From Sphaerisporangium siamense (lineage in GTDB: Bacteria; Actinomycetota; Actinomycetes; Streptosporangiales; Streptosporangiaceae): 64,000 bases of DNA. The position numbers and the translations under genes are program-made. The stretch lies in assembly GCF_014205275.1 (NCBI RefSeq), contig NZ_JACHND010000001.1, positions 434,001-498,000 on the forward strand, in the 5' to 3' direction. Below the pieces are notes generated by a model. That model searched no databases. It was not told the origin of the DNA and saw nothing but the letters and a program-made list of their open reading frames with translations. Shown in pieces: positions 1-64,000 of the stretch (position 1 is its first letter; the number at the start of each line of letters is the position of its first letter).

Positions 1-116
1 CGACGACAGTTCCCCTATCTCCCGGCGAAGCTGTTGCCGCTGACAACGCCGGCATATCGCGACGACGAGAGCCGTCGGCCGAACTCGCCGGCACGACTTC
101 GATAGGGGAGGAATTG

Positions 117-1001
117 ATGCAGGTACGGACCAAGAGAGGGATCGCCGCACTCATCGCGCTGGCCGCGGCGACGGCGCTCGCCGTCGGGCCCGCGGAGGCC
201 GGTTCCGCGGCAAGCCGCCGTTCGGCCTCCGCCGCCTCGCTGCAGGCGTTCGGGATCACCAGTGACGGCAAGCTGATGGCCACGTTCTTGACCGACAGGC
301 CCGACCAACTCGACTGGGTCAGGCGGATCAGCGGGCTTGTCAACGACACCGCCGCGATCGGCATCGACTTCCGCGTCCAGGACCGCAAGTTCTACGCCGT
401 CGGCAACCGCGGCGGCATCTACACGATCTCGCTGCCGACCGGCAGCCAGGACCCGGTGGTCGTCACGAAGGTCTCCCAGCTCGGTGTCGCGCTGCAGGGC
501 ACGAACTTCGGCGTCGACTTCAATCCCGCCGCCGACCGCCTGCGCGTGATCAGCGACACCGGCCAGAACCTGCGGCACAACCTCAACGACAACACGACGG
601 TGCCGGACACCCCCTTGAGCACCGACTCGTGCGCCCCGGCCGTCACCGGTATCAGCGCCGCCGCCTACACCAACAACGACCTCAACAACACGACCGCGAC
701 GACCCTGTTCGACATCAACACCACGACCGCCCAGGTGGTCATCCAGTCCCCCGCCAACAGCGGCCTGGTGGCCCCCACCGGGGCACTCGGCACGACCGTC
801 GGCTCGAACGCGGGCCTGGACATCTACAGCGACCTGACCAACGGCAAGACCGTCTCCAACACCGCCTACGCCACCCTCGTCCTCCCGAACGGCGACGCGA
901 CCCTCAACGCGATAGACCTCACCACCGGCGCCGCCACCCGCCTCGGCGACCCCTTCCCCCTGGCCATCACCGACATCGCCCTCGCCCTCGACTCGAACTG
1001 A
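117..1001 (+). CDS. Secreted DUF4394 domain protein
   Basis: A 294-residue exported protein. Residues 1 to about 30 form a signal peptide: a basic start, an Ala/Leu-rich core, then an Ala-rich cleavage region. The rest matches the DUF4394 pattern: repeated short beta segments with 'GIDFRVQDRKFYAVG', 'VDFNPAADRLRVISD' and a late 'NAIDLTTGAAT', which resemble blades of a propeller. The molecular function of the family is not known. The ATG at 117 is preferred over the TTG at 114 because an AGGGGAGG ribosome site lies 5 nt before it. A strong hairpin follows the stop, so the gene is probably monocistronic. Confidence 0.85.
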   Translation: MQVRTKRGIAALIALAAATALAVGPAEAGSAASRRSASAASLQAFGITSDGKLMATFLTDRPDQLDWVRRISGLVNDTAAIGIDFRVQDRKFYAVGNRGGIYTISLPTGSQDPVVVTKVSQLGVALQGTNFGVDFNPAADRLRVISDTGQNLRHNLNDNTTVPDTPLSTDSCAPAVTGISAAAYTNNDLNNTTATTLFDINTTTAQVVIQSPANSGLVAPTGALGTTVGSNAGLDIYSDLTNGKTVSNTAYATLVLPNGDATLNAIDLTTGAATRLGDPFPLAITDIALALDSN

Positions 1002-1018
1002 CCCCTCGCCCACAACCC

Positions 1019-1059
1019 AAGAGGCCCGCCACCGCGCATCCGCCGGTGACGGGCCTCTT
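1019..1059 (+). terminator. Rho-independent-like terminator after DUF4394 gene
   Basis: Two 15-nt arms (1019-1033 and 1045-1059) starting AAGAGGCCCG and ending CGGGCCTCTT pair with a single mismatch around an 11-nt loop. The hairpin begins 18 nt after the stop codon. There is no long T run, as is usual in actinobacteria. Confidence 0.75.
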
Positions 1060-1152
1060 CACGCCGGCGCCGCAGGTCGAGCCTTCGAACCCGGATTGCG
1101 CTCGAACCACAAGCACTCGCTGTGGACGCCTCTCGCTGTCACCATATTGACC

Positions 1153-1635
1153 ATGAGTGATCCCGGCGGATCGGACTGCGTGTTCTGCGCGATCATTCGC
1201 GGCGAGGCCGAAGCGAGCGTTCCCTACGCAGACGACCGCGTGATGGTGATCATGGACATAGCACCCGTCACGCCCGGGCACCTTCTCGTCATTCCCCGCG
1301 TGCACGCCGTCGGGCTGGAAGACCTCGACGAGGAGACGAGCACGCATGTATGGACGCTCGGCCATCGAATGGCCCGAGCTCTACGCCGCTCTGACCTGCG
1401 ATGCGACGGCGTCAACCTTTTCCTCGCAGATGGAGAAGTAGCATTCCAGGAGGTCTTCCACTTCCACCTACATGTAATCCCCCGCTTCGAGGGAGACAGC
1501 TTCCGAATAACCGCCAACTGGAAGACAAGACCCCGAAGCCTGCTCGACCAGGAATCGAAATCCGTCCGATCCGCCTTGGCGAACCTAGGATTCACCACCG
1601 CAGCCACCGCCACCAACCGTGCCGCACCCACGTGA
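1153..1635 (+). CDS. HIT family nucleotide-binding hydrolase
   Basis: A 160-residue histidine-triad protein. An N-terminal 'CVFCAII' zinc-type pair is followed by 'PVTPGHLLVIPRVH'. The catalytic triad appears as HFHLHVIPRF near residue 105. Members hydrolyse nucleoside phosphoramidates or dinucleoside polyphosphates in the cytosol; the substrate cannot be told from sequence. The ATG at 1153 matches the usual family start, although no clear Shine-Dalgarno precedes it. The tail after about residue 125 is longer than in the smallest HIT proteins. The IS element begins about 200 nt downstream, so the 3' flank may have been rearranged. Confidence 0.85.
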   Translation: MSDPGGSDCVFCAIIRGEAEASVPYADDRVMVIMDIAPVTPGHLLVIPRVHAVGLEDLDEETSTHVWTLGHRMARALRRSDLRCDGVNLFLADGEVAFQEVFHFHLHVIPRFEGDSFRITANWKTRPRSLLDQESKSVRSALANLGFTTAATATNRAAPT

Positions 1636-1833
1636 CGGCCGACCCAATGGGCATCAGATGGGCACCGCACGCAGGTGAAACCCTTGACTGTTCTGCCCCA
1701 CAACCTTGGCGTACCGGTTTCGGGTCTGGCCGTTCCCTCGGCGCTGTGCTGGACGCGCGGCTTCCGATGAGTTGTGGCTGAGCACGGCGCCCCCGTCCTC
1801 CGTACTGACACTGTTGGCGAATTGATCAAAGAC

Positions 1834-1875
1834 GAAGCGGGCCCATGATCACGTATGTGATCATGGGCCCGCTTC
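1834..1875. repeat. Perfect 19-bp inverted repeat (hairpin) at IS left end
   Basis: Arms 1834-1852 (GAAGCGGGCCCATGATCAC) and 1857-1875 are exact reverse complements around the 4-nt loop GTAT. The structure lies 30 nt upstream of the transposase start. It could block transcription entering the element or be the palindromic target into which the element jumped. Both are inference. Confidence 0.8.
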
Positions 1876-1905
1876 TGTCGTGATCTTGCTGAGAGTAGGT
1901 CATTG

Positions 1906-3546
1906 GTGTCCCTGTGCCCGATGGAGTCCGACCGCATCCCTTCTGTCACAGCACAGGTCGCACGTGCGGCCTTCCCTGATGGCAGCATGGCGATGCGGAT
2001 CCGTGACGCCCTCGGCATGGTGTTCCGCGATGAGGAGTTCGAGCGGTTGTTCCCCTCCCGTGGCCAGTCGGCTCTGTCACCAGGCCGCTTGGCCCTCGTG
2101 GTGGTGCTGCAGTTCGCCGAGGGGCTGTCCGACCGGCAAGCCGCCCAGGCGGTGCGGGCCCGCATCGACTGGAAGTACGCCCTGAGCCTCGAGCTCACCG
2201 ATCCCGGATTCGACTTCTCCGTGCTCAGCGAGTTCCGCGGGCGGCTCATCAAAGGCGCCGCCGAGCAGCAGATCCTGGACACGGTGCTGGAACGGGCGGG
2301 CACGGCCGGTCTGCTCAAGACGGCCGGTCGGGCGCGAACCGACTCCACGCATGTGCTGGCTGCCATCCGCGGGTTGAACCGGCTGGAGTTGGCCGGCGAG
2401 ACGCTGCGCGCCGCCCTCAACGTCCTTGCCGTCGCGGTACCGGACTGGCTGGCCTCACTCGCCGCACCGGTGTGGTTCGACCGCTACGCCTCTCGCAGTG
2501 AAGACTTCCGGATGCCGAAGTTCACGGCTGCGCGCATCGAGTTGGCCGAGACCATCGGCGCTGACGGAATGACCCTGCTCAGAGCCATCCATGACGAAAC
2601 GGCCCTGGCATGGCTGCGCCAGATCCCCGCCGTCGAGACCTTGCGGCGGGTATGGGTGCAGGAGTTCTGCACCATCGAGGACACGGTGCGCTGGCGGCAC
2701 CCCAGAGATCTCCCTCCGGGCAGGTCGCGGCTGGTCTCGCCCTACGACGATCAGGCGCGGACCGGCACAAAGCGAGACTCAAGCTGGGACGGCTACAAGG
2801 TGCACATCACCGAGACCTGCGAGCCCGATGCCCCGCATCTGATCACGAACGTCGCGACCACACCGTCTCCGGGAAGCGATTTCGACGCGACCGCGCTGGT
2901 TCATGAGGGGCTGTCCCGTCGCGGCCTGGCCCCGGATGTCCACCTGGTCGACACCGGCTACGTCACCACCCGCGGGGTCATCGCCGCCAAGCGCGACCAC
3001 AACGTGGAGCTGGTCGGGCCGATGATGCCCGATGCCAGTTGGCAGACCCGCTCAAAGAGCGGTTACCCTGCCCATTCGTTCGCCATCGACTGGGACAACC
3101 GGCAGGTGACCTGCCCCAGCGGCAAGACCAGTATCCGGTGGGCGATCGAGCCCGACCGTGACAAGATCGAGATCCGCGTCGAGTTCTCGCGTCGCGACTG
3201 CGGCACCTGTCCGGTCAAAGCCGAGTGCACCCGCGGCACGCGACGCCGGCTCACACTGCGTCCTCAGGCCGAGCACGAAGTCCTGCACCGGGCGCGAGTC
3301 GAGCAGCAGACCGACCAGTGGAAGAACCGATACCAGGCCCGGCAGGGTATCGAAGGCACCATCGCGCAGGGGGTCAAGGCATTCGGGCTACGCCGGACGC
3401 GCTACCGGGGCATCGCCAAGACTCACCTGCAGCACGTGCTCATCGCCGCGGCGATGAACCTCGCCAGGCTCGATGCCTGGCTTACGGGCACCCCGCTGGC
3501 TCCATCACGAACCTCTCATTTCGCGGTGCTCCGTCCAGCGGCGTGA
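1906..3546 (+). CDS. IS1182 family transposase
   Basis: A 546-residue DDE transposase that looks intact. The N-terminal DUF772-type region runs from 'VARAAFPDGSMAMRIRDALG' to 'LTDPGFDFSVLSEFRGRL'. The catalytic core shows the first Asp in 'ARTDSTHVLAAIR', the second in 'LVDTGYVTTRGVIAAKR' and the Glu in 'YQARQGIEGTIAQGVKAFG', the family Y-x2-R-x3-E motif. A Cys cluster (CGTC-x5-C) precedes the last block. The GTG at 1906 has a weak GAGAGTAGG site. TTG 1903 and ATG 1921 are alternatives that would not change the conserved part. Confidence 0.9.
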   Translation: MSLCPMESDRIPSVTAQVARAAFPDGSMAMRIRDALGMVFRDEEFERLFPSRGQSALSPGRLALVVVLQFAEGLSDRQAAQAVRARIDWKYALSLELTDPGFDFSVLSEFRGRLIKGAAEQQILDTVLERAGTAGLLKTAGRARTDSTHVLAAIRGLNRLELAGETLRAALNVLAVAVPDWLASLAAPVWFDRYASRSEDFRMPKFTAARIELAETIGADGMTLLRAIHDETALAWLRQIPAVETLRRVWVQEFCTIEDTVRWRHPRDLPPGRSRLVSPYDDQARTGTKRDSSWDGYKVHITETCEPDAPHLITNVATTPSPGSDFDATALVHEGLSRRGLAPDVHLVDTGYVTTRGVIAAKRDHNVELVGPMMPDASWQTRSKSGYPAHSFAIDWDNRQVTCPSGKTSIRWAIEPDRDKIEIRVEFSRRDCGTCPVKAECTRGTRRRLTLRPQAEHEVLHRARVEQQTDQWKNRYQARQGIEGTIAQGVKAFGLRRTRYRGIAKTHLQHVLIAAAMNLARLDAWLTGTPLAPSRTSHFAVLRPAA

Positions 3547-3635
3547 CTCGCCGAACGCTACGCTTCGCGTTGTTGATCTTACGTTATGCGTCTGTGATCT
3601 CGCCTGGCGGGAAGGCGGACCCAGAAAGGAACAGC

Positions 3636-4022
3636 ATGATCACCACGAAGGCATGCACCCAGATTGCCGCAGGAGCGCTGGCCACCGCAGCGGTCCTGGC
3701 ACCGACCGCCGCCCAAGCCGCCGGACCCTCGCCCTACGCCCAGGCCGCCGCCGCGGTCAAAGTGGACGGCACCCTGGACCACGGCAAGAACATCGTCTCC
3801 GTCTCACGGGCATCTGCAGGCCGGTACTGCGTCCGCGTCGGCAGTGACATCGACCTGTCCAAGGAGGTGGTGCACATCACCCTGTGGAACAGTCTGGGCA
3901 CGACCCACGGAGCCTACCTTCCGCACCCCCTTTGCGGCAGCCAGCCCAACACCATCTTGGTCGCCTTCAATACTGCCGCCGGGGCGGCTGCCGACGCCGC
4001 CTTCTACCTGAGCATCCCCTAG
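3636..4022 (+). CDS. Small secreted protein of unknown function
   Basis: A 128-residue protein with a signal peptide ending near 'PTAAQAAG' (about residue 28). The mature part has two cysteines that could form a disulfide ('GRYCVRVG' and 'PHPLCGSQ') and reads as a short beta-sheet domain. I do not recognise a named family. The ATG at 3636 follows an AGAAAGGA site. It lies just outside the right end of the IS element and is followed by a strong terminator, so it is probably a single-gene unit. Confidence 0.75.
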   Translation: MITTKACTQIAAGALATAAVLAPTAAQAAGPSPYAQAAAAVKVDGTLDHGKNIVSVSRASAGRYCVRVGSDIDLSKEVVHITLWNSLGTTHGAYLPHPLCGSQPNTILVAFNTAAGAAADAAFYLSIP

Positions 4023-4105
4023 ACCTGACCGCATCGCTGTGGTGTCAGCCTCGCGCTCACACTGCGGCGCAGGATTTGCATGAGCCACTGACCAGGGAAC
4101 ACGAA

Positions 4106-4149
4106 AGGCCCCGGCCCCTTCCCATGAAGCGGGGAAGGGGCCGGGGCCT
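4106..4149 (+). terminator. Strong GC-rich terminator hairpin
   Basis: Arms 4106-4123 (AGGCCCCGGCCCCTTCCC) and 4132-4149 pair perfectly over 18 bp with an 8-nt loop. It lies about 85 nt after the small secreted-protein gene. Confidence 0.8.
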
Positions 4150-4294
4150 CGACGTGAACGGTCATCGCTGGCTCATTGATAGCCCCGGACCGAAGTGTGT
4201 ACGCCGCCCCCAGAACCAAGCGGGACACTCTCAGCAATTCGCCAACAGTGTCCGTACTGGAAGCGGGGGCGTCGTCATGCCGCTCGGCGTCGCG

Positions 4295-4597
4295 TCAGTC
4301 GGCGAATACGGTGTATCGGTACCGCGCGTAGCACGGGCAGCTGACCGACGAGATCTCGCCCACCCCCACCAGCGGGCCGGACACCTCGATCCATCCCACC
4401 CAAGGGTTCACGTGCACGCCGCTCACGTGAACCGCCTGCCTGCCTGTGCCGCCCGTGCACTGGCTGTAGGCGACGTACCCCTCCTGCCAAGTGGTGCAGC
4501 CCGTCTGGACGGCGTGGGCGGGGGATGCGGAGCCCACCAGCAGCGAGGCGGTGAGCAGGGCGAGGGCGGACACGGCTGCGGTCCGGTTCATTCTCAT
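4295..4597 (-). CDS. Small secreted cysteine-containing protein
   Basis: A 100-residue exported protein. The signal peptide runs to about residue 29 ('SASPAHA'). The mature domain is short, with four cysteines ('TGCTTW', 'SQCTGG', 'VSCPCYARYRY') that could form two disulfides. No family is recognised. The ATG at 4597 has a GGAGG site 9-10 nt upstream. A palindrome with a possible promoter lies about 40 nt before the start, suggesting its own regulation. It resembles the other small exported protein in size and location only, not in sequence. Confidence 0.75.
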   Translation of the reverse strand: MRMNRTAAVSALALLTASLLVGSASPAHAVQTGCTTWQEGYVAYSQCTGGTGRQAVHVSGVHVNPWVGWIEVSGPLVGVGEISSVSCPCYARYRYTVFAD

Positions 4598-4635
4598 GTG
4601 CGCTTCCTCCGGCTCCGAAGGTGAATGGCGCTTCC

Positions 4636-4654
4636 ATTAAGAAACTTTCCTAAC
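4636..4654 (-). promoter_or_regulatory. Candidate operator palindrome upstream of small secreted gene
   Basis: On the minus strand GTTAGGAAA-g-TTTCTTAAT is an imperfect inverted repeat (7 of 9 positions pair), 39 nt before the ATG at 4597. Palindromes of this AT-rich type are often repressor sites near actinobacterial genes for exported proteins. The regulator is not identified. Confidence 0.45.
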
Positions 4655-4883
4655 CAGAAGATACGCGCCGGACGATGCGCGTCAAGAACGGTGCCTGATG
4701 CTCGATGCGTCCCGGCCGGAGGTCACCACGATGTCCAGGACACTTCGCCGTTGCCCGGACGGAACGCGTTCCGTGAGAGGTCCGGATCATGGTGTGCGAC
4801 CTGAGCGAACGGCCTTGATCCATTCCGCGTATATTCCGGGAGCAGTGACAAACGGCTGCTTTCGGCTGCATGACCCCGAAAAC
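4655..4883. other. Intergenic stretch with a 16-bp perfect palindrome
   Basis: No convincing gene lies between the small secreted-protein promoter and the tRNA terminator. The only clear structure is ACGGAACGCGTTCCGT at 4759-4774, a perfect 16-bp palindrome with no loop. That shape suits a dimeric DNA-binding protein better than an RNA hairpin. Confidence 0.45.
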
Positions 4884-4885
4884 CA

Positions 4886-4907
4886 GAAGAGGCCCCGGAG
4901 GGCCTCT
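4886..4907 (-). terminator. Terminator of tRNA-Tyr
   Basis: An 8-bp perfect stem with a 4-nt loop lies at 4888-4907 (AGAGGCCC read on either strand). On the minus strand it is followed by TCTGGTTTTC, giving a short T run. It begins about 16 nt past the tRNA 3' end. Confidence 0.75.
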
Positions 4908-4922
4908 GAGCTGGGGTTCTGC

Positions 4923-5007
4923 TGGTGGCAGGTCCAGGGTTCGAACCTGGGTAGGCTGAGCCGACGGTTTTACAGACCGCTCCCTTTGGCCACTCGGGCA
5001 ACCTGCC
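4923..5007 (-). tRNA. tRNA-Tyr (GUA anticodon)
   Basis: On the minus strand the acceptor GGCAGGT pairs with ACCTGCC. The D-arm region is GCCCGAGTGGCCAAAGGGAG. The anticodon loop CTGTAAA (anticodon GTA) is closed by GCGGT/ACCGT. A long class-II variable arm (CGGCTCAGCCT type) follows, then a T-arm containing GGTTCGAACC. The discriminator A is at 4926 and CCA is encoded at 4925-4923. The long variable arm is normal for bacterial tRNA-Tyr. Confidence 0.95.
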
Positions 5008-5149
5008 GTGTCGGCCGCTCTCGCGGTGACAGGTAGAAGAATAGCGGACTTCAGAGGTGCCTGTGACACCGGTTTGTCCCGGGCCTGATCCACACGGGAC
5101 GGCGTCGGTGTCGCTAGGGTCGGGGGGACGAGAGAGGACACCTATACCG

Positions 5150-5638
5150 ATGGCCGACAGCAGTTTCGACGTGGTGAGCAAGATCGACCGGCAGGAGGTC
5201 GACAACGCGCTGAACCAGACGGTCAAGGAGGTCGGGCACCGCTTCGACTTCAAGGGCACGGGGGCCGGGATCGCGTGGTCGGGGCAGGACATCGTGATCA
5301 AGGCGAACAGCGAGGAGCGCGCGAACGCCGTCCTCGACGTGTTCAAGGAGAAGATCATCAAGCGTGGTCTGTCGCTGAAGATCTTGGATGCCGGGGAGCC
5401 GAAGTTGTCCGGCAAGGAGTACCACCTGACCGTCGGGCTCAAGGAAGGCATCGACCAGGAGCACGCCAAGAAGATCTCGAAGCTCATCCGGGACGAGGGG
5501 CCGAAGGGCGTCAAGGCGCAGATCCAGGGCGACGAGCTTCGGGTCAGCTCCAAGAAGAAGGACGAGCTTCAGGAAGTGATCGCGCTCCTGAAGGGCAAAG
5601 ACCTGGACATCGCCCTCCAGTTCACCAACTACCGCTAG
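5150..5638 (+). CDS. yajQ: YajQ family nucleotide/c-di-GMP-binding protein
   Basis: A 162-residue protein of the DUF520/YajQ family at its usual length. It begins with the family signature '[20 protein letters not shown]' followed by 'RFDFKGT'. It carries '[41 protein letters not shown]' across the second half and ends with '[11 protein letters not shown]'. Some family members bind cyclic di-GMP and act with transcription regulators; others bind nucleic acid. The ATG at 5150 follows AGAGAGGA. The gene is divergent from tRNA-Tyr and is followed by terminator-like hairpins. Confidence 0.93.
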
Positions 5639-6006
5639 GGCCGAGGGCAGGTCGCTGCTCCTGACCACCCCCAGGACGGGTGGGTGACCACCCGCAGGGC
5701 GGGTGGTCCGCTGCGGCGTGTCGCCCGGTGGCGGCTGGGGATGGCGTCGGGACTGTTGACGCCGTGGGTCGGTGGCCGTGGCACGGCCTGGCGTCTCGTC
5801 CTCGTGTGGGGGGTGCGTGGAGTAGTCGGCCGTCCGGTGTCCTGGGGGGCCGGTTGGGCCTGAGTGATGGCCGTGATCTGGGCGGCCGTCTCGGCTTCGC
5901 TCGTGTGTGAGGGTGTCGAGTCGGCTGGGCGGGGTTGGTGGTGGGGATCGGGCGCAACCTTTTGTGGTGTGGCGGCATCTATTGGTGATGTCGAAAGGAT
6001 TGCGCC
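5639..6006. other. G-rich intergenic stretch, no gene seen
   Basis: After yajQ the sequence holds a short hairpin pair and then a strand-asymmetric G/T-rich stretch up to the start of the propeller gene. Reading frames here lack any start with a ribosome site or protein-like composition. The last 15 nt contain the AAAGGA site of the next gene. Confidence 0.55.
5686..5708 (+). terminator. Terminator-like hairpin after yajQ
   Basis: GACCACCCGC (5686-5695) and GCGGGTGGTC (5699-5708) form a perfect 10-bp stem with a 3-nt loop, 48 nt after the yajQ stop. A partly overlapping, weaker copy (CCACCCCCAGGACGGGTGG) sits just before it. Confidence 0.65.
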
Positions 6007-7143
6007 ATGGAGAAGGTGCGCAGGGTTGGGGTCGTCGCCGGGGCCGTTGTGATGGCGGCGGGTGTGGTCGTGGGACCGGCTCGGGCGGCGACCGCCAGCG
6101 CCTCGGGGGTAGGCCAGGCTTCCACCGCGACGACGATCGGGGCCACGGCCAAGGTCGCGACGGGTACGCGGTCCTCAGCGGGGACGGAGGCGTCCGCCGC
6201 GGGGGCCCGGACGGCTGCGCGGCCGCAGGGGGCGGCGGGGACCGTTCGTTACGCGTGGCTGGGGAGTTGTGTCAAGGGGAAGTACGACGTGCCGTGTGGG
6301 CCCTGGAAGCTGGTGATGCGGAGCGGGAAGACGGTCGCGGTGCGGGACGCGACGGTCTTTCCGGTGGGGGCGAACGGGAAGGCGGACAAGGAGGCCGCCG
6401 CGCCGTTCACGGTGAGCGCGGACGGGGCGCGGATCCTGTACTTCCGTAAGTCCGACCGCAAGCTGGTCTGGAGGGCGGCCACGGGCGGCCGGGCGCACAG
6501 CCTGCCGGGGGCGACGGCGCGGGTCCCGAAGGGCATCGGCATGGGGGACGTGGACGCGACGCTGTCGCCGGACGGCGGCGTGGTGGTGCTGGACTACCTC
6601 GACGACAACGAGCGGCTCCCCACGCTCGTCGTCGACCTGGCCGACGGCCACGTGGCGCGCGTTCCGGGGTCGGACGCCGTCCACGGCTTCAGCCCGGACG
6701 GCCGCCGCCTTCTCGTGTCGCGCCAGACCAGTGACAACACCACCGAGTTCGCGGTGTACGACGCCGACGGCGCGCAGGCGGAGAGCCGCGAGGTGCCGCA
6801 GGTGGTGTCGAACAACGCGCCGGTCGCGCTGGCGGACGACGGCGTGACGGTCGCGGTGGTGATCGTGCCGTCGGAGGGCCGGCCGCGCCTGCGGCAGTAC
6901 GACCTGTCGACCGACGCGGTGTCCCCGGCCGTCGACCTGCCGATCACGGCGCAGGACGCGCCGTACCAGATCTTCTGGAACGACGCGGGCAAGCTGACGC
7001 TCTGGCACATGCGGACGAAGTCGGACGGGACGGTCTCCCGGGTCACGGCCAGCGTTGTGGACCCGGCCACGGGCGGCCTGAGGAAGATCGATTCCTTCAA
7101 GGGGCCGTCGCGCGTATGGAACTGGTGGCTTCCGGGGGAATGA
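6007..7143 (+). CDS. Secreted beta-propeller (TolB/WD40-like) protein
   Basis: A 378-residue exported protein. A signal peptide covers about residues 1-30 ('VVVGPARAA'), followed by a low-complexity Ala/Thr/Ser linker to about residue 80. From there, propeller-like repeats appear: 'FTVSADGARILYFRKSDRKLVWRA', 'ATLSPDGGVVVLDYLDD', 'HGFSPDGRRLLVSRQTSD' and 'FWNDAGKLTLWHMRT'. The S-x-D-G blade motifs are typical of TolB-type or PD40 repeats. The ligand is unknown; such proteins usually act at the cell surface. The ATG at 6007 follows AAAGGA. It shares this architecture, but not clear sequence identity, with the membrane-anchored propeller at 59917-60933. Confidence 0.75.
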   Translation: MEKVRRVGVVAGAVVMAAGVVVGPARAATASASGVGQASTATTIGATAKVATGTRSSAGTEASAAGARTAARPQGAAGTVRYAWLGSCVKGKYDVPCGPWKLVMRSGKTVAVRDATVFPVGANGKADKEAAAPFTVSADGARILYFRKSDRKLVWRAATGGRAHSLPGATARVPKGIGMGDVDATLSPDGGVVVLDYLDDNERLPTLVVDLADGHVARVPGSDAVHGFSPDGRRLLVSRQTSDNTTEFAVYDADGAQAESREVPQVVSNNAPVALADDGVTVAVVIVPSEGRPRLRQYDLSTDAVSPAVDLPITAQDAPYQIFWNDAGKLTLWHMRTKSDGTVSRVTASVVDPATGGLRKIDSFKGPSRVWNWWLPGE

Positions 7144-7195
7144 CCTCGCGCGGGCCCCGCCGTAAAGTCCCAGAAAAAGGGGCTAGGAGGGGCAC

Positions 7196-7771
7196 ATGGG
7201 CAAGGTGCATGAACGGCTGAACGACCGGCTGCGCGAGTTCATCGCTCGCCAGCCGGTCTTCTTCGTGGCGACGGCGCCCGAGCACGGCGGGCATGTGAAC
7301 GTCTCGCCCAAGGGGTACGCCGACACGTTCGCCGTCCTGGACGACACCACGGTCGCCTACCTCGACCTGGACGGCAGCGGCGTGGAGACGATCGCCCACA
7401 TCCGGGACAACGGGCGGGTGACGCTGATGTTCGCGGCGTTCTCCGGCCCGCCGAACATCCTGCGCCTGTACGGCCGGGGGCGGGTCGTGACGCCGGGGGA
7501 CGCGGACTTCGCCGGCCTGCTCACGTTGTTCGGCCCGCATCCCGGCGTCCGGTCGATCATCGTCGTGGAATGTGATCGTATTTCCGACTCGTGCGGCTTC
7601 AGCGTGCCGTTCATGACCTTCGACCGGGACCGCACGCTGCTGGACGAATGGGCGGAACGCAAGGACGTGCGGCAGAAGCGCGCCTACCGGGCCAGGAACA
7701 ACCGCGAGAGCATCGACGGCGTCCCCGCTCTGAGCGCCGAGGAGACGGACCCCGTGACCCACCGCTCCTGA
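7196..7771 (+). CDS. Pyridoxamine 5'-phosphate oxidase-fold family protein
   Basis: A 191-residue flavin-binding split-barrel protein. The family core runs from 'FIARQPVFFVATAPEHGGHVNVSPKGY' through 'VAYLDLDGSGVETIAHIRDNGRVTLMFAAFSGPPNILRLYGRGRVV'. A charged helix region near 'LLDEWAERKDVRQKRAYRARNN' closes the protein. Members bind FMN, F420 or haem, and the cofactor is not decided by sequence. The ATG at 7196 follows a strong AGGAGGGG site. It ends about 20 nt before the convergent htpX stop. Confidence 0.85.
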   Translation: MGKVHERLNDRLREFIARQPVFFVATAPEHGGHVNVSPKGYADTFAVLDDTTVAYLDLDGSGVETIAHIRDNGRVTLMFAAFSGPPNILRLYGRGRVVTPGDADFAGLLTLFGPHPGVRSIIVVECDRISDSCGFSVPFMTFDRDRTLLDEWAERKDVRQKRAYRARNNRESIDGVPALSAEETDPVTHRS

Positions 7772-7791
7772 CGGCGGCCCCCAAGGGTTCG

Positions 7792-8646
7792 TCAGCGGGG
7801 GTAGCCGGCGAGGCGTTCGAGGCGGGCCACGCGGGCGGCGGTCGACGGGTGCGTCGCGAACAGGCGGCCGACCCCGGCGCCGCGGAACGGATTGGCGATC
7901 ATGAGGTGGGACGCCGAGGTGAGGCGGCTCTCCTCCGGCAGCGGCAGCTGCCGGGCGCCCATCTCGATCTTGCGCAGCGCCGAGGCGAGGCCGAGCGGGT
8001 CACCGGTGAGCAGGGCGCCGGACTCGTCGGCCTGGAACTCGCGGGACCGCGAGATCGCCATCTGGATCATGCCGGCGGCGACCGGGCCGAGGATCATCAT
8101 CAGCAGCGCGCCGAAGAAGCCCGGCCCGCCGTCGTCATCGTCCGAGCCACCGAAGAACACGGCGATGTAGCTGCAGTACGTGATCATCGTGGCGAGGGCG
8201 GCGGCGACCGAGGAGATCAGGATGTCCCGGTTGTAGACGTGCGACAGCTCGTGCGCGACGACCCCGCGCAGCTCGCGCTCGTTCAGCAGCCGCAGGAGGC
8301 CGTAGGTGACGCAGACGGACGCCCTGCGCGGCGACCGGCCGGTGGCGAAGGCGTTCGGCTGCATGGTGGGCGAGACGTAGAGGCGCGGCATGGGCTGGCG
8401 GGCGTCCGTCGACAGCTCGCGGACGATGCGGTAGAGGGTGGGCTGCTCGACCTCGCTCACGGGCCGGGCGCGCATGGCGGACAGGGCGATGCGGTCCGAG
8501 AAGAAGTACGCGACTCCGTTGGCGGCCAACGCGACGACGACGGCGAGTTGCACACCACGACCGCCCCCCAGCCACGCGCCCCCCACCAGGATCAACGCGG
8601 ACAGGGCACCGAGGAGAACGGCGGTTCGCAGGCCGTTGTGGTGCAC
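7792..8646 (-). CDS. htpX: HtpX-type zinc metalloprotease
   Basis: A 284-residue M48B membrane protease. Two transmembrane segments lie at the N-terminus (about 8-30 and 34-52). The zinc motif HELSH is near residue 131, directly after 'ELRGVVA'. Two more hydrophobic segments follow, around 'ISSVAAALATMITYCSYIAVFF' and 'ALLMMILGPVAAGMIQMAI'. The third zinc ligand Glu is in 'SREFQADE'. HtpX degrades misfolded membrane proteins. The GTG start at 8646 has a GGAAGGGGGAAG site. It follows nuoN on the same strand after 145 nt. Quality control of the complex would fit that position, but this is inference. Confidence 0.92.
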   Translation of the reverse strand: MHHNGLRTAVLLGALSALILVGGAWLGGGRGVQLAVVVALAANGVAYFFSDRIALSAMRARPVSEVEQPTLYRIVRELSTDARQPMPRLYVSPTMQPNAFATGRSPRRASVCVTYGLLRLLNERELRGVVAHELSHVYNRDILISSVAAALATMITYCSYIAVFFGGSDDDDGGPGFFGALLMMILGPVAAGMIQMAISRSREFQADESGALLTGDPLGLASALRKIEMGARQLPLPEESRLTSASHLMIANPFRGAGVGRLFATHPSTAARVARLERLAGYPR

Positions 8647-8791
8647 GCTTCCCCCTTCCGGATGTTGCGCTCACCCCTGGCAACGCTTGTGGCCTGCCCG
8701 AACGTTCCCGGCGACCGGGCGTGGCGGCTTAAGCCCATGGCGGAGCGCACGATCGCGACAACCGGGCGGCGGGCGGCACCGCCGGGCGGGG

Positions 8792-10255
8792 TCAGCCGAC
8801 GGCGGAGAGGACGAGTTGCGGCGCCACGGAGAACGCCACGGACACGAGCAGCGCGGCGGCGACGGCGATCGCCACCGGCCGGCCGGGGCCACCTCCCGCG
8901 GGCCGCGCGCCGGGGGCCGGGGTGAAGAGGCGGGCGGTCCAGGCGATGTAGTAGTAGAGCCCGATCACGGTGTTGACCGCCATGACCACGGCCAGCCATC
9001 CGAGGCCGCCCTGGACGATCTCGCGGAACACCACGATCTTGGCGAAGAGCCCGGACAGGCCGGGCGGGAGGCCGGCCAGGCAGATCAGGAAGAAGCCGAG
9101 CGCGACCGCGGCGGCGGGCCGGCGGAAGGCCAGCCCCCGGTAGTCCTCCAGCTCGTCGCGCCCGCCGGTGGTCATCACGACCGCGAACGCGCCCGCGTTC
9201 ATGGCCGCGTAGATGGCGAGGTAGGCGGTGGACGCCGCCACGGACGTCTTCGCGGCCACGGCCAGCGCGGCGAGGATGTAGCCGGACTGGGCGACCGAGG
9301 ACCAGGCGAGCAGCCGTACGGCGTGCCGCTGCCGCAGGGCGAGCAGGTTGCCCGCGGTCATGGTGAGCGCGGCCAGGACGGCCACGACCGGTCCCCACAG
9401 GGCCGCCTGGCCCGCGAGCGCGATCGTCAGGACCAGGATGAGCCCGGCGAACCCGGCGGCCTTGGAGATGACCGAGAGGAACGCGGCCACCGGGACGGGC
9501 GCGCCCTGGTAGACGTCGCCGGCCCAGAAGTGGAAGGGAACGGCGGCGATCTTGAAGGCGAAGCCTGCCAGGACGAGCACGACCGCGACGGTGACCACCC
9601 CGGCGGGGACGGCCGCCGGGGGCGCGGCGAGGCGGGCGGCGATACGGTCGAGGTGCACGGACGCGGTCAGGCCGTAGATCAGCGAGACGCCGAACAGCAT
9701 GATCGCCGTGGAGGTGACCGAGACCAGGAACAGCTTCAGCGCCGCCTCCGACGCCCGCGCGTCGTACCGCTTGAGCGCGGTGAGCGCGAACACGGGCAGC
9801 GACACCAGTTCCAGCGCGACGACCAGCATGACGAGGTCGCGGGACGCGGGCAGCGTGACGGCGCCGGTCAGCGCGCACAGCAGCAGGAAGTACCACTCCC
9901 CCGCCGGGATGGCCGCGCCGGCGAGCTGGGCCATCGAGAGCAGGACGATCACCACGGCGGTGGCGAGGACGATGGCCGCGAAGATCAGGGTGAGGCCGTC
10001 GGCGACGTACGAGCACGAGGCGGGGACGCCCGAGGGCTCGGCGGGCACGCAGAACGTGCTGAGCCGGGCGCCGCGCGCGGCCTGGACGGCGACGGCGGCC
10101 AGCGCGCCGAGGACGCCGGCGAGCGTGACGAGGCCGAGGGCCGTACGGGTGGCGGGCGTGCGCGGCAGGAAGGCGTCCAGCAGCAGTACCGCCCCGGCCA
10201 GCAGCGCCAGGATCAGCGGGGGCGCGATGGCCGCGTAGTCGATCGACTGGATCAT
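8792..10255 (-). CDS. nuoN: NADH-quinone oxidoreductase subunit N
   Basis: A 487-residue antiporter-like proton-pumping subunit of complex I with about 14 membrane helices. Key features are the conserved Lys/Glu-bearing helices in 'LELVSLPVFALTALKRYDARASEAALKLFLVS' and 'FKIAAVPFHFWAGDVYQGAPVPVAAFLSVISKAAGFAGL', and 'RLLAWSSVAQSGYILAALA'. The start ATG overlaps the nuoM stop by 4 nt, so the two are translationally coupled. It is the last gene of the nuoIJKLMN block and is read toward htpX. Confidence 0.95.
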   Translation of the reverse strand: MIQSIDYAAIAPPLILALLAGAVLLLDAFLPRTPATRTALGLVTLAGVLGALAAVAVQAARGARLSTFCVPAEPSGVPASCSYVADGLTLIFAAIVLATAVVIVLLSMAQLAGAAIPAGEWYFLLLCALTGAVTLPASRDLVMLVVALELVSLPVFALTALKRYDARASEAALKLFLVSVTSTAIMLFGVSLIYGLTASVHLDRIAARLAAPPAAVPAGVVTVAVVLVLAGFAFKIAAVPFHFWAGDVYQGAPVPVAAFLSVISKAAGFAGLILVLTIALAGQAALWGPVVAVLAALTMTAGNLLALRQRHAVRLLAWSSVAQSGYILAALAVAAKTSVAASTAYLAIYAAMNAGAFAVVMTTGGRDELEDYRGLAFRRPAAAVALGFFLICLAGLPPGLSGLFAKIVVFREIVQGGLGWLAVVMAVNTVIGLYYYIAWTARLFTPAPGARPAGGGPGRPVAIAVAAALLVSVAFSVAPQLVLSAVG

Positions 10256-11994
10256 CGTGCCCCCAGGTACGCCTGGACGGCCGGGTCGGTGAGGGTGAGG
10301 AGCAGCTTGGGCCAGAGGCCCAGGACGAGCGTGAGGACCACCAGCGGGATCCAGGACGCCAGCTCGTACGGGGTCACGTCGCCTGGACGGCCGGGGCGGG
10401 CGGCCGGGCCAGGGGGCACGGCGCCCTCTCCGGCGGCGAGCCGGGCCTCACGCTCCTCGGCCACGGCGGTGTCGGTCGCGACGGGCTCGACAGGCTCCAT
10501 CCCCTCCGCCCTTTCGACCGGCCGGACGGGTTCGGCGCGCGCCGGTGACGCGTCGGGCGGGGTGCGGACGCGGGGTTCCTCCGGTGTCTCGGCGGTGGCG
10601 ATCAGCGGTTCCCCGGGCGCGGGGCCGCCGCTGGGGTAGGCGAGGGCGGGCAGCGGCTCGCGGGGCGTGCCGTGGGTCAGGCGGGAGAGCATGAGGAGGA
10701 AGTAGGCCGCCGTGAGCACGCCGCCGAGGCCGCCGGCGGCCATGAAGGTGAGGAACAGCGGCCGTGACTGGCCGGGGGCGGGCTGGAAGGCGCCGAGCAG
10801 CGCCAGCATCTCGCCCCAGAACCCGGCCAGCCCGGGCACGCCGAGCGAGGCGACGGCGGCGAAGGTGAGCAGTGAGGCCAGGTACGGCAGGCGGCCGAGC
10901 ATGCCGCTGCCGAGCCGGGACATCTCGGTGGTGCCGTAGCGCTCTTTGACGGCGCCGGCGAGGAAGAACAACAGGCCCGTGATCACGCCATGGGCGATAT
11001 TTCCGAACAAAGCGGCGTTCATCCCGACGGGCGTGAGCGTCGCCAGCCCCAGCAGGACGAACCCCATGTGCCCCACCGACGAGTACGCGATCATGCGCTT
11101 GAGGTCGCGCTGCGCCAGGCAGGCCAGCGACCCGTACACGATGCCCGCCACGGCGAACGCGCCGAGGAACGGCGCCACGGCGGCGGCCCCCTCGGGCAGG
11201 ACCGGGATGGCGATGCGCGCGAGCCCGTAGGTGCCCATCTTGAGCAGGACGCCCGCGAGCAGCACCGACCCGACGGTCGGCGCCTCGGTGTGCGCGGCGG
11301 GGAGCCAGGTGTGCAGGGGCCACATCGGCGCCTTGACCGCGAACCCCAGCGCGACCGCGAGGAACGCGAGCACCTGGACGCCGCGCGGCAGGCCCGCCCC
11401 GTGGGCCCCGGCCAGCCGGACCATGTCCAGGGTGCCGGTGTGCGCCCAGATCAGCAGCAGGCCGAGCAGGAGGACGGCCGAGCCGAGCAGGGTGTAGAGG
11501 ATGAACTTCACCGCCGCGGCCCCGCGCCCCGCGCCGCCCCAGACCGCGATGACGAAGTACATCGGGACGAGGACGATCTCGAAGAACACGAAGAACAGCA
11601 GCAGGTCCAGCGCCAGGAAGGTCCCGATCATGCCGACTTCGAGCACCAGCAGCGTGAACACCAGCGCGCGATGGCGTCCGCCCGCGGGACGGTGGCGGGT
11701 CAGGTAGAGGAAGCACAGGAACGACAGCAGCGCCGTCATCACCACGAGCGGCAGCGACACCCCGTCAACGCCGAGGTGGAACCGCAGCGCGAGCCCGGGG
11801 ATCCAGGGGCGGTCGATCGCGAACTGCACGTCCCCGGCCCTGCCGGCGTCGAAGCCCGCGGCCATCGCCACGGCCAGGGCCAGGGTGACGCCCGAGACCG
11901 CGGCGCCGTACCAGCGGGGCGCGGCGCGGGTGAACAGCAGCACGGCCGCGCCGGCGAGCGGAACGGCGAGGAGGGCGACCGGCAGGAGGTTCAT
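10252..11994 (-). CDS. nuoM: NADH-quinone oxidoreductase subunit M with long acidic insert
   Basis: A 580-residue antiporter-like membrane subunit of complex I. The core motifs are intact: 'LFFVFFEIVLVPMYFVIAVWG', 'FAVKAPMWPLHTWLPAAHTEAPTVGSVLLAGVLLKMGTYGLARI' and 'AYSSVGHMGFVLLGL'. Between the penultimate helix (ending near residue 440) and the last helix (from about 540) lies a Pro/Glu/Ala-rich loop of roughly 98 residues. In typical NuoM this loop is only a couple of dozen residues. The ATG at 11994 lacks a good Shine-Dalgarno but overlaps the stop of a 24-residue mini-ORF, so it is probably expressed by coupling. Confidence 0.93.
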   Translation of the reverse strand: MNLLPVALLAVPLAGAAVLLFTRAAPRWYGAAVSGVTLALAVAMAAGFDAGRAGDVQFAIDRPWIPGLALRFHLGVDGVSLPLVVMTALLSFLCFLYLTRHRPAGGRHRALVFTLLVLEVGMIGTFLALDLLLFFVFFEIVLVPMYFVIAVWGGAGRGAAAVKFILYTLLGSAVLLLGLLLIWAHTGTLDMVRLAGAHGAGLPRGVQVLAFLAVALGFAVKAPMWPLHTWLPAAHTEAPTVGSVLLAGVLLKMGTYGLARIAIPVLPEGAAAVAPFLGAFAVAGIVYGSLACLAQRDLKRMIAYSSVGHMGFVLLGLATLTPVGMNAALFGNIAHGVITGLLFFLAGAVKERYGTTEMSRLGSGMLGRLPYLASLLTFAAVASLGVPGLAGFWGEMLALLGAFQPAPGQSRPLFLTFMAAGGLGGVLTAAYFLLMLSRLTHGTPREPLPALAYPSGGPAPGEPLIATAETPEEPRVRTPPDASPARAEPVRPVERAEGMEPVEPVATDTAVAEEREARLAAGEGAVPPGPAARPGRPGDVTPYELASWIPLVVLTLVLGLWPKLLLTLTDPAVQAYLGAR

Positions 11995-12065
11995 CCGGGC
12001 GTCACCGCCCCGGCCACGACGAACGCGCCCGTGGGCCCGGGTGCCGCGGAGAGCGAGGCGTTCAT
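11991..12065 (-). CDS. Interlocked mini-ORF between nuoL and nuoM
   Basis: A 24-codon frame starting at ATG 12065, which overlaps the nuoL stop (ATGA), and ending at TGA 11991, which overlaps the nuoM start (ATGA). It fills the 67-nt gap exactly. The peptide begins [10 protein letters not shown] and ends GAVTPG. It has no recognisable domain. Its likely role, if real, is to carry ribosomes from nuoL to nuoM rather than to make a functional peptide. Similar mini-ORFs occur at 47608, 49124 and 61013. Confidence 0.4.
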   Translation of the reverse strand: MNASLSAAPGPTGAFVVAGAVTPG

Positions 12066-14011
12066 CCCAGCACCACCGCCGCGACCACGAGGATCAGTAC
12101 GCCGGTGAGGACGCCGGTGAGGTAGAGCTGCGCGTTGCCGGTCTGGACGCGGCGCAGCGCCCCGGAGGCGGCGAGCGTGAGCCTGCCGGATCCGCGCACC
12201 GCGCCGTCCACGACGGTGTCGTCCGCGCGGGCGACGACGCCGGCCAGCCACAGCACCGGGGCGACGAACAGCCGGTGGTAGACGGCGTCGACGTGGAAGG
12301 CCGCCTCGCACGGGGCCCGCAGGGCGCCGAGGACGCGGGCCGGGTCGGCGGCGGGGTCGGCGCGCCAGGCCGCGTAGACGACGCCCGCGCCGAGCAGGGC
12401 CACGAGGACGCTGGTGACCGCCGACGGCCACTCCAGCAGGTCCGCCCCGGCGAAGCCGAGCAGCAGCGCGGGGACGGCGAGCGCGGCGATGGGCCAGAGC
12501 ATGGACGGCGGGGCCTCGCGGCCGTCGTAGACGTGGGCGACGCCGGGCTCGGGCTCGGGCAGGCCGACGTTGTGGACGCGGCTCGGGCCGAAGAACGTGC
12601 GCAGCCAGAGGCGGGTGGCGTACGCGCCGGTGACGGCGACGGTGAGCAGCGCGCAGCCGTACAGCAGCCAGGCCGCCGCGTCGGTGAGGACGTGGCCGCC
12701 GGTGGAGTGCTCGATGGCGGCGAGCACGGCGTCCTTGCTGAAGAAGCCGCTGGTGGGCGGCAGACCGGCGAGGGCGGCGAGGCCGATGGTCATGGCGGGG
12801 AAGGTGATCGTCATGGAGCGGCGCAGGCCGCCCATGTCGCTCATCAGGTTGGAGCCGACGGTGTGGATCACCGCGCCCGCGCACAGGAACAGCAGCGCCT
12901 TGAACGCGCCGTGGGTGACCAGGTGGAAGATCGCCGTGAGGTCGGACCCGGCGGCCAGCCCCCCGGCCATGTAGGCGAGCTGGCTGATCGTCGAGTAGGC
13001 GAGGACGCGTTTCAGGTCGTCCTGGGCGAGGGCGGCGAGGGCCGCGCCCAGCATGCCGAGGGAGGCGACGATCGCCAGCAGGTCGAGCGTGGGCCGGGCG
13101 AGCAGGAACGCCGGGAACAGGCGGGCGACGACGAAGATCCCGGCGGCGACCATGGTGGCGGCGTGGATGAGCGCGCTGATCGGCGTGGGGCCTGCCATGG
13201 CGTCGGGCAGCCAGGTGTGCAGCGGCGCCTGGGCGCTCTTCCCGGCCACGCCGAGCAGGATGAGCATGGTCGCCGCGACCAGCGTGGGCGTCGGTATGTA
13301 CGGCGCGGTGGTGATCACCTCGTCGACGCGGAAGCTCCCGGCGGCGACGCCCAGCGTGAAGAGGCCGAAGAGGAAGCCCACGTCGCCGAGGCGGGTGACG
13401 AGGAACGCCTTGACCGCGGCGCGGGAGTTGGCGCGGTCCTCCCACCAGTGGCCGATCAGCAGGTAGGAGCACAGGCCCATGACCTCCCAGCCCACGTAGA
13501 GGACCAGCAGGTCCCCGGCGTAGACGACCAGCAGCATGGCGCTGGTGAAGAGGCTGATGAACGCGCTGTAGGACGGGTAGCGCGGCTCGTCGCGCATGTA
13601 CCCGACCGAGTAGATCTGCACGGCGAGGGCGACCACGGTGACCAGGACGGCGAGGAGCGCGGCCAGCGTGTCCACGCGCAGGCCGACCGTGATGGGGATG
13701 CCGCCGGTGTCGAAGGTGAACGGCAGGGTTCCGGCGATCACGCACGTCTGGTCGTTCCAGGCGGAGCCTCCGGACGGTGTGACCGAGGGCGGGGCGTAGT
13801 GCCGGACGTAGGCGAACAGCCAGACGGCCAGGAGCATGGAGATCGCCGTGGGCAGCACCGCGATCAGCGAGGCACGCCGGTAGGCGTGACGGTCCACCGC
13901 GCCGGGCGGGGTGGCGCGCCACGGGCGGCGGGTCAGGAGCAGCCCGGCCGCGGCGGCGAGGAACGGCAGGAGGACGACGGCGACCGACGTCCAGGTGTCC
14001 GGGGCGATCAC
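12062..14011 (-). CDS. nuoL: NADH-quinone oxidoreductase subunit L
   Basis: A 649-residue distal antiporter-like subunit with about 16 membrane helices and the long lateral helix region. Hallmarks include '[42 protein letters not shown]', '[42 protein letters not shown]' and '[18 protein letters not shown]'. The C-terminal amphipathic and anchoring segment ends '[13 protein letters not shown]'. The start overlaps the nuoK stop by 4 nt. It probably translocates protons in the distal membrane arm. Confidence 0.95.
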
Positions 14012-14370
14012 GAGGCGCCGTCCCGGGCGTGCGCGGCCTCGGCGCCGGCCTCCCGGTCGGGGCCCGGCTCGGCGAGGTCGCGGACCTGGTCGAGGGCGAC
14101 CGTGCGCCGGTTGCGGAACACGGCGAGGACGATCGCCAGGCCCACACCGAGTTCGGCGGCGGCGATCACGATGACGAACAGCGTCAGCACCTGCCCGCCG
14201 TGGAGGGCGTCCCTGAGCCAGACGTCGAACGCGACGAGGTTGAGGTTGACCGCGTTCAGCATCAGCTCGACGGACATCAGGACCAGGATGGTGTTGCGCC
14301 GGGCCAGCACGCCGTACACGCCGATGGAGAACAGCAGCGCGGCCAGCACGGCGGGGTAGACGATGTGCAC
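14008..14370 (-). CDS. nuoK: NADH-quinone oxidoreductase subunit K
   Basis: A 120-residue, three-helix subunit. The conserved membrane Glu residues are visible in '[20 protein letters not shown]' and '[24 protein letters not shown]'. The tail after 'VRDLAEPG' is a charged extension of about 20 residues, slightly longer than the usual ~100-residue subunit. The GTG start at 14370 lies one base after the nuoJ stop. It is part of the E-channel and proton path next to NuoJ and NuoN. Confidence 0.95.
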
Positions 14371-14371
14371 G

Positions 14372-14902
14372 TCAGTCCTTTCCGCCGATGTCGGTGCGGG
14401 AGAGCACGATCGCCCCGATCAGCGCGGCGAGCAGCAGCACCGACAGGGCCTCGAAGGGCAGCACCCAGTTGCCGAATATGCTCCGGCCGAGCGGCTCGGC
14501 GGCGCCCCTGCCGGGTTCGAGCGGGGCGTACGCGGTGCGGAAGCCGTCGATCACGGTGGTGACGAGCACCGCCGCGGTGGCCACGGCGACGACGACGGCC
14601 GCCGCCCTGTTGCCGGAGTCCAGGTCGGGGGACGGGCCGATGGGGGCGCGGGTGAGCATGATGCCGAACAGCAGCAGCACGATGACGGCGCCGACGTAGA
14701 TGAGGACCTGCACCCAGGCGACGAACTCGGCGGTGAGCACGAGGTAGCAGCCGGCGAGGGCGCCGAAGGAGACCACCAGCCACAGCGCGGCGTGGACGAT
14801 CTGGCGGGTGGTGACGACGAGCAGGGCGGAGGCCGCGGCGACCACTCCGAGCAGCAGGAACACGACCTCCTGTGCCGTGGGAGGCCACAGCGCGGGTGTC
14901 AC
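14372..14902 (-). CDS. nuoJ: NADH-quinone oxidoreductase subunit J
   Basis: A 176-residue, five-helix complex I membrane subunit. The family pattern is '[58 protein letters not shown]', with the last helix at '[22 protein letters not shown]'. The GTG start overlaps the nuoI stop (GTGA). Family knowledge assigns it to the flexible pi-bulge helix region that couples quinone chemistry to pumping. Confidence 0.95.
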
Positions 14903-15615
14903 GGCTCCTCCGCCGGTCCGGACGGTTCCGGAGGCTCCTTCTCCGCTCTCTCGCGCGGCCCCTCGGGTGAGGGCTTCTTCGGGAGCGCGCCCGGGGGGCG
15001 GATGGCGCGGACGGCGGCACGGGCCGTGGCCTCGGACCTGGCCGGGGTGTCACGGGTCTGAGGGGTCTCGCGTCCGGCGGGCGCGGCGGGCGCCGCCGGG
15101 GAGGGACGGCCGGGGGCGGGGCGCGCGGCGGCGGCGATCTCCTTGGGCGGCTCGGCGTTGGGGTCGTGCGCCGGGGGGATCGGGATGGTCTGCACCCACT
15201 CGGCGAGCCTGTCCTTCTCGTGGAGCAGGTCGCGGATGTCGTACTCGGCGTACTCGAACTCCGGCGACCAGAACAGGGCGTCGAACGGGCAGACCTCGAT
15301 GCAGATGCCGCAGTACATGCACAGCGAGAAGTCGATCGCGAAGCGGTCGAGGACGTTGTGCGCGCGGGGGCGCCCGCCCTCGGGCGCGGGGGTGGTCTCC
15401 TTGTGGGAGTCGATGTAGATGCACCAGTCGGGGCACTCCCGGGCGCAGAGCATGCAGACCGTGCAGTTCTCCTCGACCAGGGCGATCACTCCCCGGCTGC
15501 GCGCGGGGAGATCGGGCCGCACCTCTGGGTACTGCTGGGTGACCGACTTGCCCAGCATGTGGCGCAGGGTGACGGCAAGACCCTTCGCCAACCCTTCTCC
15601 TGGTATCCCAGCCAC
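14899..15615 (-). CDS. nuoI: NADH-quinone oxidoreductase subunit I, 2x[4Fe-4S] ferredoxin-like, with C-terminal extension
   Basis: A 238-residue iron-sulfur subunit that passes electrons toward cluster N2. Both cluster motifs are complete: '[12 protein letters not shown]' and '[12 protein letters not shown]'. After the usual end near '[14 protein letters not shown]' (about residue 155) comes a tail of some 80 residues, rich in Pro, Ala, Glu and Arg, that normal NuoI lacks. The GTG at 15615 is the first gene of the nuoIJKLMN block; no strong ribosome site is seen. With no nuoEFG nearby, this ferredoxin-like subunit could be the electron entry point, which is inference. Confidence 0.93.
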
Positions 15616-15763
15616 GGTTCAACATCATGACGCACAAGCGCGTCCTCGTGAATGCGGGGCCGCCGGTCAGCTTCACCTTTTCCACAATCATCACGATTTT
15701 GGGGGACTACTCGGACACGAGGGGTGGTCCTTGTGGCCGATGCGAGACGTCGCCACGAAGCCG

Positions 15764-15779
15764 TATTGTTCGCGTTATG
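15764..15779 (+). promoter_or_regulatory. Leaderless promoter, copy 1
   Basis: TATTGT sits 7-8 nt before the ATG at 15777, the spacing expected when transcription starts at the start codon. There is no Shine-Dalgarno. The 20-mer ending at 15780 (CCGTATTGTTCGCGTTATGC) differs at only two bases from the one before the paralogous gene at 17026. Confidence 0.6.
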
Positions 15780-16889
15780 CACCCGACCAACGGCCACGGG
15801 GGCCCGGGATCGGGGCCGCGGGAAACTCCGCCCCACGACTCCGGTGATCCGAACGGCCCGACCGCACCACGGCCCCGCCAGACCGGCCGCCCCCTGCCGG
15901 GACGCGCCCCCGAGTCGCGCCGCGACCCCGCGCGGGACGCGCCGGGCGAGTCGCCGCGCCTGAAGCACGGCCCCCGGTCCGGCGCCGAGGGTGCCCGCAC
16001 GCCGTCCGCCGACGGCGACCCCGACCGCACGCGGCGCACCACGCCTCCCCGGCGGTCGTCCCGCGAGCCGCGGCCCCGCCCGGAGGCCCGCCCCCCGTAC
16101 GCCTCGCCGGGCGCCGGGCCGTACGTGCCGCCGTCGTATCCCCCGCCGGGCCCGCCCCTGGCCCCCTACACGGCGCCGTCCTCCCCCGCCGGCCCGTACC
16201 ACGGCCCTCACGGTGGCCCCCACGGTGGTCCCCACGGCGGGCAGCCGCCCTTCCCCCCGCCGAAGAGCGACACGGCGGGGAGCATCGTGTGGGCGCTGGC
16301 CCCGATACTGACCTGCGGCGCCGCGACGCCGTTCACGATCGGATGGGCGGCGGCCAAGCTGCGCAGCACCATGCTCGCGATCAGCGCCGCGCTCTACGGG
16401 CTCGGCATGATCGCGTTCGTGGCGGCGGTCGCGGGCGACGGGTCGGACATGCTGGAGCTGCTGGGCATGCTGGGGTCCGGCGGAAGCTGGATCGGCGGCT
16501 TCGTCCACTCGCTGATCATCCGCAAGCGGGTCTTCTCCTCCTCCGAGACGCCGAACGACTACGCGATCGCCGCCGCGCAGCAGCGCCGCCAGCTCAGGCA
16601 GCAGGCCCGCGAGCTCGCGGAGAACGACCCGGCGCTGGCCCGCGAGCTGCGCATCGGCCGCCCCGACCTGCCGCGCACCTACGACGACGGCGGGCTCGTG
16701 GACGTCAACCACGCGCCGGCCGAGGTGATCGCGGGCCTGCCGGGCATGAACGGCCAGCTCGCGCGGCGGGTCGTGGAGGCCCGGGTGGAGATGGGCGGGT
16801 TCGTCTCGGCCGAGGACGTCTCGATCGCGCTGGACCTGCCGCCGCGCCTCACCGCCGACCTGGTCGAGTTGACGATCTACCTTCCCTGA
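15777..16889 (+). CDS. Membrane protein with Pro-rich N-terminus and C-terminal helix-hairpin-helix domain
   Basis: A 370-residue protein in three parts. Residues 1 to about 165 are Pro/Gly/Arg-rich and disordered, including a three-copy HGGP repeat. A small membrane domain with two hydrophobic segments follows ('SIVWALAPILTCGAATPFTIGW' and 'MLAISAALYGLGMIAFVAAVAG'). The C-terminus is a ComEA-like helix-hairpin-helix ('DVNHAPAEVIAGLPGMNGQLARRVVEAR'). The membrane domain is clearly paralogous to that of the kinase encoded next. HhH folds usually bind DNA or mediate protein contact; the role here is unknown. The start is leaderless at 15777. Confidence 0.75.
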   Translation: MHPTNGHGGPGSGPRETPPHDSGDPNGPTAPRPRQTGRPLPGRAPESRRDPARDAPGESPRLKHGPRSGAEGARTPSADGDPDRTRRTTPPRRSSREPRPRPEARPPYASPGAGPYVPPSYPPPGPPLAPYTAPSSPAGPYHGPHGGPHGGPHGGQPPFPPPKSDTAGSIVWALAPILTCGAATPFTIGWAAAKLRSTMLAISAALYGLGMIAFVAAVAGDGSDMLELLGMLGSGGSWIGGFVHSLIIRKRVFSSSETPNDYAIAAAQQRRQLRQQARELAENDPALARELRIGRPDLPRTYDDGGLVDVNHAPAEVIAGLPGMNGQLARRVVEARVEMGGFVSAEDVSIALDLPPRLTADLVELTIYLP

Positions 16890-17011
16890 GCGGACCGCAC
16901 GGGGTCCCGGCGGTCGGCCAGGGCTCCCCGGGCGGCCCGCGCGGGGGTTCCGGATGGTGGTATCGGCTGGATAACCGTGCCCCCAAAGCCTGCGCGCCGC
17001 CCGCCATCTCC

Positions 17012-17028
17012 GTATTCTTCGCGATATG
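17012..17028 (+). promoter_or_regulatory. Leaderless promoter, copy 2
   Basis: TATTCT lies 8 nt before the ATG at 17026, with no ribosome site between. The flanking 20-mer (CCGTATTCTTCGCGATATGC) nearly repeats the element at 15764, so both paralogous genes probably answer to the same sigma factor. Confidence 0.6.
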
Positions 17029-18441
17029 CAGCCAGCAAGGCCCTCACAGTCCAACGTCGCGATCAGCATCCTCTGGGCCCTGGCTCCATTGTTCACCTGC
17101 GGCCTGGCGACGCCGTTCACCATCGGGTACGCGGCCTACCGCAGGCGCGCCCCGATGCTGGCCGTCGCGGCCATGTTCTACTTCCTCGGCCTGTTCCTGA
17201 TGGTGCTGGTCATCGTCGCGTTCGACAGCTCGCCCGAGTACCCGGGGTGGGCGGCCGTCATCGTGGTGGGCGGGCTGTTCACGAACTGGATCGGCGGGGT
17301 CATCCACTCGCTGGCGATCCGTTCGGCGGTGTTCGCGCCGCGGGCCCTGGTCCCCTACCCCGCCCCGCACGCCTACGCGCCGTCCGGCTACACCCCCGCG
17401 CCGTACCCGGGCACCCCCGTCCCGCCCGCGACGCCGCTTCCGCCCGTGCCGTCCCCGTACGGCCTCCGGCCGCCGGGCGCGCCGCCCACGCCCGGCTCGC
17501 GGCTGCGCCACGCGCCGCAGCCGCCGTACCCGGTGACGCCCGCGATGGCCACGAACCCGCCCGTGCGCGACCACGTCACCGCGCCGGGCGACGGTTCGCA
17601 CCGCGCGCCGTCGCCCCTCCACGCCTCGACGCCCCCGGTCCAGGCCGTGGGGCCGATCCCGGCGGGCGAGCCGGAGCACATCGGGCGCTACCGCCTGGTC
17701 GGCAGCCTGGGCCAGGGCGGTCAGGGGTCGGTCTACCTGGGCGAGACGCCGGAGGGGACGCGGGTGGCCATCAAGGTGCTGCACGCCCGGCTCGCCGCCG
17801 AGGCGGGGGCACGGCAGCGGTTCCTGCGCGAGGTCGAGGCGGCCCGGCGCGTGGCGCCGTTCTCCACCGCGCGCGTGATCGACGCGGGCGTGGCCGGCGA
17901 GCGGCCGTTCATCGTGAGCGAGTACGTCGAGGGCTCCTCGCTGGAGCAGCTCGTCCGCGAGCAGGGGCCGCGCGGCCACGACGGGCTGGTGCGGCTGGCG
18001 CTCGGGACGGCGGGCGCGCTGGCCGCGATCCACAAGGCGGGCATCGTCCACCGGGACTTCAAGCCGAGCAACGTGCTGATCGGCGCGGACGGGCCGCGCG
18101 TGGTGGACTTCGGCATCGCCCGCGTGCTGGACAACGCGACGGCGACCTCCAGCGGCGTGCTCGGCACACCCGCCTACATGTCGCCCGAGCAGGTCGCGGG
18201 CGAGCGCGTCGGCCCGGAGTCGGACGTGTTCAGCTGGGCGGCCACGATGGTGTTCGCGGCGACCGGGCGCCCGGCCTTCGGCGAGGACAACATCGCCGCC
18301 GTGCTGAACCGCATCTTCACCGTGCAGCCGGACCTGTCGGCGCTGCCGGGCTCGCTGGCCAAGGTGGTCGGGACCTGCCTGGACAAGCGCCCGGAGAACC
18401 GGCCCTCCGCCTCCGACGTGATGCTCGCGATCGTCCACTGA
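17026..18441 (+). CDS. Ser/Thr protein kinase with N-terminal membrane domain
   Basis: A 471-residue kinase. Residues 10-105 form a two- or three-segment membrane domain ('SILWALAPLFTCGLATPFTIGYAAYRRR') matching the preceding gene product. Residues about 110-215 are a Pro-rich linker. The kinase domain starts near 218 with a Gly loop 'GSLGQGGQGSVYLGE' and the ATP lysine in 'VAIKVL'. The catalytic loop is 'HRDFKPSN' near 340, the metal site 'DFGIAR' near 363, and 'GTPAYMSPEQ' follows. All catalytic residues are present; HRDF replaces the usual HRDL/I. Typical PknB-type kinases have the kinase first and the membrane segment after, so this order is reversed. Confidence 0.9.
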   Translation: MQPARPSQSNVAISILWALAPLFTCGLATPFTIGYAAYRRRAPMLAVAAMFYFLGLFLMVLVIVAFDSSPEYPGWAAVIVVGGLFTNWIGGVIHSLAIRSAVFAPRALVPYPAPHAYAPSGYTPAPYPGTPVPPATPLPPVPSPYGLRPPGAPPTPGSRLRHAPQPPYPVTPAMATNPPVRDHVTAPGDGSHRAPSPLHASTPPVQAVGPIPAGEPEHIGRYRLVGSLGQGGQGSVYLGETPEGTRVAIKVLHARLAAEAGARQRFLREVEAARRVAPFSTARVIDAGVAGERPFIVSEYVEGSSLEQLVREQGPRGHDGLVRLALGTAGALAAIHKAGIVHRDFKPSNVLIGADGPRVVDFGIARVLDNATATSSGVLGTPAYMSPEQVAGERVGPESDVFSWAATMVFAATGRPAFGEDNIAAVLNRIFTVQPDLSALPGSLAKVVGTCLDKRPENRPSASDVMLAIVH

Positions 18442-18658
18442 CCCGGGGCCACCCGTCCCCGCGTCCGGGATATGTGCATTTCCCGCAGCACATATCCCAT
18501 GCCTCTGCCTATGGCCGAAACCTGGGCTAATGACGACACATGCGGTCGATTGGTAATTTCGATTTCCAGAATCGGGAAGCCTGGTGGGGCGACGCTCGCT
18601 TCACTTAGGTTTAGGCGGCATCGGGCGGAACCCCATCACGCCGCGGGGAGGAGTTCGC

Positions 18659-18919
18659 ATGGCAGCGTCGGAGGCAGCGCAGTGCCAGGCGGACATGGCG
18701 GCGGCCACCCAGGTGGTCCACGACATCCTGCGCGCGCTCGGCGCCGTCCCCCCGATGTTCGGCGACCACACCTGGCGCGGCGGAGCGGCCGACCAGTGGG
18801 CCGAAGGCTGGAACCACAGAAGGGCCCAGCTCACCGAGCTGCTCTACGCGGTCCTCGCCGAACAGCCCCATCTCATCGCGCGCCTTTCCGAGGCCGAACG
18901 CCGCAGGCTCGCCTCCTAG
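18659..18919 (+). CDS. WXG100-like small helical protein
   Basis: An 86-residue protein. It has the size and layout of ESX/type VII WXG100 proteins: two helices split by a turn with 'DHTWRGGAADQWAEGWNHRR' (W-x-G at about residue 39). The ATG at 18659 follows a strong GGGGAGGAG site. It is immediately followed by a larger partner-like gene after 9 nt. WXG100 proteins are exported as helical hairpin pairs. No EccC or EccD gene is seen here, so export would rely on a locus elsewhere. Confidence 0.65.
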   Translation: MAASEAAQCQADMAAATQVVHDILRALGAVPPMFGDHTWRGGAADQWAEGWNHRRAQLTELLYAVLAEQPHLIARLSEAERRRLAS

Positions 18920-18928
18920 ACCGGAGTA

Positions 18929-20341
18929 ATGACGAATGCCATGGGCGAATTCGTAGGCGTCGACCCCGCCAACCTGCGGGAGCTGGCCGTACGGCTCCAG
19001 CGGCTGCACGCCGTGCTGGCCCGGTACGGGCCCGGGATGCAGCAGAAGATGCAGAAGTGGGGCAGCGGGCTGGACTACACCGCGCTGCCGCGGCTGCTGG
19101 ACGAGGCGCTCAACGACGCCCGGGACATGGAGGCGCGCACGTCCCGCGCCTCCGAGCTGGCGGCGCGCGCGGCCGGCGGCGTGGACGCCCCGCCGCACCA
19201 CGTTCCCGCCGCGGCGGCCACCGTCGAGCTGGACTGGACGGCCAGCGGGCACAGCGCCCACCAGGCCGGGCACGACGCCGGGACGCTCGACGCGGCGCTG
19301 GCCGCGGGTCCCGAGCGCGCGGACGCGCGGACGCACCAGGTGCGCGAGAGCCTCGTGCGGCATCTCAACGACGGCTCCTACCTCGGGGCGTTCTGGGCCG
19401 GGGCGTGCCCGCTGGCGCTGCGCGCGGCCCGCTCGCTGGCCAGGCGCGCGGGCGCGGCGATGTTCAGCGCGGAGAGCGCGGGCATCCTGCGGGCGCTCGG
19501 CGCGTCGCTGGCCTCGGCCACCCAGATGCGCAAGGGCACCGGCAAGGACCGCCGCCCGCTGATGTCCGACGAGACCCGCGCCGCGATCATCGGCCACGAC
19601 GACCTGTGGTCGGTGGCCATGCTCTTCAAGTACGGCCCCCGCGGCAACGCCTGGGACTCCCACTTTCTGGCCGAGATGGTCCGCGCCGTTCTCGACGCCC
19701 GGGCGGCGGGCGCCCTCGACGTGCCCCTGCCCGAGCCCACCGAGGACAACGCCGCGCGGCTGGCGCGGCTGCGCGCCGAGTTCGACCCCGTCGTCGCGGT
19801 CCTCGGCCGGGCGAGCGAGAACGGGCACGCCGCGCGGCACGTGCTCGGCTGCCCGGTGACCGGGCCGTCGTACGCGGCCATGCTCCTCAACGACGACGAC
19901 GGCGGCGGCCGGCCCGCGCCCGGGGAGGGGCCCGGCCTCGGCGGCCCGGTGGGCGACTTCCTCACCGCCGCGGTCTCCGCCGGCCGGGGCGTCACCGAGG
20001 ACGCCAAGGAGTCGGCCTGGTCGGTGGTCACGATCGTCAGGGCGGGTTCGGAGTTCGGCGACCGCCGCCCGGGGGCCGCGCTGCCGGACGGGATCCGCGC
20101 GGCGCTGGCGTTCACCGCCGACCGCTACCTGCCCGACCTCGCCGCGCCCGGCCCGGGCAACGAGGCCCGGCCGCCCGCCGGGTCGCCGCCGGGGTCGTGG
20201 ACGCCGCACGTCGCCGAGGCGGACCTCGCCCGGTTCGTCCACCACGCGTTCCCCGACCCGCGCGACGCGGCGGCGTTCCTCGCCCGCGTGGCCGAGCATC
20301 GCGCCGGGCGCGGGCCGGACCCGGGCATAGTAGGAGGGTGA
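18929..20341 (+). CDS. Large alpha-helical protein, possible type VII-associated partner
   Basis: A 470-residue protein without a recognised family. The first 90 residues ('GVDPANLRELAVRLQRLHAVLARYGPGMQQ') read as a helical hairpin like those of WXG/LXG proteins. The middle includes 'GAFWAGACPLALRAARSLARRAGA', and the C-terminal half has an HxxxF-rich stretch. No signal peptide or membrane helix is present. Its position 9 nt after the WXG100-like gene suggests a pair, for example an effector and its chaperone; this is inference from context. The ATG at 18929 has GGAG only 2 nt away, so the ATG at 18941 is an alternative start. Its stop overlaps the next start (GTGA). Confidence 0.65.
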   Translation: MTNAMGEFVGVDPANLRELAVRLQRLHAVLARYGPGMQQKMQKWGSGLDYTALPRLLDEALNDARDMEARTSRASELAARAAGGVDAPPHHVPAAAATVELDWTASGHSAHQAGHDAGTLDAALAAGPERADARTHQVRESLVRHLNDGSYLGAFWAGACPLALRAARSLARRAGAAMFSAESAGILRALGASLASATQMRKGTGKDRRPLMSDETRAAIIGHDDLWSVAMLFKYGPRGNAWDSHFLAEMVRAVLDARAAGALDVPLPEPTEDNAARLARLRAEFDPVVAVLGRASENGHAARHVLGCPVTGPSYAAMLLNDDDGGGRPAPGEGPGLGGPVGDFLTAAVSAGRGVTEDAKESAWSVVTIVRAGSEFGDRRPGAALPDGIRAALAFTADRYLPDLAAPGPGNEARPPAGSPPGSWTPHVAEADLARFVHHAFPDPRDAAAFLARVAEHRAGRGPDPGIVGG

Positions 20342-21288
20342 CCCCCGACCCCTGCGCGCGGCCGGAGCCGGACTCCCCCGGCCTGCGCGAGATCGTGCCC
20401 GGCGTGCTGGCGTGGACCCAGCCGGACGGCTCCTGGTGGCTCAACAACGCGGGCGTGGTGACCGGCGGCGGCGAGGCCCTGCTGGTCGACACCTGCGCCA
20501 CCGAGCCGCGCACCCGCCGCTTCCTGGCCGCCGTGCGCGAGGCCACCGCGGACGCGCCGATACGCCTGGCCGTGAACACCCACCAGCACGGCGACCACAC
20601 CTACGGCAACAGCCTGCTGCCCGCCTCGACGGTGATCATCGGGCACGCGGCGATGCGGGAGGCGCTGCGCACCGACCCGATCATCGACGGCTGCCCGCCG
20701 ATCTGGAGCCCCGTGCCCGACTGGGGGGCGGTGACCCGCCGCGTCCCGGACATCGCGATGCGCGAGGAGTTGACCGTCCACGTGGGCGACCGCCGGGTGG
20801 AGTTGCGGCATCCCGGCTTCTCCGCGCACACGCCGGGCGACGTCGTGGCCTGGCTGCCGGAGGAGCGCGTGCTGTTCACCGGCGACCTGATCTTCCACGG
20901 GCTCACTCCGCTGGTGCTCATGGGCTCGGTGCCCGGGGCGCTGCGGTCGCTGGACTGGATGGCCGCCTTCGAGCCCGAGCACGTCGTCCCCGGCCATGGC
21001 CCGGTGCTGGACGCCGCCGCGCTGCCGGAGGTCCTGGCGGCGCACGAGCGCTACTACCGGCTCGTGCTGGAGACGGCCGAGCGGGGCCGCGCCGAGGGCC
21101 GCACGCCGCTGGAGGCCGCGCGGGCGTGCGACCTCGGGGAGTTCGCTTCGTGGGCGGACGCGGAGCGGCTGGTGCTCAACCTGCACCGTGCCTACGCGGA
21201 CCTGGCGGGCGGCGGCGAGCCGGACGTCCTGGTGGCGTTCGGCGACGCGGTGGCCTTCCACGGCGGCCCGCTGCCGACCTTCGTGTGA
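20338..21288 (+). CDS. Metallo-beta-lactamase-fold hydrolase
   Basis: A 316-residue enzyme. The metal-binding motif 'NTHQHGDHTYGN' (HxHxDH) is near residue 82, followed by a later Asp in 'LFTGDLIFHGL' and His in 'VVPGHGPVLD'. The motif 'PGFSAHTPGDVVAWLPEERV' is typical of cyclase/hydrolase members that carry two zincs. The substrate is unknown. GTG 20338 overlaps the preceding stop, but AGGAGG is directly adjacent. A start at GTG 20395 is possible and would leave the fold intact. Confidence 0.88.
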   Translation: MTPDPCARPEPDSPGLREIVPGVLAWTQPDGSWWLNNAGVVTGGGEALLVDTCATEPRTRRFLAAVREATADAPIRLAVNTHQHGDHTYGNSLLPASTVIIGHAAMREALRTDPIIDGCPPIWSPVPDWGAVTRRVPDIAMREELTVHVGDRRVELRHPGFSAHTPGDVVAWLPEERVLFTGDLIFHGLTPLVLMGSVPGALRSLDWMAAFEPEHVVPGHGPVLDAAALPEVLAAHERYYRLVLETAERGRAEGRTPLEAARACDLGEFASWADAERLVLNLHRAYADLAGGGEPDVLVAFGDAVAFHGGPLPTFV

Positions 21289-21401
21289 CGGCCCGCCGCG
21301 TCCCATCGCACGGGGTCCGGACGCGGATGGCCGGGAAGTGATGTGACGATTCCCCGCAAGACGGTAAGAATGATCCGGTGTCACGAGAAAGGGGCCTGAG
21401 C

Positions 21402-22145
21402 ATGGCACGACGAGTAGTGGTGTCCGGCGGAGGCACCGGCATCGGCCTGGCGACGGCCGCCGCCTTCGCCGCGGACGGCGACCAGGTGATCATCATCGGC
21501 AGGCGCGCCGCGGTGCTCAAGGAGGCCGCCGCCAAGCTGAACACCGCCCACGGCGCCGACCTGGTGACCTTCGCCACCGCCGACCTGACCGACGCCACGC
21601 AGGCGCAGACCGCCGTGGAGGCCGTCGCCCTGCACGGCCCGGTCGACGTCGTCGTCACCAACGCGGGCGGCAACGTGGCCTGGGGCGACGACGGCACGCC
21701 CGCCGGGGTCGCGGACGCCTACCGGGCCAACTTCGAGGCGAACGTCGTCACCGCCGTGCTGCTCACCGAGGGCCTGCTGCCCTACCTGCGGCGGCCGGGC
21801 GGGCGGATCGTCCACCTGTCCTCGATCGCCGCGGTGCGCGGGCCCGGGTCCTACGGCGGCGCCAAGGCCGCGCTGCACGCCTACACCTACGAGCTGGCCC
21901 AGCGCCTCGGCGCCGACGGCGTCACGGTCAACGCCGTGGCCCCGGGATACGTCGAGGACACCGAGTTCTTCGGCGGGCGCGCGACGCCGGAGTTCATCCA
22001 GTCGCGCGTGGCGCAGACCCTGGTGGGACGGCCGGGCGCCCCCGCCGAGATCGCGGCCACGATCAAGTACCTCGCCTCGCCCGAGGCCGGGTACCTCACC
22101 GGGCAGATCCTGCACGTCAACGGCGGGGCGATGCTGGGCCGCTAG
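21402..22145 (+). CDS. Short-chain dehydrogenase/reductase (SDR)
   Basis: A 247-residue classical SDR. The cofactor motif is 'SGGGTGIG', with an Arg in 'IIIGRRAAVL' suggesting NADP(H). 'NAGG' is at the structural position, and the catalytic Ser-Tyr-Lys is seen in 'SSIAAVRGPGSYGGAKAA'. It ends 'LTGQILHVNGG'. The substrate is unknown. ATG 21402 has AAAGGGG 7 nt upstream. The stop shares the tetranucleotide CTAG with the convergent nuoH stop, leaving no space between the two genes. Confidence 0.9.
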   Translation: MARRVVVSGGGTGIGLATAAAFAADGDQVIIIGRRAAVLKEAAAKLNTAHGADLVTFATADLTDATQAQTAVEAVALHGPVDVVVTNAGGNVAWGDDGTPAGVADAYRANFEANVVTAVLLTEGLLPYLRRPGGRIVHLSSIAAVRGPGSYGGAKAALHAYTYELAQRLGADGVTVNAVAPGYVEDTEFFGGRATPEFIQSRVAQTLVGRPGAPAEIAATIKYLASPEAGYLTGQILHVNGGAMLGR

Positions 22146-23095
22146 CCGGCCAGCACCTTCACCACGCCCGTGAGCGCGAGCTGGAACAGCGCTAGCGGCA
22201 CCAGGCCCGCCCAGGCCAGCTTCTGGAGCTGGTCGGCGCGCAGCCGCGGGAAGCTGACGCGCACCCAGATCACCACGAACGCCAGCGCGAAGACCTTGAT
22301 CAGCGTCCAGACCGGGCCCGGCAGCAGCGGCCCCTGCCACCCGCCGAGGAACAGCACGGCCGTGAGGGCCGACAGCACGACGATGCCGACGTACTCGGCC
22401 AGCATGAACAGCGCGAAGCGGATGCCGGTGTACTCGGTCATCGGGCCCATGATGATCTCGGAGTCGGCGATCGGCATGTCGAACGGCGGCCTGCGCAGCT
22501 CGGCGAGTCCCGCGACGAAGAAGACGACCGCGCCGACGGCCTGCCAGGGCAGCCACCACCACCGCCACGCCTCGACGATGCCCGGCAGCGACAACGTGCC
22601 GGCCGCCATGGCCACCGACGAGGCCGCGAGCACCAGCGGCAGCTCGTACGACATGAGCTGCGCCGCCGCCCGCATGCCGCCGAGCGCCGAGTACTTGTTG
22701 GCCGACGACCACCCGGCCATGATCGCGCCGAGCACGCCGACGCCCATCACGGCGAGCACGAAGAACAGGCCGGCGTCCAGGTCGGCCCCGTACAGCCCGG
22801 GACCCACCGGGATGACGATCATGACGATGAGGTAGGGCACCAGCGCGACGGCCGGGGCCAGCGCGAACACCCGGCGGTCGGCCGCCGCCGGGATGACGTC
22901 CTCTTTCTGGACGAACTTGACGCCGTCGGCGATGAGCTGGGCCCAGCCGTGGAAGCCGCCCGCGTACATCGGGCCGAGGCGGGCCTGCATGTGGGCCATC
23001 GCCTTGTGCTCGGTCTGCCCGACGATCAGCGGCAGCACCAGGAACGCGATGACGATCACCACGAGCCGCAGCGCGACGTCGAGCACCTCAGCCAT
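22142..23095 (-). CDS. nuoH: NADH-quinone oxidoreductase subunit H
   Basis: A 317-residue complex I membrane subunit with eight helices that forms the quinone chamber with NuoB and NuoD. Motifs are 'ARLGPMYAGGFHGWAQLIADGVKFVQKEDVIPAAAD' (quinone-site loop), 'GWSSANKYSALGGMRAAAQLMSYELPLVL' and 'ELRRPPFDMPIADSEIIMGPMTEYTGIRFALFMLAEY'. The start overlaps the nuoC end by 8 nt. It is the last gene of the nuoABCH block. In canonical operons nuoDEFG stand between nuoC and nuoH, and here they are missing. Confidence 0.95.
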   Translation of the reverse strand: MAEVLDVALRLVVIVIAFLVLPLIVGQTEHKAMAHMQARLGPMYAGGFHGWAQLIADGVKFVQKEDVIPAAADRRVFALAPAVALVPYLIVMIVIPVGPGLYGADLDAGLFFVLAVMGVGVLGAIMAGWSSANKYSALGGMRAAAQLMSYELPLVLAASSVAMAAGTLSLPGIVEAWRWWWLPWQAVGAVVFFVAGLAELRRPPFDMPIADSEIIMGPMTEYTGIRFALFMLAEYVGIVVLSALTAVLFLGGWQGPLLPGPVWTLIKVFALAFVVIWVRVSFPRLRADQLQKLAWAGLVPLALFQLALTGVVKVLAG

Positions 23096-23735
23096 GGGCG
23101 TCCTTCCCCTCCTCGGGGCCGGCGGGCGTGGCGGGCGGCCCGCCCGGGGCGTCGGGGCGGCGGACGGCGCGCGGGCCGCGCGCGGGCGGGGGCATGCCCG
23201 CCTGCGGCCCCCAGTCGGCCGGCACGCCGGGCGGGAGGGTCTTGCGGCGGCTGGGCGAGCCCTGCCCGGACTCGCCGGGCTCCTTGGCCCCCGGCCACGG
23301 CTTGGCCACGCGCGAGGCGAGGACGAACTCCTTGCGCAGCGGGTGCCCCTCGAACCCGTCGGGCAGCAGCAGCGGCCGCAGGTTCGGGTGCCCTTCGAAG
23401 ATCACGCCGAACATCTCGAACGTCTCGCGCTCGTGCCAGTCGGCGCCGCGGTAGACGCCGGTCGCGCTGGCCAGGACCGGCGCCTCGCGCGGCACGCGGG
23501 TGCGGGCCAGCAGGTGGGCGTGCCGGACGGGGTCGAAGAGGTGCGCGACGACCAGGAACGCGCCGGGCGGGTCGTCCACGCCGGTCAGCCAGTCGAAGAA
23601 CGCGCAGCCGAGCCCGTCGCGGGCGAAGGTCAGCAGGTCGAGCCAGTCGGCGGGCGCGACGTCGACGGTGGTCTCGCCGAAGGACTCCGAGACCTGCGCG
23701 CGGTCGCCGTACCGCTCCTCGACGGCGGCCCTCAT
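23088..23735 (-). CDS. nuoC: NADH-quinone oxidoreductase subunit C with Pro-rich tail
   Basis: A 215-residue subunit of the 30-kDa family. The core runs '[24 protein letters not shown]' to '[47 protein letters not shown]', the family signature. A Pro/Gly-rich tail of about 60 residues follows. There is no fused NuoD domain. The ATG at 23735 overlaps the nuoB stop. NuoC normally binds NuoD; since nuoD is not encoded here, a partner must come from elsewhere or be replaced. Confidence 0.93.
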
Positions 23736-24283
23736 GAGCGCACGTCCCCCTCGGCCGGAGCGCCGTGCGCCGCCTGGTCGCCGGCGTAACGCTCGCCGAG
23801 CGACTCGGCCGCGATGCGCTCCTGCAGCTTCATGATCCCGTACAGCAGGGCCTCGGGACGCGGCGGGCAGCCGGGGACGTAGACGTCGACCGGGATGATC
23901 TGGTCCACCCCCTTGGTGACGCAGTAGGAGTCCCAGTAGGGGCCGCCGCAGTTGGAGCAGGCGCCGAAGGAGATGACGTACTTGGGGTCGGGCATCTGCT
24001 CGTAGAGGCGCTTGACGGCGGGGGCCATCTTGTCGGTGACGGTGCCCGACACGATCATGAGGTCGGCCTGCCGGGGGCCGTTGGCGAACGGGATGACGCC
24101 GAAACGGATGAAGTCGTGGCGGCTCATCGAGGTGGCGATGAACTCGATGGCACAGCAGGCGAGCCCGAAGTTGAACACCCACAGCGAGTAGCGCCTGCCC
24201 CAGTTCAGGATGAAGCGCATGGGCTTGGGCGCGAGCCGGGACACCGGCCCGACCGTCGGCATCGGGAGATCTCGGGCGGCCAT
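23732..24283 (-). CDS. nuoB: NADH-quinone oxidoreductase subunit B (N2 cluster)
   Basis: A 183-residue subunit binding cluster N2. The ligands are visible as the tandem pair in 'GLACCAIEF', then '[14 protein letters not shown]', then '[15 protein letters not shown]'. The loop '[24 protein letters not shown]' is typical. I place the start at ATG 24283: GAGGGGAG is then 10 nt upstream, while for ATG 24292 the same site would be only 1 nt away. An 11-codon frame from the nuoA stop ends one base before ATG 24283, which also favours it. Confidence 0.93.
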
Positions 24284-24284
24284 G

Positions 24285-24320
24285 TCAGGCATTCTCCCCT
24301 CTGTCTCGGGTGCGGGTCAC
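24285..24320 (-). CDS. Possible coupled mini-ORF between nuoA and nuoB
   Basis: GTG at 24320 overlaps the nuoA stop (GTGA). An 11-codon frame reads [11 protein letters not shown] and ends at TGA 24285, one base before the nuoB ATG (TGAcATG). It is shorter and less tightly interlocked than the other mini-ORFs of this window, and the strong GAGGGGAG site lies inside it. It may be chance. Confidence 0.2.
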
Positions 24321-24688
24321 GTCCAGGCGAGGACGCGCTTGCGCCAGGCGTACAGGATGCCGAGGGCGATGAACGCCAGGAAGACGAACATCTCGACCAG
24401 CGTGGTCATGCCGAAGCCGGGCGCGGCGAAGACGGTCGCCCAGGGGAACAGGAACACCGCGTCCACGGCGAAGACGACGTAGAGGTAGGTGAAGACGTAG
24501 TAGCGGATCTGCGACTGCGCCCACCCCTCGCCGACCGGGTCGACGCCGCACTCGTAGGTGAGCAGTTTCTCGGCGGTGGGGCGGCTCGGGCTCAGGAGGC
24601 GGTTGGCGAGCAGCGCCCCGGCGAAGACGGCGGCGCCGATCGCGAACAGGACCGCGACGAGCGCGTAGGAACCGAAATATCCGTCCAC
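24317..24688 (-). CDS. nuoA: NADH-quinone oxidoreductase subunit A
   Basis: A 123-residue, three-helix subunit. The family pattern is complete: 'LLTYECGVDPVGEGWAQSQIRYYVFTYLYVVFAVDAVFLFPWA' with the conserved Cys loop, then 'VEMFVFLAFIALGILYAWRKRVL'. The GTG start at 24688 follows TAGGAGG. It is the first gene of the nuoABCH block and divergent from the leader peptide and korAB. Confidence 0.95.
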   Translation of the reverse strand: MDGYFGSYALVAVLFAIGAAVFAGALLANRLLSPSRPTAEKLLTYECGVDPVGEGWAQSQIRYYVFTYLYVVFAVDAVFLFPWATVFAAPGFGMTTLVEMFVFLAFIALGILYAWRKRVLAWT

Positions 24689-25170
24689 ACGGCCTCCTAC
24701 CTGGCGGCCTCGGCGGCACGTGCCTCGTGGCGTGGCCGGCGGCCTCGGGTTGATCGTAGCCCGGCGGCGGACGGCCGTCTGCGGGTGATCCCGCGCGGGC
24801 GCGAAGGCGGGGGCACGCGTCGCTTTCCGTCACCTCGACGTTACCCGTCGCGGTCAAAGGCCGATCCCCGTTCGGACAAAACGCCGGTAAATCCCTACTT
24901 CGCGTGATCCTCGGCGCGCTCGTGGCCCGTGGCCACACTTTCGTGACGGTCCCGGAGATGTACAGGCCGGGGGCGATCGTCCCGGGCCGGGTCCACGACG
25001 CCGGGCCGGAATCGCACGCCTCGCAGGGACGACGTGCGGCGCGACGATCGCACGAAGTGCCGGTGAACGACCGACGAAGTCCGCCCCGATTCCCCCTGGA
25101 GCGACCCCGCAAGGCCCCGGCGTGACCCAGCACACTCCGACCACTCTCGGAGCGACCATGGACGGGGACA
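24689..25170. other. Divergent control region between nuoA and the kor leader
   Basis: About 480 nt without a gene I can support. Frames on either strand lack ribosome sites and protein-like composition. It must contain the nuoA promoter on the minus strand; no consensus pair is clear. The right edge holds the leaderless promoter of the kor leader peptide. Confidence 0.5.
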
Positions 25171-25176
25171 TATAGT
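25171..25176 (+). promoter_or_regulatory. -10 element (TATAGT) of the kor leader transcript
   Basis: TATAGT lies 3-9 nt before two in-frame GTG codons (25179 and 25185) with no Shine-Dalgarno. This spacing fits a leaderless transcript starting at or next to GTG 25185. Confidence 0.6.
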
Positions 25177-25178
25177 TA

Positions 25179-25274
25179 GTGACCGTGACCCGAAACGCGC
25201 TCTACTCCCGGCTGCACGTCGACCTGTGCCGGCTCGCGGCAGGGCTGTGTACCGAGGGCGGTTTCCGGTCGTGA
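25179..25274 (+). CDS. HVDLCR-type leader peptide upstream of korAB
   Basis: A 31-codon frame (29 if GTG 25185 is used) containing RLHVDLCRLAAGLC and ending at TGA 25274. Short actinobacterial peptides with a conserved R-x-HVDL-x-R core are known as putative leader peptides, often before sulfur or cysteine genes; some act as cysteine-responsive attenuators. This one has two cysteines close together. The 343 nt to korA contain a strong hairpin, so attenuation by ribosome position is plausible. The match is to the motif only, and function is inferred. Confidence 0.65.
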   Translation: MTVTRNALYSRLHVDLCRLAAGLCTEGGFRS

Positions 25275-25617
25275 CCGTGCTTTCCAGGCTTCCCGGGCTT
25301 TCCGGGGGATCCTTGCTCTCGTGGCCACCGGGGCTCTCCGGCTTTCCGGACCCCCCGGCGGTGGTCACCCGCCGCGTACCGACCTGAGCCGCTTCCGGTA
25401 AGGCGCGCGCCCCGCGCCACCGGCTCTACCACCGTTCCACCAGGGCGGGCCCCCCGGCCCGGCCTACACCGGCGCGTCGCAGGGACGGCACGGACACGGG
25501 CCGACCGCTGTCCGACGCGCATGCGTAAAGAAGCCCGCGCAGCCCCAAGGGATCTAGCATGGAAATGTATACGTGCCACGAGCGACGGCGCCCAGACGCG
25601 TCGAGGAGGACCGAGCT
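25275..25617 (+). other. Leader region of korAB
   Basis: This interval separates the leader peptide stop from the korA start. It contains several related GGCTTTCCGG-type motifs, a long hairpin (25321-25368) and TAGCAT (25555-25560), a possible second -10 element. GAGGAGG before GTG 25618 is the korA ribosome site. No other gene is visible. Confidence 0.5.
25321..25368 (+). promoter_or_regulatory. Candidate attenuator hairpin downstream of leader peptide
   Basis: GTGGCCACCG (25321-25330) pairs with CGGTGGTCAC (25359-25368), nine Watson-Crick pairs plus one G-U. GGG and CCCC extend the stem inward. It starts 47 nt after the leader stop codon. A terminator or anti-terminator role is inferred; no T run follows. 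Confidence 0.45.
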
Positions 25618-27471
25618 GTGACCAAGCAGGTTCAGCAACTCGACCGCGTGATCATCCGCTTCGCGGGCGACTCCGGCGACGGCATGCAGCTGACCGGTGA
25701 TCGTTTCACGGCGGAGACCGCGCAGTTCGGGAACGACCTGTCCACCCTTCCCAACTTCCCCGCCGAGATCCGCGCCCCCGCCGGCACGCTCCCCGGGGTG
25801 TCGAGCTTCCAGCTCCACTTCGCCGACCACGACATCCTCACGCCCGGCGACGCCCCCAACGTCCTGGTCGCGATGAACCCGGCCGCGTTGAAGGCCAACC
25901 TCGGCGACCTGCCCCGGGGCGCCGACGTCATCGTCAACACCGACGAGTTCACCAAGCGCAACCTGCAGAAGGTCGGCTACGCCGCCAGCCCCGTCGAGGA
26001 CGGGTCGCTCGGCGAGTGGCGCGTGCACGCCGTGCCGCTGACCTCGCTGACGGTCAAGGCCCTCGAAGGCTTCGACATCTCCAAGAAGGACGCCGAGCGG
26101 GCGAAGAACATGTTCGCGCTCGGCCTGTTGTCCTGGCTGTACCACCGGCCGACCGAGGCGACGGTCAAGTTCCTCGAAGCCAAGTTCGCCAAGAAGCCCG
26201 AGATCGCCAAGGCCAACATCGCCGCCTTCCAGGCCGGCTGGAACTACGGCGAGACCACCGAGTCGTTCTCGGTGTCCTACGAGGTCAAGCCCGCCCGCCT
26301 GACCCCGGGCCTGTACCGCAACATCTCGGGCAACCAGGCACTGGCGTACGGCCTCATCGCCGCCTCCGTGCAGGCCAAGCTGCCGCTGTTCCTCGGGTCC
26401 TACCCGATCACGCCGGCGTCGGACATCCTGCACGAGCTGTCCAAGCACAAGCGGTTCGGCATCCGCACCTTCCAGGCGGAGGACGAGATCGCGGGCGTGG
26501 GCGCCGCGCTCGGCGCGGCCTTCGGCGGCGCGCTCGGCGTGACCACCACCTCGGGGCCCGGCGTGGCCCTGAAGGCCGAGACGGTGGGCCTGGCCGTGGC
26601 CACCGAGCTGCCGCTCCTGGTGGTGGACGTCCAGCGCGCCGGCCCGTCCACGGGCATGCCGACCAAGACCGAGCAGACCGACCTGCTCATGGCCATGTTC
26701 GGCCGCAACGGCGAGTCGCCCCTGCCGATCGTCGCGCCGGCCACGCCCTCGGACTGCTTCCACGCGGCGGTCGAGGCGGCCCGCCTCGCGGTGAAGTACC
26801 GCACGCCGGTCATGCTGCTGTCCGACGGTTACCTGGCCAACGGCTCCGAGCCGTGGCGGCTGCCCGAGATCGACGAGCTGCCGGACATCTCGGTCGAGTT
26901 CACCACGACGCCGAACGGCGACGACGGCGAGACCTACCTGCCCTTCCGCCGCGACCCGGAGACCCTGGCCCGCCCGTGGGCGGTCCCGGGCACGCCCGGC
27001 CTCGAACACCGCATCGGCGGCATCGAGAAGGCCGACGGCACGGGCAACATCTCCTACGACCCCAACAACCACGACCGCATGGTCCGGCTCCGTCAGGCCA
27101 AGATCGAGGGCATCGCGCAGGACATCCCGCCGCTGGAGGTCGACGACCCCGACGGCGACGCCCGGGTGCTCGTCCTCGGCTGGGGCTCCACCTACGGGCC
27201 GATCGCCGCGGCGGTGCGGCGGGTGCGCAAGGCCGGCGGCAAGGTCGCCCAGACCCACATCCGCCACCTCAACCCGCTGCCGTCCAACACCGGCGAGGTG
27301 CTGCGCTCGTACGACAAGGTGCTGCTGCCCGAGATCAACCTCGGCCAGCTCGCGCTGCTGCTGCGGGCGAAATTCCTGGTGGACGTCATCAGTTACAACC
27401 GTGTACGTGGTCTTCCCTTCAAGGCCGAGGAGCTGGCCGGAGTGATCCAGGACGTGATCGACAGTGAGTGA
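25618..27471 (+). CDS. korA: 2-oxoacid:ferredoxin oxidoreductase subunit alpha (gamma-alpha fusion)
   Basis: A 617-residue cytosolic subunit. The N-terminal gamma-type domain (about 10-190) begins 'RVIIRFAGDSGDGMQLTG'. The pyrimidine-binding domain (about 205-460) includes 'GSYPITPASDILHELSKHK', 'AEDEIAGVGAALGAAFGGALGVTTTSGPGV' and 'QRAGPSTGMPTKTEQTDL'. A C-terminal domain contains 'VLGWGSTYGPIAAAVRRVRKAGGKVAQTHIRHLNPLP'. It oxidises 2-oxoglutarate or a similar 2-oxoacid with CoA and reduces ferredoxin. The GTG start follows GAGGAGG. It overlaps korB by 8 nt. Confidence 0.93.
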   Translation: MTKQVQQLDRVIIRFAGDSGDGMQLTGDRFTAETAQFGNDLSTLPNFPAEIRAPAGTLPGVSSFQLHFADHDILTPGDAPNVLVAMNPAALKANLGDLPRGADVIVNTDEFTKRNLQKVGYAASPVEDGSLGEWRVHAVPLTSLTVKALEGFDISKKDAERAKNMFALGLLSWLYHRPTEATVKFLEAKFAKKPEIAKANIAAFQAGWNYGETTESFSVSYEVKPARLTPGLYRNISGNQALAYGLIAASVQAKLPLFLGSYPITPASDILHELSKHKRFGIRTFQAEDEIAGVGAALGAAFGGALGVTTTSGPGVALKAETVGLAVATELPLLVVDVQRAGPSTGMPTKTEQTDLLMAMFGRNGESPLPIVAPATPSDCFHAAVEAARLAVKYRTPVMLLSDGYLANGSEPWRLPEIDELPDISVEFTTTPNGDDGETYLPFRRDPETLARPWAVPGTPGLEHRIGGIEKADGTGNISYDPNNHDRMVRLRQAKIEGIAQDIPPLEVDDPDGDARVLVLGWGSTYGPIAAAVRRVRKAGGKVAQTHIRHLNPLPSNTGEVLRSYDKVLLPEINLGQLALLLRAKFLVDVISYNRVRGLPFKAEELAGVIQDVIDSE

Positions 27472-28537
27472 TATCGCGACCAACGGGCACATCAAGGTCC
27501 CCGAGGGGCGCACCGGGCTCGCGCTCATCCCGAGGACGACCGAGAAGCAGACGCTGAAGGACTTCAAGAGCGACCAGGAGGTCCGCTGGTGCCCGGGATG
27601 CGGTGACTACGCCATCCTGGCCGCCGTGCAGTCCTTCCTGCCGGAGCTCGGGCTGCGGCGCGAGAACATCGTCTTCATCTCCGGCATCGGCTGCTCCTCG
27701 CGCTTCCCGTACTACCTCAACACCTACGGCTTCCACTCGATCCACGGCAGGGCCCCGGCCATCGCCACCGGCCTGGCCGCCTCCCGCCCCGACCTGTCGG
27801 TCTGGGTGATCACCGGGGACGGCGACGCCCTGTCGATCGGCGGCAACCACCTGATCCACGCGCTGCGCCGCAATGTCAACCTGAACATCCTGCTGTTCAA
27901 CAACAGGATCTACGGGCTGACCAAGGGCCAGTACTCCCCGACCTCCGAGGTCGGCAAGATCACCAAGTCGACGCCGATGGGGTCGCTGGACAAGCCGTTC
28001 AACCCGATCTCGCTGGCGCTCGGCGCGGAGGCGAGCTTCGTGGCCCGCACGATCGACTCCGACCGCAAGCACCTGCAGTCGGTGCTGCGCGAGGCGGCCT
28101 CCCACCGGGGCGCGAGCCTGGTCGAGATCTACCAGAACTGCAACATCTACAACGATGGCGCGTTCGACCAGCTCAAGGACCCGGGGCTGCGTGACGACAT
28201 CACGCTGCGGCTGGAGCACGGGCAGCCGATCGTCTCGGCGTCCAAGGCCGTGCGCCGCGGGCCCGGCGGCGGCATCGAGGTCGTGGACCGCGCCTCGGTC
28301 CCCGAGGGCGAGATCCTGGTGCACGACGCGCACGCGCCCGACCCGTCGGTGGCGTTCGCGCTGTCCCGGCTGGACGAGCCGGCGTTCGAGCACGTGCCGA
28401 TCGGCGTCTTCCGCTCGGTCGACCGCCCGGCGTACGACACGTTGATGTCCGAGCAGCTTGAGCACGCGACCGAGCAGCGCGGCCCTGGCGACCTGGCGGA
28501 CCTGCTGCGCGGCGGCGACACCTGGCTCGTGAGCTGA
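27464..28537 (+). CDS. korB: 2-oxoacid:ferredoxin oxidoreductase subunit beta
   Basis: A 357-residue thiamine-diphosphate subunit. 'RWCPGCGDYAIL' gives the first cluster cysteines (Cys43 and Cys46), followed by 'ISGIGCSSRFPYYL'. The TPP/Mg motif 'ITGDGDALSIGGNHLIH...NNRIYGLTKGQYSP' is complete near residues 117-155. A later 'IYQNCNIYNDGAF' contains the last cluster Cys. Like KorB of mycobacteria it has no fused ferredoxin domain. GTG 27464 lies inside the end of korA. It is followed by a strong terminator, so korAB form the whole transcript after the leader. Confidence 0.93.
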   Translation: MSDIATNGHIKVPEGRTGLALIPRTTEKQTLKDFKSDQEVRWCPGCGDYAILAAVQSFLPELGLRRENIVFISGIGCSSRFPYYLNTYGFHSIHGRAPAIATGLAASRPDLSVWVITGDGDALSIGGNHLIHALRRNVNLNILLFNNRIYGLTKGQYSPTSEVGKITKSTPMGSLDKPFNPISLALGAEASFVARTIDSDRKHLQSVLREAASHRGASLVEIYQNCNIYNDGAFDQLKDPGLRDDITLRLEHGQPIVSASKAVRRGPGGGIEVVDRASVPEGEILVHDAHAPDPSVAFALSRLDEPAFEHVPIGVFRSVDRPAYDTLMSEQLEHATEQRGPGDLADLLRGGDTWLVS

Positions 28538-28556
28538 CGCGCGCCTGACAGGCGAG

Positions 28557-28590
28557 GACGCCCTCCACGGATCGCTCCGTGGAGGGCGTC
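28557..28590 (+). terminator. Terminator of korAB
   Basis: GACGCCCTCCACGGA (28557-28571) and its exact complement (28576-28590) form a 15-bp stem around TCGC, 19 nt after the korB stop, followed by GTGCTTTCC. Confidence 0.88.
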
Positions 28591-28607
28591 GTGCTTTCCG
28601 CACCCCC

Positions 28608-28632
28608 AAATAAGCATCTGAGATTCGCATTT
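28608..28632 (+). promoter_or_regulatory. NsrR-type operator before nsrR
   Basis: AAATAAGCATCT-G-AGATTCGCATTT is a 12-1-12 imperfect inverted repeat (9 of 12 pairs) ending 14 nt before the nsrR ATG. It shares its right half core (AGATTC) and spacing with the repeat before hmp, implying autoregulation. Confidence 0.7.
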
Positions 28633-28646
28633 GATAGCGTCGTGGC

Positions 28647-29090
28647 ATGCGGTTGACGAAGTTCACCGACCTGGCGCTGCGCGTGACGATGCGGCTGGCG
28701 GTCGTCGACACGACGGTCGCGCCCACGTCGCGCGAGGTCGCCGAGTCGGTGGCCGCCTCCTACACCCACGTCGCGAAGGTGGTGAGCAGGCTCCAGCATC
28801 TGGGGGTGGTGGAGGCGAGGCGCGGGCGAGGCGGCGGCCTCGAGATCACGGGCACCGGCCGGCGGGCCTCCGTCGGGTGGCTGGTCCGCGAGCTGGAAGG
28901 GTCCGGGGACGTGGTCGGGTGCGAGGACTCGCCGCCCTGCCCCCTGCGGGGGGCGTGCCGCCTGCGTGCGGCGCTGCGCGACGCGCAGGAGGCGTTCTAC
29001 GCCAGCCTGGACCGGTTGACCGTGGAGGACCTCGTGGGCGTCCCCGCCCACCCGGGACTGGTGGAGCTGCTCATGCCGATCCGCAGATAA
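28647..29090 (+). CDS. nsrR: Rrf2 family nitric-oxide-sensing repressor NsrR
   Basis: A 147-residue Rrf2 regulator. The winged-helix part begins 'MRLTKFTDLALRVTMRLAV' with the recognition region 'TSREVAESVAASYTHVAKVVSRLQHLGVVEARRGRGGGLEI'. The cluster ligands are spaced Cys-x5-Cys-x5-Cys in 'GCEDSPPCPLRGACRL', the NsrR arrangement for a [4Fe-4S] cluster destroyed by NO. The ATG at 28647 lacks a ribosome site and may be leaderless. The adjacent hmp gene and the shared operators make the NsrR assignment firm rather than IscR. Confidence 0.92.
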   Translation: MRLTKFTDLALRVTMRLAVVDTTVAPTSREVAESVAASYTHVAKVVSRLQHLGVVEARRGRGGGLEITGTGRRASVGWLVRELEGSGDVVGCEDSPPCPLRGACRLRAALRDAQEAFYASLDRLTVEDLVGVPAHPGLVELLMPIRR

Positions 29091-29130
29091 CAGGACGCCG
29101 GACGACCCGTACGGGGGAGCTCCGGCCCGT

Positions 29131-29155
29131 AAATACGAATCTTAGATTCATATTG
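29131..29155 (+). promoter_or_regulatory. NsrR-type operator before hmp
   Basis: AAATACGAATCT-T-AGATTCATATTG is a 12-1-12 inverted repeat with 10 of 12 pairs, ending 10 nt before the hmp ATG and overlapping the likely -10 region. Repression in the absence of NO is expected. Confidence 0.78.
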
Positions 29156-29165
29156 AGGAGTCGCG

Positions 29166-30383
29166 ATGTTGTCAGAGAAGTCCGCCGCCGTCGTCCGCGC
29201 CACCCTGCCGGTCGTGGGCGGGAAGATCGAGGAGATCACGCCCGTCTTCTACCGGAAGATGTTCGCCGAGCACCCCGAGTTCCTGCGGAACCTGTTCAAC
29301 CGCGGCAACCAGGCCAACACCGCCCAGAGCCGCGCGCTGGCGCGCTCCATCGCCACCTTCGCCTCGATGCTGGTCGAGCACCCCGACCAGCGCCCCGACG
29401 AGATGCTCGCCCGCATCGCCCACAAGCACGCCTCCCTGGGCATCACCCCCGACCAGTACCCGATCGTCCACCGGCACCTGTTCGCCGCCATCGCCGAGGT
29501 GCTCGGCGACGCCGTCACCCCGGAGGTCGCCGCCGCGTGGGACGAGGTGTACTGGCTGATGGCCGGCGCCCTGATCGCCCTCGAAGCGCGCCTTTACGCG
29601 CGGGCGGGAGTGGCGGAAGGGGACGTCTGGCGGCCCTGGCGGGTGGTCGGCCGGACCGAGGAGACCCCCGACGTGGCGACCTTCGCGCTGCGACCCGCCG
29701 ACGACGGCCCGCTCCCGCCGTTCCGTCCGGGCCAGTACGTCTCGGTGCAGGTGGAACTGCCGGACGGGGCGCGTCAGATCCGGCAGTACAGCCTGTCGTG
29801 CGCGCCCGACGGCGCCGACCGGTGGATCTCGGTGAAGCGCGTGGCCGGCGACCCCGCCGGCGAGGTGTCGAACTGGCTGCACGCCAACGTCGGCGAGAAC
29901 GACGTGCTCACGGTGAGCCTCCCGTTCGGGGACGTGGTGCTCGACGACTCCGACGGCCCCCTGCTGCTCGCCTCGGCGGGCATCGGCTGCACGCCGATGA
30001 TCAGCATGCTCGCCCACCTGGCGTCCTCCGGCGCCACGCGCCCGGTCACGGTGGTGCACGCCGACCGCTCCGAGCGCACCCACCCGTTCCGCTCGGAGTT
30101 CGGCGAGCTGACCGAGAAGATCCCGCAGGCGGTCGCCCACGTGTGGTACGAGCACCCCGAGGGGCCGTGGCCCGCCGAGCGCATCGGCTTCGCCGACCTG
30201 TCGGACATCGAGATCCCGCGCGACACGCGGGCCTACCTCTGCGGGCCGGTGCCGTTCATGCGCTCGGTGCGGACGCAGCTGCTCCGGCGCGGCGTCCCCG
30301 CCTCCCGGGTGCACTACGAGGTCTTCGGCCCCGACCTGGGGCTCGAATCCGCCGTGCCGGGGACGGGAGCCAGGACGGAGTAG
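29166..30383 (+). CDS. hmp: Flavohaemoprotein nitric oxide dioxygenase
   Basis: A 405-residue enzyme converting NO and O2 to nitrate with NAD(P)H. The globin domain covers about 1-140, with the proximal haem His in 'RIAHKHASLGI' (His88). The FAD domain (about 155-255) carries 'RQYSLSCAP'. The NAD domain carries 'LLLASAGIGCTPMISML' and ends 'RAYLCGPVPFMRSV' and 'HYEVFGPD'. The length is normal. GAGGAG precedes the ATG, and the operator lies in the promoter. With nsrR it forms an NO-detoxification unit that would also protect the iron-sulfur rich Kor and Nuo proteins next door; this last point is inference. Confidence 0.95.
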   Translation: MLSEKSAAVVRATLPVVGGKIEEITPVFYRKMFAEHPEFLRNLFNRGNQANTAQSRALARSIATFASMLVEHPDQRPDEMLARIAHKHASLGITPDQYPIVHRHLFAAIAEVLGDAVTPEVAAAWDEVYWLMAGALIALEARLYARAGVAEGDVWRPWRVVGRTEETPDVATFALRPADDGPLPPFRPGQYVSVQVELPDGARQIRQYSLSCAPDGADRWISVKRVAGDPAGEVSNWLHANVGENDVLTVSLPFGDVVLDDSDGPLLLASAGIGCTPMISMLAHLASSGATRPVTVVHADRSERTHPFRSEFGELTEKIPQAVAHVWYEHPEGPWPAERIGFADLSDIEIPRDTRAYLCGPVPFMRSVRTQLLRRGVPASRVHYEVFGPDLGLESAVPGTGARTE

Positions 30384-30491
30384 CCGCGACGGATCGGAAC
30401 CCGGACGCGCGCCCCGATGGCGGCCTCGTCCGCCTCCGCGTCACCGTGGAGGTAGCGGACTCTCCGGTGCGCGTGGTCGGGCGGCGGGAGG

Positions 30492-31553
30492 TCAGACCAT
30501 CGGTTCGAGCGCGCCGATGACGTCGAACTCGTAGCCGCCCGCCGCGGCCAGGTAGACCGTCTGGCGAGCGTGCCCGCCGGAGATGGTCATCGTGCCGCGC
30601 GGCCCCTCGTAGCCGACGCCCGCCGAGTGCCGGACGATGTCTCCGAGCTCCGCCGACCGGGCCCGCTCGCTCAGCGCGGCCAGGGTCATGACGCCCTCGT
30701 AACAGGACTCCGCCGCGTTGTTCAGCGGCGGGGCGCCGGATCCGAAGCGCCGCACGTAGGCCGACATGAGGTCGAGCGCGTCGGCGGTGGCGAGGGATTT
30801 GAAGTAGCCGGCCGCGACGAAAAGGTTGTCGGTAGCGGCCGCCCCGCTGGCGAGGAGCATGTTCTCCTCCATGAGGGGAGCGAAGCGCACCATGCGCTCG
30901 TGCAGGCCGCGCCGGGCGAAGGCCCGGTTGAACTTCACCGCGTCACTGCCGACCATGAGCATGAGGATGCCCTCGGCACCGCTGTTCTCCAGTCGCGGCA
31001 GCGTGGACGCGAAGCTCGGGGTGCCGTACGGAACGTAGATCTCCTCGACGAGGTCGAATCCCAGCGGCAGACAGTAGTCGCGCACCACGCGTGCCGTGCG
31101 CCTGGGCCAGACGTAGTCGGAGCCGATGATCGCCCAGCGCCTCAGCCCCAAGTTCTGTCGCAGCCAGCGCAGCGCCGGACCCACCTGAAGTCCGGGGGTC
31201 TCTCCGGAGCAGTAGATGCCGCGGCGTGATTCGCCCCCCTCGTACAGGGATGTGTAGACGTAGGGAACCCGGTCGGCGACGACGGAGGACAGGTGCTCCC
31301 GGACAGGCGAGATGTGCCACCCGGTGACCGCGTCGATGCGTCCCGCGTCGAGCAGCCGGGCGATGTTCCCGCAGAGCTCTTTCGGCGGTCCGCTCGCGTC
31401 GACGACCTCGATCGTGACCTCCCTGCCGAGGATGCCGCCGCCGTCGTTGAGGGAGGCCGCCGCGAGATCGGCCACCGCTTCACAGGACGGGCCGAAGATG
31501 CCGCCCGGCCCCCGCAGCGGAATGACCAGGCCGATCCGGTACCGCCTCGCCAC
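30492..31553 (-). CDS. AmiC/UrtA-like cytoplasmic substrate-binding protein
   Basis: A 353-residue periplasmic-binding-fold protein without a signal peptide, like the amide sensor AmiC. Typical blocks are 'RIGLVIPLRGPGGIFGPSCEAVADLAAASLNDGGGILGREVTIEVVD', 'DAVTGWHISPVREHLSSVVADRVPYVYTSLYEGGE' and 'RRWAIIGSDYVWPRRTARVVRDYC'. It divergently neighbours a MarR gene and the amidase genes, so sensing of amides is likely. No AmiR antiterminator is encoded here. I start it at GTG 31553, which has GGAGG 7 nt upstream; ATG 31595 is in frame but lacks a site. Confidence 0.82.
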   Translation of the reverse strand: MARRYRIGLVIPLRGPGGIFGPSCEAVADLAAASLNDGGGILGREVTIEVVDASGPPKELCGNIARLLDAGRIDAVTGWHISPVREHLSSVVADRVPYVYTSLYEGGESRRGIYCSGETPGLQVGPALRWLRQNLGLRRWAIIGSDYVWPRRTARVVRDYCLPLGFDLVEEIYVPYGTPSFASTLPRLENSGAEGILMLMVGSDAVKFNRAFARRGLHERMVRFAPLMEENMLLASGAAATDNLFVAAGYFKSLATADALDLMSAYVRRFGSGAPPLNNAAESCYEGVMTLAALSERARSAELGDIVRHSAGVGYEGPRGTMTISGGHARQTVYLAAAGGYEFDVIGALEPMV

Positions 31554-31643
31554 GACACCACCTCCATGTGGCTGTCGAGACAATGAAATCTCCATCTGGA
31601 AGTATCACTATGAACGAATGAACCTTCAAGGAGGTGCCCGCAC

Positions 31644-32075
31644 ATGCGGACCGAGCACGACGAGGTCGCGTCCCGGGTCCTGCCCCTCGCCCTCAACCGC
31701 GTCGCCGCGCGGCTCAACACCGAAACCGGGCGAGCGCTCACCGGGACGGGACTCACGCTCGACCAGTGGCGGGTGCTGGATGTACTGGCGACGACGGAGG
31801 GACTGGCGATGAGCGATATCGCCGCCGCGGCCGTCATCACGGGTCCGACGCTCACCCGGACGGTGGACCGGCTGGTCGACCGGGCGTTCATCTATCGCAA
31901 TCTCGACCACGCCGACCGGCGCCGTGTGCTCGTACGGCTGAGTGAGCGCGGCGCTGAGGTGCACCGCGAGCTCGCTCCCCGTGTCGCCGACGCCCTGGCC
32001 GCGTCCTTGCGAAGGTTGGACGCCGCGGAGACGGCGCAGTTGCGCATGCTCCTCGATCGGCTCGCCGGGGGCTAG
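31644..32075 (+). CDS. MarR family transcriptional regulator
   Basis: A 143-residue winged-helix regulator with 'TGLTLDQWRVLDVLATTEGLAMSDIAAAAVITGPTLTRTVDRLVDRAFIYRNLDHADRRRVLVRLSERG', the complete MarR core with the wing. The ATG follows AAGGAGG. It shares a 90-nt divergent promoter region with the AmiC-like gene and stands just before the amidase gene. It is the most likely local regulator of the amide module; the ligand is unknown. Confidence 0.9.
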   Translation: MRTEHDEVASRVLPLALNRVAARLNTETGRALTGTGLTLDQWRVLDVLATTEGLAMSDIAAAAVITGPTLTRTVDRLVDRAFIYRNLDHADRRRVLVRLSERGAEVHRELAPRVADALAASLRRLDAAETAQLRMLLDRLAGG

Positions 32076-32149
32076 GTCGTCTCCGACGGCTCAGGTTCTG
32101 CCATGCGCGGCCCTCCCCCGGTCGTCCGGGAGCACCGAAATAGAACCAC

Positions 32150-32177
32150 TTGACATATTTTCATATGGAACTAATGT
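32150..32177 (+). promoter_or_regulatory. Promoter of formamidase gene with operator-like repeat
   Basis: TTGACA (32150-32155) and TAATGT (32172-32177) are separated by 16 nt. The spacer holds CATAT-TTTC-ATATG (32154-32167), a 5-4-5 inverted repeat placed where a bound repressor would block polymerase. Confidence 0.65.
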
Positions 32178-32215
32178 CGTCCGCACCACACACCCTTCGA
32201 TCCCTGGAGGACACG

Positions 32216-33415
32216 TTGTCTGGTGTGGACTTCACCCGCTCGGGTGTCTCCCGCTTTCCCGATCGCGATCTCGGTGTTCCGCGCTACCGCTGCGAGGTCG
32301 GAGTACCGCTGGCGGAGCAGAAGGAGCTGGGGCACAACCGCTGGCATCCCGACATCCCGCCGCTCCACGAGCTCGGCCCCGGCGACGAGGTGATCCTCGA
32401 AGCCCCCGGCTACGACGACTACCAGCTCAAGGACGTCGACGACGAGCAGGACATCCGTGACTTCGACCTGACCCGCACCCACCCCATCGCCGGCCCGGTC
32501 AAGGTCGACGGCGCCGAGCCGGGCGACCTGCTGGTGGTGGACGTGCTCGACGTCCAGCCCCTCTCCGGCATCGGCTACTCCAACATCCTGCCGGGCATGG
32601 GCGGCCCACTCGCCTCCTGGTTCCCCCGAGGCTACAAGACCGTCTGGGACCTGCACGGCCTGTTCGCCACCAGCCGCCAGATCCCCGGTGTGGAGATCCC
32701 GGCCATCAGCCACCCCGGCGTCATCGGCGTGGCCCCGTCGCACGATCTGCTGCGCGTCTGGAACGAGCGCGAGGATCCCTTCATCGACCAGGGACTGGCC
32801 GCCCCCCGGAGCACGGCGACGTCCACCGCCGTCCTGCGCACGCTGGAGGGGGCGGAGTGGGAACGCGTCGCCGCCACCGCCGCGCGGACCGTGCCGCCCC
32901 GGGAGAACGGCGGCAACCTCGACATCAAGAACCTTTCTCGCGGGTCGCGGGTGTACTTCCCCGTGTTCGTGGAGGGTGCGCTGTTCTCCACGGGGGACTT
33001 CCACTTCTCCGAGGGCGACGGTGAGATCACCTGGAACGCCATCGAGATGGACGGCATCGGCTGGTTCCGCTTCAACGTCATCAAGGGCGGCATGGCACGG
33101 TACGGCATCCGCACGCCGATGCTCCGCCCCTCCCCTGTGGACCCGAACCTGGGCACCCGGTACCTGAGCTTCAGCGGCCTGAGCGCCCGCGGCGGTGATC
33201 AGAAGTACCTCGACGCGACCGCCGCCGCCGTGGACGCCGTCGAGCAGGCGATCGAGTATCTCGGCAAGTTCGGCTACACGCCGGAGCAGGCGTACACGAT
33301 CATCTCCGTCGCGCCCTGCGAGATGCACGTGGGCGGCATCGTCGACATTCCGAACGCCGCGGTGACGCTGAAGGTGCCGCTGGACATCTTCGACAAGGAC
33401 ATCCTGCCGTCCTGA
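32216..33415 (+). CDS. fmdA: Acetamidase/formamidase family amidohydrolase
   Basis: A 399-residue cytosolic enzyme releasing ammonia from formamide or short amides. Family blocks include 'PGDEVILEAPGYDDYQLKD', 'THPIAGPVKVDGAEPGDLLVVDVLDVQPL', 'ISHPGVIGVAPSHDLL', 'GGNLDIKNLSRGSRVYFPVFVEGALFSTGDFHFSEGDGEI' and 'SVAPCEMHVGGIVDIPNAAVTLKVPLDIF'. The TTG at 32216 has TGGAGG 5 nt upstream. GTG 32225 is an alternative. Its neighbour amiS encodes the matching amide channel. Confidence 0.93.
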   Translation: MSGVDFTRSGVSRFPDRDLGVPRYRCEVGVPLAEQKELGHNRWHPDIPPLHELGPGDEVILEAPGYDDYQLKDVDDEQDIRDFDLTRTHPIAGPVKVDGAEPGDLLVVDVLDVQPLSGIGYSNILPGMGGPLASWFPRGYKTVWDLHGLFATSRQIPGVEIPAISHPGVIGVAPSHDLLRVWNEREDPFIDQGLAAPRSTATSTAVLRTLEGAEWERVAATAARTVPPRENGGNLDIKNLSRGSRVYFPVFVEGALFSTGDFHFSEGDGEITWNAIEMDGIGWFRFNVIKGGMARYGIRTPMLRPSPVDPNLGTRYLSFSGLSARGGDQKYLDATAAAVDAVEQAIEYLGKFGYTPEQAYTIISVAPCEMHVGGIVDIPNAAVTLKVPLDIFDKDILPS

Positions 33416-33569
33416 GTCGTCCCCGCCGGGGTGCCCGCACCACTCGGGGGCGGGCACCCCGGAACCGCCACGAAACCCCAGGCCCGGTACATCACCCGGG
33501 CCATCTCACGGTTCCGATCACCCCGGCTGAGGGCCGGATCCCCCCACGAAAGAAGGGAGCGCGTCTGGC

Positions 33570-34175
33570 ATGAGCGACGTGGGACTGTTGTTCGTCGGCG
33601 CGGTGCTGATCATCAACGGCGTCATGCTTCTCGGCACGATCACGGACAAGGCGGCGGCTCCGCTCAACTTCTTCGTCGGCGTACTGCAGGTGGTGACGCC
33701 GACGTTTCTCATCATGACGGCCGACGGCGACCGGGCGATCATCGCCGGGGCCGCCGGGCTCTACCTGTTCGGCTTCACCTACCTGTGGGTGGGCATCAAC
33801 GCCGCGACGGGGTGGCCAGGGGAAGGGCTCGGCTGGTTCTCGCTCTTCGTCGCGGCCGCCGCCGTGGGATACGCCATCTACACCTGGCAGACCGGCGGGC
33901 GGGTGTTCACGGTCATCTGGCTCGCCTGGGCGCTGCTGTGGTTCCTCTTCTTCCTGCTGCTGGCTCTCGGGCGGACGAGACTCAGCCGCTTCACCGGACT
34001 GGTCGCGATCGCCGAAGGCGTGCTCACGGCCGCTGTTCCGGCCGCGCTCGCACTCACCGGGCTGTGGCGCGACTCGACGGGGGCGGCCCTGATCGCCGCG
34101 GTGCTCGCCGTCGTCGCACTCGCCGTGCTGTGGTGGGCCGGGCGTGTGCCCGGCCGGCCTGCGAGTGCGGCCTGA
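33570..34175 (+). CDS. amiS: AmiS/UreI family amide or urea channel
   Basis: A 201-residue membrane protein with six predicted helices and the family start 'GLLFVGAVLIINGVMLLG', followed by 'PLNFFVGVLQVVTPT' and 'LYLFGFTYLWVGIN'. These channels let urea or short amides enter the cell. The ATG follows GAAAGAAGGGA. Located 154 nt after fmdA and followed by a terminator, it closes the amide-use unit. Confidence 0.9.
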   Translation: MSDVGLLFVGAVLIINGVMLLGTITDKAAAPLNFFVGVLQVVTPTFLIMTADGDRAIIAGAAGLYLFGFTYLWVGINAATGWPGEGLGWFSLFVAAAAVGYAIYTWQTGGRVFTVIWLAWALLWFLFFLLLALGRTRLSRFTGLVAIAEGVLTAAVPAALALTGLWRDSTGAALIAAVLAVVALAVLWWAGRVPGRPASAA

Positions 34176-34198
34176 CGATGGCTTCGCGCGGGCGACGG

Positions 34199-34237
34199 CG
34201 ACGGCCACCCCTTCCCGGCAGGTCGGGGTGGCCGTCG
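34199..34237. terminator. Bidirectional terminator between amiS and beta-helix gene
   Basis: CGACGGCCACCCC (34199-34211) and GGGGTGGCCGTCG (34225-34237) form a perfect 13-bp stem with a 13-nt loop. It lies between the convergent stops at 34175 and 34250. Confidence 0.78.
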
Positions 34238-34249
34238 GCTCGCCGAGGC

Positions 34250-36064
34250 TCAGCTCGGGGCGTTCACCGGCTTGCCGTCCTCCCAGACGTTGCCGCTCCA
34301 GACGTTGCCGGAGCCGTTCTTGTCCCAGTAGGCGGCGTGACCGTTGTAGCCGCCCTTGGGCCAGACGTCCTTGCTGAAGACGTTGTCGATGACCTTGATG
34401 TTGGACGAGGTGCCCTTGGTCCCGGCGCCCGCGTAGAGCGAGTAGCCGCCGCCGGCCAGGAAGTTCCCCTCGACCGTGACGTTGCGGACGACGCCGAAGT
34501 CCTGGAAGAGGGCGACCGCGCCGGTCTGCTCAAGGGTGTTGACGACCGTGTTGTTGCGGATCACCAGCTTCTCCCCCGACGGCGGGCCCGACGTGCACAT
34601 GATCATGTCGGTGTGGTCGCCGGAGAAGTACTTCGGGTCGTGCAGGTAGGAGTCCTCGATGAGGCCCTGCTCGGTCAGGATGCCGTTGCTGATCGTGTGG
34701 ATGTCCACACGCCTGACCGTCAGGTCGCCGCCCTGGTTGAGGATGCCGAACTGCGTGCGCTGGCTGCCGTTGCCGTAGATCTCGCTGTCCTCGACGGTGA
34801 GACCGCTCCTGCCCTGGCGCTGGATGATGCCCCAGTCGCCGGGGGCCGCCGCGAGGCGGACGTTGCGGACCGTCACGTTGTCGGCCTCGATGTTGATCTC
34901 GCCCTTGATCTCGAGGTTCTCGACCACCGCGCCGTCCTTGGTGACCCGCACCGAACCGCTCTTCTCCAGCGTGACGCCGGAGGAGACGCCGGTGGTGGAC
35001 GGGCCGGGGAAGTCGCCGGTCGGCGGCTTGCTCGTCGGCTCCTCGCTCGGCTTGGTCGGGGACGGCGTCGGCGTGGGCGTGCGGGTCTTGGTGGCGCTCG
35101 GGGACGGGGACGGCGTCCGGGTCCTCGTGGCGCTCGGCGACGGCGACGGGGTGCGGGTCCTGGTGGCGGTCGCCGTCGGCGAGCCGCTCGGGGAGCTCGA
35201 CCCGGTCGGGGTCGGCTCGCCGCCGCCCGTCGACGTGGGCGTGGGGCTCGTGGTGAGCGTGGGCTCGGCCGAGCCGCTGGACGTCGGACTGGCCGACGGG
35301 CTGCCCGCGGTCGCCGAGGACGACGGCGAGGCGGTCGGGGACCCGTGCGGACGCGGGCGGTGCCGGCGCCACTCGCGGTGGCGGAACACCACGTCGACCC
35401 AGTAGCTCACCCTCTTGCGGTGGACCTGGGAGGGGTACCCGCCGGGGCCGATGCCGAACACGCCGGCCTGGCCGGTCAGCGGCCCCTCCGTGACCGGCTC
35501 GTCGAAGACGCCGGCCGAGGCCACGTACCGGCCGTCAGGGGTGTGGTACGAGACGGTATATGTGCGCCCGGCGGTCACCGGGACGGGCTTGTCGAACATC
35601 GCCTGCTGCCAGCCGCTGCGCGTCTCGTCGGTGAAGGTCACCTTCGCGAGGCGCTTCCCGTTGGAGTCCCACAGGCTGCCGCGGTGCGTGCCGCGCTCGG
35701 AGGCGGGCTTGTAGAACCGGATGCCCGCGACCTCGCCGTTGCGGCTCGCCTTGAAGCGGGTGCCCAGTTCGAGCGGGGTGTTCTCGGCCTTGGGCGCGCC
35801 CTTGACGACCTTGCGCGACTTCCAGAGGCTCGTCTCCAGCGTCACTTCCGTCGAGACGGGAGCGGCGTTGACGACGGACCCGGCGGGTTCCGCCGTGTCC
35901 TTCTTGTTGATGACCACCACGGTGACGGTCGCGCCGATGACCGCGGCGGCCGCCAGCAATGACACCTTGCCCAGCACGGGGAACCGAGCCCCGCCGGATC
36001 GAGGTTCAACGGAATCGGGCCCGCGTCGCTCGCGCGGCCCGTCCGCATGCCGGGGATTGCTCAC
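34250..36064 (-). CDS. Membrane-anchored DUF4082 plus right-handed beta-helix protein
   Basis: A 604-residue surface protein. After a cytosolic stretch comes one membrane helix (about 33-55, 'VSLLAAAAVIGATVTVVVI'). A DUF4082 domain (about 85-225) contains 'VAGIRFYKPASERGTHRGSLWD' and ends 'VSYWVDVVF'. A long Ser/Thr/Pro linker (about 240-350) has three TRTRTPSPSPSA-like repeats. The last 250 residues form a parallel beta-helix ('VENLEIKGEINIEADNVTVRNVRL', 'FGILNQGGDLTVRRVDIHT'), typical of polysaccharide-acting proteins. It is paralogous to the lipoprotein at 58933. GTG 36064 has GGAGG 8 nt upstream; GTG 36079 is an alternative. Confidence 0.82.
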   Translation of the reverse strand: MSNPRHADGPRERRGPDSVEPRSGGARFPVLGKVSLLAAAAVIGATVTVVVINKKDTAEPAGSVVNAAPVSTEVTLETSLWKSRKVVKGAPKAENTPLELGTRFKASRNGEVAGIRFYKPASERGTHRGSLWDSNGKRLAKVTFTDETRSGWQQAMFDKPVPVTAGRTYTVSYHTPDGRYVASAGVFDEPVTEGPLTGQAGVFGIGPGGYPSQVHRKRVSYWVDVVFRHREWRRHRPRPHGSPTASPSSSATAGSPSASPTSSGSAEPTLTTSPTPTSTGGGEPTPTGSSSPSGSPTATATRTRTPSPSPSATRTRTPSPSPSATKTRTPTPTPSPTKPSEEPTSKPPTGDFPGPSTTGVSSGVTLEKSGSVRVTKDGAVVENLEIKGEINIEADNVTVRNVRLAAAPGDWGIIQRQGRSGLTVEDSEIYGNGSQRTQFGILNQGGDLTVRRVDIHTISNGILTEQGLIEDSYLHDPKYFSGDHTDMIMCTSGPPSGEKLVIRNNTVVNTLEQTGAVALFQDFGVVRNVTVEGNFLAGGGYSLYAGAGTKGTSSNIKVIDNVFSKDVWPKGGYNGHAAYWDKNGSGNVWSGNVWEDGKPVNAPS

Positions 36065-36173
36065 TACCCGAGCCTCCACCTCCGGCGCTTTCTCGGGCGC
36101 CGGACTCCGATCATGTTCAGTGCGAGGCCATTGTTGCGGTTGGGAAACGACGTGACAACCGGAACAGTCATCT

Positions 36174-36185
36174 TTAACCGGTTAA
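36174..36185. promoter_or_regulatory. 12-bp palindrome upstream of beta-helix gene
   Basis: TTAACCGGTTAA is a perfect palindrome in a locally AT-rich patch, 110 nt before the beta-helix start. It is operator-like. The regulator is unknown. Confidence 0.4.
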
Positions 36186-36305
36186 TCCGCTGAATTCAGT
36201 ATGGAAAGCGTGATTCCGGCACCACAATTCCTGGATCGGAGCCATCCGAATGTGTGGTATGGAGGACAGTCGCCGGTCAATATCAACGACGCGCACGGTC
36301 AAACA

Positions 36306-36341
36306 GGGCGGCCAGAGAAATGATCTTTCTCAAGGCCGCCC
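36306..36341 (-). terminator. Terminator of the RmlC-like gene
   Basis: GGGCGGCC (36306-36313) pairs with GGCCGCCC (36334-36341), and inner GAGAAA/TTTCTC extends the stem with a small mismatch. It lies just past the minus-strand stop at 36356. Confidence 0.7.
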
Positions 36342-36355
36342 CACCGAAAGGATCA

Positions 36356-36964
36356 TCAGGGGGCCGGCCGGCCGCCTCTCAGCCGCGCGTAATAGGCCAC
36401 GCAGTCGTCGTACACCGGCAGGAGTCCCTTGTCCCTGGCCTCCTCCAGGGTGGGCGCGACGGCGTCCTTGGGGGACAGCAGCGGCTCCACGTCCTGCGGC
36501 CAAACGATGCCGACGGCCGGGTCGAGGGGGTGGACCCCGTGCTCACGGGACGGCGCGTAGGGCTCGGAACAGACGTACACCACGCTCGCCTGGTCGGTCA
36601 GCGCCATGAACGCGTGGCCGAGCCCTTCGCTGACGTACACGCCCTGCCGTTCCCGATCGTTCAGCTCGACGGACTGCCACTGGCCGAAGGTGGGCGATCC
36701 CACGCGGATGTCGACGACGACGTCCATCACCCTGCCGGAGACGCAGGTGACGAACTTGGCCTGGCCGGGAGGCACGTCGGCGAAGTGGACGCCGCGGATG
36801 ACGCCGCGCCGCGAGATGGACAGGTTGCCCTGCGAGAGGTTCAGGTCGTGCCCGACGGCCTCGCGCAACCGGTCGGCACGGAACCACTCCAGGAACGTTC
36901 CTCTTTCGTCTCCATGGAGGGCGGGGGTGTAGAGGTACGCGCCACTGATGCTGAGTTCCTTCAC
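36356..36964 (-). CDS. rfbC: dTDP-4-dehydrorhamnose 3,5-epimerase family protein
   Basis: A 202-residue RmlC-type cupin. Recognisable blocks are 'HGDERGTFLEWFR', 'GNLSISRRGVIRGVHFAD' with the catalytic His, 'VVVDIRVGSPTFGQWQSVELND' and 'VSEGLGHAFMALTDQASVVYVCSEPYAPSREHGVHPLDPAVGIVWP'. It epimerises a 4-keto-6-deoxy dTDP sugar. The family also contains 3- or 5-only epimerases, so the exact product is open. No rmlA, rmlB or rmlD is visible in this window. GTG 36964 is used, with no clear ribosome site. Confidence 0.88.
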   Translation of the reverse strand: MKELSISGAYLYTPALHGDERGTFLEWFRADRLREAVGHDLNLSQGNLSISRRGVIRGVHFADVPPGQAKFVTCVSGRVMDVVVDIRVGSPTFGQWQSVELNDRERQGVYVSEGLGHAFMALTDQASVVYVCSEPYAPSREHGVHPLDPAVGIVWPQDVEPLLSPKDAVAPTLEEARDKGLLPVYDDCVAYYARLRGGRPAP

Positions 36965-37178
36965 GTGCCCAAGAGTGACATCTCCGATCTCGGTGCGCTA
37001 TCGAATGACCCGGGCGTGCGACAGTAGTGTGCGCCCTTCTGCGATAGTTGGGGCGGTCTGATTGGAACGTGCCGAAGCCTCTCCCCGGCGCCCCCGGCCC
37101 GTCCCAGGCAGACGGCTCTCCCGTAATCCGAAGTCTCCGCCTGGAGTCTCCGCCCGTACTCGCCGTCTAGGAGAGACC

Positions 37179-37838
37179 ATGAGCCGGCTGAACGCTCTCC
37201 GGAGCCGCTTCGTCGACGCCCCCGACTCGCTCGGCGCCAAGGCGCGGACCCGCCGCTGGCACTGGTTCGCCCAGAACTTCCCCGACCTGTCGGACATGTC
37301 GGTGATCGACCTCGGTGGCACGGCGGGCGCGTGGATGCGCGCTCCGGTACGCCCGGCGCACGTCCACGTCGTCAACCTGGAGAAGCCCCCGGCCGACCTG
37401 CCGACGTGGCTGCGGGCGGACGTGGCCGACGCGTGCGAGCTGCCGCGCGACATCCTGGGCACCAAGTACGACCTCGTCTTCTCGAACGCGGTGATCGAGC
37501 ACGTCGGCGGGCACCTGCGCCGCCAGATGTTCGCCGACTCCGTGCAGCGCCTCGCGGACCTGCACTGGGTGCAGACGCCGTACCGGTACTTCCCGGTCGA
37601 ACCGCACTTCCTGTTCCCGTTCTTCCAGTACATGCCGATCGCGATGCGCACCTCCCTGCTGCGCCGCTGGCCGCTGGTGCACACCCCCACCTCCGACCGC
37701 GTGGCCGCCCGCAACATCGTCATGGAGGTCGAGCTGCTCAGCATCACCGAGATGCGGCACTACTTCCCCTCCTCCACCATCCGCTTCGAACGCCTCGGGG
37801 GGCTGGTGAAGTCGGTCATCGCGATGAAGACCCACTGA
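37179..37838 (+). CDS. Class I SAM-dependent methyltransferase
   Basis: A 219-residue protein. The SAM motif is 'MSVIDLGGTAGAWMR', with an acidic residue in 'VHVVNLEKPPADL', 'LRADVADACELP' and the post-I motif 'YDLVFSNAVIEHVGG'. Later, 'LHWVQTPYRYFPVEPHFLFPFFQYMP' resembles methyltransferases acting in polysaccharide clusters. The ATG at 37179 has TAGGAGAGA upstream. The neighbours suggest a sugar or glycan target, which is inference. Confidence 0.85.
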   Translation: MSRLNALRSRFVDAPDSLGAKARTRRWHWFAQNFPDLSDMSVIDLGGTAGAWMRAPVRPAHVHVVNLEKPPADLPTWLRADVADACELPRDILGTKYDLVFSNAVIEHVGGHLRRQMFADSVQRLADLHWVQTPYRYFPVEPHFLFPFFQYMPIAMRTSLLRRWPLVHTPTSDRVAARNIVMEVELLSITEMRHYFPSSTIRFERLGGLVKSVIAMKTH

Positions 37839-37864
37839 GGCGCCGAAGCCGAAGGGACACTCCT

Positions 37865-40800
37865 GTGACTCTTGGGACGGATGTTGGCAGAGCACGTAAA
37901 CCGAGCTCGCCATCCGGACGTCGATTCGACGGGACCACGCTCCACAGCGTGAGCACCGCCGGGGATCACCACCCAGATCACGTGGGAGCTTCATTGAATT
38001 CGCGCCATGCCGCGCGCCGGTTCAGAGCGGCCATCTCAGCGACACTGCTGACCGTGGCCGCCCTGCTGTCGGCACCCGCAGCGCCCGCACAGGCCATGGG
38101 CCCGTGCGACGCGGGCGGCAACAAGATCACCTGTGAGAACACCAACACAGGCACCGACAAGAACGTCTGGGACACCAATCCTCACGGCACCGTCGAGGGT
38201 TACGGCGACCAGATGAGCGTCAACCTCGGCCAGACGATCAACTTCAAGGTCCGGTCCACGGCGCTCAACCTGCAGATCGACATCTACCGGATGGGCTACT
38301 ACCAGGGGAAGGGCGCGCGGTTCATCACCTCGGTGCCCGCCACCACCTCGGTCTCCCGTAGCCAGCCGAGCTGCCCGGAGAACACCACCACGGGCGAGGT
38401 CGCCTGCAACTGGGGCAACGTCGCCCACTGGACCGTTCCGTCCACGGCCGTCTCCGGTATCTACTTCGCCCACGTGATCCGCACCGACACCAACGACGAC
38501 ACCCACATCGTCTTCGTCGTGCGCGATGACGCGAGCACCGCCGACCTGCTCTTCCGCACCTCCGACAGCACCTGGCAGGCGTACAACTCCTGGGGCGACA
38601 TCCCGGCCACCGAGGACAACCCCTACAAGGTGCAGAACAGCCTGTACCGCGGCGACAGCGTCGCGGCGCCCGGCCGCGCGGTCAAGGTGAGCTACAACCG
38701 TCCCTTCAACACGCGGGAGAGCACCCCGTGGGGACGCGACTTCGTCTTCGCCAACGAGTACCCGATGGTGCGCTGGCTTGAGGCCAACGGGTACGACGTG
38801 ACGTACCAGTCGTCGCTGGACGCGGCGCGCGCTCCCTCCGCGCTGCTGAACCACAAGACGCTGATGTCCGTCGGCCACGACGAGTACTGGTCCGGCGAGG
38901 AGCGCACGGCGTTCGAGAACGCCCGCGACCACGGCGTCAACCTGGCCTTCTTCAGCGGCAACGAGGTCTACTGGAAGACCCGCTGGGAGAACTCCTACCG
39001 CACGCTGGTCTCCTACAAGGAGACGCACGCCAACGCCAAGATCGACCCGACGCCGAACGTGTGGACGGGCACCTGGCGCGACCCGCGGTTCAGCGGGCCC
39101 GGCGCGGCCGACGGCGGAAAGCCGGAGAACAGCCTCACCGGCACGCTGTTCACCGTGAACTGCACGGTGAAGAACGACGGGTGCCCGGCGATCCCGCTGA
39201 CGGTGCCCGCGGCCGACGGCAAGATGCGGTTCTGGCGCGGCACATCGGTCGCCGGCCAGGTCAGCGGCTCGCAGAGCATTCCGGGCGTGGTCGGGTACGA
39301 GTGGGACGAGGACATCGACAACGGGGCCCGGCCCAAGGGCCTGGTGCCGCTGTCCTCGACGACGGCCGTCGCCGACGAAGTGCTGATCGACTACGGCAGC
39401 AACGTCGCCCAGAAGAGCGCCACGCACCGCATGACCATGTACCGGGCGTCGAGCGGCGCGCTGGTGTTCGGGGCCGGGACGGTGCAGTGGACCTGGGGCC
39501 TGGACGACGAGCACGACAGCTACTCCGAGAACGGCTTCGCCGACGGCCGCATCAAGCAGGCCACCGTAAACCTGTTCGCCGACATGGGCGTGCAGCCGAA
39601 GTCGCTCCAGGAGGGCAGCCTCGCCACCAAGTCCACCGACACCACCGCCCCCACCGTGACGCTCGCCGCGCCCGCGGCGAACGCGACCGTGAACAACGGC
39701 GCGACCGTCACGGTCAGCGGCACCGCGGCGGACGTCGGCGGCCAGGTCGGCGGGGTCGAGGTCTCCACCGACGGCGGCACCACGTGGCACCCGGCCACCG
39801 GCCGCACGGCCTGGACCTACTCCTGGAAGGTCACCGGAGTGGGCGCGACCACGATCAAGGTGCGCGCCGGGGACGACAGCGGCAACGTCGGCGCCGAGGT
39901 GTCCAGGAACGTCACCGTCGAGTGCCCGTGCAGCCTGTTCGCCTCCTCCACGGTTCCGAAGAACCCGGCGGAGAACGACTCCGGCGCGCTGGAGGCCGGC
40001 GTCCGCTTCACCTCCTCGACCAACGGCTACCTGACCGGGATCAAGTTCTACAAGGGCACCGGCAACACCGGCACCCACACCGGAACGCTGTGGTCGGACA
40101 CCGGCGACGTGCTGGCGACCGGGGAGTTCAAGAACGAGACGGCCACCGGCTGGCAGAAGATGACCTTCGACTCGCCGGTCTACATCACCGCGGGCACGCG
40201 GTACGTCGCCTCGTACTTCGCGCCGAACGGCCACTACGCCGCCGACTCGGACTTCTTCCGCTACGAGCCGCTGGTCAACGCGCCGCTCACCGCGCCGAAG
40301 ACCATCGAGACCGCGCCCAACGGCGTCTACAGGTCCGGGGAGGGCTTCCCGACCCAGACCTTCAACGGCGGCAACTACTACGTCGACGTGGTGTTCACCG
40401 TCAAGGACGTCTACCCGCCGGCGGCCACCTCGGTGACCCCGGTCCCGGGCTCGTCCAGCGTGCCGGCGACGGTCCAGCCGAAGATCACCTTCGGTGAGCC
40501 GATCAAGACCGGCAGCGCGACCTTCACGCTGAAGGACCCGACGCAGGCCACCGTCGCGGGGAACGTCTCGCTGGACCCCACCCGCAAGACGCTGACCTTC
40601 GTCCCCACCGCGCCGCTCGCCGCGGGCGAGAAGTTCACCGTCACGGTCAGCGGCGCCGAGGACGACGCCGGCAACGTCATGGCCACCCCGTACACGTTCA
40701 CGTTCACCACGGCCAGGGCGTTCGCGGCGGGCGTGTGCCCGTGCAGCGTGTGGCCGGACGTCACCGTCCCGGCGGAGCCGAGCGTCAACGACGGCGCCGG

Positions 40801-42037
40801 GGTCGAGGTCGGCGTGAAGTTCCAGACCACGTCCGACGGCTTCATCGAGGGCATCCGGTTCTACAAGGGGCCGGGCAACACCGGCACCCACACCGGAACC
40901 CTGTGGAGCGGCACGGGCCAGGAGCTGACCACGGCCACCTTCTCCGACGAGTCGACGCAGGGGTGGCAGGAGGTCTACTTCGGCACGCCGTGGCCGGTGA
41001 CCAAGGACACCACCTACGTCGCCTCCTACCACGCGCCGAACGGCCACTACTCGGCCACGGGCAACGGGCTGGCCTCGCAGGTCAACGCCACCCCGCTGCG
41101 CGTGCTCGCGAGCTCGTCCAGCGGCGGCAACGGCGTCTACAAGTACGGCGCGCGCTCCTTCCCGACCAGCTCGTGGGGCGCGACCAACTACTGGGTCGAC
41201 GTGATCTTCACGAAGCTGGCCGACACGACGGCGCCGTACGTCACCGGCAAGACGCCCGACCACGGCGGCACCGGCGTGGCGACCGGCACCGCGGTGACAG
41301 CGACGTTCAGCGAGGCGATCGCGGAGAACACCGCCCAGATCACGGTGAAGAACGCCGCGAACCAGACGGTCGCGGGCACCCGGGCGCTCAACGAGGCGCG
41401 CACGATGCTCACCTTCACCCCGGACGCCGCGCTGGCGCAGAGCACGACCTACACCGTGTCGGTCACCGGCGCGCAGGACGACGACGGGAACGCCATGACG
41501 GCGACGTCGTGGTCGTTCGCGACCGGCGGCCCGGCGAGCTGCCCGTGCTCGATCTTCGCCAGCAACGCCGTGCCGAACAACCCGGCCGACGGAGACACCT
41601 CCGCGGTCGAGCTCGGCGTGAAGTTCACGGCCGAGATGGACGGCAAGGTGACCGGCGTCCGGTTCTACAAGGGCGCGGGCAACACCGGCACGCACATCGG
41701 CAACCTGTGGAGCGCCACCGGCACCCCGCTGGCGAACGGCACCTTCCAGAACGAGACCGCCACCGGCTGGCAGACGCTGATCTTCGACCAGCCGGCGGAC
41801 ATCGTCGCCGGTCAGGTGTACGTGGCCTCCTACCTCGCGCCCAACGGGCACTACTCGGGCGACGGCGGCTTCTTCAACTCCGGGTCGTACGACAACTCGC
41901 CGCTGCACGCCGTGGCCAACGGCGGGCCGGCGGGCGGCAACGGCGTCTACAGGTACGGGTCGTCCTCGGGCTTCCCCGCCTCCAGTTACAACGGTGCGAA
42001 CTACTGGGTGGACGTTCTGTTCACTCCGGCGAGCTAA
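37865..42037 (+). CDS. Large exported protein: DMFase-beta-like domain, Ig-like domains and three DUF4082 domains
   Basis: Up to 1,390 residues. A signal peptide ends near 'PAAPAQA' at about residue 77. The TTG at 37994 (codon 44, with a GGGAG site) would give a normal-length signal and is a real alternative start. The mature part begins with an N,N-dimethylformamidase beta-subunit-like region (about 80-585: 'LMSVGHDEYWSGEERTAFENARDHGVNLAFFSGNEVYWKTRWE'). An Ig-like domain follows (about 595-680). Three DUF4082 domains (about 687-842, 957-1115, 1225-1390) each open with CPCS and contain 'FYKG-GNTGTH'. They are separated by Big_5-type Ig domains. A cell-surface or secreted glycan-related role is likely. 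Confidence 0.85.
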   Translation: MTLGTDVGRARKPSSPSGRRFDGTTLHSVSTAGDHHPDHVGASLNSRHAARRFRAAISATLLTVAALLSAPAAPAQAMGPCDAGGNKITCENTNTGTDKNVWDTNPHGTVEGYGDQMSVNLGQTINFKVRSTALNLQIDIYRMGYYQGKGARFITSVPATTSVSRSQPSCPENTTTGEVACNWGNVAHWTVPSTAVSGIYFAHVIRTDTNDDTHIVFVVRDDASTADLLFRTSDSTWQAYNSWGDIPATEDNPYKVQNSLYRGDSVAAPGRAVKVSYNRPFNTRESTPWGRDFVFANEYPMVRWLEANGYDVTYQSSLDAARAPSALLNHKTLMSVGHDEYWSGEERTAFENARDHGVNLAFFSGNEVYWKTRWENSYRTLVSYKETHANAKIDPTPNVWTGTWRDPRFSGPGAADGGKPENSLTGTLFTVNCTVKNDGCPAIPLTVPAADGKMRFWRGTSVAGQVSGSQSIPGVVGYEWDEDIDNGARPKGLVPLSSTTAVADEVLIDYGSNVAQKSATHRMTMYRASSGALVFGAGTVQWTWGLDDEHDSYSENGFADGRIKQATVNLFADMGVQPKSLQEGSLATKSTDTTAPTVTLAAPAANATVNNGATVTVSGTAADVGGQVGGVEVSTDGGTTWHPATGRTAWTYSWKVTGVGATTIKVRAGDDSGNVGAEVSRNVTVECPCSLFASSTVPKNPAENDSGALEAGVRFTSSTNGYLTGIKFYKGTGNTGTHTGTLWSDTGDVLATGEFKNETATGWQKMTFDSPVYITAGTRYVASYFAPNGHYAADSDFFRYEPLVNAPLTAPKTIETAPNGVYRSGEGFPTQTFNGGNYYVDVVFTVKDVYPPAATSVTPVPGSSSVPATVQPKITFGEPIKTGSATFTLKDPTQATVAGNVSLDPTRKTLTFVPTAPLAAGEKFTVTVSGAEDDAGNVMATPYTFTFTTARAFAAGVCPCSVWPDVTVPAEPSVNDGAGVEVGVKFQTTSDGFIEGIRFYKGPGNTGTHTGTLWSGTGQELTTATFSDESTQGWQEVYFGTPWPVTKDTTYVASYHAPNGHYSATGNGLASQVNATPLRVLASSSSGGNGVYKYGARSFPTSSWGATNYWVDVIFTKLADTTAPYVTGKTPDHGGTGVATGTAVTATFSEAIAENTAQITVKNAANQTVAGTRALNEARTMLTFTPDAALAQSTTYTVSVTGAQDDDGNAMTATSWSFATGGPASCPCSIFASNAVPNNPADGDTSAVELGVKFTAEMDGKVTGVRFYKGAGNTGTHIGNLWSATGTPLANGTFQNETATGWQTLIFDQPADIVAGQVYVASYLAPNGHYSGDGGFFNSGSYDNSPLHAVANGGPAGGNGVYRYGSSSGFPASSYNGANYWVDVLFTPAS

Positions 42038-42116
42038 TCACGTCACCCGCGTGCGGTTCGCTCGTCCCCGGGCGGGCCGTACGTGGGCGGCCCACGCAGT
42101 ACGAGAGGAGATCCGC

Positions 42117-43154
42117 GTGACATCGATCGGCCTTGCCGTCATCGGGGCGGGCTATTGGGGACCCAACCTGGTGCGCAACGCCATGGCCACCCCCGAACTG
42201 CGCCTTGAGTGGCTGTGCGACCTCGACGAGGACCGCGCGAAGGCGGTGCTCGGCCGCTACACCACGGTGAGGCCGACCACATCCGTGGAGCAGGTGCTCG
42301 CCGACCCGGCCGTGGACGCCGTGGCGATCGCCACCCCGGCGCGCACGCACTTCGACCTGGTGCGCGCCGCCCTGGACGCCGGCAAGCACGTGCTGGTCGA
42401 GAAGCCCCTCACCCCGACCCACGCGGAGGGCGCCAAGCTGGTGGCCCTGGCCGAGGAGCGGAACCGGGTGCTCATGCTCGACCACACCTTCTGCTACACG
42501 CCGGTGGTCCGCAAGATCCGCGACCTGATCGCCACGGGCGAGGTCGGGGACGTGCAGTTCATCGACTCGGTCCGCATCAACCTGGGCCTGGTCCAGCCGG
42601 ACGTGGACGTCCTCTGGGACCTGGCGCCGCACGACCTGTCGATCCTCGACTTCGTGCTGCCGGAAGGGGTCTCCCCGGTGGCCGTCGCCGCGCAGAGCTC
42701 CGACCCGATCGGGGCGGGCAAGCCGTGCCTGGCCTACCTGACCGTGTGGCTGTCCTCGGGCGCCATCGCGCACGTGCACGTGAACTGGCTCAGCCCGACC
42801 AAGATCCGCACCGCCGTGATCGGCGGCTCGCGCCGCACGATCGTGTGGGACGACGTGAACCCGGCCCAGCGCCTCGCCGTGTACGACAGGGGGGTGGACC
42901 TTTCGGCCGTAGGGGAGGACGAGCGAAGGGCCGCCCTGATCTCCTATCGAACCGGTGACGTCGTCGTACCCGCCCTGCCCGAGCGCGAGGCGCTGCGTGG
43001 TGTGATGAGCGAGTTCGCGGCCTCGATCACCGAGGGCCGGGCTCCCCTGACCGACGGAAAGGCGGGGCTGCGCGTGCTCGCTCTGCTGGAAGCGGCGGGG
43101 CAAAGCATCCAAAATGACGGCAGACGAATCGACCTGGGGGGATCCACCCGATGA
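42117..43154 (+). CDS. Gfo/Idh/MocA family sugar-nucleotide oxidoreductase
   Basis: A 345-residue NAD(P)-dependent dehydrogenase. The Rossmann motif is 'LAVIGAGYWGPNLVRN', followed by 'AVAIATPARTHFDLVRAALDAGKHVLVEKPLTPT' (the EKP motif) and 'LMLDHTFCYTPVVRKIRDLI'. 'DLAPHDLSILDFVL' gives the catalytic region. Close relatives oxidise UDP-HexNAcA or dTDP-keto sugars to 3-keto products for amination. The GTG at 42117 follows GAGAGGAG. It heads the glycan operon, and its stop overlaps the next ATG. Confidence 0.9.
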   Translation: MTSIGLAVIGAGYWGPNLVRNAMATPELRLEWLCDLDEDRAKAVLGRYTTVRPTTSVEQVLADPAVDAVAIATPARTHFDLVRAALDAGKHVLVEKPLTPTHAEGAKLVALAEERNRVLMLDHTFCYTPVVRKIRDLIATGEVGDVQFIDSVRINLGLVQPDVDVLWDLAPHDLSILDFVLPEGVSPVAVAAQSSDPIGAGKPCLAYLTVWLSSGAIAHVHVNWLSPTKIRTAVIGGSRRTIVWDDVNPAQRLAVYDRGVDLSAVGEDERRAALISYRTGDVVVPALPEREALRGVMSEFAASITEGRAPLTDGKAGLRVLALLEAAGQSIQNDGRRIDLGGSTR

Positions 43155-44119
43155 TCAAGAACAGCCGCTGCCTGGTGACCGGGGGCGCGGGGACGATCGG
43201 CTCGACGATCGTCGACCAGCTCCTCGCCGCGGGCGCGGACGAGGTGGTCGTGCTCGACAACTTCGTCCGGGGCCGCCGGGCCAACCTCGCCGCCGCCGAG
43301 GCGGTGGCCGAGGGGCGCCTGCGCGTGGTCGAGGGCGACATCCGTGACACCACGCTGGTCCGCCAGGTCACCAAGGGCATGGACGTGGTCTTCCACCAGG
43401 CCGCCATCCGCATCACCCAGTGCGCCGAGGAGCCGCGCCTCGCCCTGCAGGTGCTGGTCGACGGCACCTACGAGGTCGTCGAGGCCGCCGCCGACGCGGG
43501 CGTGCGCAAGGTCGTCGCCGCCTCCTCCGCCTCGGTGTACGGCCTGGCCACCGAGTTCCCCACCCGCGAGGACCACCACCCGTACGACAACGACACCCTG
43601 TACGGGGCCGCCAAGACGTTCAACGAGGGCCTGCTGCGCAGCTTCAAGGCCATGCGCGGGCTCGACTACGTGGCGCTGCGGTACTTCAACGTGTACGGCC
43701 CGCGCATGGACATCCACGGCCTCTACACCGAGGTGCTGATCCGCTGGATGGAGCGCATCGAGAACGGCGAGGCCCCGCTGATCCTCGGCGACGGCCTGCA
43801 GACCATGGACTTCGTCTACACCGAGGACATCGCCCGCGCCAACCTCCTGGCCGCGGCGAGCGACGCCACCGACCAGGTGTTCAACATCGCCAGCTCCACC
43901 GAGACCAGCCTGCGTGAGCTGGCCGAGACGCTGATGTCGGTCATGGGACGCTCCGACCTCGGCCTGGAGTTCGGGCCCGCCCGCGCGGTGAACGGCGTCA
44001 CCCGCCGCCTCGCCGACGTGGACGCCGCCGCCGAGCGGCTCGGCTGGAAGGCCGAGATCGGCCTGGAGGAGGGCCTGCGCCGCCTCGTGGCATGGTGGCG
44101 CGACGAGAAGTCGCGGTGA
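43151..44119 (+). CDS. NAD-dependent sugar-nucleotide epimerase/dehydratase
   Basis: A 322-residue extended SDR. The motif is 'CLVTGGAGTIGSTIVDQLLAAG', with Asp in 'VVLDNFVRG' indicating NAD. Other motifs are 'VVFHQAAIR', catalytic 'SSASVYG' and 'YGAAKTFNEGLLRSF', and 'RYFNVYGPRMD'. It resembles UDP-glucose/UDP-GlcNAc 4-epimerases. The exact sugar cannot be fixed. It is coupled by ATGA to the gene before and by GTGA to the glycosyltransferase after it. Confidence 0.9.
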   Translation: MIKNSRCLVTGGAGTIGSTIVDQLLAAGADEVVVLDNFVRGRRANLAAAEAVAEGRLRVVEGDIRDTTLVRQVTKGMDVVFHQAAIRITQCAEEPRLALQVLVDGTYEVVEAAADAGVRKVVAASSASVYGLATEFPTREDHHPYDNDTLYGAAKTFNEGLLRSFKAMRGLDYVALRYFNVYGPRMDIHGLYTEVLIRWMERIENGEAPLILGDGLQTMDFVYTEDIARANLLAAASDATDQVFNIASSTETSLRELAETLMSVMGRSDLGLEFGPARAVNGVTRRLADVDAAAERLGWKAEIGLEEGLRRLVAWWRDEKSR

Positions 44120-45276
44120 ACGGCGCGATCGTCTACGCGGGAGGCACGCGCTACGACGGCGTGAGCGGCACGGACCGGCACATCGCCGACCGGCTCAGCG
44201 CGTACGCGGACGTCCTGTACGTCGATCCGCCCCGGCCGCTGCGCTCGGGCCTGCGCGACCCGGAGACCGGCAAGGCCGGCCACGTGCTGCGCCAGGCCGG
44301 GCCGCGGCTGTGGCGGCTGAGCCCGGTGGCCCCGCCCGCCGCCTACCGCCCGGGCGTGGACCGCGTCACCGCGGCCCTCGCCCGGCGCGCGGTCCGCGCG
44401 GCCGCCCGCGAGGCCGGCCTCGGCATCGGCGCCGTCGTCGTCGCGGGCACCACCGACCTGATGGACGTCCGGCGCGGCGCCCGCACCGTGCGCTTCGTCA
44501 CCGACGACCTGGTGGCAGGGGCCTCGCTCATCCGCATGTCCGCCGCCCGGCTCGCCCAGGCCGAGCGCCGCATGACGCGGCGCGCGAGCGAGGTCGTCGT
44601 CGTCTCCCCGGGCCTGGCCGAGCGGGTGGCGCTCATGGGCCGCACGGCGACGCTCGTCCCCAACGGGTGCGACGTGTCGGCGTACGCCGCGGTCGACGAC
44701 GCGCCGCACCCCGCCGACCTGCCCGCCGGCCTGGCCGCCACCCCGGTGGCGGGCTTCGTCGGCCACATCAACGCGCGCATCGACATCGCGCTGCTGGAGG
44801 CCGTCGCCGACACCGGGGTCCCGCTGGTGCTGGTCGGGCCGCGCGTCGGCGAGTACGAGCCCGAGCGCTGGCCCGCGCTCATCGGACGGGCCAACGTCCA
44901 CTGGGTGGGGCGCAAGCCCTACGAGGAGCTGCCGTCGTACCTGCGGCTCATCGACGTCGGCCTCACCCCCTACGCCGACTCGGAGTTCAACCGGGCGAGC
45001 TTCCCGCTGAAGACGCTCGAATACCTGGCGGCCGGGCGCGGGGTCGTCTCCACCGACCTCCCCGCCACCGCGTGGCTGGAGGCCGGGCCGTTGATCCCGG
45101 TCGCCCGCACCCCGGCGGAGTTCGCCGCGACCGTCACCGCGCACCTGCGCGTCGCGCGCACGTCCGCGCTCGCCGAACGGCGGCGGGCGTTCGCGGCGCG
45201 GCACGACTGGAACGAAAGGGTCCGCCTGCTGGCGGACCTCCTCGGAATCGACATCAGGGAGGTGGCCGGGCGATGA
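44116..45276 (+). CDS. Glycosyltransferase (GT4-like)
   Basis: A 386-residue GT-B enzyme. The N-terminal lobe begins 'GAIVYAGGTRYDGVSGTDRHIADRL'. The C-terminal lobe has 'VVVVSPGLAERVALMGRTATLVPNGCDVSAYA', 'AGFVGHINARIDIALLEAV', 'NVHWVGRKPYEELPSYLRLIDVGLTPY' and 'SFPLKTLEYLAAGRGVVSTDLPA', the usual donor-binding E-x7-E-like region. Donor and acceptor are unknown. GTG 44116 overlaps the previous stop; ATG 44092 is in frame but further inside. Confidence 0.88.
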   Translation: MNGAIVYAGGTRYDGVSGTDRHIADRLSAYADVLYVDPPRPLRSGLRDPETGKAGHVLRQAGPRLWRLSPVAPPAAYRPGVDRVTAALARRAVRAAAREAGLGIGAVVVAGTTDLMDVRRGARTVRFVTDDLVAGASLIRMSAARLAQAERRMTRRASEVVVVSPGLAERVALMGRTATLVPNGCDVSAYAAVDDAPHPADLPAGLAATPVAGFVGHINARIDIALLEAVADTGVPLVLVGPRVGEYEPERWPALIGRANVHWVGRKPYEELPSYLRLIDVGLTPYADSEFNRASFPLKTLEYLAAGRGVVSTDLPATAWLEAGPLIPVARTPAEFAATVTAHLRVARTSALAERRRAFAARHDWNERVRLLADLLGIDIREVAGR

Positions 45277-46397
45277 TCCCGGTGATGCGGCCGTGGTTCG
45301 GCCCGGAGGAGCAGGCGGCCGTCGGCGAGGTCATCGCCTCGGGCTGGGTCGCCCAGGGGCCGAGGGTCGCCGAGTTCGAGCGCAGGTTCGCTGCCAGCGT
45401 CCAGGCACGCCACGGCGTCGCCGCCTCCTCGTGCACGACCGCGCTCCACCTCGCCCTGGTGCTCGCCGGCATCGAGCCCGGCGACGAGGTCGTGGTGCCG
45501 TCGCTGTCGTTCATCGCGACCGCCAACGTCGTCAGGTACGTCGGCGCCACCCCGGTGTTCGCCGACATCGACCCGGCGACCGGCAACCTCACCGCCAAGA
45601 CCGTCGAGGCGGCCCGCACCCCGCGCACCCGCGCGGTGATCGTCGTCCACCAGGGCGGCGTGCCCGCCGACGTCGAGGAGATCCGCGCCGCCCACGACGG
45701 CCTCCTGCTCATCGAGGACGCCGCCTGCGCGGCCGGGTCCACCTACCGCGACCGGCCGGTGGGCGCGGGCGCGCACCTGGCGGCCTGGTCCTTCCACCCG
45801 CGCAAGCTGCTCACCACCGGCGAGGGCGGCATGCTCACCACCGACGACCCCGAGGTCGCCGCGCGGGCGAAGCGGCTGCGTGAGCACGGCATGAGCGTCA
45901 GCGCCGCCGACCGGCACGCCTCCGGCTCCACGGCCCCCGAGCAGTACACCGAGGTCGGCTACAACTACCGGATGACCGACCTGCAGGCGGCCGTCGGACT
46001 CGTGCAACTCGACAGGCTGCCCGAGATGGTGGCCCGGCGCAGGGCCCTCGCCGCGCGCTACCTGAACTTCCTGGGCGGCATCCCCGGGCTGACCGTCGTG
46101 CGCGACCCCGAGTACGGCACCTGCAACTTCCAGTCCTTCTGGATCGCCCTGCCCGACGACTTCCCCATGAGCCGGAACGAGCTGCTGGACTTCCTCGCCG
46201 CCCGCGGCGTCTCCGCCCGGCGCGGCATCATGGCCGCCCACCTGGAGCCCGCCTACGCCGGCACCGGCGCCCGGGAGCTGCCGGCCACCGAGTGGCTGAC
46301 CGCCAACTCGCTGATCCTGCCGCTGTTCCACAGCATGACCGACGCCGAGCACGACCAGGTCGTGGAAGCGATCCACGCCGCCGCCGCGGGCGGCTGA
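45273..46397 (+). CDS. DegT/DnrJ/EryC1 family sugar aminotransferase (first copy)
   Basis: A 374-residue PLP enzyme. Start 'MIPVMRPWFGPEEQAAVGEVIASGWVAQGP' matches the family. The cofactor region is 'AASSCTTALHLALVLAGIEPGDEVVVPSLSFIATANVV'. 'IEDAACAAGSTY' contains the Asp, and the Schiff-base Lys is in 'SFHPRKLLTTGEGGML'. It aminates a keto sugar nucleotide. It is coupled by ATGA to the glycosyltransferase. The second copy at 49874 is only distantly similar, so two different amino sugars or positions may be made. Confidence 0.92.
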   Translation: MIPVMRPWFGPEEQAAVGEVIASGWVAQGPRVAEFERRFAASVQARHGVAASSCTTALHLALVLAGIEPGDEVVVPSLSFIATANVVRYVGATPVFADIDPATGNLTAKTVEAARTPRTRAVIVVHQGGVPADVEEIRAAHDGLLLIEDAACAAGSTYRDRPVGAGAHLAAWSFHPRKLLTTGEGGMLTTDDPEVAARAKRLREHGMSVSAADRHASGSTAPEQYTEVGYNYRMTDLQAAVGLVQLDRLPEMVARRRALAARYLNFLGGIPGLTVVRDPEYGTCNFQSFWIALPDDFPMSRNELLDFLAARGVSARRGIMAAHLEPAYAGTGARELPATEWLTANSLILPLFHSMTDAEHDQVVEAIHAAAAGG

Positions 46398-46399
46398 CC

Positions 46400-47611
46400 G
46401 TGCGCGTCCTGGTGTACCCGCACGCCATGGAGGTCGGCGGCAGCCAGCTCAACGCCATCGAGCTCGGCGCCGCCGTCCAGGCGATGGGCCACGAGGTCGC
46501 CGTCATCGGCGAGCCGGGCCCGCTGGTCGAGTACGTCCACAAGGCGGGCCTCGAACACCTGCCGCTGGACCCGGGGCGGCGCCGTCCGTCCATGACCACG
46601 GTGCGCATGCTGCGCGAGCTGTCGGCGCGGCGCGGGCTCGACGTCATCCACGGGTACGAGTGGCCGCCGGGCGTGGAGGCGTTCTACGCGGGCCTGCGCG
46701 GCCCCGCCGCCGCGGTCTGCACGATCATGTCGATGGCGGTGGCGCCGTTCCTGCCGTCCTCGCTGCCGCTGGTCGTCGGCACCCGCGAGATCCAGGAGCA
46801 GGCGGCCCCGGGACGGCGGCACGTCCACCTCATCGAGCCGCCCGTCGACGTCGCCGCCAACGCCCCCGGCCACGACGCCGCCGGGTTCCGCCGCGAGTTC
46901 GGCCTGGAAGAAGGGCCCTTCGACCTCGTCGTGGTGAGCCGCCTCGCGCCGGAGCTGAAGCTCGAAGGCATCCTCACCGCCGTGGACGTCGTCGGCAGGC
47001 TCGCCGCCGAACTGGACATCCGGCTCGTCATCGTCGGCGACGGCGCGGCCCGCGCCCAGGTGGAGGAGCGCGCCGCCGCCGCCAACGCCGCCGCCGGCCG
47101 CCGCGTCGTCGTGCTCACCGGGCAGCTCCTCGACCCCCGGCCCGCGTACGCCGCCGCCACCGCGTGCCTGGCCATGGGAGGCTCGGCGCTGCGCTCGCTG
47201 GCGTTCGCCAAGCCGCTCATCGTGCAGGGCGAGGTGGGCTTCTTCGAGCTGCTCACCCCCGAGACCGAGAAGATCTTCCTCAGCCAGGGCTGGTACGGCA
47301 TCGGCCGCGCCCCCGAGGAGGGCGCCCCCAAGCTGGAGAGCATGCTGCGCGGCCTCTACGCCGGCCCGGGGCTGCGGCGCGAGCTCGGCGAGTACGGCAG
47401 GCGGCTGGTCGTCGAACGCTTCAGCCTGGAGCGGGCCGCGCGCGTCCAGCTCTCCATCTACGAGCAGGCGGTCAGCGAGCGGCTCGCGACCCTGGACGCG
47501 GTCGGCACCGCGGCCGGGGTGCTGCGCTACAAGCTGCGCCGCAAGTACGAGCGGTGGCGCGGCACCCACGCCCAGGACGACTTCAACGCCGTGGCGCGGA
47601 GGCCCGGGTGA
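46400..47611 (+). CDS. Glycosyltransferase (GT4-like)
   Basis: A 403-residue GT-B enzyme starting 'VRVLVYPHAMEVGGSQLNAIELGAAVQAMGHEVAVIGEPGPL', the N-terminal acceptor lobe typical of GT4. The donor lobe has 'FDLVVVSRLAPELKLEGILTAVDVVGRLA', 'IRLVIVGDGAARAQVEERA' and 'RPAYAAATACLAMGGSALRSLAFAKPLIVQGEVGFFE'. The GTG at 46400 lies 2 nt after the aminotransferase stop. The substrate is unknown. Its stop overlaps the start of a mini-ORF that leads to the flippase. Confidence 0.88.
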   Translation: MRVLVYPHAMEVGGSQLNAIELGAAVQAMGHEVAVIGEPGPLVEYVHKAGLEHLPLDPGRRRPSMTTVRMLRELSARRGLDVIHGYEWPPGVEAFYAGLRGPAAAVCTIMSMAVAPFLPSSLPLVVGTREIQEQAAPGRRHVHLIEPPVDVAANAPGHDAAGFRREFGLEEGPFDLVVVSRLAPELKLEGILTAVDVVGRLAAELDIRLVIVGDGAARAQVEERAAAANAAAGRRVVVLTGQLLDPRPAYAAATACLAMGGSALRSLAFAKPLIVQGEVGFFELLTPETEKIFLSQGWYGIGRAPEEGAPKLESMLRGLYAGPGLRRELGEYGRRLVVERFSLERAARVQLSIYEQAVSERLATLDAVGTAAGVLRYKLRRKYERWRGTHAQDDFNAVARRPG

Positions 47612-47658
47612 CCGATCTGGTTCCCATGGCCGGCGCGGGCGGCGGGAGGGCCGCATGA
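47608..47658 (+). CDS. Interlocked mini-ORF between glycosyltransferase and flippase
   Basis: A 16-codon frame. GTG 47608 overlaps the glycosyltransferase stop (GTGA), and TGA 47656-47658 overlaps the flippase ATG (ATGA). It bridges the 43-nt gap exactly. Its second half contains GGCGGGAGGG, the flippase ribosome site. The peptide (VTDLVPMAGAGGGRAA) has no domain, and translational coupling is the likely purpose if it is used. Confidence 0.35.
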   Translation: MTDLVPMAGAGGGRAA

Positions 47659-49127
47659 CCGACCTCGATCCCGGATCCGGCCCCCCGGCTCAGGCCCCGG
47701 CGGACACCTCTTCGCTGCGGGCCAAGGCGGGCAAGGCGCTCGGGCTCAGCTTCGTCAGCACCATCGCCGCGCGCCTCGGCACGCTCGCCATCGGGATCAC
47801 GCTCGCGCGCGTGCTCGGCCCGCACGAGTTCGGCACGTTCGCGGTCGCGCTCGTCGCGCTGCTCGCCATGCTGAGCATCAACGAGCTCGGCGTCAGCCTG
47901 GCCATCGTCCGCTGGCCCGACGAGCCGCGCGCGATCATCCCGACCGTGGCCACGCTGTCGGCCGGGTTCAGCGTGCTCGTCTGCGGCGCGTTCATGCTCG
48001 CCGCGCCCGCGTTCGCCGAGGCCATGGGCAACCCCGCCGCCACCGGACCCGTCCGGGTGCTCTCCCTCAGCGTGCTCATCAACGGCCTGGTCGCGACGTC
48101 CGCCGCGGTGATCCAGCGGCGCTTCCTGCAGGGCCGCAAGATGATCGCCGACCAGGTGGACAACTGGCTCGGCGCGCTGGTGTCCCTGGGGCTGGCCCTG
48201 ACCGGCTGGGGCGCGATGAGCCTGGCCGTCGGCCGGGTCGCCGGGTCCCTGGCCGGCGGGGCGCTGCTGATCCGTTTCTCGCCCGAACGGCTGCGGTTCG
48301 GCTTCGACCGGGACGTGGCCCGGCGGCTGCTGGCGTTCGGCGTGCCGCTCGCCGGGTCGTCCCTGCTGGTCTTCGCCGTCGGGTACGCCGACCAGCTCGT
48401 CATCGGCCACCTGCTCGGGTCCACGGCGCTCGGCTTCTACGTGCTGGCCGTGAACCTGTCGGGATGGCCGGTCGCGGTGTTCTCGCAGCCGGTGCGCGCG
48501 GTGGCGCCCGCCGCGTTCGCCCGCCTCCAGCACGACCGCCCGACGCTGAACCGGTCGTTCGTCGCGGTCGCCGGGCTGCTCGTCGGGCTCACCCTCCCGA
48601 TCTGCCTGCTGCTCAGCGGCGCCGCGCCTTCCGTCATCCGCTTCGTGTACGGGCGGGAGTGGGAGCCGGCGGCCGTCGCCCTGGCCGGGCTCGGCGTGCT
48701 CGCCGGGCTGCGCATCTTCTTCGAGCTGATCTACGACTACCTGGTCGTCCTCGAACGCTCCCGCGCGGTGCTCGCCGTCCAGGCCCTGTGGCTGGTCGTG
48801 CTGGTCCCCGCCATGTGGATCGGCGTGAGCAGGGACGGGCTGCGCGGCGCGGCCATCGCGCTGGTCGCGGTCGCGGCGATCGTCGTGCTGCCCACCTACC
48901 TGGGGCAGTTGCGCGGCTCCGGGGTCGGCCTGGCGGACCTCGCCGCGAACCTCTGGCAGGCGGTGCTCGCCGCCCTCGCCGTCGGAGCCGCCGGGGTCCT
49001 CGCCGTGCGCACCCTCTCGCCCGACCTCGTGGTGCTCGCCGCCTCCGGGCTGTTCGCGGTGCTCGTCGTGGGGGCGTACGGGTACCGCAGGCGCGGCGTG
49101 CTGCGCGCCGTCAAGGAGACGTCATGA
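47655..49127 (+). CDS. Lipid-linked oligosaccharide flippase (Wzx/MOP family)
   Basis: A 490-residue membrane protein with about 14 helices. The polysaccharide-exporter pattern includes 'GLSFVSTIAARLGTLAIGITLARVLGPHEFGTFAVALVALLAMLSINELGVSLAIVRWP' and a second half starting 'RRLLAFGVPLAGSSLLVFAVGYADQLVIGHLLGSTALGFYVLAVNLSGWPV'. It should move lipid-linked repeat units across the membrane for the polymerase encoded at 55470. The ATG is preceded by GGGAGGG. Its stop overlaps the start of another mini-ORF. Confidence 0.9.
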   Translation: MTDLDPGSGPPAQAPADTSSLRAKAGKALGLSFVSTIAARLGTLAIGITLARVLGPHEFGTFAVALVALLAMLSINELGVSLAIVRWPDEPRAIIPTVATLSAGFSVLVCGAFMLAAPAFAEAMGNPAATGPVRVLSLSVLINGLVATSAAVIQRRFLQGRKMIADQVDNWLGALVSLGLALTGWGAMSLAVGRVAGSLAGGALLIRFSPERLRFGFDRDVARRLLAFGVPLAGSSLLVFAVGYADQLVIGHLLGSTALGFYVLAVNLSGWPVAVFSQPVRAVAPAAFARLQHDRPTLNRSFVAVAGLLVGLTLPICLLLSGAAPSVIRFVYGREWEPAAVALAGLGVLAGLRIFFELIYDYLVVLERSRAVLAVQALWLVVLVPAMWIGVSRDGLRGAAIALVAVAAIVVLPTYLGQLRGSGVGLADLAANLWQAVLAALAVGAAGVLAVRTLSPDLVVLAASGLFAVLVVGAYGYRRRGVLRAVKETS

Positions 49128-49210
49128 CCGCCGCCCCGCGCGCACGGCCGCGCACCGGCCTGGGAGGATTCGTGCCGGGCCGCACCACGAGGTCGAAGGA
49201 GCTCCGATGA
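49124..49210 (+). CDS. Interlocked mini-ORF between flippase and acetyltransferase
   Basis: A 28-codon frame. ATG 49124 overlaps the flippase stop (ATGA), and TGA 49208-49210 overlaps the next ATG at 49207 (ATGA). It spans the 79-nt gap exactly. The peptide starts MTAAPRARPR, ends RTTRSKELR, and is strongly basic. It has no family. The AAGGAG site of the next gene lies inside it. Confidence 0.4.
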   Translation: MTAAPRARPRTGLGGFVPGRTTRSKELR

Positions 49211-49872
49211 CGCCGCTTCTCCTCATCGGAGCGGGCGGGCTGGCGCGGGAGGTCGCCCAGCTCGTCCACGCCATCAACGACGCCTCCCCCACCTGGGACC
49301 TGCTCGGCCACCTGGACGACGACCCGGCGAAGCAGGGCGCCGTCGTGGACGGCGTGCCCGTGCTCGCCGGGTCCTCCGAGGTGTTCAAGCGGGAGGACGC
49401 GCGGGTCGTCATCTGCACGGCCGGCCCGCGCGACACCGCGAGCCGCGCCCGCATCGCCGCCCGCCTCGCCCTGCCCGGCGAGCGGTACGCCACGCTCGTC
49501 CACCCGTCCGCCTCGGTGTCCCGGTCGTCCGCCATCGGACCGGGGTCCATCGTGCTGGCCCAGGTCGTGATGACCGCCGCCGTCTCCGTGGGCGCGCACG
49601 TGTGCGTGATGCCGCACGTCACCCTCACCCACGACGACGTGGTCGAGGACTACGCCACCATCGCCTCGGGCGCGCGGTTCGCCGGAGGCGTGCGCGTCGG
49701 GCGCGGCGCCTACGTCGGGGCCGGAGCCCTCGTCCGCGAGACCCTCACGATCGGCCCGCACGCCCTGGTCGGCATGGGCTCCGTCGTGACCAAGAACGTC
49801 CCCGCCCAGGAGGTCTGGGCGGGCGTGCCCGCGAAATTCATCCGTCCCGCCACAGTCATCACGGAGCACTGA
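49207..49872 (+). CDS. NeuD/PglD-type sugar O/N-acetyltransferase
   Basis: A 221-residue enzyme. The N-terminal Rossmann-like part is 'LLLIGAGGLAREVAQLVHAIN', followed by a left-handed beta-helix of hexapeptide repeats ('SAIGPGSIVLAQVVMTAAVSVGAHVCVMPHVTLTHDDVVEDYATIASGA'). The catalytic His lies in 'TLTHDD'. It ends 'VVTKNVPAQEVWAGVPAKFIRP'. It probably acetylates the amino sugar made by the neighbouring aminotransferase, whose gene starts 1 nt later. The ATG follows AAGGAG. Confidence 0.9.
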   Translation: MTPLLLIGAGGLAREVAQLVHAINDASPTWDLLGHLDDDPAKQGAVVDGVPVLAGSSEVFKREDARVVICTAGPRDTASRARIAARLALPGERYATLVHPSASVSRSSAIGPGSIVLAQVVMTAAVSVGAHVCVMPHVTLTHDDVVEDYATIASGARFAGGVRVGRGAYVGAGALVRETLTIGPHALVGMGSVVTKNVPAQEVWAGVPAKFIRPATVITEH

Positions 49873-49873
49873 A

Positions 49874-50971
49874 ATGATCCCATTCGTCGATCTGCGCGCC
49901 GCCCACGCCGAGGTGGCCGACGAGGTGCAGCAGGGCTTCGACCGCGTGCTCCAGGACACCGCCTTCGTCCAGGGGCCGGACGTCGCCGCGTTCGAGCAGG
50001 AGTACGCGGAGTTCTCCGGCGTGCCGCACTGCGTCGGCGTCGGCAACGGCACCGACGCGATCGAGCTGTGCCTGCGCGCCGCCGGCCTTGAGCCCGGCTC
50101 GGGCGCCGTGCTGCCCGCCAACACCTTCGTCGCCACGGCCGAGGCCGTCGTGCGCGCGGGACTGCGCCCCGTGCTCGCCGACTGCGACGACGACCACCTG
50201 CTCATCGACCCGGCCGCCGCCGAAGCCGCCATCGGGCCGGACACGGCCGCCGTCCTGCCCGTCCACCTGTACGGCCAGCAGGCGCCGATGGCGGCCGTGC
50301 ACGACCTCGCCGCCCGCCACGGCCTCACCGTCGTCGAGGACGCCGCCCAGTCGCAGGGGTCCCTGCAGGAGGGACGGCCCCCGGTCGGCCTCGCCTCCAC
50401 GAGCTTCTACCCGGGCAAGAACCTCGGCGCCTACGGCGAGGCGGGCGCCGTCCTCACCTCCTCGCCCGAGCTGGCGACGGCCGTCCGGCTGCTCACCAAC
50501 CACGGCAGCCGGCACAAGTACCAGCACGAGACGCTCGGCTTCAACTCCCGCCTCGACACCCTGCAGGCCGTGGTACTGCGCGCCAAGCTCAAGCGCCTCG
50601 CCCGCTGGAACGAGCTGCGTCGCGCCGCCGCCGAGCGCTACGACAAGCTGCTGTCCGGCGTGGAGGGCGTCCGCCTGCCCCGCGTCGCCCCCGGCAACCT
50701 GCACGTCTGGCACCTGTACGTCATCCGCGTCCCGCAGCGCGACAAGGTGATGGCCGGCCTCCACGCCGCCGGCGTCCAGGCCCAGATCCACTACCCCTAC
50801 CCCGTCCACCTGACCCCGGCCTTCCGCGACCTCGGCTACGGCCCCGGCGACTTCCCCGTCGCGGAGAAGGCCGCCACCGAGATCCTCTCCCTCCCCATGC
50901 ACCCGCACCTGACCCCGTCCCAGCAGGAACGGGTCACCGAAACCCTCGACAAGGTCCTCAGCAGCCTCTGA
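49874..50971 (+). CDS. DegT/DnrJ/EryC1 family sugar aminotransferase (second copy)
   Basis: A 365-residue PLP enzyme. 'MIPFVDLRAAHAEVADEVQQGFDRVLQDTAFVQGPDVAAFEQEYAEF' is the typical start of the FdtB/WecE/WlbC group. 'VGVGNGTDAIELCLRAAGLEPGSGAVLPANTFVATAEAV', 'VEDAAQSQGS' and the PLP Lys in 'SFYPGKNLGAYGEAGAV' follow. With the Gfo/Idh dehydrogenase at the operon start and the acetyltransferase just before, the three steps oxidise, aminate and acetylate make an acetamido sugar; this is inference from family roles. It is the last gene of the operon. Confidence 0.92.
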   Translation: MIPFVDLRAAHAEVADEVQQGFDRVLQDTAFVQGPDVAAFEQEYAEFSGVPHCVGVGNGTDAIELCLRAAGLEPGSGAVLPANTFVATAEAVVRAGLRPVLADCDDDHLLIDPAAAEAAIGPDTAAVLPVHLYGQQAPMAAVHDLAARHGLTVVEDAAQSQGSLQEGRPPVGLASTSFYPGKNLGAYGEAGAVLTSSPELATAVRLLTNHGSRHKYQHETLGFNSRLDTLQAVVLRAKLKRLARWNELRRAAAERYDKLLSGVEGVRLPRVAPGNLHVWHLYVIRVPQRDKVMAGLHAAGVQAQIHYPYPVHLTPAFRDLGYGPGDFPVAEKAATEILSLPMHPHLTPSQQERVTETLDKVLSSL

Positions 50972-51000
50972 CGGCCCGCCGGAGCCGGTGGGGCGGGCGC

Positions 51001-51026
51001 GTCCCACCGCCCGGAGCCGGTGGGAC
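51001..51026 (+). terminator. Terminator of the glycan operon
   Basis: GTCCCACCG (51001-51009) and CGGTGGGAC (51018-51026) form a perfect 9-bp stem with an 8-nt loop, 29 nt after the aminotransferase stop. A related GCCGGTGGGGCGGGC element precedes it. Confidence 0.65.
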
Positions 51027-51137
51027 GGCGCGCACGGGACGTCCCACGGACCCCATCCCGGCGGGGGGACGGCACGGGCACACGGGTACGCCATCATGGC
51101 TGGTGTCCGGAATCGACCGAGACCGGGAGGGGTGCGC

Positions 51138-51998
51138 GTGTCGTCGACGGCTGCCGTGAGCGGATCGCGAACGGTCCGGGAACTCCAGGAGCGGGCGGCC
51201 CGCGCGCTGCCCGCCGAACACGTCACCGACCTCGACGGCTGGTGGCTGCGCCACGCCCCGCACTGCTCCTGGTGGATCGGCACGGTCCTCCCCCACGGCG
51301 ACGCCGACCCCGGCGACATGGCCCGCCGGATCACCGCCGCCGAGCGCTTCTACACCGCCCGCGGCACCACCACCCGCTTCCAGATCACCCCGGAAGCCTG
51401 CCCCCCGGCCCTCGACCCCCTCCTCGCCGCCCGCGGCTACCACCGCGAAAGCCCCATCTCCCTCCAAACCGCCCGCACAACCGAAGTACTCACCCACACC
51501 TCCCGCAACCGACCAGGCCTACCGGAGAACCGGCCGGACCTACTGGGGAACCGACCGAGCCTGCCGGAGGACCGACCACCAGGTCTGCTGGAGGACCGGC
51601 TGCGCGTAGAGCTGGACGAGCGTCCGACCCGCGCGTGGTTCGACGTCTGGTGCGCCGTCCACGCCCACGACGACCCCCGCCCCGAATGGGACCTCCTCCA
51701 CCGCGTGGACCAGCCGTCCGCCTACGCCCGCGCGCTGCTCGGCGACGAGGTGATCGCGGTCGGCCGCACCGTAGCGGACACCGGCTGGGCCGGCGTCTTC
51801 GGCATGGTCACCCTCCCCCACCACCGTGGCAAAGGCGCCGCCCACACCATCCTCAACGCCCTAGCCACCTGGTCCACCACCCAAAACGCCCCAAACATGT
51901 ACCTCCAAGCAGAACAAACCAACCCCAAAGCCCTCCACCTCTACACCCACACCACCTTCACCGAACTGACCACCTTCCACTACCGCACAGCCAAGTGA
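51138..51998 (+). CDS. GNAT family acetyltransferase with internal tandem repeat
   Basis: A 286-residue protein. The C-terminal GNAT core is clear: 'AGVFGMVTLPHHRGKGAAHTILNALATWSTT' (acetyl-CoA loop), 'MYLQAEQTNPKALHLYTHTTFTELTTFHYRTAK'. The N-terminal half is a degenerate GNAT-like or substrate domain. Between them (about residues 120-152) is a repeat of NRPxLPE-type heptads encoded by near-identical 21-nt units. Codon choice toward the 3' end is less G/C-ending than elsewhere. The substrate is unknown. GTG 51138 has GGGAGGGG 6 nt upstream; ATG 51096 is in frame. Confidence 0.8.
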   Translation: MSSTAAVSGSRTVRELQERAARALPAEHVTDLDGWWLRHAPHCSWWIGTVLPHGDADPGDMARRITAAERFYTARGTTTRFQITPEACPPALDPLLAARGYHRESPISLQTARTTEVLTHTSRNRPGLPENRPDLLGNRPSLPEDRPPGLLEDRLRVELDERPTRAWFDVWCAVHAHDDPRPEWDLLHRVDQPSAYARALLGDEVIAVGRTVADTGWAGVFGMVTLPHHRGKGAAHTILNALATWSTTQNAPNMYLQAEQTNPKALHLYTHTTFTELTTFHYRTAK

Positions 51999-52001
51999 AA
52001 C

Positions 52002-52100
52002 GTGAAGGCCATCCCCACCTTGCCGGTGCTGGAACGTCTGGCACGCGCCCTCGACGCGGACGTCGAAGTCCGCCTGACGCCGAAGACTCCAGCCGCCTGA
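52002..52100 (+). pseudogene. Remnant of an XRE-type helix-turn-helix regulator (C-terminal piece)
   Basis: A 32-codon frame reads 'TLPVLERLARALDADVEVRLTPKTPAA', the typical end of small XRE regulators after the recognition helices. The helix-turn-helix part is missing. The upstream DNA is the end of the GNAT gene, 3 nt away. It is probably the leftover of a deletion or insertion at this point. GTG 52002 without a ribosome site makes translation unlikely. Confidence 0.5.
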
Positions 52101-52236
52101 GACAGACTCTTGCGGCGGGCCGAGGCCTTGCCCGTATGCTGGGGACCCAGACGTTTCGTCGATGGTCCGGGCGCGCCGCTGAAAGCGTCCCTCTCATGTC
52201 GCACCTTCATCACGCGGAGGCCGTCCGCACGTTCTG

Positions 52237-52758
52237 GTGAGCCGGCCCGCCGTGCGCGTCCGCACACCCAAGGAACTGCGTGCCGAGCGGCGGCGGCGTC
52301 CGCCTCGCTGCCTCGGTCATCTGCTCGCCGCCCCGCTGTGGCCGTTGCACGGGGTCAACCTGGGCACGCTGCTGCGCACCTGTGACGCCGTCGGCGCGTG
52401 CCTGGCCGTACCCCGGCTTCCCTGGGTGCGGGAGGCACTCGACCGGGGGAACACGCTCCGGCACTCGTCGTGCGTCCACTGGGTCCGCGACCCGCTGGAC
52501 TGGCTCGCCACGCGGCGGGAGGACGGGGCGTCCGTCCTCGGGGTCGAGCTGGCCGAGAACGCGATCCGGCTGGCCGACCTGCCCATGGCCCGCCGGCCGA
52601 CCGTCGCCGTGCTCGGCCACGAGCGGGACGGCATCCCGCCCGAGGCGCTCGACCTTCTCGACGGCGTGGTGGAGATCCCCATGATCGGCGCGGGGGACAG
52701 CCTCAACGTGGCGGTCGCGGGCTCGCTGGTGCTCTACAAACTCGCAGGCTTCGCCTGA
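52237..52758 (+). CDS. SPOUT (TrmH/SpoU) family RNA methyltransferase
   Basis: A 173-residue protein comprising only the knotted catalytic domain. Motif 1 is 'GVNLGTLLRTCDAVGACLAV' with the family Asn and Arg, motif 2 is 'PTVAVLGHERDGIPPEALDLLD', and motif 3 is 'VEIPMIGAGDSLNVAVAGSLVLYKLAG'. It 2'-O-methylates a ribose in tRNA or rRNA. The RNA target is not inferable, and it lacks the extra N-terminal substrate domain of larger relatives. GTG 52237 is used, with GGAGG somewhat far upstream. Confidence 0.9.
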   Translation: MSRPAVRVRTPKELRAERRRRPPRCLGHLLAAPLWPLHGVNLGTLLRTCDAVGACLAVPRLPWVREALDRGNTLRHSSCVHWVRDPLDWLATRREDGASVLGVELAENAIRLADLPMARRPTVAVLGHERDGIPPEALDLLDGVVEIPMIGAGDSLNVAVAGSLVLYKLAGFA

Positions 52759-52893
52759 AGCCCGAAGACACACGAAGGCACCCATGGAACCGCCCCGGGA
52801 TCCGCCATCGCGGGCAGTCCCTGCCCGGAAATGTCCCGCGACCGCGGTTCCGGCTTTCGCGTCAAGGGTTTCTGGTGCGGTTCCGGGTTCGTG

Positions 52894-53748
52894 TCAGGGC
52901 TTTCTGCCGACGCCGCCCGCGCAGGCGACCTCGGGTGGCTCGCTCAGCGCGGGATGGCTGGGCCGCCACTTCGTCACCGGGACGACGCCCGGCTCCAGCA
53001 GTGTCAGGCCGTCGAAGTAGCGTGCGATCGTCTCCGGGCTCCGCGCGGTGTAGGGGACCACGCCAGGCCGCGCGTTGTGGTTGCGCAGCGCCTGAACGTA
53101 CGCGGGATCGGTGTCGACGCCGTCGTACAGGGCCAGGTAGCTGCCCGGCGGGAGGGCGTCCATGAGCCGGACCACGATCGACCGCGCCTCGTCGTCGTCG
53201 CCGACCAGCCCGAGGATGCCCATCAGCATGAGCGCGGTGGGCCGGCCGAAATCGAGGGTCTGGGCCGCGGCCTCCAGGATCACCTCCGGCTCGCGCACGT
53301 CCGCCTCGATGTAGTCGGTGACGCCCTCGGGGGTGCTGGTCAGCAGCGCGTGCGCGTGCACCAGCACCAGCGGGTCGTTGTCCACGTAGACGATCCGCGA
53401 CTCCGGCGCGACCCGCTGGGCCACCTCGTGCGTGTTGTCGACGGTGGGCAGACCCGTGCCGATGTCCAGGAACTGGCGGATGCCCGCCTCCCCGGCCAGG
53501 TACCGCACGACCCGGGTGAGCATGTACCGCGAGTGCAGCGCGACGTCGGCCATGCCCGGGAACACCTCCCGGACCCGGTCCCCGGCCTGCCGGTCCACCG
53601 GGTAGTTGTCCTTGCCCCCCAGCAGGTAGTTCCAGACCCGCGCCGAGTGCGGCACGGAGGTGTCGATGCGCGCCCTGCTCAACGGCTGCTTCCGCGCGTC
53701 CCCGGGATCATCTGGACCGGATAAACGCCCGACCGGCTCGTCCACCAT
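52894..53748 (-). CDS. SAM-dependent methyltransferase of the PF04672 (DUF574) family
   Basis: A 284-residue protein of an actinobacteria-specific family. The signature is 'SVPHSARVWNYLLGGKDNYPVDRQAGDRV' at the N-terminus, 'SRYMLTRVVRYLAGEAGIRQFLDIGTGLPTVDNTHEVAQRVAPESRIVYVDNDPLVLVHAHALL' with the SAM site, and 'GGVVPVTKWRP'-type end. The natural substrate is unknown. ATG 53748 has CGGGAG upstream; an earlier frame start at 53808 is unlikely. Confidence 0.9.
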   Translation of the reverse strand: MVDEPVGRLSGPDDPGDARKQPLSRARIDTSVPHSARVWNYLLGGKDNYPVDRQAGDRVREVFPGMADVALHSRYMLTRVVRYLAGEAGIRQFLDIGTGLPTVDNTHEVAQRVAPESRIVYVDNDPLVLVHAHALLTSTPEGVTDYIEADVREPEVILEAAAQTLDFGRPTALMLMGILGLVGDDDEARSIVVRLMDALPPGSYLALYDGVDTDPAYVQALRNHNARPGVVPYTARSPETIARYFDGLTLLEPGVVPVTKWRPSHPALSEPPEVACAGGVGRKP

Positions 53749-53909
53749 GGTGGTTCTCCCGCCCTGTACTGGCTCAACTTTTGCGATTATGCCTGCCCAT
53801 ATCCCCATTAGGAATGACTTGCGCCCCCCGGTCTACCCCAGACGGTCGCGACGGTCCCGGGCGCGACAGGAGCGGGTCGGGTGTACGAGTCCGTGCTTGT
53901 CAGGACGCG

Positions 53910-54257
53910 TTAGGACCTCCGGCGCTCCGTCGCCTTGGAATGTCCCGCACCGGCCCAGGTGATCCAGAGAGTGCGATGTTCCTCGTCGACGGCGTACCAG
54001 ATCCGCCCACCGGCAGTGGCCTCGTACTGCCATTGCTCCAACGTTTCGCCGCCTATCTTGACCGCGCCGAGTGCTCCCTTCAGTGGGTGCTGGCGAGCGT
54101 CCACCTTGCGCGGATCGCTCGTGATCGCCACCCAGGCGCGGTCCGTGTTCTCTGGTGCTTGCGCCAGAAGGTGCCTCCATCCTTCAGACGCCCTACGGTC
54201 CGCGAAAAGGACTTTCCAGGGGTTCGGGCGTGGAACCTCCTGACCGCGAGAGGTCAC
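53910..54257 (-). CDS. Putative RelE/ParE-like toxin
   Basis: A 115-residue protein. 'PNPWKVLFADRRASEGWRHLLAQAPENTDRAWVAITSDPRK' and 'QHPLKGALGAVKIGGETLEQWQYEATAGGRIWYAVDEEHRTLWITWAGAGHSKATERRR' follow the RelE/ParE layout: a helix, a beta sheet, then a basic C-terminus. Catalytic residues are not certain. GTG 54257 overlaps the stop of the upstream gene (GTGA), the coupled antitoxin-first order of type II modules. It could alternatively be an uncharacterised regulator pair. Confidence 0.6.
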   Translation of the reverse strand: MTSRGQEVPRPNPWKVLFADRRASEGWRHLLAQAPENTDRAWVAITSDPRKVDARQHPLKGALGAVKIGGETLEQWQYEATAGGRIWYAVDEEHRTLWITWAGAGHSKATERRRS

Positions 54258-54718
54258 TGCGGCTCGCTCAGAGGTCTGTCGACCTCTTCGCCGTTGCCGG
54301 GGAAGGGGCCCTGGAGGCGTCGGGCGAGGTTGGGGTCGCTCCACACGATGGCGGTGGAGCGCCAGGCGGTGAGGGCATGGCTGAAGGGGATCAACTCCCC
54401 TGTGTCGGCTCCGGCGACGAGGTGACCGAGCAGTTCACGTACGCAGAGGTGGCGTTCGTCCTCGGGCAGCCATGTGGTCCACGGGAGTTCCTCGCCCAGC
54501 ACTTCCTCAGCGAGGTCGCTGTTGCGCCGGGCCAGGATCGCCAGGGCGCGGGCGGCGATGCGCAGGGTCGCGGCACCTGCCTCGAAGCGTTCCGCGCGCA
54601 TCAGGACGAGGTTCTCGTCATCTCTGCGTTCGAGAATGACGTCGGCGTCGTCCAGCGACGGCAGCACCTGCGAAGGACCGCGAAGGAAGGCGCTGTACGG
54701 GAAATTCTTCGTCGCCAT
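54254..54718 (-). CDS. Putative antitoxin (Phd/DUF6247-like)
   Basis: A 154-residue protein beginning 'MATKNFPYSAFLRGPSQVLPSLDDADVILERRDDENLVLMRAERFE'. This resembles the N-terminal DNA-binding half of Phd-like antitoxins. A helical C-terminus probably wraps the toxin. ATG 54718 or 54727 are both possible; neither has a strong ribosome site. A short inverted repeat stands just upstream, as expected for autoregulation. It is coupled to the toxin-like gene by GTGA. Confidence 0.6.
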   Translation of the reverse strand: MATKNFPYSAFLRGPSQVLPSLDDADVILERRDDENLVLMRAERFEAGAATLRIAARALAILARRNSDLAEEVLGEELPWTTWLPEDERHLCVRELLGHLVAGADTGELIPFSHALTAWRSTAIVWSDPNLARRLQGPFPGNGEEVDRPLSEPQ

Positions 54719-54730
54719 GATTTCCATGGT

Positions 54731-54748
54731 ATCTGAACTACATCAGAT
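54731..54748 (-). promoter_or_regulatory. Inverted repeat before the toxin-antitoxin pair
   Basis: ATCTGA-ACTACA-TCAGAT is a perfect 6-6-6 inverted repeat 13-30 nt before the antitoxin start, where an autoregulating antitoxin would bind. Confidence 0.5.
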
Positions 54749-54877
54749 GCCCCCGGGCCCGCCATCGATCCTGCGCCCTGGCGCTCCATCTGTTGGATCG
54801 TCCCGTACGAGAACACTGGCCGTGTCTTGCGTCGCTGATCGGTCGCAGCGCGACCACGATGGTGAACGAAGTGCGGA

Positions 54878-54910
54878 GGGGTGCCCGCGCCCCCCATAGG
54901 CGGGCACCCC
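54878..54910. terminator. Hairpin of unclear assignment
   Basis: GGGGTGCCCGC (54878-54888) and GCGGGCACCCC (54900-54910) form a perfect 11-bp stem with an 11-nt loop. No gene with a clear end sits just upstream on either strand, so it may mark the end of a lost gene. Confidence 0.5.
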
Positions 54911-55293
54911 CGGTTCGTGGGAGCGGCGTCGGCCCCGTCGAGGCGGGGGCGCCGGTCGGTGGTGGGCTTGCGTGATGGGCTGGTTGGAGCGGTGGGACGC
55001 GTTCTTGTGTCCGGGCGGCGGTGAAGGGGAACCGGGATGGGGGTCAAGGCGGAAGCGGTGAAGGTGAGGGCTGTCGCGGGGGGCAGGGCGGCAGGCCACG
55101 CCGTCCCGGGCCGGGGTCGGCCCGGTGGGAGGGGACCGCGGGGTGCGACTGTGACACGGGGGTCTCCCTGCTCAGTGGCGTGATGCCTGCTCAGTGCGTG
55201 TGGTGCGGTGCCATAAGCATGTCGGCGTGAGCTCTCACGATCGATCCTGCCTGCTGGAGTCATGAGGTACCGCCAGCCCTACCTCCGCACACG
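54911..55293. other. Gene-free stretch, probably decayed
   Basis: The stretch is G-rich on the plus strand, with no supported gene. Several short frames exist without ribosome sites. The repeated motif CTGCTCAGTG occurs twice near 55170-55200. Its position between a solitary hairpin and a truncated coding fragment suggests a region that has lost genes. Confidence 0.4.
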
Positions 55294-55446
55294 GTGCGCC
55301 GTGACGCGGCGATCGACAACGCGATCACCTCGGTATCCGGCCTCCAGACGGAGACCCGCGGTTTCGCGTCGGGCTACGCCGACCAGGTCACCAGCGACTG
55401 GCGGTCCTACGTCACCGCCAAGAACGACGGCGTCCCGCTCTTCTGA
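55294..55446 (+). pseudogene. C-terminal coding remnant of unknown protein
   Basis: A 50-codon frame with protein-like composition and a stop at 55444. It includes 'RRDAAIDNAITSVSGLQTE' and 'ASGYADQVTSDWRSYVTAK'. There is no ribosome site, and the frame has no convincing upstream start. I do not recognise the family. It looks like the end of a larger gene whose front part was lost. Confidence 0.3.
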
Positions 55447-55469
55447 CGTCCGCCGAGTTCACCCCGGAC

Positions 55470-56816
55470 TCATCTCACCACTGAGTGGCTGGGTTGGGTC
55501 TGGAGGCGCCATAGGGCGCCGCAGCAGCCGAGGATCAGGAACATGACGTTGGTGATCATCGGGAAGCTGAAGGCGTCGAAGGTGCCGAAGCCGAAGATGG
55601 CGACCGCCGCGGAGGCGGCGAAGCACTGGGCGAGGTGGCGGGTCTCGGGGTCGGTGGAGGCGCGGCGGGCGCGGCGGGCCAGGACCCAGCCGGAGGCCAG
55701 GAACAGAAGCAGCGCCCCCAGGCCGAAGAGGCCGGTCTCCAGGGACGACATCAGGTACTGGTTGTCGATGACGCGGTACATGCTCGGCAGGTACGTGGCG
55801 AAGCCCTGCCCGAACAGGGGGCGTTGGGAGACGGCGGCGATGACGGCGTCGTAGTCGCCGGTGCGCGTGGTGGAGTTCTCGTCGGCGCCGATGACCGAGA
55901 TGAGGTTGAGCACGGTGCCGATCAGACCGGGGATCATCAGGCGCATGACGATCGACGAGGCCCCGAAGATCAGGATCGCCCGCAGCCGCCACTCCGACGG
56001 CCAGGTCGGCAGGAGCACGACCATCACCACGAACAGGCCGAGGATGGCGGACCGGGACACGCTCATCGGCAGCGCCGCGGCGATCAGCACGACCATCGCC
56101 CATCGCTTGCGGCGCTGCTCGGGGATGCGGCAGAAGATCGCGCCGTGCAGGGCCAGGGGCAGCACGGCGGCGAGCACGACGCCGAGCTCGATGGGGTGGG
56201 TGGCGGTGCCGGAGGGGCGGAAGAAGCCCTCCCGCTCGAACAGGACGGCCGAGCCCTTCTCGACGAGGCCGGGCAGCGCCAGGTACTGGGTGACCTCGAT
56301 GCCGGTGAAGAACTGGATCATGGCGACGAGCGCGGGGAAGCTCGCCCCCATGACGATGCGCTGCCGGAGGGTCTCCAGGCGGTCCATGCTGGTGATGCCG
56401 TCGGCGGTGACGAGCGCGATGCCGGCCCAGCCCGCGACGAGCACGAGCCCGAGGTCGGCGGCGTTGAGCTCGTCGCCCGACAGCGGGCGGGTGTTGGCCG
56501 CGACGTAGCTGGCCAGCACGGCGAGGGCGAAGACGACGATGACCACCCGGACCGGCTGGCGGCCGCGGATCGGCGTCCACCGGGGGGACAGGGTGGACAT
56601 CAGGTACCAGACGAGCAGGAGCACGGCGACCATCGAGGACGGCGACCCGGCTCCGCCGAGCGGCCCCACGATGTACCGCGCGGGCATGACGAAAAGGACG
56701 ACCAAGAAGAACGTCATGATCGTCACCGGGTCCACGCGCTTCTTGACCCGCCGGCCGCGGCGCTCGGGCCGCCGGACGGGGGGGTGAACCCTCTCGACCG
56801 AAGGTGTGCTCGTCAC
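55470..56816 (-). CDS. O-antigen ligase/polymerase family membrane protein (Wzy-like)
   Basis: A 448-residue membrane protein with about 11 helices. The large outside loop follows 'TYLPSMYRVIDNQYLMSSLETGLFGLGAL', and 'MIQFFTGIEVTQYL', 'PSGTATHPIELGVVLAAVLPLAL' and 'PMSVSRSAILGLFVVMVVLL' are characteristic of the O-antigen ligase superfamily. It probably polymerises the repeat unit exported by the flippase. GTG 56816 overlaps the stop of the Wzz-like gene, so the two are coupled. Confidence 0.85.
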   Translation of the reverse strand: MTSTPSVERVHPPVRRPERRGRRVKKRVDPVTIMTFFLVVLFVMPARYIVGPLGGAGSPSSMVAVLLLVWYLMSTLSPRWTPIRGRQPVRVVIVVFALAVLASYVAANTRPLSGDELNAADLGLVLVAGWAGIALVTADGITSMDRLETLRQRIVMGASFPALVAMIQFFTGIEVTQYLALPGLVEKGSAVLFEREGFFRPSGTATHPIELGVVLAAVLPLALHGAIFCRIPEQRRKRWAMVVLIAAALPMSVSRSAILGLFVVMVVLLPTWPSEWRLRAILIFGASSIVMRLMIPGLIGTVLNLISVIGADENSTTRTGDYDAVIAAVSQRPLFGQGFATYLPSMYRVIDNQYLMSSLETGLFGLGALLLFLASGWVLARRARRASTDPETRHLAQCFAASAAVAIFGFGTFDAFSFPMITNVMFLILGCCGALWRLQTQPSHSVVR

Positions 56817-57997
56817 CGACCCGGCCTGGTGGGATCGAACACGACGTACGGCTCGTCGTCGGCGTCACCGTCGGCGCCCTGCCGATTGGCGGGCTTGGAC
56901 CCGGCGGCCGGACGGGCGGCGCGGCGTCCCTGCACCGGGAACTGGTCGGTCGCCGCGGCGGGGCTCGTGCCAGGGGGCAGGCTCCTGCCCGGCGTCGCGG
57001 AGACGCCGCGGGAAGGCCGCGCGCCGTTGCCCTGCCGTCCGTCGCCGCGCGGGGCGTCGTTCTCGTCGGTCCAGACGTAGAGGTCCTCCACCTTGCCGGA
57101 GGCGCCGTTGGCCGATCCGAGGGTCTCGGGACGCTTCTGGTCGGCCCACGGGTCGCGGGGTTCGGCGCCGCCGGGCTGCCGTGCCGGAGGGGACGAGGAG
57201 CCGGGCCTGCGGTCGTAGCCGCGGGGCTCGGGCGGCTCGATGGGCCGCGGCGGACGCGCGGGCGGCCTGTTGCGCGGGACGGCCGGCCCGGCCGGGCGGG
57301 GGGCGGCGCCGGAGCGGGGCACGCGCTGCTGGTGGGCGGGGACGACGGGGATCGGGCCCGTCCGGCCCGTGACGTGGTCCCCTTGGGCGGCCCTGCGGCG
57401 CTTCTGGGCGAGGGATTCCAGGAACAGGGGGACCCCGATGGTGACGAGCGCGCCGCCGGCGAAGATGATGACGAGCATGCGGATCTTCTTCTCCGGGGTC
57501 ATCTCCGCCTTGTCGGAGGACGTGACCAGCTCGGCCCGGATCGTGGCGTCGGGGAGGATCGACGACTTCTGCTGCACCTCGGTCAGCCGCTCCAGGCTCA
57601 GCTTCGCGAGGGCCTCCATGGTGGCCTGGGCGACCTTGGGGTCGGCGCCGGTGGCGGTGATGTCGAGGAGGGGGCCGCGGGAGTCCTGGGCGAGGCCCAC
57701 GGTGAACTCGGCGGTGTTGCCCCCGTCGTTGAGCTGCTTCAGCGTCCGTTCGTCGCTCATGCCGCGCGCGATCACCTCGGCCGTGATCGTGAGCGAGCCG
57801 TCGAAGGCCAGCCACGGGTTCCCCCCCACCGGCTGTGAACCCTTCCTCGACGACAGGAAGACCACCGTGGCCTTCGATTCGTATTGCCACGGGATCGCGA
57901 AGTACGCCCCGATCGTCGCCGCGAGCGTGACGGCCAGCAACGTCACTGTCACCGGCCACCGCCTGAGCAGTGCACGCAGCGAATCAAGCAGGTCCAT
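56813..57997 (-). CDS. Chain-length determinant (Wzz)-like protein with Pro-rich cytosolic tail
   Basis: A 394-residue protein. A first membrane helix (about 14-35, 'WPVTVTLLAVTLAATIGAYFAI') is followed by an extracytoplasmic domain with 'YESKATVVFLSSRKGSQPVGGNPWLAFDGSLTITAEVIARGMSDE' and 'LLDITATGADPKVAQATMEALAKLSLERL'. A second helix lies near 170-195. The last 200 residues form a disordered Pro/Arg/Gly tail with no Walker motifs, so no BY-kinase is fused. It should set chain length with the polymerase encoded next. Confidence 0.82.
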   Translation of the reverse strand: MDLLDSLRALLRRWPVTVTLLAVTLAATIGAYFAIPWQYESKATVVFLSSRKGSQPVGGNPWLAFDGSLTITAEVIARGMSDERTLKQLNDGGNTAEFTVGLAQDSRGPLLDITATGADPKVAQATMEALAKLSLERLTEVQQKSSILPDATIRAELVTSSDKAEMTPEKKIRMLVIIFAGGALVTIGVPLFLESLAQKRRRAAQGDHVTGRTGPIPVVPAHQQRVPRSGAAPRPAGPAVPRNRPPARPPRPIEPPEPRGYDRRPGSSSPPARQPGGAEPRDPWADQKRPETLGSANGASGKVEDLYVWTDENDAPRGDGRQGNGARPSRGVSATPGRSLPPGTSPAAATDQFPVQGRRAARPAAGSKPANRQGADGDADDEPYVVFDPTRPGR

Positions 57998-58175
57998 AGT
58001 GTCCCTTCACCCCCGCCCGGCGGGCCACGTCCGTCATTCCCACCCCTGCCGAGCCGTCGGGATAGGACGCCCGAGCACCCTGCAACGTTGTCATATCGCC
58101 CTCAAGTGTTTCCTCTGAGTGCTTTCTTTACCAGGCCCCACCCAAAAGTGCTGGCGCCTGTGCCACGATGTTGCG

Positions 58176-58856
58176 GTGCGAAGGCGAGTGGTCGTCAGGT
58201 GTGGCTGCCTGGCGTTGGTCTTCCTGCTCGCCGGTTTCGCGGTGTGGTGGGTGAGGAACAGGTCACCTCTCTACCAGAGTGTGGCGACCGTGGCGTTCGT
58301 CACCAAGACGAGTCACTTCGCGGGCGAGGTGTACGACCACTTCACCGACAATCACATTTTCACCGCTCTGGCCACCGAACGTTTCTTCGACAACCCCGGC
58401 ACGCGCGACCGTCTGCGCGCCCTGGGGGGCACGGCCAAGTTCTCCTACGAGGTCGCGCACTGGGGTAACCAGGAACTTCCGGTGTACGGCCAGCCGTATG
58501 CCACCCTGCAGTCGCTCTCCGGCGACCCGAAGGAATCGATCGACACGCTGAACCTCGCGCTCAAGCTTCTCACCCAGAAGCTGGAAGGCCTGCAGACCTC
58601 GTCGGGCGCGAACGGCCGCGTGATGATCAAGTGGGAGATGATCGGCTCCATCCTGGGGCCGCAGCGGCAGCCTCTGCAGAAGAGCCGCGCCATCGCCGGC
58701 ATCGGGCTGAGCGCGATGCTGGCGTCCGTCGTGGTCATGAGGCTGACCCGCGACCGCAGCCGCGACACTCCCGGCCGCCCCTCGGAGTCGCTGCTGATGA
58801 CGCCCGGCACGCCGCGGCGGCCGAGACCGTCCCGCCTGGCCGGGACGAACACCTAG
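58176..58856 (+). CDS. Second small Wzz-like membrane protein
   Basis: A 226-residue protein. One helix (about 8-28) is followed by 'SPLYQSVATVAFVTKTSHFAGEVYDHFTDNHIFTALATERFFDNP', similar in layout to the extracytoplasmic part of the divergent Wzz-like protein. A second hydrophobic segment is near 185-200 ('AIAGIGLSAMLASVVVM') before a basic tail. GTG 58176 is chosen; it has no ribosome site and may be leaderless. The gene is divergent from the larger Wzz-like gene. Confidence 0.65.
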   Translation: MRRRVVVRCGCLALVFLLAGFAVWWVRNRSPLYQSVATVAFVTKTSHFAGEVYDHFTDNHIFTALATERFFDNPGTRDRLRALGGTAKFSYEVAHWGNQELPVYGQPYATLQSLSGDPKESIDTLNLALKLLTQKLEGLQTSSGANGRVMIKWEMIGSILGPQRQPLQKSRAIAGIGLSAMLASVVVMRLTRDRSRDTPGRPSESLLMTPGTPRRPRPSRLAGTNT

Positions 58857-58932
58857 ATGCCCGTTCCCGCGGGTGACCCACGCTCCGGCGAGCCCGCTGT
58901 GGAGCGTTCCCAGACCAGCCCTGGAGCCCTTC

Positions 58933-59883
58933 GTGACTTCCTCGCTGCGCCGCCTGTCCTTTCTCGCCGCGCTCGCCGTGCTGCCGGCCGCGGCCCTCGC
59001 CGGCTGCGCCGCGCGTGATCCGGGGTCACACACCCGCGACCCCCTTCCCAGCCGCACGCCCGCCACCTCGGCGTCCCCGACCCTCGCCGCGTCGCCGACG
59101 AGCACGGAGGCGCCGATCGGCGGCGGTTTCCCGGACGCCCGGACCACCGGGCTGCGTCCGGGCGTCCCGCTGAAGAAGGTGGGCGAGGTGACGGTCATGA
59201 AGGAGGGGGCCGTGGTGGAGAACCTGGAGGTCCACGGCAAGCTCAACATCAAGGCCGACAACGTCACCGTGCGCAACGTGCGGGTGATCGGCGAGGGCGA
59301 CTGGTCGATCATCCAGGCGGAGGGGGCGTCGGGCGCGGTGATCGAGGACTGCGAGATCTCCGGGGACGGCACGGTGAAGGCGCAGTGGGGCGTGCTCAAC
59401 CAGGGCGGGCAGATCACGGTGCGCCGGGCGAACATCCACACCGTGTCCAACTCGTTCGGCAGCGACCACGGCCTCATCGAGGACTCCTACATGCACGACT
59501 TCAAGGAGTTCCCCGGCGACCACGTGACGGGCCCGCAGGCCAACGGCTCCCCGCGGAAGGGGCTGTCGCTGACGATCCGGCACAACACGATCCTGAACCA
59601 GCTCTCCCAGACGTCGGCGATCTCGCTCTACCAGGACTTCAGCCGGGCGTACGACGTGCTGATCGAGAACAACCTGCTCGGCGGCGGCGGGTACGCGATC
59701 TACGGCGGGGCCGGGAAGTTCGGGACGCCGACGAACATCAAGATCGTCAACAACGTCTTCACCCGGCGCCTCTTCCCCAAGGGAGGCTTCTGGGGGCCGC
59801 TCACGTACTTCGAGCCCAAGGGGAAGGGAAACCGCTTCGAGGGCAACGTGTGGGAGGACACGCGCGAGGCCATCGAACCCTGA
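58933..59883 (+). CDS. Lipoprotein with right-handed parallel beta-helix
   Basis: A 316-residue protein. The lipobox 'AALAGC' near residue 22 indicates lipid anchoring. After a short Ser/Thr/Pro linker comes the beta-helix ('VENLEVHGKLNIKADNVTVRNVRVIGEGDWSII', 'WGVLNQGGQITVRRANIHTVSN', 'HGLIEDSYMHDFKEFPGDH'). It aligns block by block with the C-terminal half of the protein at 34250. It is likely a glycan-binding or lyase-like surface protein. GTG 58933 has TGGAGC 6 nt upstream and gives a normal signal peptide. Confidence 0.85.
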   Translation: MTSSLRRLSFLAALAVLPAAALAGCAARDPGSHTRDPLPSRTPATSASPTLAASPTSTEAPIGGGFPDARTTGLRPGVPLKKVGEVTVMKEGAVVENLEVHGKLNIKADNVTVRNVRVIGEGDWSIIQAEGASGAVIEDCEISGDGTVKAQWGVLNQGGQITVRRANIHTVSNSFGSDHGLIEDSYMHDFKEFPGDHVTGPQANGSPRKGLSLTIRHNTILNQLSQTSAISLYQDFSRAYDVLIENNLLGGGGYAIYGGAGKFGTPTNIKIVNNVFTRRLFPKGGFWGPLTYFEPKGKGNRFEGNVWEDTREAIEP

Positions 59884-59916
59884 GGTCCGCGGCGCGTCCT
59901 CCCGGAGGACGGCGTC

Positions 59917-60933
59917 TCAGGTCGAGGCGGGCGAGAATGCGTCGCGCATGAGGACCTGCGGCCGGCCGGACCCGTCGGCGGGCACCGTCCACACGTCGGA
60001 GCTGTCGCCGCGCAGCTTGCTGTACATCACCGTGCGGTCGTCCAGCCAGGCCGCCTGGTCGTCGACGTTGGCGTCCTCGGCGAGCTTCGTCTCCCGCCCG
60101 CTCGCGAGGTCGAGCCGGTAGAGGCGCCAGGGGTCGCTCTCGCCGCCGACGCGCTTCTTGTAGACGACGCGGGTGCCGTCCGGGGACAGCGAGGGGCATT
60201 CGGCGTTCTCGCGCAGCACGCGCATCCTGCGCTTGGCGAAGTCGCCCTGGACGAGGTAGGTCCGGCCCGACGTGGAGACGGTCGCGTAGAACCGGTTGTC
60301 GTCGGAGGCGAAGGTCACGCCCCAGTAGTTGAGGTCGATCGGCGAATGGATGCGGCCGTCCTTCTCCAGCGTGAAGTCCTCCAGGCTCTTGACCAGCGTG
60401 CCGGTGCGGGTGTCCAGGATGCCCGCGCGGGTGGAGAAGCCGACGCTGAGATAGGAGTCGCCGGAGACGAAGAACGTCCAGGCCACCATGCGCCCGCTGG
60501 CCGACACCCGGGCCCGGCTGGGGATGCCCGCCAGCGCCACGCGGCGGACCTCGCGCAGCCGCTCGTCGAGGACGATGGCCTCGGAGCCGACGGTGAGGGT
60601 GGCGCCGACGCGCAGGCACACCCCGGTGCCCGCCGCGGCGTAGAACCGCTTGCAGCGCAGCCCGGTGCTCACCGGCCGTCCCTCGCCGCCCGGGGGCACG
60701 GCGACCACCATGCCGCTGTCGGCGGACGCGCCGGCGCCGACCATCACCAGCTCGCCGCGCGGCAGCGTGGTCTGGCGCGGGACCGCCTGGGCGCCGTTCC
60801 GCGGGACGGCGGCGGGGGACGGCGCGACGGCGCGGGCGCGCAGGATGTACACGGTGCCCGCGGCGGCGAGCAGCGCGACCGCGGCGACCAGCACGATGAC
60901 GCGGCCCCGGGTGGACAGGCCGGACGCGTTCAC
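59917..60933 (-). CDS. Membrane-anchored beta-propeller protein (TolB-like)
   Basis: A 338-residue protein. One membrane helix (about 10-32) is followed by a short linker and propeller repeats with 'VSASGRMVAWTFFVSGDSYLSVGFSTRAGILD', 'ECPSLSPDGTRVVYKKRVGGESDPWRLYRLDLASGRETKL' and 'DDQAAWLDDRTVMYSKLRGDSSDVWTVPADGSGRP'. No enzymatic motif is seen. GTG 60933 is chosen because a mini-ORF from the upstream gene stops exactly there (GTGA); TTG 60960 is in frame but less likely. Confidence 0.75.
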   Translation of the reverse strand: MNASGLSTRGRVIVLVAAVALLAAAGTVYILRARAVAPSPAAVPRNGAQAVPRQTTLPRGELVMVGAGASADSGMVVAVPPGGEGRPVSTGLRCKRFYAAAGTGVCLRVGATLTVGSEAIVLDERLREVRRVALAGIPSRARVSASGRMVAWTFFVSGDSYLSVGFSTRAGILDTRTGTLVKSLEDFTLEKDGRIHSPIDLNYWGVTFASDDNRFYATVSTSGRTYLVQGDFAKRRMRVLRENAECPSLSPDGTRVVYKKRVGGESDPWRLYRLDLASGRETKLAEDANVDDQAAWLDDRTVMYSKLRGDSSDVWTVPADGSGRPQVLMRDAFSPAST

Positions 60934-61013
60934 GCCGCACCGCCCGTTGGGACGTTCCAACGGGGAGCCGGAGCCGTCAGACGGGCGCCGCGCGCCATGT
61001 ACGCGCCTCTCAT
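60930..61013 (-). CDS. Interlocked mini-ORF between acetyltransferase and propeller genes
   Basis: A 27-codon frame. ATG 61013 overlaps the acetyltransferase stop (ATGA), and TGA 60932-60930 overlaps the propeller GTG (GTGA). The 76-nt gap is filled exactly. The peptide begins MRGAYMARGAR and ends NVPTGGAA. No ribosome site stands before the propeller gene, so coupling is a reasonable explanation for its expression. Confidence 0.4.
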   Translation of the reverse strand: MRGAYMARGARLTAPAPRWNVPTGGAA

Positions 61014-61660
61014 GGGGTGATGTCCTTGTCCGTGGGTGATTGTCCGTCCTGTCCGTCCAGCGCCGCGTACGGCCCGCTGAGGGCGCCGTCGTGCTCGGTG
61101 TACAACTCCCCCTTCGCCGGGCAGCGCCACCGGCCGGGCGAGACCTGCTCCAGCGGCACGCCCGCGCGCCCCACCCAGCCCATGCGCCGCGCGGGCACGC
61201 CGGCCACGAGCGCGAAGTCGGGGACGTCCTTGGTGACGACCGCGCCCGCGGCCACCAGGGCGTGGCGGCCGATCGTGCGCCCGGCGACGACGACGGCCCG
61301 CGCGCCGACCGAGGCGCCCTCGCGGACGACCACCCCGGCGGCGGTCCAGTCGCCGTCGCGTTTCAGCGCGCCGTCGACGTCGGTGGAGCGGGGATAGACG
61401 TCGTTGGTCAGGACGGCGGCCGGGCCGATGAAGACGCCGTCCTCCAGCACGGCCGGCTCGTACACCAGCGCGTAGTTCTGCAGCTTGACCCGGTCGCCGA
61501 TCCGGACGCCCGGCCCGACGTAGGAACCGCGGCCGAGGATGCAGCCCTCGCCGAGCACCGCGCCCTCGCGGACCTGCGCCAAGTGCCAGACCGCGCTGTC
61601 CTCGCCGATCTTCGCGCTGGGGTCCACGTCGGCGGTGGGCGCGATTCGCGGTTCTGTCAT
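61010..61660 (-). CDS. Hexapeptide-repeat sugar N-acetyltransferase (WbpD/WlbB-like)
   Basis: A 216-residue left-handed beta-helix enzyme. The pattern 'IAPTADVDPSAKIGEDSAVWHLAQVREGAVLGEGCILGRGSYVGPGVRIGDRVKLQNYALVYEPAVLEDGVFIGPAAVLTNDVYPRS' is close to acetyltransferases making 2,3-diacetamido sugars. It ends 'AGAVVTKDVPDFALVAGVPARRMGWVGRAG' and then an extra tail with 'RCPAKGELY'. ATG 61660 has AAAGGGA 7 nt upstream. It is divergent from the GT2 gene. Confidence 0.9.
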   Translation of the reverse strand: MTEPRIAPTADVDPSAKIGEDSAVWHLAQVREGAVLGEGCILGRGSYVGPGVRIGDRVKLQNYALVYEPAVLEDGVFIGPAAVLTNDVYPRSTDVDGALKRDGDWTAAGVVVREGASVGARAVVVAGRTIGRHALVAAGAVVTKDVPDFALVAGVPARRMGWVGRAGVPLEQVSPGRWRCPAKGELYTEHDGALSGPYAALDGQDGQSPTDKDITP

Positions 61661-61681
61661 CACACATTCCCTTTCAGGGTG

Positions 61682-61698
61682 GATACTTCGGAACTATG
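61682..61698 (+). promoter_or_regulatory. Possible leaderless promoter of GT2 gene
   Basis: GATACT (61682-61687) lies 8 nt before the ATG at 61696 with no ribosome site between them, as in leaderless actinobacterial genes. Confidence 0.45.
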
Positions 61699-62535
61699 CC
61701 AAGCGCGAGCGTAATCATCCCGGCACACAATGAAGCCCGGGTAATCGGCCGACTCCTGGCGGACCTGCTCGCGGAGGCGAGGGACGGCGAGTTCGACATC
61801 GTGGTCGTGGCCAACGGCTGCGACGACGACACCGCGGGCGTCGCCCGGGGGTACGGCGTCCGCGTGGTCGAGACGGAGATCCCCTCCAAGCGGGAGGCGC
61901 TGCGCCTCGGCGACGAGGCGGCCACCGGCCACCCGCGCGTCTACCTGGACGCCGACGTGCAGATGGGCACCGCGGACCTGCGCCTGCTGCGCGACGCGCT
62001 GGCCGTGCCCGGCGGCCCGCTCGCCGCCGCTCCGGAACGTTCCCTGGTGCTGGGCGACCGGCCGTGGCCGGTCCGCGCGTACTACGCGGTGTGGACCCGG
62101 CTGCCCGCCGTGCGGGAAGGCTTGTTCGGACGCGGCGTGATCGCCGTCTCGGAGGAGGGCAACCGCCGCATCATGGACCTGCCGCCCGTCATGGGCGACG
62201 ACCTGGCCGCGTCGCTGGCGTTCGCGCCCGCCGAGCGGCGGGTGGTGCGCACGGCGCACGCCGTCATCCATCCGCCCCGCACCCTCGGCGACCTGGTGCG
62301 CCGCCGCGTGCGGGCGGTGACGGTGGTCGCCGAGATCGAACAGGGCCCGATCGCGGGCCAGGAGGCCCGCACGGGCCTGCGCGACCTCGCGGGGATCGCG
62401 GGCCGCGCGCCGTGGCTGGTGCCGCATCTCGTGGTGTTTCTCGCGGTGACGCTCGTCGCGCGGGCGCGGGCCCGCCGCGCGGTGAAGGCCGGGGACTACA
62501 CCACGTGGCTGCGCGACGAGAGCAGCAGGACCTGA
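61696..62535 (+). CDS. Family 2 glycosyltransferase
   Basis: A 279-residue GT-A enzyme. 'ASVIIPAHNEARVIGRLLADLLAEA' is the donor motif, 'DIVVVANGCDDDTAGVARGYGVRVVE' follows, and 'VYLDADVQMG' is the metal-binding DxD. The C-terminus has a hydrophobic helix ('APWLVPHLVVFLAVTLVARARARRAV') that probably attaches it to the membrane. Sugar and acceptor are unknown. It ends 16 nt before the convergent WecG-type gene stop. Confidence 0.88.
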   Translation: MPSASVIIPAHNEARVIGRLLADLLAEARDGEFDIVVVANGCDDDTAGVARGYGVRVVETEIPSKREALRLGDEAATGHPRVYLDADVQMGTADLRLLRDALAVPGGPLAAAPERSLVLGDRPWPVRAYYAVWTRLPAVREGLFGRGVIAVSEEGNRRIMDLPPVMGDDLAASLAFAPAERRVVRTAHAVIHPPRTLGDLVRRRVRAVTVVAEIEQGPIAGQEARTGLRDLAGIAGRAPWLVPHLVVFLAVTLVARARARRAVKAGDYTTWLRDESSRT

Positions 62536-62551
62536 ACGTGCCGCGGGAAGG

Positions 62552-63322
62552 TCAGCCCTTCCCGCCGCGCCTTCCCAGGCCCTGGACGTACTCTTTCACC
62601 ACCATCCACGCGAACCTGGTGTTGGTGGAGAGGTAGCGGGGGCCGAGGCGCAGCGGCTCCTGCAGGAACCGGTACATCCACTCCAGGCCGAGCTTCTGCC
62701 ACACGGCGGGGGCCCGGCGCACCTTCCCGGCGAACACGTCGAACGACCCGCCCACGCCGTGGATCACCCCGGCCTTGACGTCGTCGGCGTACCGCGCGCA
62801 GAAGATCTCCTTCTTGGGCGAGGTCATGCCGAGGAACAGCAGGTCAGGGCGGGACGCGCCGATCTCGGCGGCCACGAACGGCGCCTCGTCGTCGGTGAAG
62901 TACCCGTTGCGCGCGCCGGCGACGACCAGGCCGGGGTAGGCGGCCGTGACCCGCTCGACCACGCGGTCCAGGACCTCCTGCCGTGCGCCGAGGAAGTACG
63001 CGCGGTGGCCGCGCCGCGCGCCCTCCTCCATGAGCGAGGTGAACAGGTCGATGCCGGCGACCCGCTCGGGCAGCGGCCTGCCGAGGATCCGCGACGCCCA
63101 CACGACGGCCTGGCCGTCGGCCACGACCAGGTCGCAGGAGACCACGGATTCGCGCAGCGCCGGGTCCTGGCGCATGCGCACGGCCTTGGCCGCGTTGACC
63201 ACGCCGATCGTCAGGTTCTCGCGGTTCTCGACCGCGGTGACGCACCGGGCGACGGTCTGCTCCATGGTCAGCGCGTCCAGCGACATGCCGAGGATCGCCG
63301 AACGGGGCGCGGGGCCGGTCAC
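62552..63322 (-). CDS. WecG/TagA/CpsF family glycosyltransferase
   Basis: A 256-residue enzyme transferring a sugar to a lipid-linked acceptor. Family blocks are 'LTIGVVNAAKAVRMRQDPALRESVVSCDLVVADGQAVVWASRILGRPLPERVAGIDLFTSLM', 'RAYFLGARQEVLDRVVERVTAAYPGL', 'LLFLGMTSPKKEIF' and 'GVGGSFDVFAGKVRRAPAVWQKLGLEWMYRFLQEPLRLGPRYL', including the catalytic Asp region 'NAAK' and the C-terminal appendage. GTG 63322 overlaps the stop of the gene read before it. It probably builds the early lipid-linked unit. Confidence 0.93.
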   Translation of the reverse strand: MTGPAPRSAILGMSLDALTMEQTVARCVTAVENRENLTIGVVNAAKAVRMRQDPALRESVVSCDLVVADGQAVVWASRILGRPLPERVAGIDLFTSLMEEGARRGHRAYFLGARQEVLDRVVERVTAAYPGLVVAGARNGYFTDDEAPFVAAEIGASRPDLLFLGMTSPKKEIFCARYADDVKAGVIHGVGGSFDVFAGKVRRAPAVWQKLGLEWMYRFLQEPLRLGPRYLSTNTRFAWMVVKEYVQGLGRRGGKG

Positions 63323-64000
63323 CGCCCGCTCCCCGGCACGTCCCGCGGCAGCGAGAACACCCAGGCGTACAGCAGCCAGCCCAGCTCGTACGGACGGCAC
63401 TCGCGGTCCACGGCGAGCGGCGGGTAGATGCGGTCGAGCACGCCGAGCCGGGACCCCTGGTTGAGCGCGGACGCCAGGGCGCGCGCGCCCCTGACGATCT
63501 TCTTGGGGTCGTCCCTGGCGGCCTTGCGCCAGGTCAGGTCGAGCTCCTCGACGATCAGCTCGTCGTCGACCTCGGGCCGGGAGGTCATCCAGTGCAGGCC
63601 GAGGGCGATCTCCTTCATGTACGAGGTGCCGCCCGCGTCGGCGAGGTCGAGCAGGGCCATCGGCGCCATGGAGAGCTGGTGGACGCTGTAGACGGGGTAG
63701 CCCTCGACGACGCCGCCGGTGCGGGCGTCGTAGTGCCACCACCACTGGCCGTGCTCCCCCTGGGCCGTGCAGATGCCCGAGGCGATCCGCTCGGCGGCGT
63801 TCAGCGCCGCCTGGTCGCCGGTGTGGGCGTACAGGCGGGCCAGGGCCTGCAACGGGTACACCTGGTCGGCGAAGCAGCCGACGTGCGCCCGGTACCAGGA
63901 GGCGGGGCCGATGATGTGCCGGTACAGCCGGTCGTCGCCGAGCCCGGCGAGCAGGCGCTCGCGGGCGCGGGCCATGCGCTTCTCCAGCTCGCCGCCGGGG
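63319..64000 (-). CDS. Alpha/alpha-toroid protein, partial (runs off window end)
   Basis: The C-terminal 227 residues are in the window; the start lies beyond 64000. Features are 'RLYRHIIGPASWYRAHVGCFADQVYPLQALARLYAHTGDQAALNAAERIASGIC', 'GQWWWHYDARTGGVVEGYPVYSVHQLSMAPMALLDLAD' and 'YELGWLLYAWVFSLP'. The repeated helix pairs and W/H/Y-rich motifs suggest an (alpha/alpha)6 barrel, as in glycan-processing enzymes. The family is not certain. It is coupled to the WecG-type gene by GTGA, so it probably belongs to the same glycan pathway. Confidence 0.65.
   Translation of the reverse strand, partial: PGGELEKRMARARERLLAGLGDDRLYRHIIGPASWYRAHVGCFADQVYPLQALARLYAHTGDQAALNAAERIASGICTAQGEHGQWWWHYDARTGGVVEGYPVYSVHQLSMAPMALLDLADAGGTSYMKEIALGLHWMTSRPEVDDELIVEELDLTWRKAARDDPKKIVRGARALASALNQGSRLGVLDRIYPPLAVDRECRPYELGWLLYAWVFSLPRDVPGSGR

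Follow-up and report, generated by a model that had tools for sequence, protein, structure and literature searches.

Organization of the Locus

The window, i.e., the whole stretch of 64,000 nucleotides that was analysed, carries a glycosyltransferase gene, a flippase gene and a hexapeptide-repeat acetyltransferase gene in succession, and the two gaps between them, of 43 nt and 79 nt, are each filled exactly by one short open frame (Table 1), just as the original prediction had described. Mini-ORF 1 begins with a GTG at 47608, within a GTGA whose TGA is the stop codon of the glycosyltransferase gene, and its own TGA ends at 47658 within an ATGA; mini-ORF 2 begins with the ATG at 49124, also part of an ATGA, and its stop ends at 49210, again in an ATGA. 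Both ends of both frames thus show the start/stop overlap of termination-reinitiation coupling (4 or 1 nt), each mini-ORF meeting the start of the following gene at −4 spacing and additionally overlapping the upstream stop. Frames with this layout are called relays below.

Table 1. Positions of the features in the window (SD, Shine-Dalgarno-like).
Feature	Position	Strand	Basis
Relay, 24 codons, 5' of nuoM (NADH-quinone oxidoreductase subunit M, TIGR01972)	11991-12065	-	sequence
Glycosyltransferase gene (upstream)	46400-47611	+	gene call; Pfam Glyco_trans_1_4, Glyco_transf_4
Two diverged junction copies (47590-47625 and 47637-47672)	47590-47672	+	nucleotide alignment
GGAGG, SD, 5 nt 5' of mini-ORF 1, within the glycosyltransferase gene 3' end	47598-47602	+	sequence, SD score
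Mini-ORF 1, 16 codons, VTDLVPMAGAGGGRAA	47608-47658	+	sequence; orthologous state in ten genomes
GGAGG, SD of the flippase gene, within mini-ORF 1	47645-47649	+	sequence, SD score
Flippase gene (Polysacc_synt_3)	47655-49127	+	gene call, Pfam
AAGGAG, SD, 5 nt 5' of mini-ORF 2, within the flippase 3' end	49113-49118	+	sequence, SD score
Mini-ORF 2, 28 codons, MTAAPRARPRTGLGGFVPGRTTRSKELR	49124-49210	+	sequence; frame kept in relatives
AAGGAG, SD of the acetyltransferase gene, within mini-ORF 2	49196-49201	+	sequence
Hexapeptide-repeat acetyltransferase gene (downstream; Hexapep, PglD_N)	49207-49872	+	Pfam
Possible relay, 81 codons, 238-nt gap	51995-52240	+	gene calls
Relay, 27 codons	60930-61013	-	sequence

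Wrong start calls for the flippase and acetyltransferase genes were rejected, as neither has an in-frame ATG, GTG or TTG upstream, and 47655 and 49207 are the earliest possible starts after an in-frame stop. Mini-ORF 2 has no match in Pfam, the only library tried, which bears out the view that it shows no domain and led to the rejection of a protein family for it; mini-ORF 1 is shorter than the 20-residue limit of that scan. An RNA element was also rejected, since no Rfam family matched in 46000-51000 and both gap regions fold no better than their shuffles (z 0.36 and 0.27). Simple consensus scans found no promoter or terminator in 47400-49400; the absence of a sigma-70-like match there is a weak test for an actinobacterium, and the mini-ORFs lie between same-strand genes.

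Relays in the Window and in the Genome

The two minus-strand frames that had been listed as further cases are real. At the 11991-12065 junction, G006 has a relay of 190 nt and both G007 and G009 have a 4-nt overlap, and at the 60930-61013 junction the relay is found in G007 and the 4-nt overlap in G006 and G009. The window has 24 same-strand gaps of 1-250 nt and, by these gene calls, the two mini-ORFs and the two minus-strand cases are its only relays at A/G/TTGA stops with gaps of 10-100 nt; two more occur at control-type stops (10-250 nt), at 33412 (CTGA, gap 154) and 42034 (TAA, gap 79), and the gap of the possible relay at 51995 lies outside the size range where an excess was shown. As 1.6 Mb of the Sphaerisporangium genome (G000) hold 31 relays with 10-100 nt gaps, about 1.2 per 64 kb, the window is richer in relays than average.

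Among the 991 same-strand gene pairs of this 1.6 Mb, relays make up 31 of the 118 gaps of 10-100 nt after A/G/TTGA stops versus 25 of the 189 control gaps, in which the same frame was read after CTGA, TAA or TAG stops (Fisher p = 0.0035). The excess holds under each of five settings of the gene caller (p between 0.0018 and 0.0054) and persists when the window is removed (27/111 versus 24/186, p = 0.0097). The 10-100 nt range was fixed after 10-150 and 30-100 nt had been viewed on 1.2 Mb, where the direction was the same, and the other gap classes were counted apart; gene starts, SD motif list and SD weights are our own. The 0.4 Mb added later give 7/28 versus 7/53 by themselves (p = 0.15), and G006 and G009 together give 7/34 versus 7/78 (p = 0.084), both short of significance, and 9/45 versus 9/111 at 10-150 nt (p = 0.037). 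No excess is seen for G000 gaps of 101-200 nt (3/57 versus 5/132), and multi-step chains were rejected as a genome-wide class, being no more frequent than in CTGA gaps (4/154 versus 6/161). The genome-wide excess over chance is about twofold, therefore about half of the relays, many single cases elsewhere among them, are still chance; extrapolated from the 1.6 Mb, a surplus of some 15 among the 31 relays would point to functional relays in the order of 80 in a whole genome.

The reading phase is also biased in the 1.6 Mb, as open frames are in the relay rather than the overrun phase at 44:9 after A/G/TTGA stops and at 52:44 in controls (p = 2.9e-4), or at 56:18 versus 66:68 when early stops are counted; in G006 and G009 together, 9:4 versus 20:16 is short of significance. 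The comparison with shuffled gaps, which had been proposed as a check, does give an excess when the gap interiors of 30-100 nt are shuffled (21 relays against 16.5 +/- 2.3, P = 0.033, 10 of 300 shuffles being as high), yet this signal is weak, and the reading phase together with its conservation is the stronger one.

Regarding the SD motifs, those of mini-ORF 1 and mini-ORF 2 rank first and second in score among the 31 relays. A strong SD precedes the frame start in five of the 31 and is missing at the mini-ORF start of the remaining 26; the corresponding counts are 2 of 87 for A/G/TTGA gaps that hold no relay and 0 of 114 for CTGA gaps.

The Same Junctions in Related Genomes

Across ten Sphaerisporangium genomes, the two junctions of the locus appear as 4-nt overlaps 11 times and as gaps nine times, and all nine gaps are bridged, one of them by two chained frames (G008); the longest distance bridged in relatives is 244 nt. 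In G007 the gap of mini-ORF 2 is 3 nt shorter and in G006 it is 15 nt longer, with the frame intact in both. In addition, the length changes between orthologous relays, at five junctions, are −3, −18, +15, +21, +123 and +135 nt, all multiples of 3, and those of other gap classes are mostly not. The frame therefore holds through length changes at five orthologous junctions, as was anticipated for a functional relay, and frame-breaking indels, which had been named as a refutation, are not common, the frame being kept at five of seven junctions; at the other two (G000_352 and G000_536), however, the relay of the relatives is an early-stopping frame in G000. The A/G/TTGA stop is lost in an orthologue at three length-changed junctions. 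This five-of-seven count leaves out G000_274, G000_439 and G006_137, where one species has another stop type and none of the length changes is a multiple of three. Among the controls, one CTGA gap likewise retains its relay frame across three species, with lengths of 61, 58 and 64 nt, and the length changes of TAA/TAG relays are multiples of three in 6 of 15 rows; of eight extra junctions searched in the genus, three gave sequence, and the control-junction comparison consists of one junction.

At nine junctions, one genome shows a 4-nt overlap where another has an out-of-phase A/G/TTGA gap, and seven of these gaps are relays (five against two when the mini-ORF 1 and 2 junctions are set aside), G000_331 and G000_477 having gained a gap that holds no relay. 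Nine further junctions, two of them gaps of 8 nt, have a gap frame that runs in phase into the downstream gene and were left out because the overlap itself may be the true start; G000_1240 was left out as well, since the gapped genome has a CTGA stop there.

The peptides do not follow this pattern. Those of junction 1 in G000, G003 and G009, and those of junction 2 in G000, G006, G008 and G010, are unlike in length and, past the first residues, in sequence, and the G000/G007 substitutions in eight relays fall on codon positions 1, 2 and 3 in numbers of 13, 14 and 17, with no sign of peptide constraint. Conservation of the peptide sequence was thus found neither in the junction 1 and 2 peptides nor in the substitution positions.

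Probable Origin by Junction Duplication

At mini-ORF 1, the two junction copies are offset by 47 nt (2 mod 3) and are identical at 27 of 37 aligned positions, a similarity with P of about 0.004 against random pairs. At mini-ORF 2, a duplication is only suggested (P 0.27); the alignment of the junctions matches at 21 of 31 nucleotides, and the AAGGAG of 49196-49201 codes for KE in the frame of the flippase C-terminal KE (KELR-stop versus KETS-stop).

More recent tandem duplications have periods of 62, 65 and 125 nt, all 2 mod 3, and in the 62- and 65-nt ones the fused peptide is still readable as the N-terminus of the downstream gene followed by the C-terminus and stop of the upstream gene. When all 592 junction pairs of four genomes are ranked by similarity, orthologues being counted apart, the top five are all relays, and the 99% level of the null is exceeded by 7 of 47 relays (0.5 expected), by 5 of the 219 A/G/TTGA gaps that hold no relay and by 3 of the 306 CTGA non-relays. 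Recent relays hence arise by tandem duplication of a 4-nt-overlap junction, with a length of 2 mod 3. The original prediction was right about the relay architecture, but this duplication origin, the 4-nt overlap of the relatives and the MIRU precedent described below had escaped notice.

Proposed Mechanism and Alternatives

Ancestrally, neighbouring genes would have overlapped by 4 nt (ATGA or GTGA), with bases shared between the upstream stop and the next start, and ribosomes would have moved on through termination-reinitiation. If a short tandem duplication, or an insertion, arose across this junction, the old start would stay in place and the working start would shift downstream. With an insert of 2 mod 3, the frame of the old start would begin with codons for the N-terminus of the downstream product, continue in the native frame through the 3' end of the upstream gene in its second copy, and finish at the TGA of that gene, in overlap with the new start; an SD motif in the upstream tail would be duplicated along. 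Having terminated on gene A, the ribosome would initiate again on the mini-ORF and, after terminating there as well, on gene B, and coupling would thereby survive gaps of tens of nucleotides (in relatives, up to 244 nt). Afterwards, the sequence would drift and the frame would be held.

With a probability of roughly 0.7, we consider both frames to be translational relay mini-ORFs made by gene-junction duplication, with coupling preserved; they would be translated and reinitiated upon, selection presumably acting on the coupling rather than on the peptide. This reading of them as putative relays is supported by the excess over controls and by the frame conservation at five junctions. A broader proposal, to which we give slightly less than even odds, is that junction duplication is a general route by which operon genes with a 4-nt overlap become separated while translational continuity is kept, selection retaining only the frame; its origin would take one step, as any 2 mod 3 tandem duplication across an ATGA would yield a stop-free bridging cistron and a copied ribosome-binding site.

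If this is true, some operon gaps of 10-250 nt in high-GC actinobacteria would be translated rather than mere spacers, gene pairs deemed too distant for coupling may still couple, and the opening of overlaps without loss of coupled expression would be explained. Small-protein annotation would also be affected, as some short translated operon frames may be ribosome bridges, and the signature, i.e., a kept frame, length steps of three and a free peptide, could be counted in any genus.

Relays could also be the visible third of all junction duplications, left as debris that no selection maintains. This would fit the clear duplication origin of the recent cases and the finding that, in most relays, no strong SD precedes the old start. 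Moreover, some of the in-frame duplications escape the count because they look like N-terminal extensions, as the nine in-phase junctions with their two 8-nt gaps indicate, so that the relay share looks inflated. Nevertheless, relay and third-frame gaps should then be equally frequent, whereas the phase counts given above are far more skewed than in controls; the frame is kept through later length changes at five junctions, and every gap at the mini-ORF 1 and 2 junctions is bridged, which makes this explanation rather unlikely. Accidental frames from a high G+C content, with its rare stops, and from common NTGA junctions, the alternative raised at the outset, account for the pattern in about 13% of control gaps (25/189) and for the 16.5 relays of the shuffled gaps. 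Against them stand the relay excess, the phase bias and the frame conservation, together with the SD motifs of mini-ORF 1 and 2, the best of 31, and the bridging of the same junctions in four further lineages, which would be separate events if the overlap of 4 nt is the ancestral state. Chance is therefore largely refuted at this locus, where it seems very unlikely, and perhaps explains every second relay outside it.

That the mini-ORFs encode small functional proteins has a precedent in kdpF, a gene of 29 codons (TIGR02115, PF09604) that has the relay layout at G000:1405817-1405906. It is highly improbable for the present frames, considering the Pfam result for mini-ORF 2, the variation of the junction 1 and 2 peptides among genomes and the substitutions without codon-position bias.

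Relation to Known Systems

The closest likeness is to the mycobacterial interspersed repetitive units (MIRUs), which are said to have been described originally by Supply et al. in 1997. If the proposed reading is true, relays would be a non-mobile counterpart of MIRUs. MIRUs are a dispersed repeat family, and a MIRU-like dispersed repeat was rejected here: in 2.8 Mb (G000, 1.6 Mb; three relatives, 0.4 Mb each), 50 relay queries hit only themselves, orthologues, local tandem copies and short weak matches (at most 14 per query). As regards mobile insertion at start codons, relay gaps do face overlaps in relatives, but the recent cases are tandem duplications of their own junction. In MIRUs, e.g., at senX3-regX3, a short ORF is inserted at the start codon and becomes linked to the following gene with a spacing of −4, a layout shared by relays, which also overlap the upstream stop; the insertion is thought to spare the expression of the next gene (PMC12548453), and tandem copies are known, with three 77-bp units (PMC4213456).

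Small ORFs coupled through an RTGA tetramer at the next start are commoner than expected in mycobacteria and, according to the authors, deliver ribosomes independently of the peptide (Shell et al. 2015, PMC4633059); as described there, they open leaderless transcripts, unlike relays, which lie between operon genes and are coupled at both ends. In Salmonella, the 8-codon mgtQ between mgtC and mgtB is likewise an intergenic operon mini-ORF with its own SD, whose translation promotes the next gene and whose length varies across species; it starts 51 nt past the upstream stop and opens an RNA stem-loop via particular Asp and Glu codons (PMC8092293), whereas the two gaps of this locus fold no more stably than shuffles. 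In bicistronic designs and nonsense-peptide boosters, a short ORF raises translation of the next one (PMC13255528, PMC5995908), the leader ORF in the former carrying an internal RBS; these are engineered leaders, in contrast to the natural links within an operon seen here. Termination-reinitiation at ATGA/TGATG overlaps has been described by Huber et al. (2019, PMC6728339; 2023, PMC10666635), and the later title states that coupling requires an overlap or a very short distance, a limit that the relay would bypass; the overlap tetramer stands at both ends of each mini-ORF, and the same state is found at both junctions in several relatives.

Mini-ORFs at the flippase junctions

As originally noted, the gaps flanking the Polysacc_synt_3 flippase gene are filled by two interlocked mini-ORFs, and both further minus-strand cases claimed for the window were also found. 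The flippase is preceded by a glycosyltransferase (junction 1) and followed by a hexapeptide acetyltransferase (junction 2), in a gene row that also has an epimerase, a second glycosyltransferase and two DegT-type aminotransferases. A Shine-Dalgarno (SD)-like motif lies 5 nt 5' of each mini-ORF start, inside the upstream gene, and the SD of the next gene sits in the tail of each mini-ORF. The observation holds, and its best explanation is a putative translational relay (probability about 0.7), where a frame opening in the upstream stop tetramer and ending in the start of the next gene would act as a ribosome bridge. Across window positions 1-64000 there are four relays of 10-100 nt, against about 1.2 expected at the 1.6-Mb rate, and a fifth, longer one.

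Features of the window and of related genomes (G000, source genome; G003 and G006-G010, other Sphaerisporangium genomes; unprefixed positions are those of the window)
Feature	Position	Strand	Description
Mini-ORF 1	47608-47658	+	16 codons; opens in upstream GTGA, closes in downstream ATGA
Mini-ORF 2	49124-49210	+	28 codons; opens in upstream ATGA, closes in downstream ATGA
Fifth window relay	51995-52240		spans 238 nt
Junction 1 bridged gaps			G000 43 nt; G007 43 nt; G003 28 nt; G009 178 nt (61 codons)
Junction 2 bridged gaps			G000 79 nt; G007 76 nt; G006 94 nt; G010 28 nt; G008 69 nt
Recent duplication relay	G000:1116703		period 62 nt, 94% match
Recent duplication relay	G009 stretch, 353186		period 65 nt, 93% match
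Recent duplication relay	G006 stretch, 105814		period 125 nt, 91% match
kdpF (locus L168)	G000:C1:1405817-1405906	-	29 codons; TIGR02115, PF09604; relay layout, TGATG end

The flippase is present in 10 of 11 Sphaerisporangium genomes, and the twenty resulting junctions comprise 11 4-nt overlaps and nine gaps, all nine bridged by mini-ORF frames. At junction 2 of G008, two mini-ORFs are chained; their starts are spaced by 29 and 44 nt, each 2 mod 3. Because the 4-nt overlap is found in the remaining genomes and in Thermocatellispora, it is suggested as the ancestral state, in which case about six gap gains would have occurred on the flippase tree (three of its eight inner forks being open), four of them outside the lineage of the original mini-ORFs. 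Distant flippase relatives in Actinoplanes, Geodermatophilus, Specibacter and Arthrobacter have different layouts, some junctions being 4-nt overlaps and others lying 1-14 or 238 nt apart or in opposite orientation; one Actinoplanes aureus junction forms a relay, with CTGA as the stop. In three relatives (L005, L006 and L010), the flippase extends past the match end until it overlaps the acetyltransferase start by 4 nt; the L010 frame passes through a GTGACC that resembles a former start. Such extension is an alternative way of closing the junction-2 gap.

Genome-wide frequency of relays

Genes were called by script on 1.6 Mb of the 8.5-Mb genome from hexamer score, start codon and SD, leaving gene distance unused, which gave 1458 genes, 991 same-strand pairs and 191 4-nt overlaps. 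The frame tested in each gap begins one base 5' of the stop codon and was counted as a relay when its end overlapped the next start by 4 or 1 nt. For genes 10-100 nt apart, relays follow 31/118 ATGA, GTGA or TTGA stops (A/G/TTGA) versus 25/189 control stops (CTGA, TAA, TAG; Fisher p=0.0035). Considering only out-of-phase frames open to the next start, the ratio of relay to overrun phase is 44:9 versus 52:44 in the control (p=2.9e-4). Frames in phase with the next gene were left out of this count, as an open in-phase frame may be a mere N-terminal extension, and the proper phase null is therefore one half, not one third.

The excess persists across five caller settings and after removal of the window (27/111 versus 24/186, p=0.0097). 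It is weaker in the last-added 0.4 Mb of G000 alone (7/28 versus 7/53, p=0.15) and in G006 and G009 pooled (7/34 versus 7/78, p=0.084), and is absent from gaps of 101-200 nt (3/57 versus 5/132). The expected excess over shuffled gaps was seen in direction but is modest in size, with 21 relays versus 16.5 after interior shuffling (30-100 nt), so that the signal lies more in phase than in the lack of stops. Regarding initiation, a strong SD lies 5' of the frame start in 5/31 relays, 2/87 other A/G/TTGA gaps and 0/114 CTGA gaps, compared to 39% of the 191 4-nt overlaps; mini-ORFs 1 and 2 have the top SD scores among the 31 relays.

Conservation of frame and peptide

Orthologues were compared by reciprocal best hits, using 400 kb from each of G007, G006 and G009 (598 same-strand pair comparisons). 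In nine cases, a junction that overlaps by 4 nt in one genome has an out-of-phase A/G/TTGA gap in another, seven of these being relays and two non-relays; without junctions 1 and 2, five of seven are relays (P=2e-4 at the control rate of 30/289 among out-of-phase-or-early gaps of 10-250 nt; P=0.03 under a generous rate of 0.30). Conservation of the frame among relatives, as predicted, is seen in part: of seven junctions that differ in length, have an A/G/TTGA stop in both genomes and form a relay in one or both, five are relays throughout, but the other two have an early stop in G000 (G000_352, change 36; G000_536, change -19). Conditional on a relay in both genomes, the length changes from G000 are -3, -18, +15, +21, +123 and +135 nt, all multiples of three, other genome pairs repeating the same junctions. 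Meanwhile, the change is not a multiple of three in 5/5 comparisons of CTGA relays (three junctions), and TAA/TAG relays keep a multiple of three in 6/15 rows. A further CTGA-stop gap, at the upstream junction of L188-L190, stays in relay frame at lengths of 61, 58 and 64 nt in three species, by either chance or another constraint, CTG being an unusual start.

The junction at G000:827001, found in 8/11 genomes, is bridged in G000 and G007 (100 nt each, with two one-base indels in their alignment), G006 (16 nt) and G001 (19 nt). The called start in G003 is 142 nt away with an early stop, the frame ending at an ATGA that opens a homologous N-terminus, as judged by eye. The G009 frame overruns the start, G002 has a 4-nt overlap, and the closest gene upstream in G008 lies at a distance of 882 nt. 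Relay G000:1010127 has equal length in G007, the sole other genome with the gene at the threshold used.

Substitutions between G000 and G007 in eight relays number 13, 14 and 17 at codon positions 1, 2 and 3, with no sign of peptide constraint in this comparison. The layout can also house a real small protein, since the known small gene kdpF has it, being the positive control for this case.

Probable origin by junction duplication

Relays appear to arise through local duplication and to be retained through their frame. Three of them are recent tandem duplications, with periods all 2 mod 3. The arithmetic is a general one: after tandem copying of a 4-nt overlap with such a length, the second upstream 3' end is read in its original frame, and the new frame is thus open by construction, stopping in the overlap. 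In G009, the mini-peptide MTAADSGHRPMAATPRTEPAVR equals the downstream start (MTAADPRHRPMAA) fused to the upstream end (TPRTEPAVR-stop). The offsets for mini-ORFs 1 and 2 (47 and 83 nt) are also 2 mod 3, a property obligatory for any relay. The mini-ORF 1 region matches the flippase start region at 27/37 aligned positions, and its probable origin by junction duplication is well supported (P about 0.004). For mini-ORF 2, whose KELR-stop end compares with KETS-stop in the flippase, the same origin is only suggestive (P 0.27 in the ungapped test).

Among 592 TGA gaps drawn from four genomes, the five highest similarities between junction copies all belong to A/G/TTGA relays, and 7/47 relays exceed the 99% level of the null versus 5/219 other A/G/TTGA gaps and 3/306 CTGA non-relays. 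Around nuoM in the nuo operon of G006, neighbouring relays span 190 and 244 nt (about positions 103374 and 105814 of concatenated L138-L157), the latter a 125-nt tandem repeat of 2.2 copies; both junctions are 4-nt overlaps in G009, the second also in G000 and G007.

Relation to known systems

Short ORFs that bring ribosomes to a coupled gene are described in a 2025 review (PMC12548453), as are mycobacterial interspersed repetitive units (MIRUs), which insert at start codons and carry their own ORF coupled at -4. Shell et al. (2015; PMC4633059) reported RTGA-coupled small ORFs in mycobacteria (23/220), and the intergenic mini-ORF mgtQ of Salmonella promotes the next gene by a mechanism other than the proposed relay (PMC8092293). 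A survey of small intergenic ORFs in enterobacteria remarks on overlap with a neighbour on either side, bridging of both not being treated in the parts covered (PMC11188072). None of the open-licence matches listed names duplication of a junction as the source of bridging ORFs in its title or abstract opening, which is not proof of absence. MIRU-like bridging ORFs and termination-reinitiation are already known and of the same kind, whereas the variant here would be made by local duplication; the new part is the mechanism of origin. In the PLSDB plasmid collection, record NZ_LT559118.1 is an 11.85-Mb Nonomuraea sequence, chromosome-like in size.
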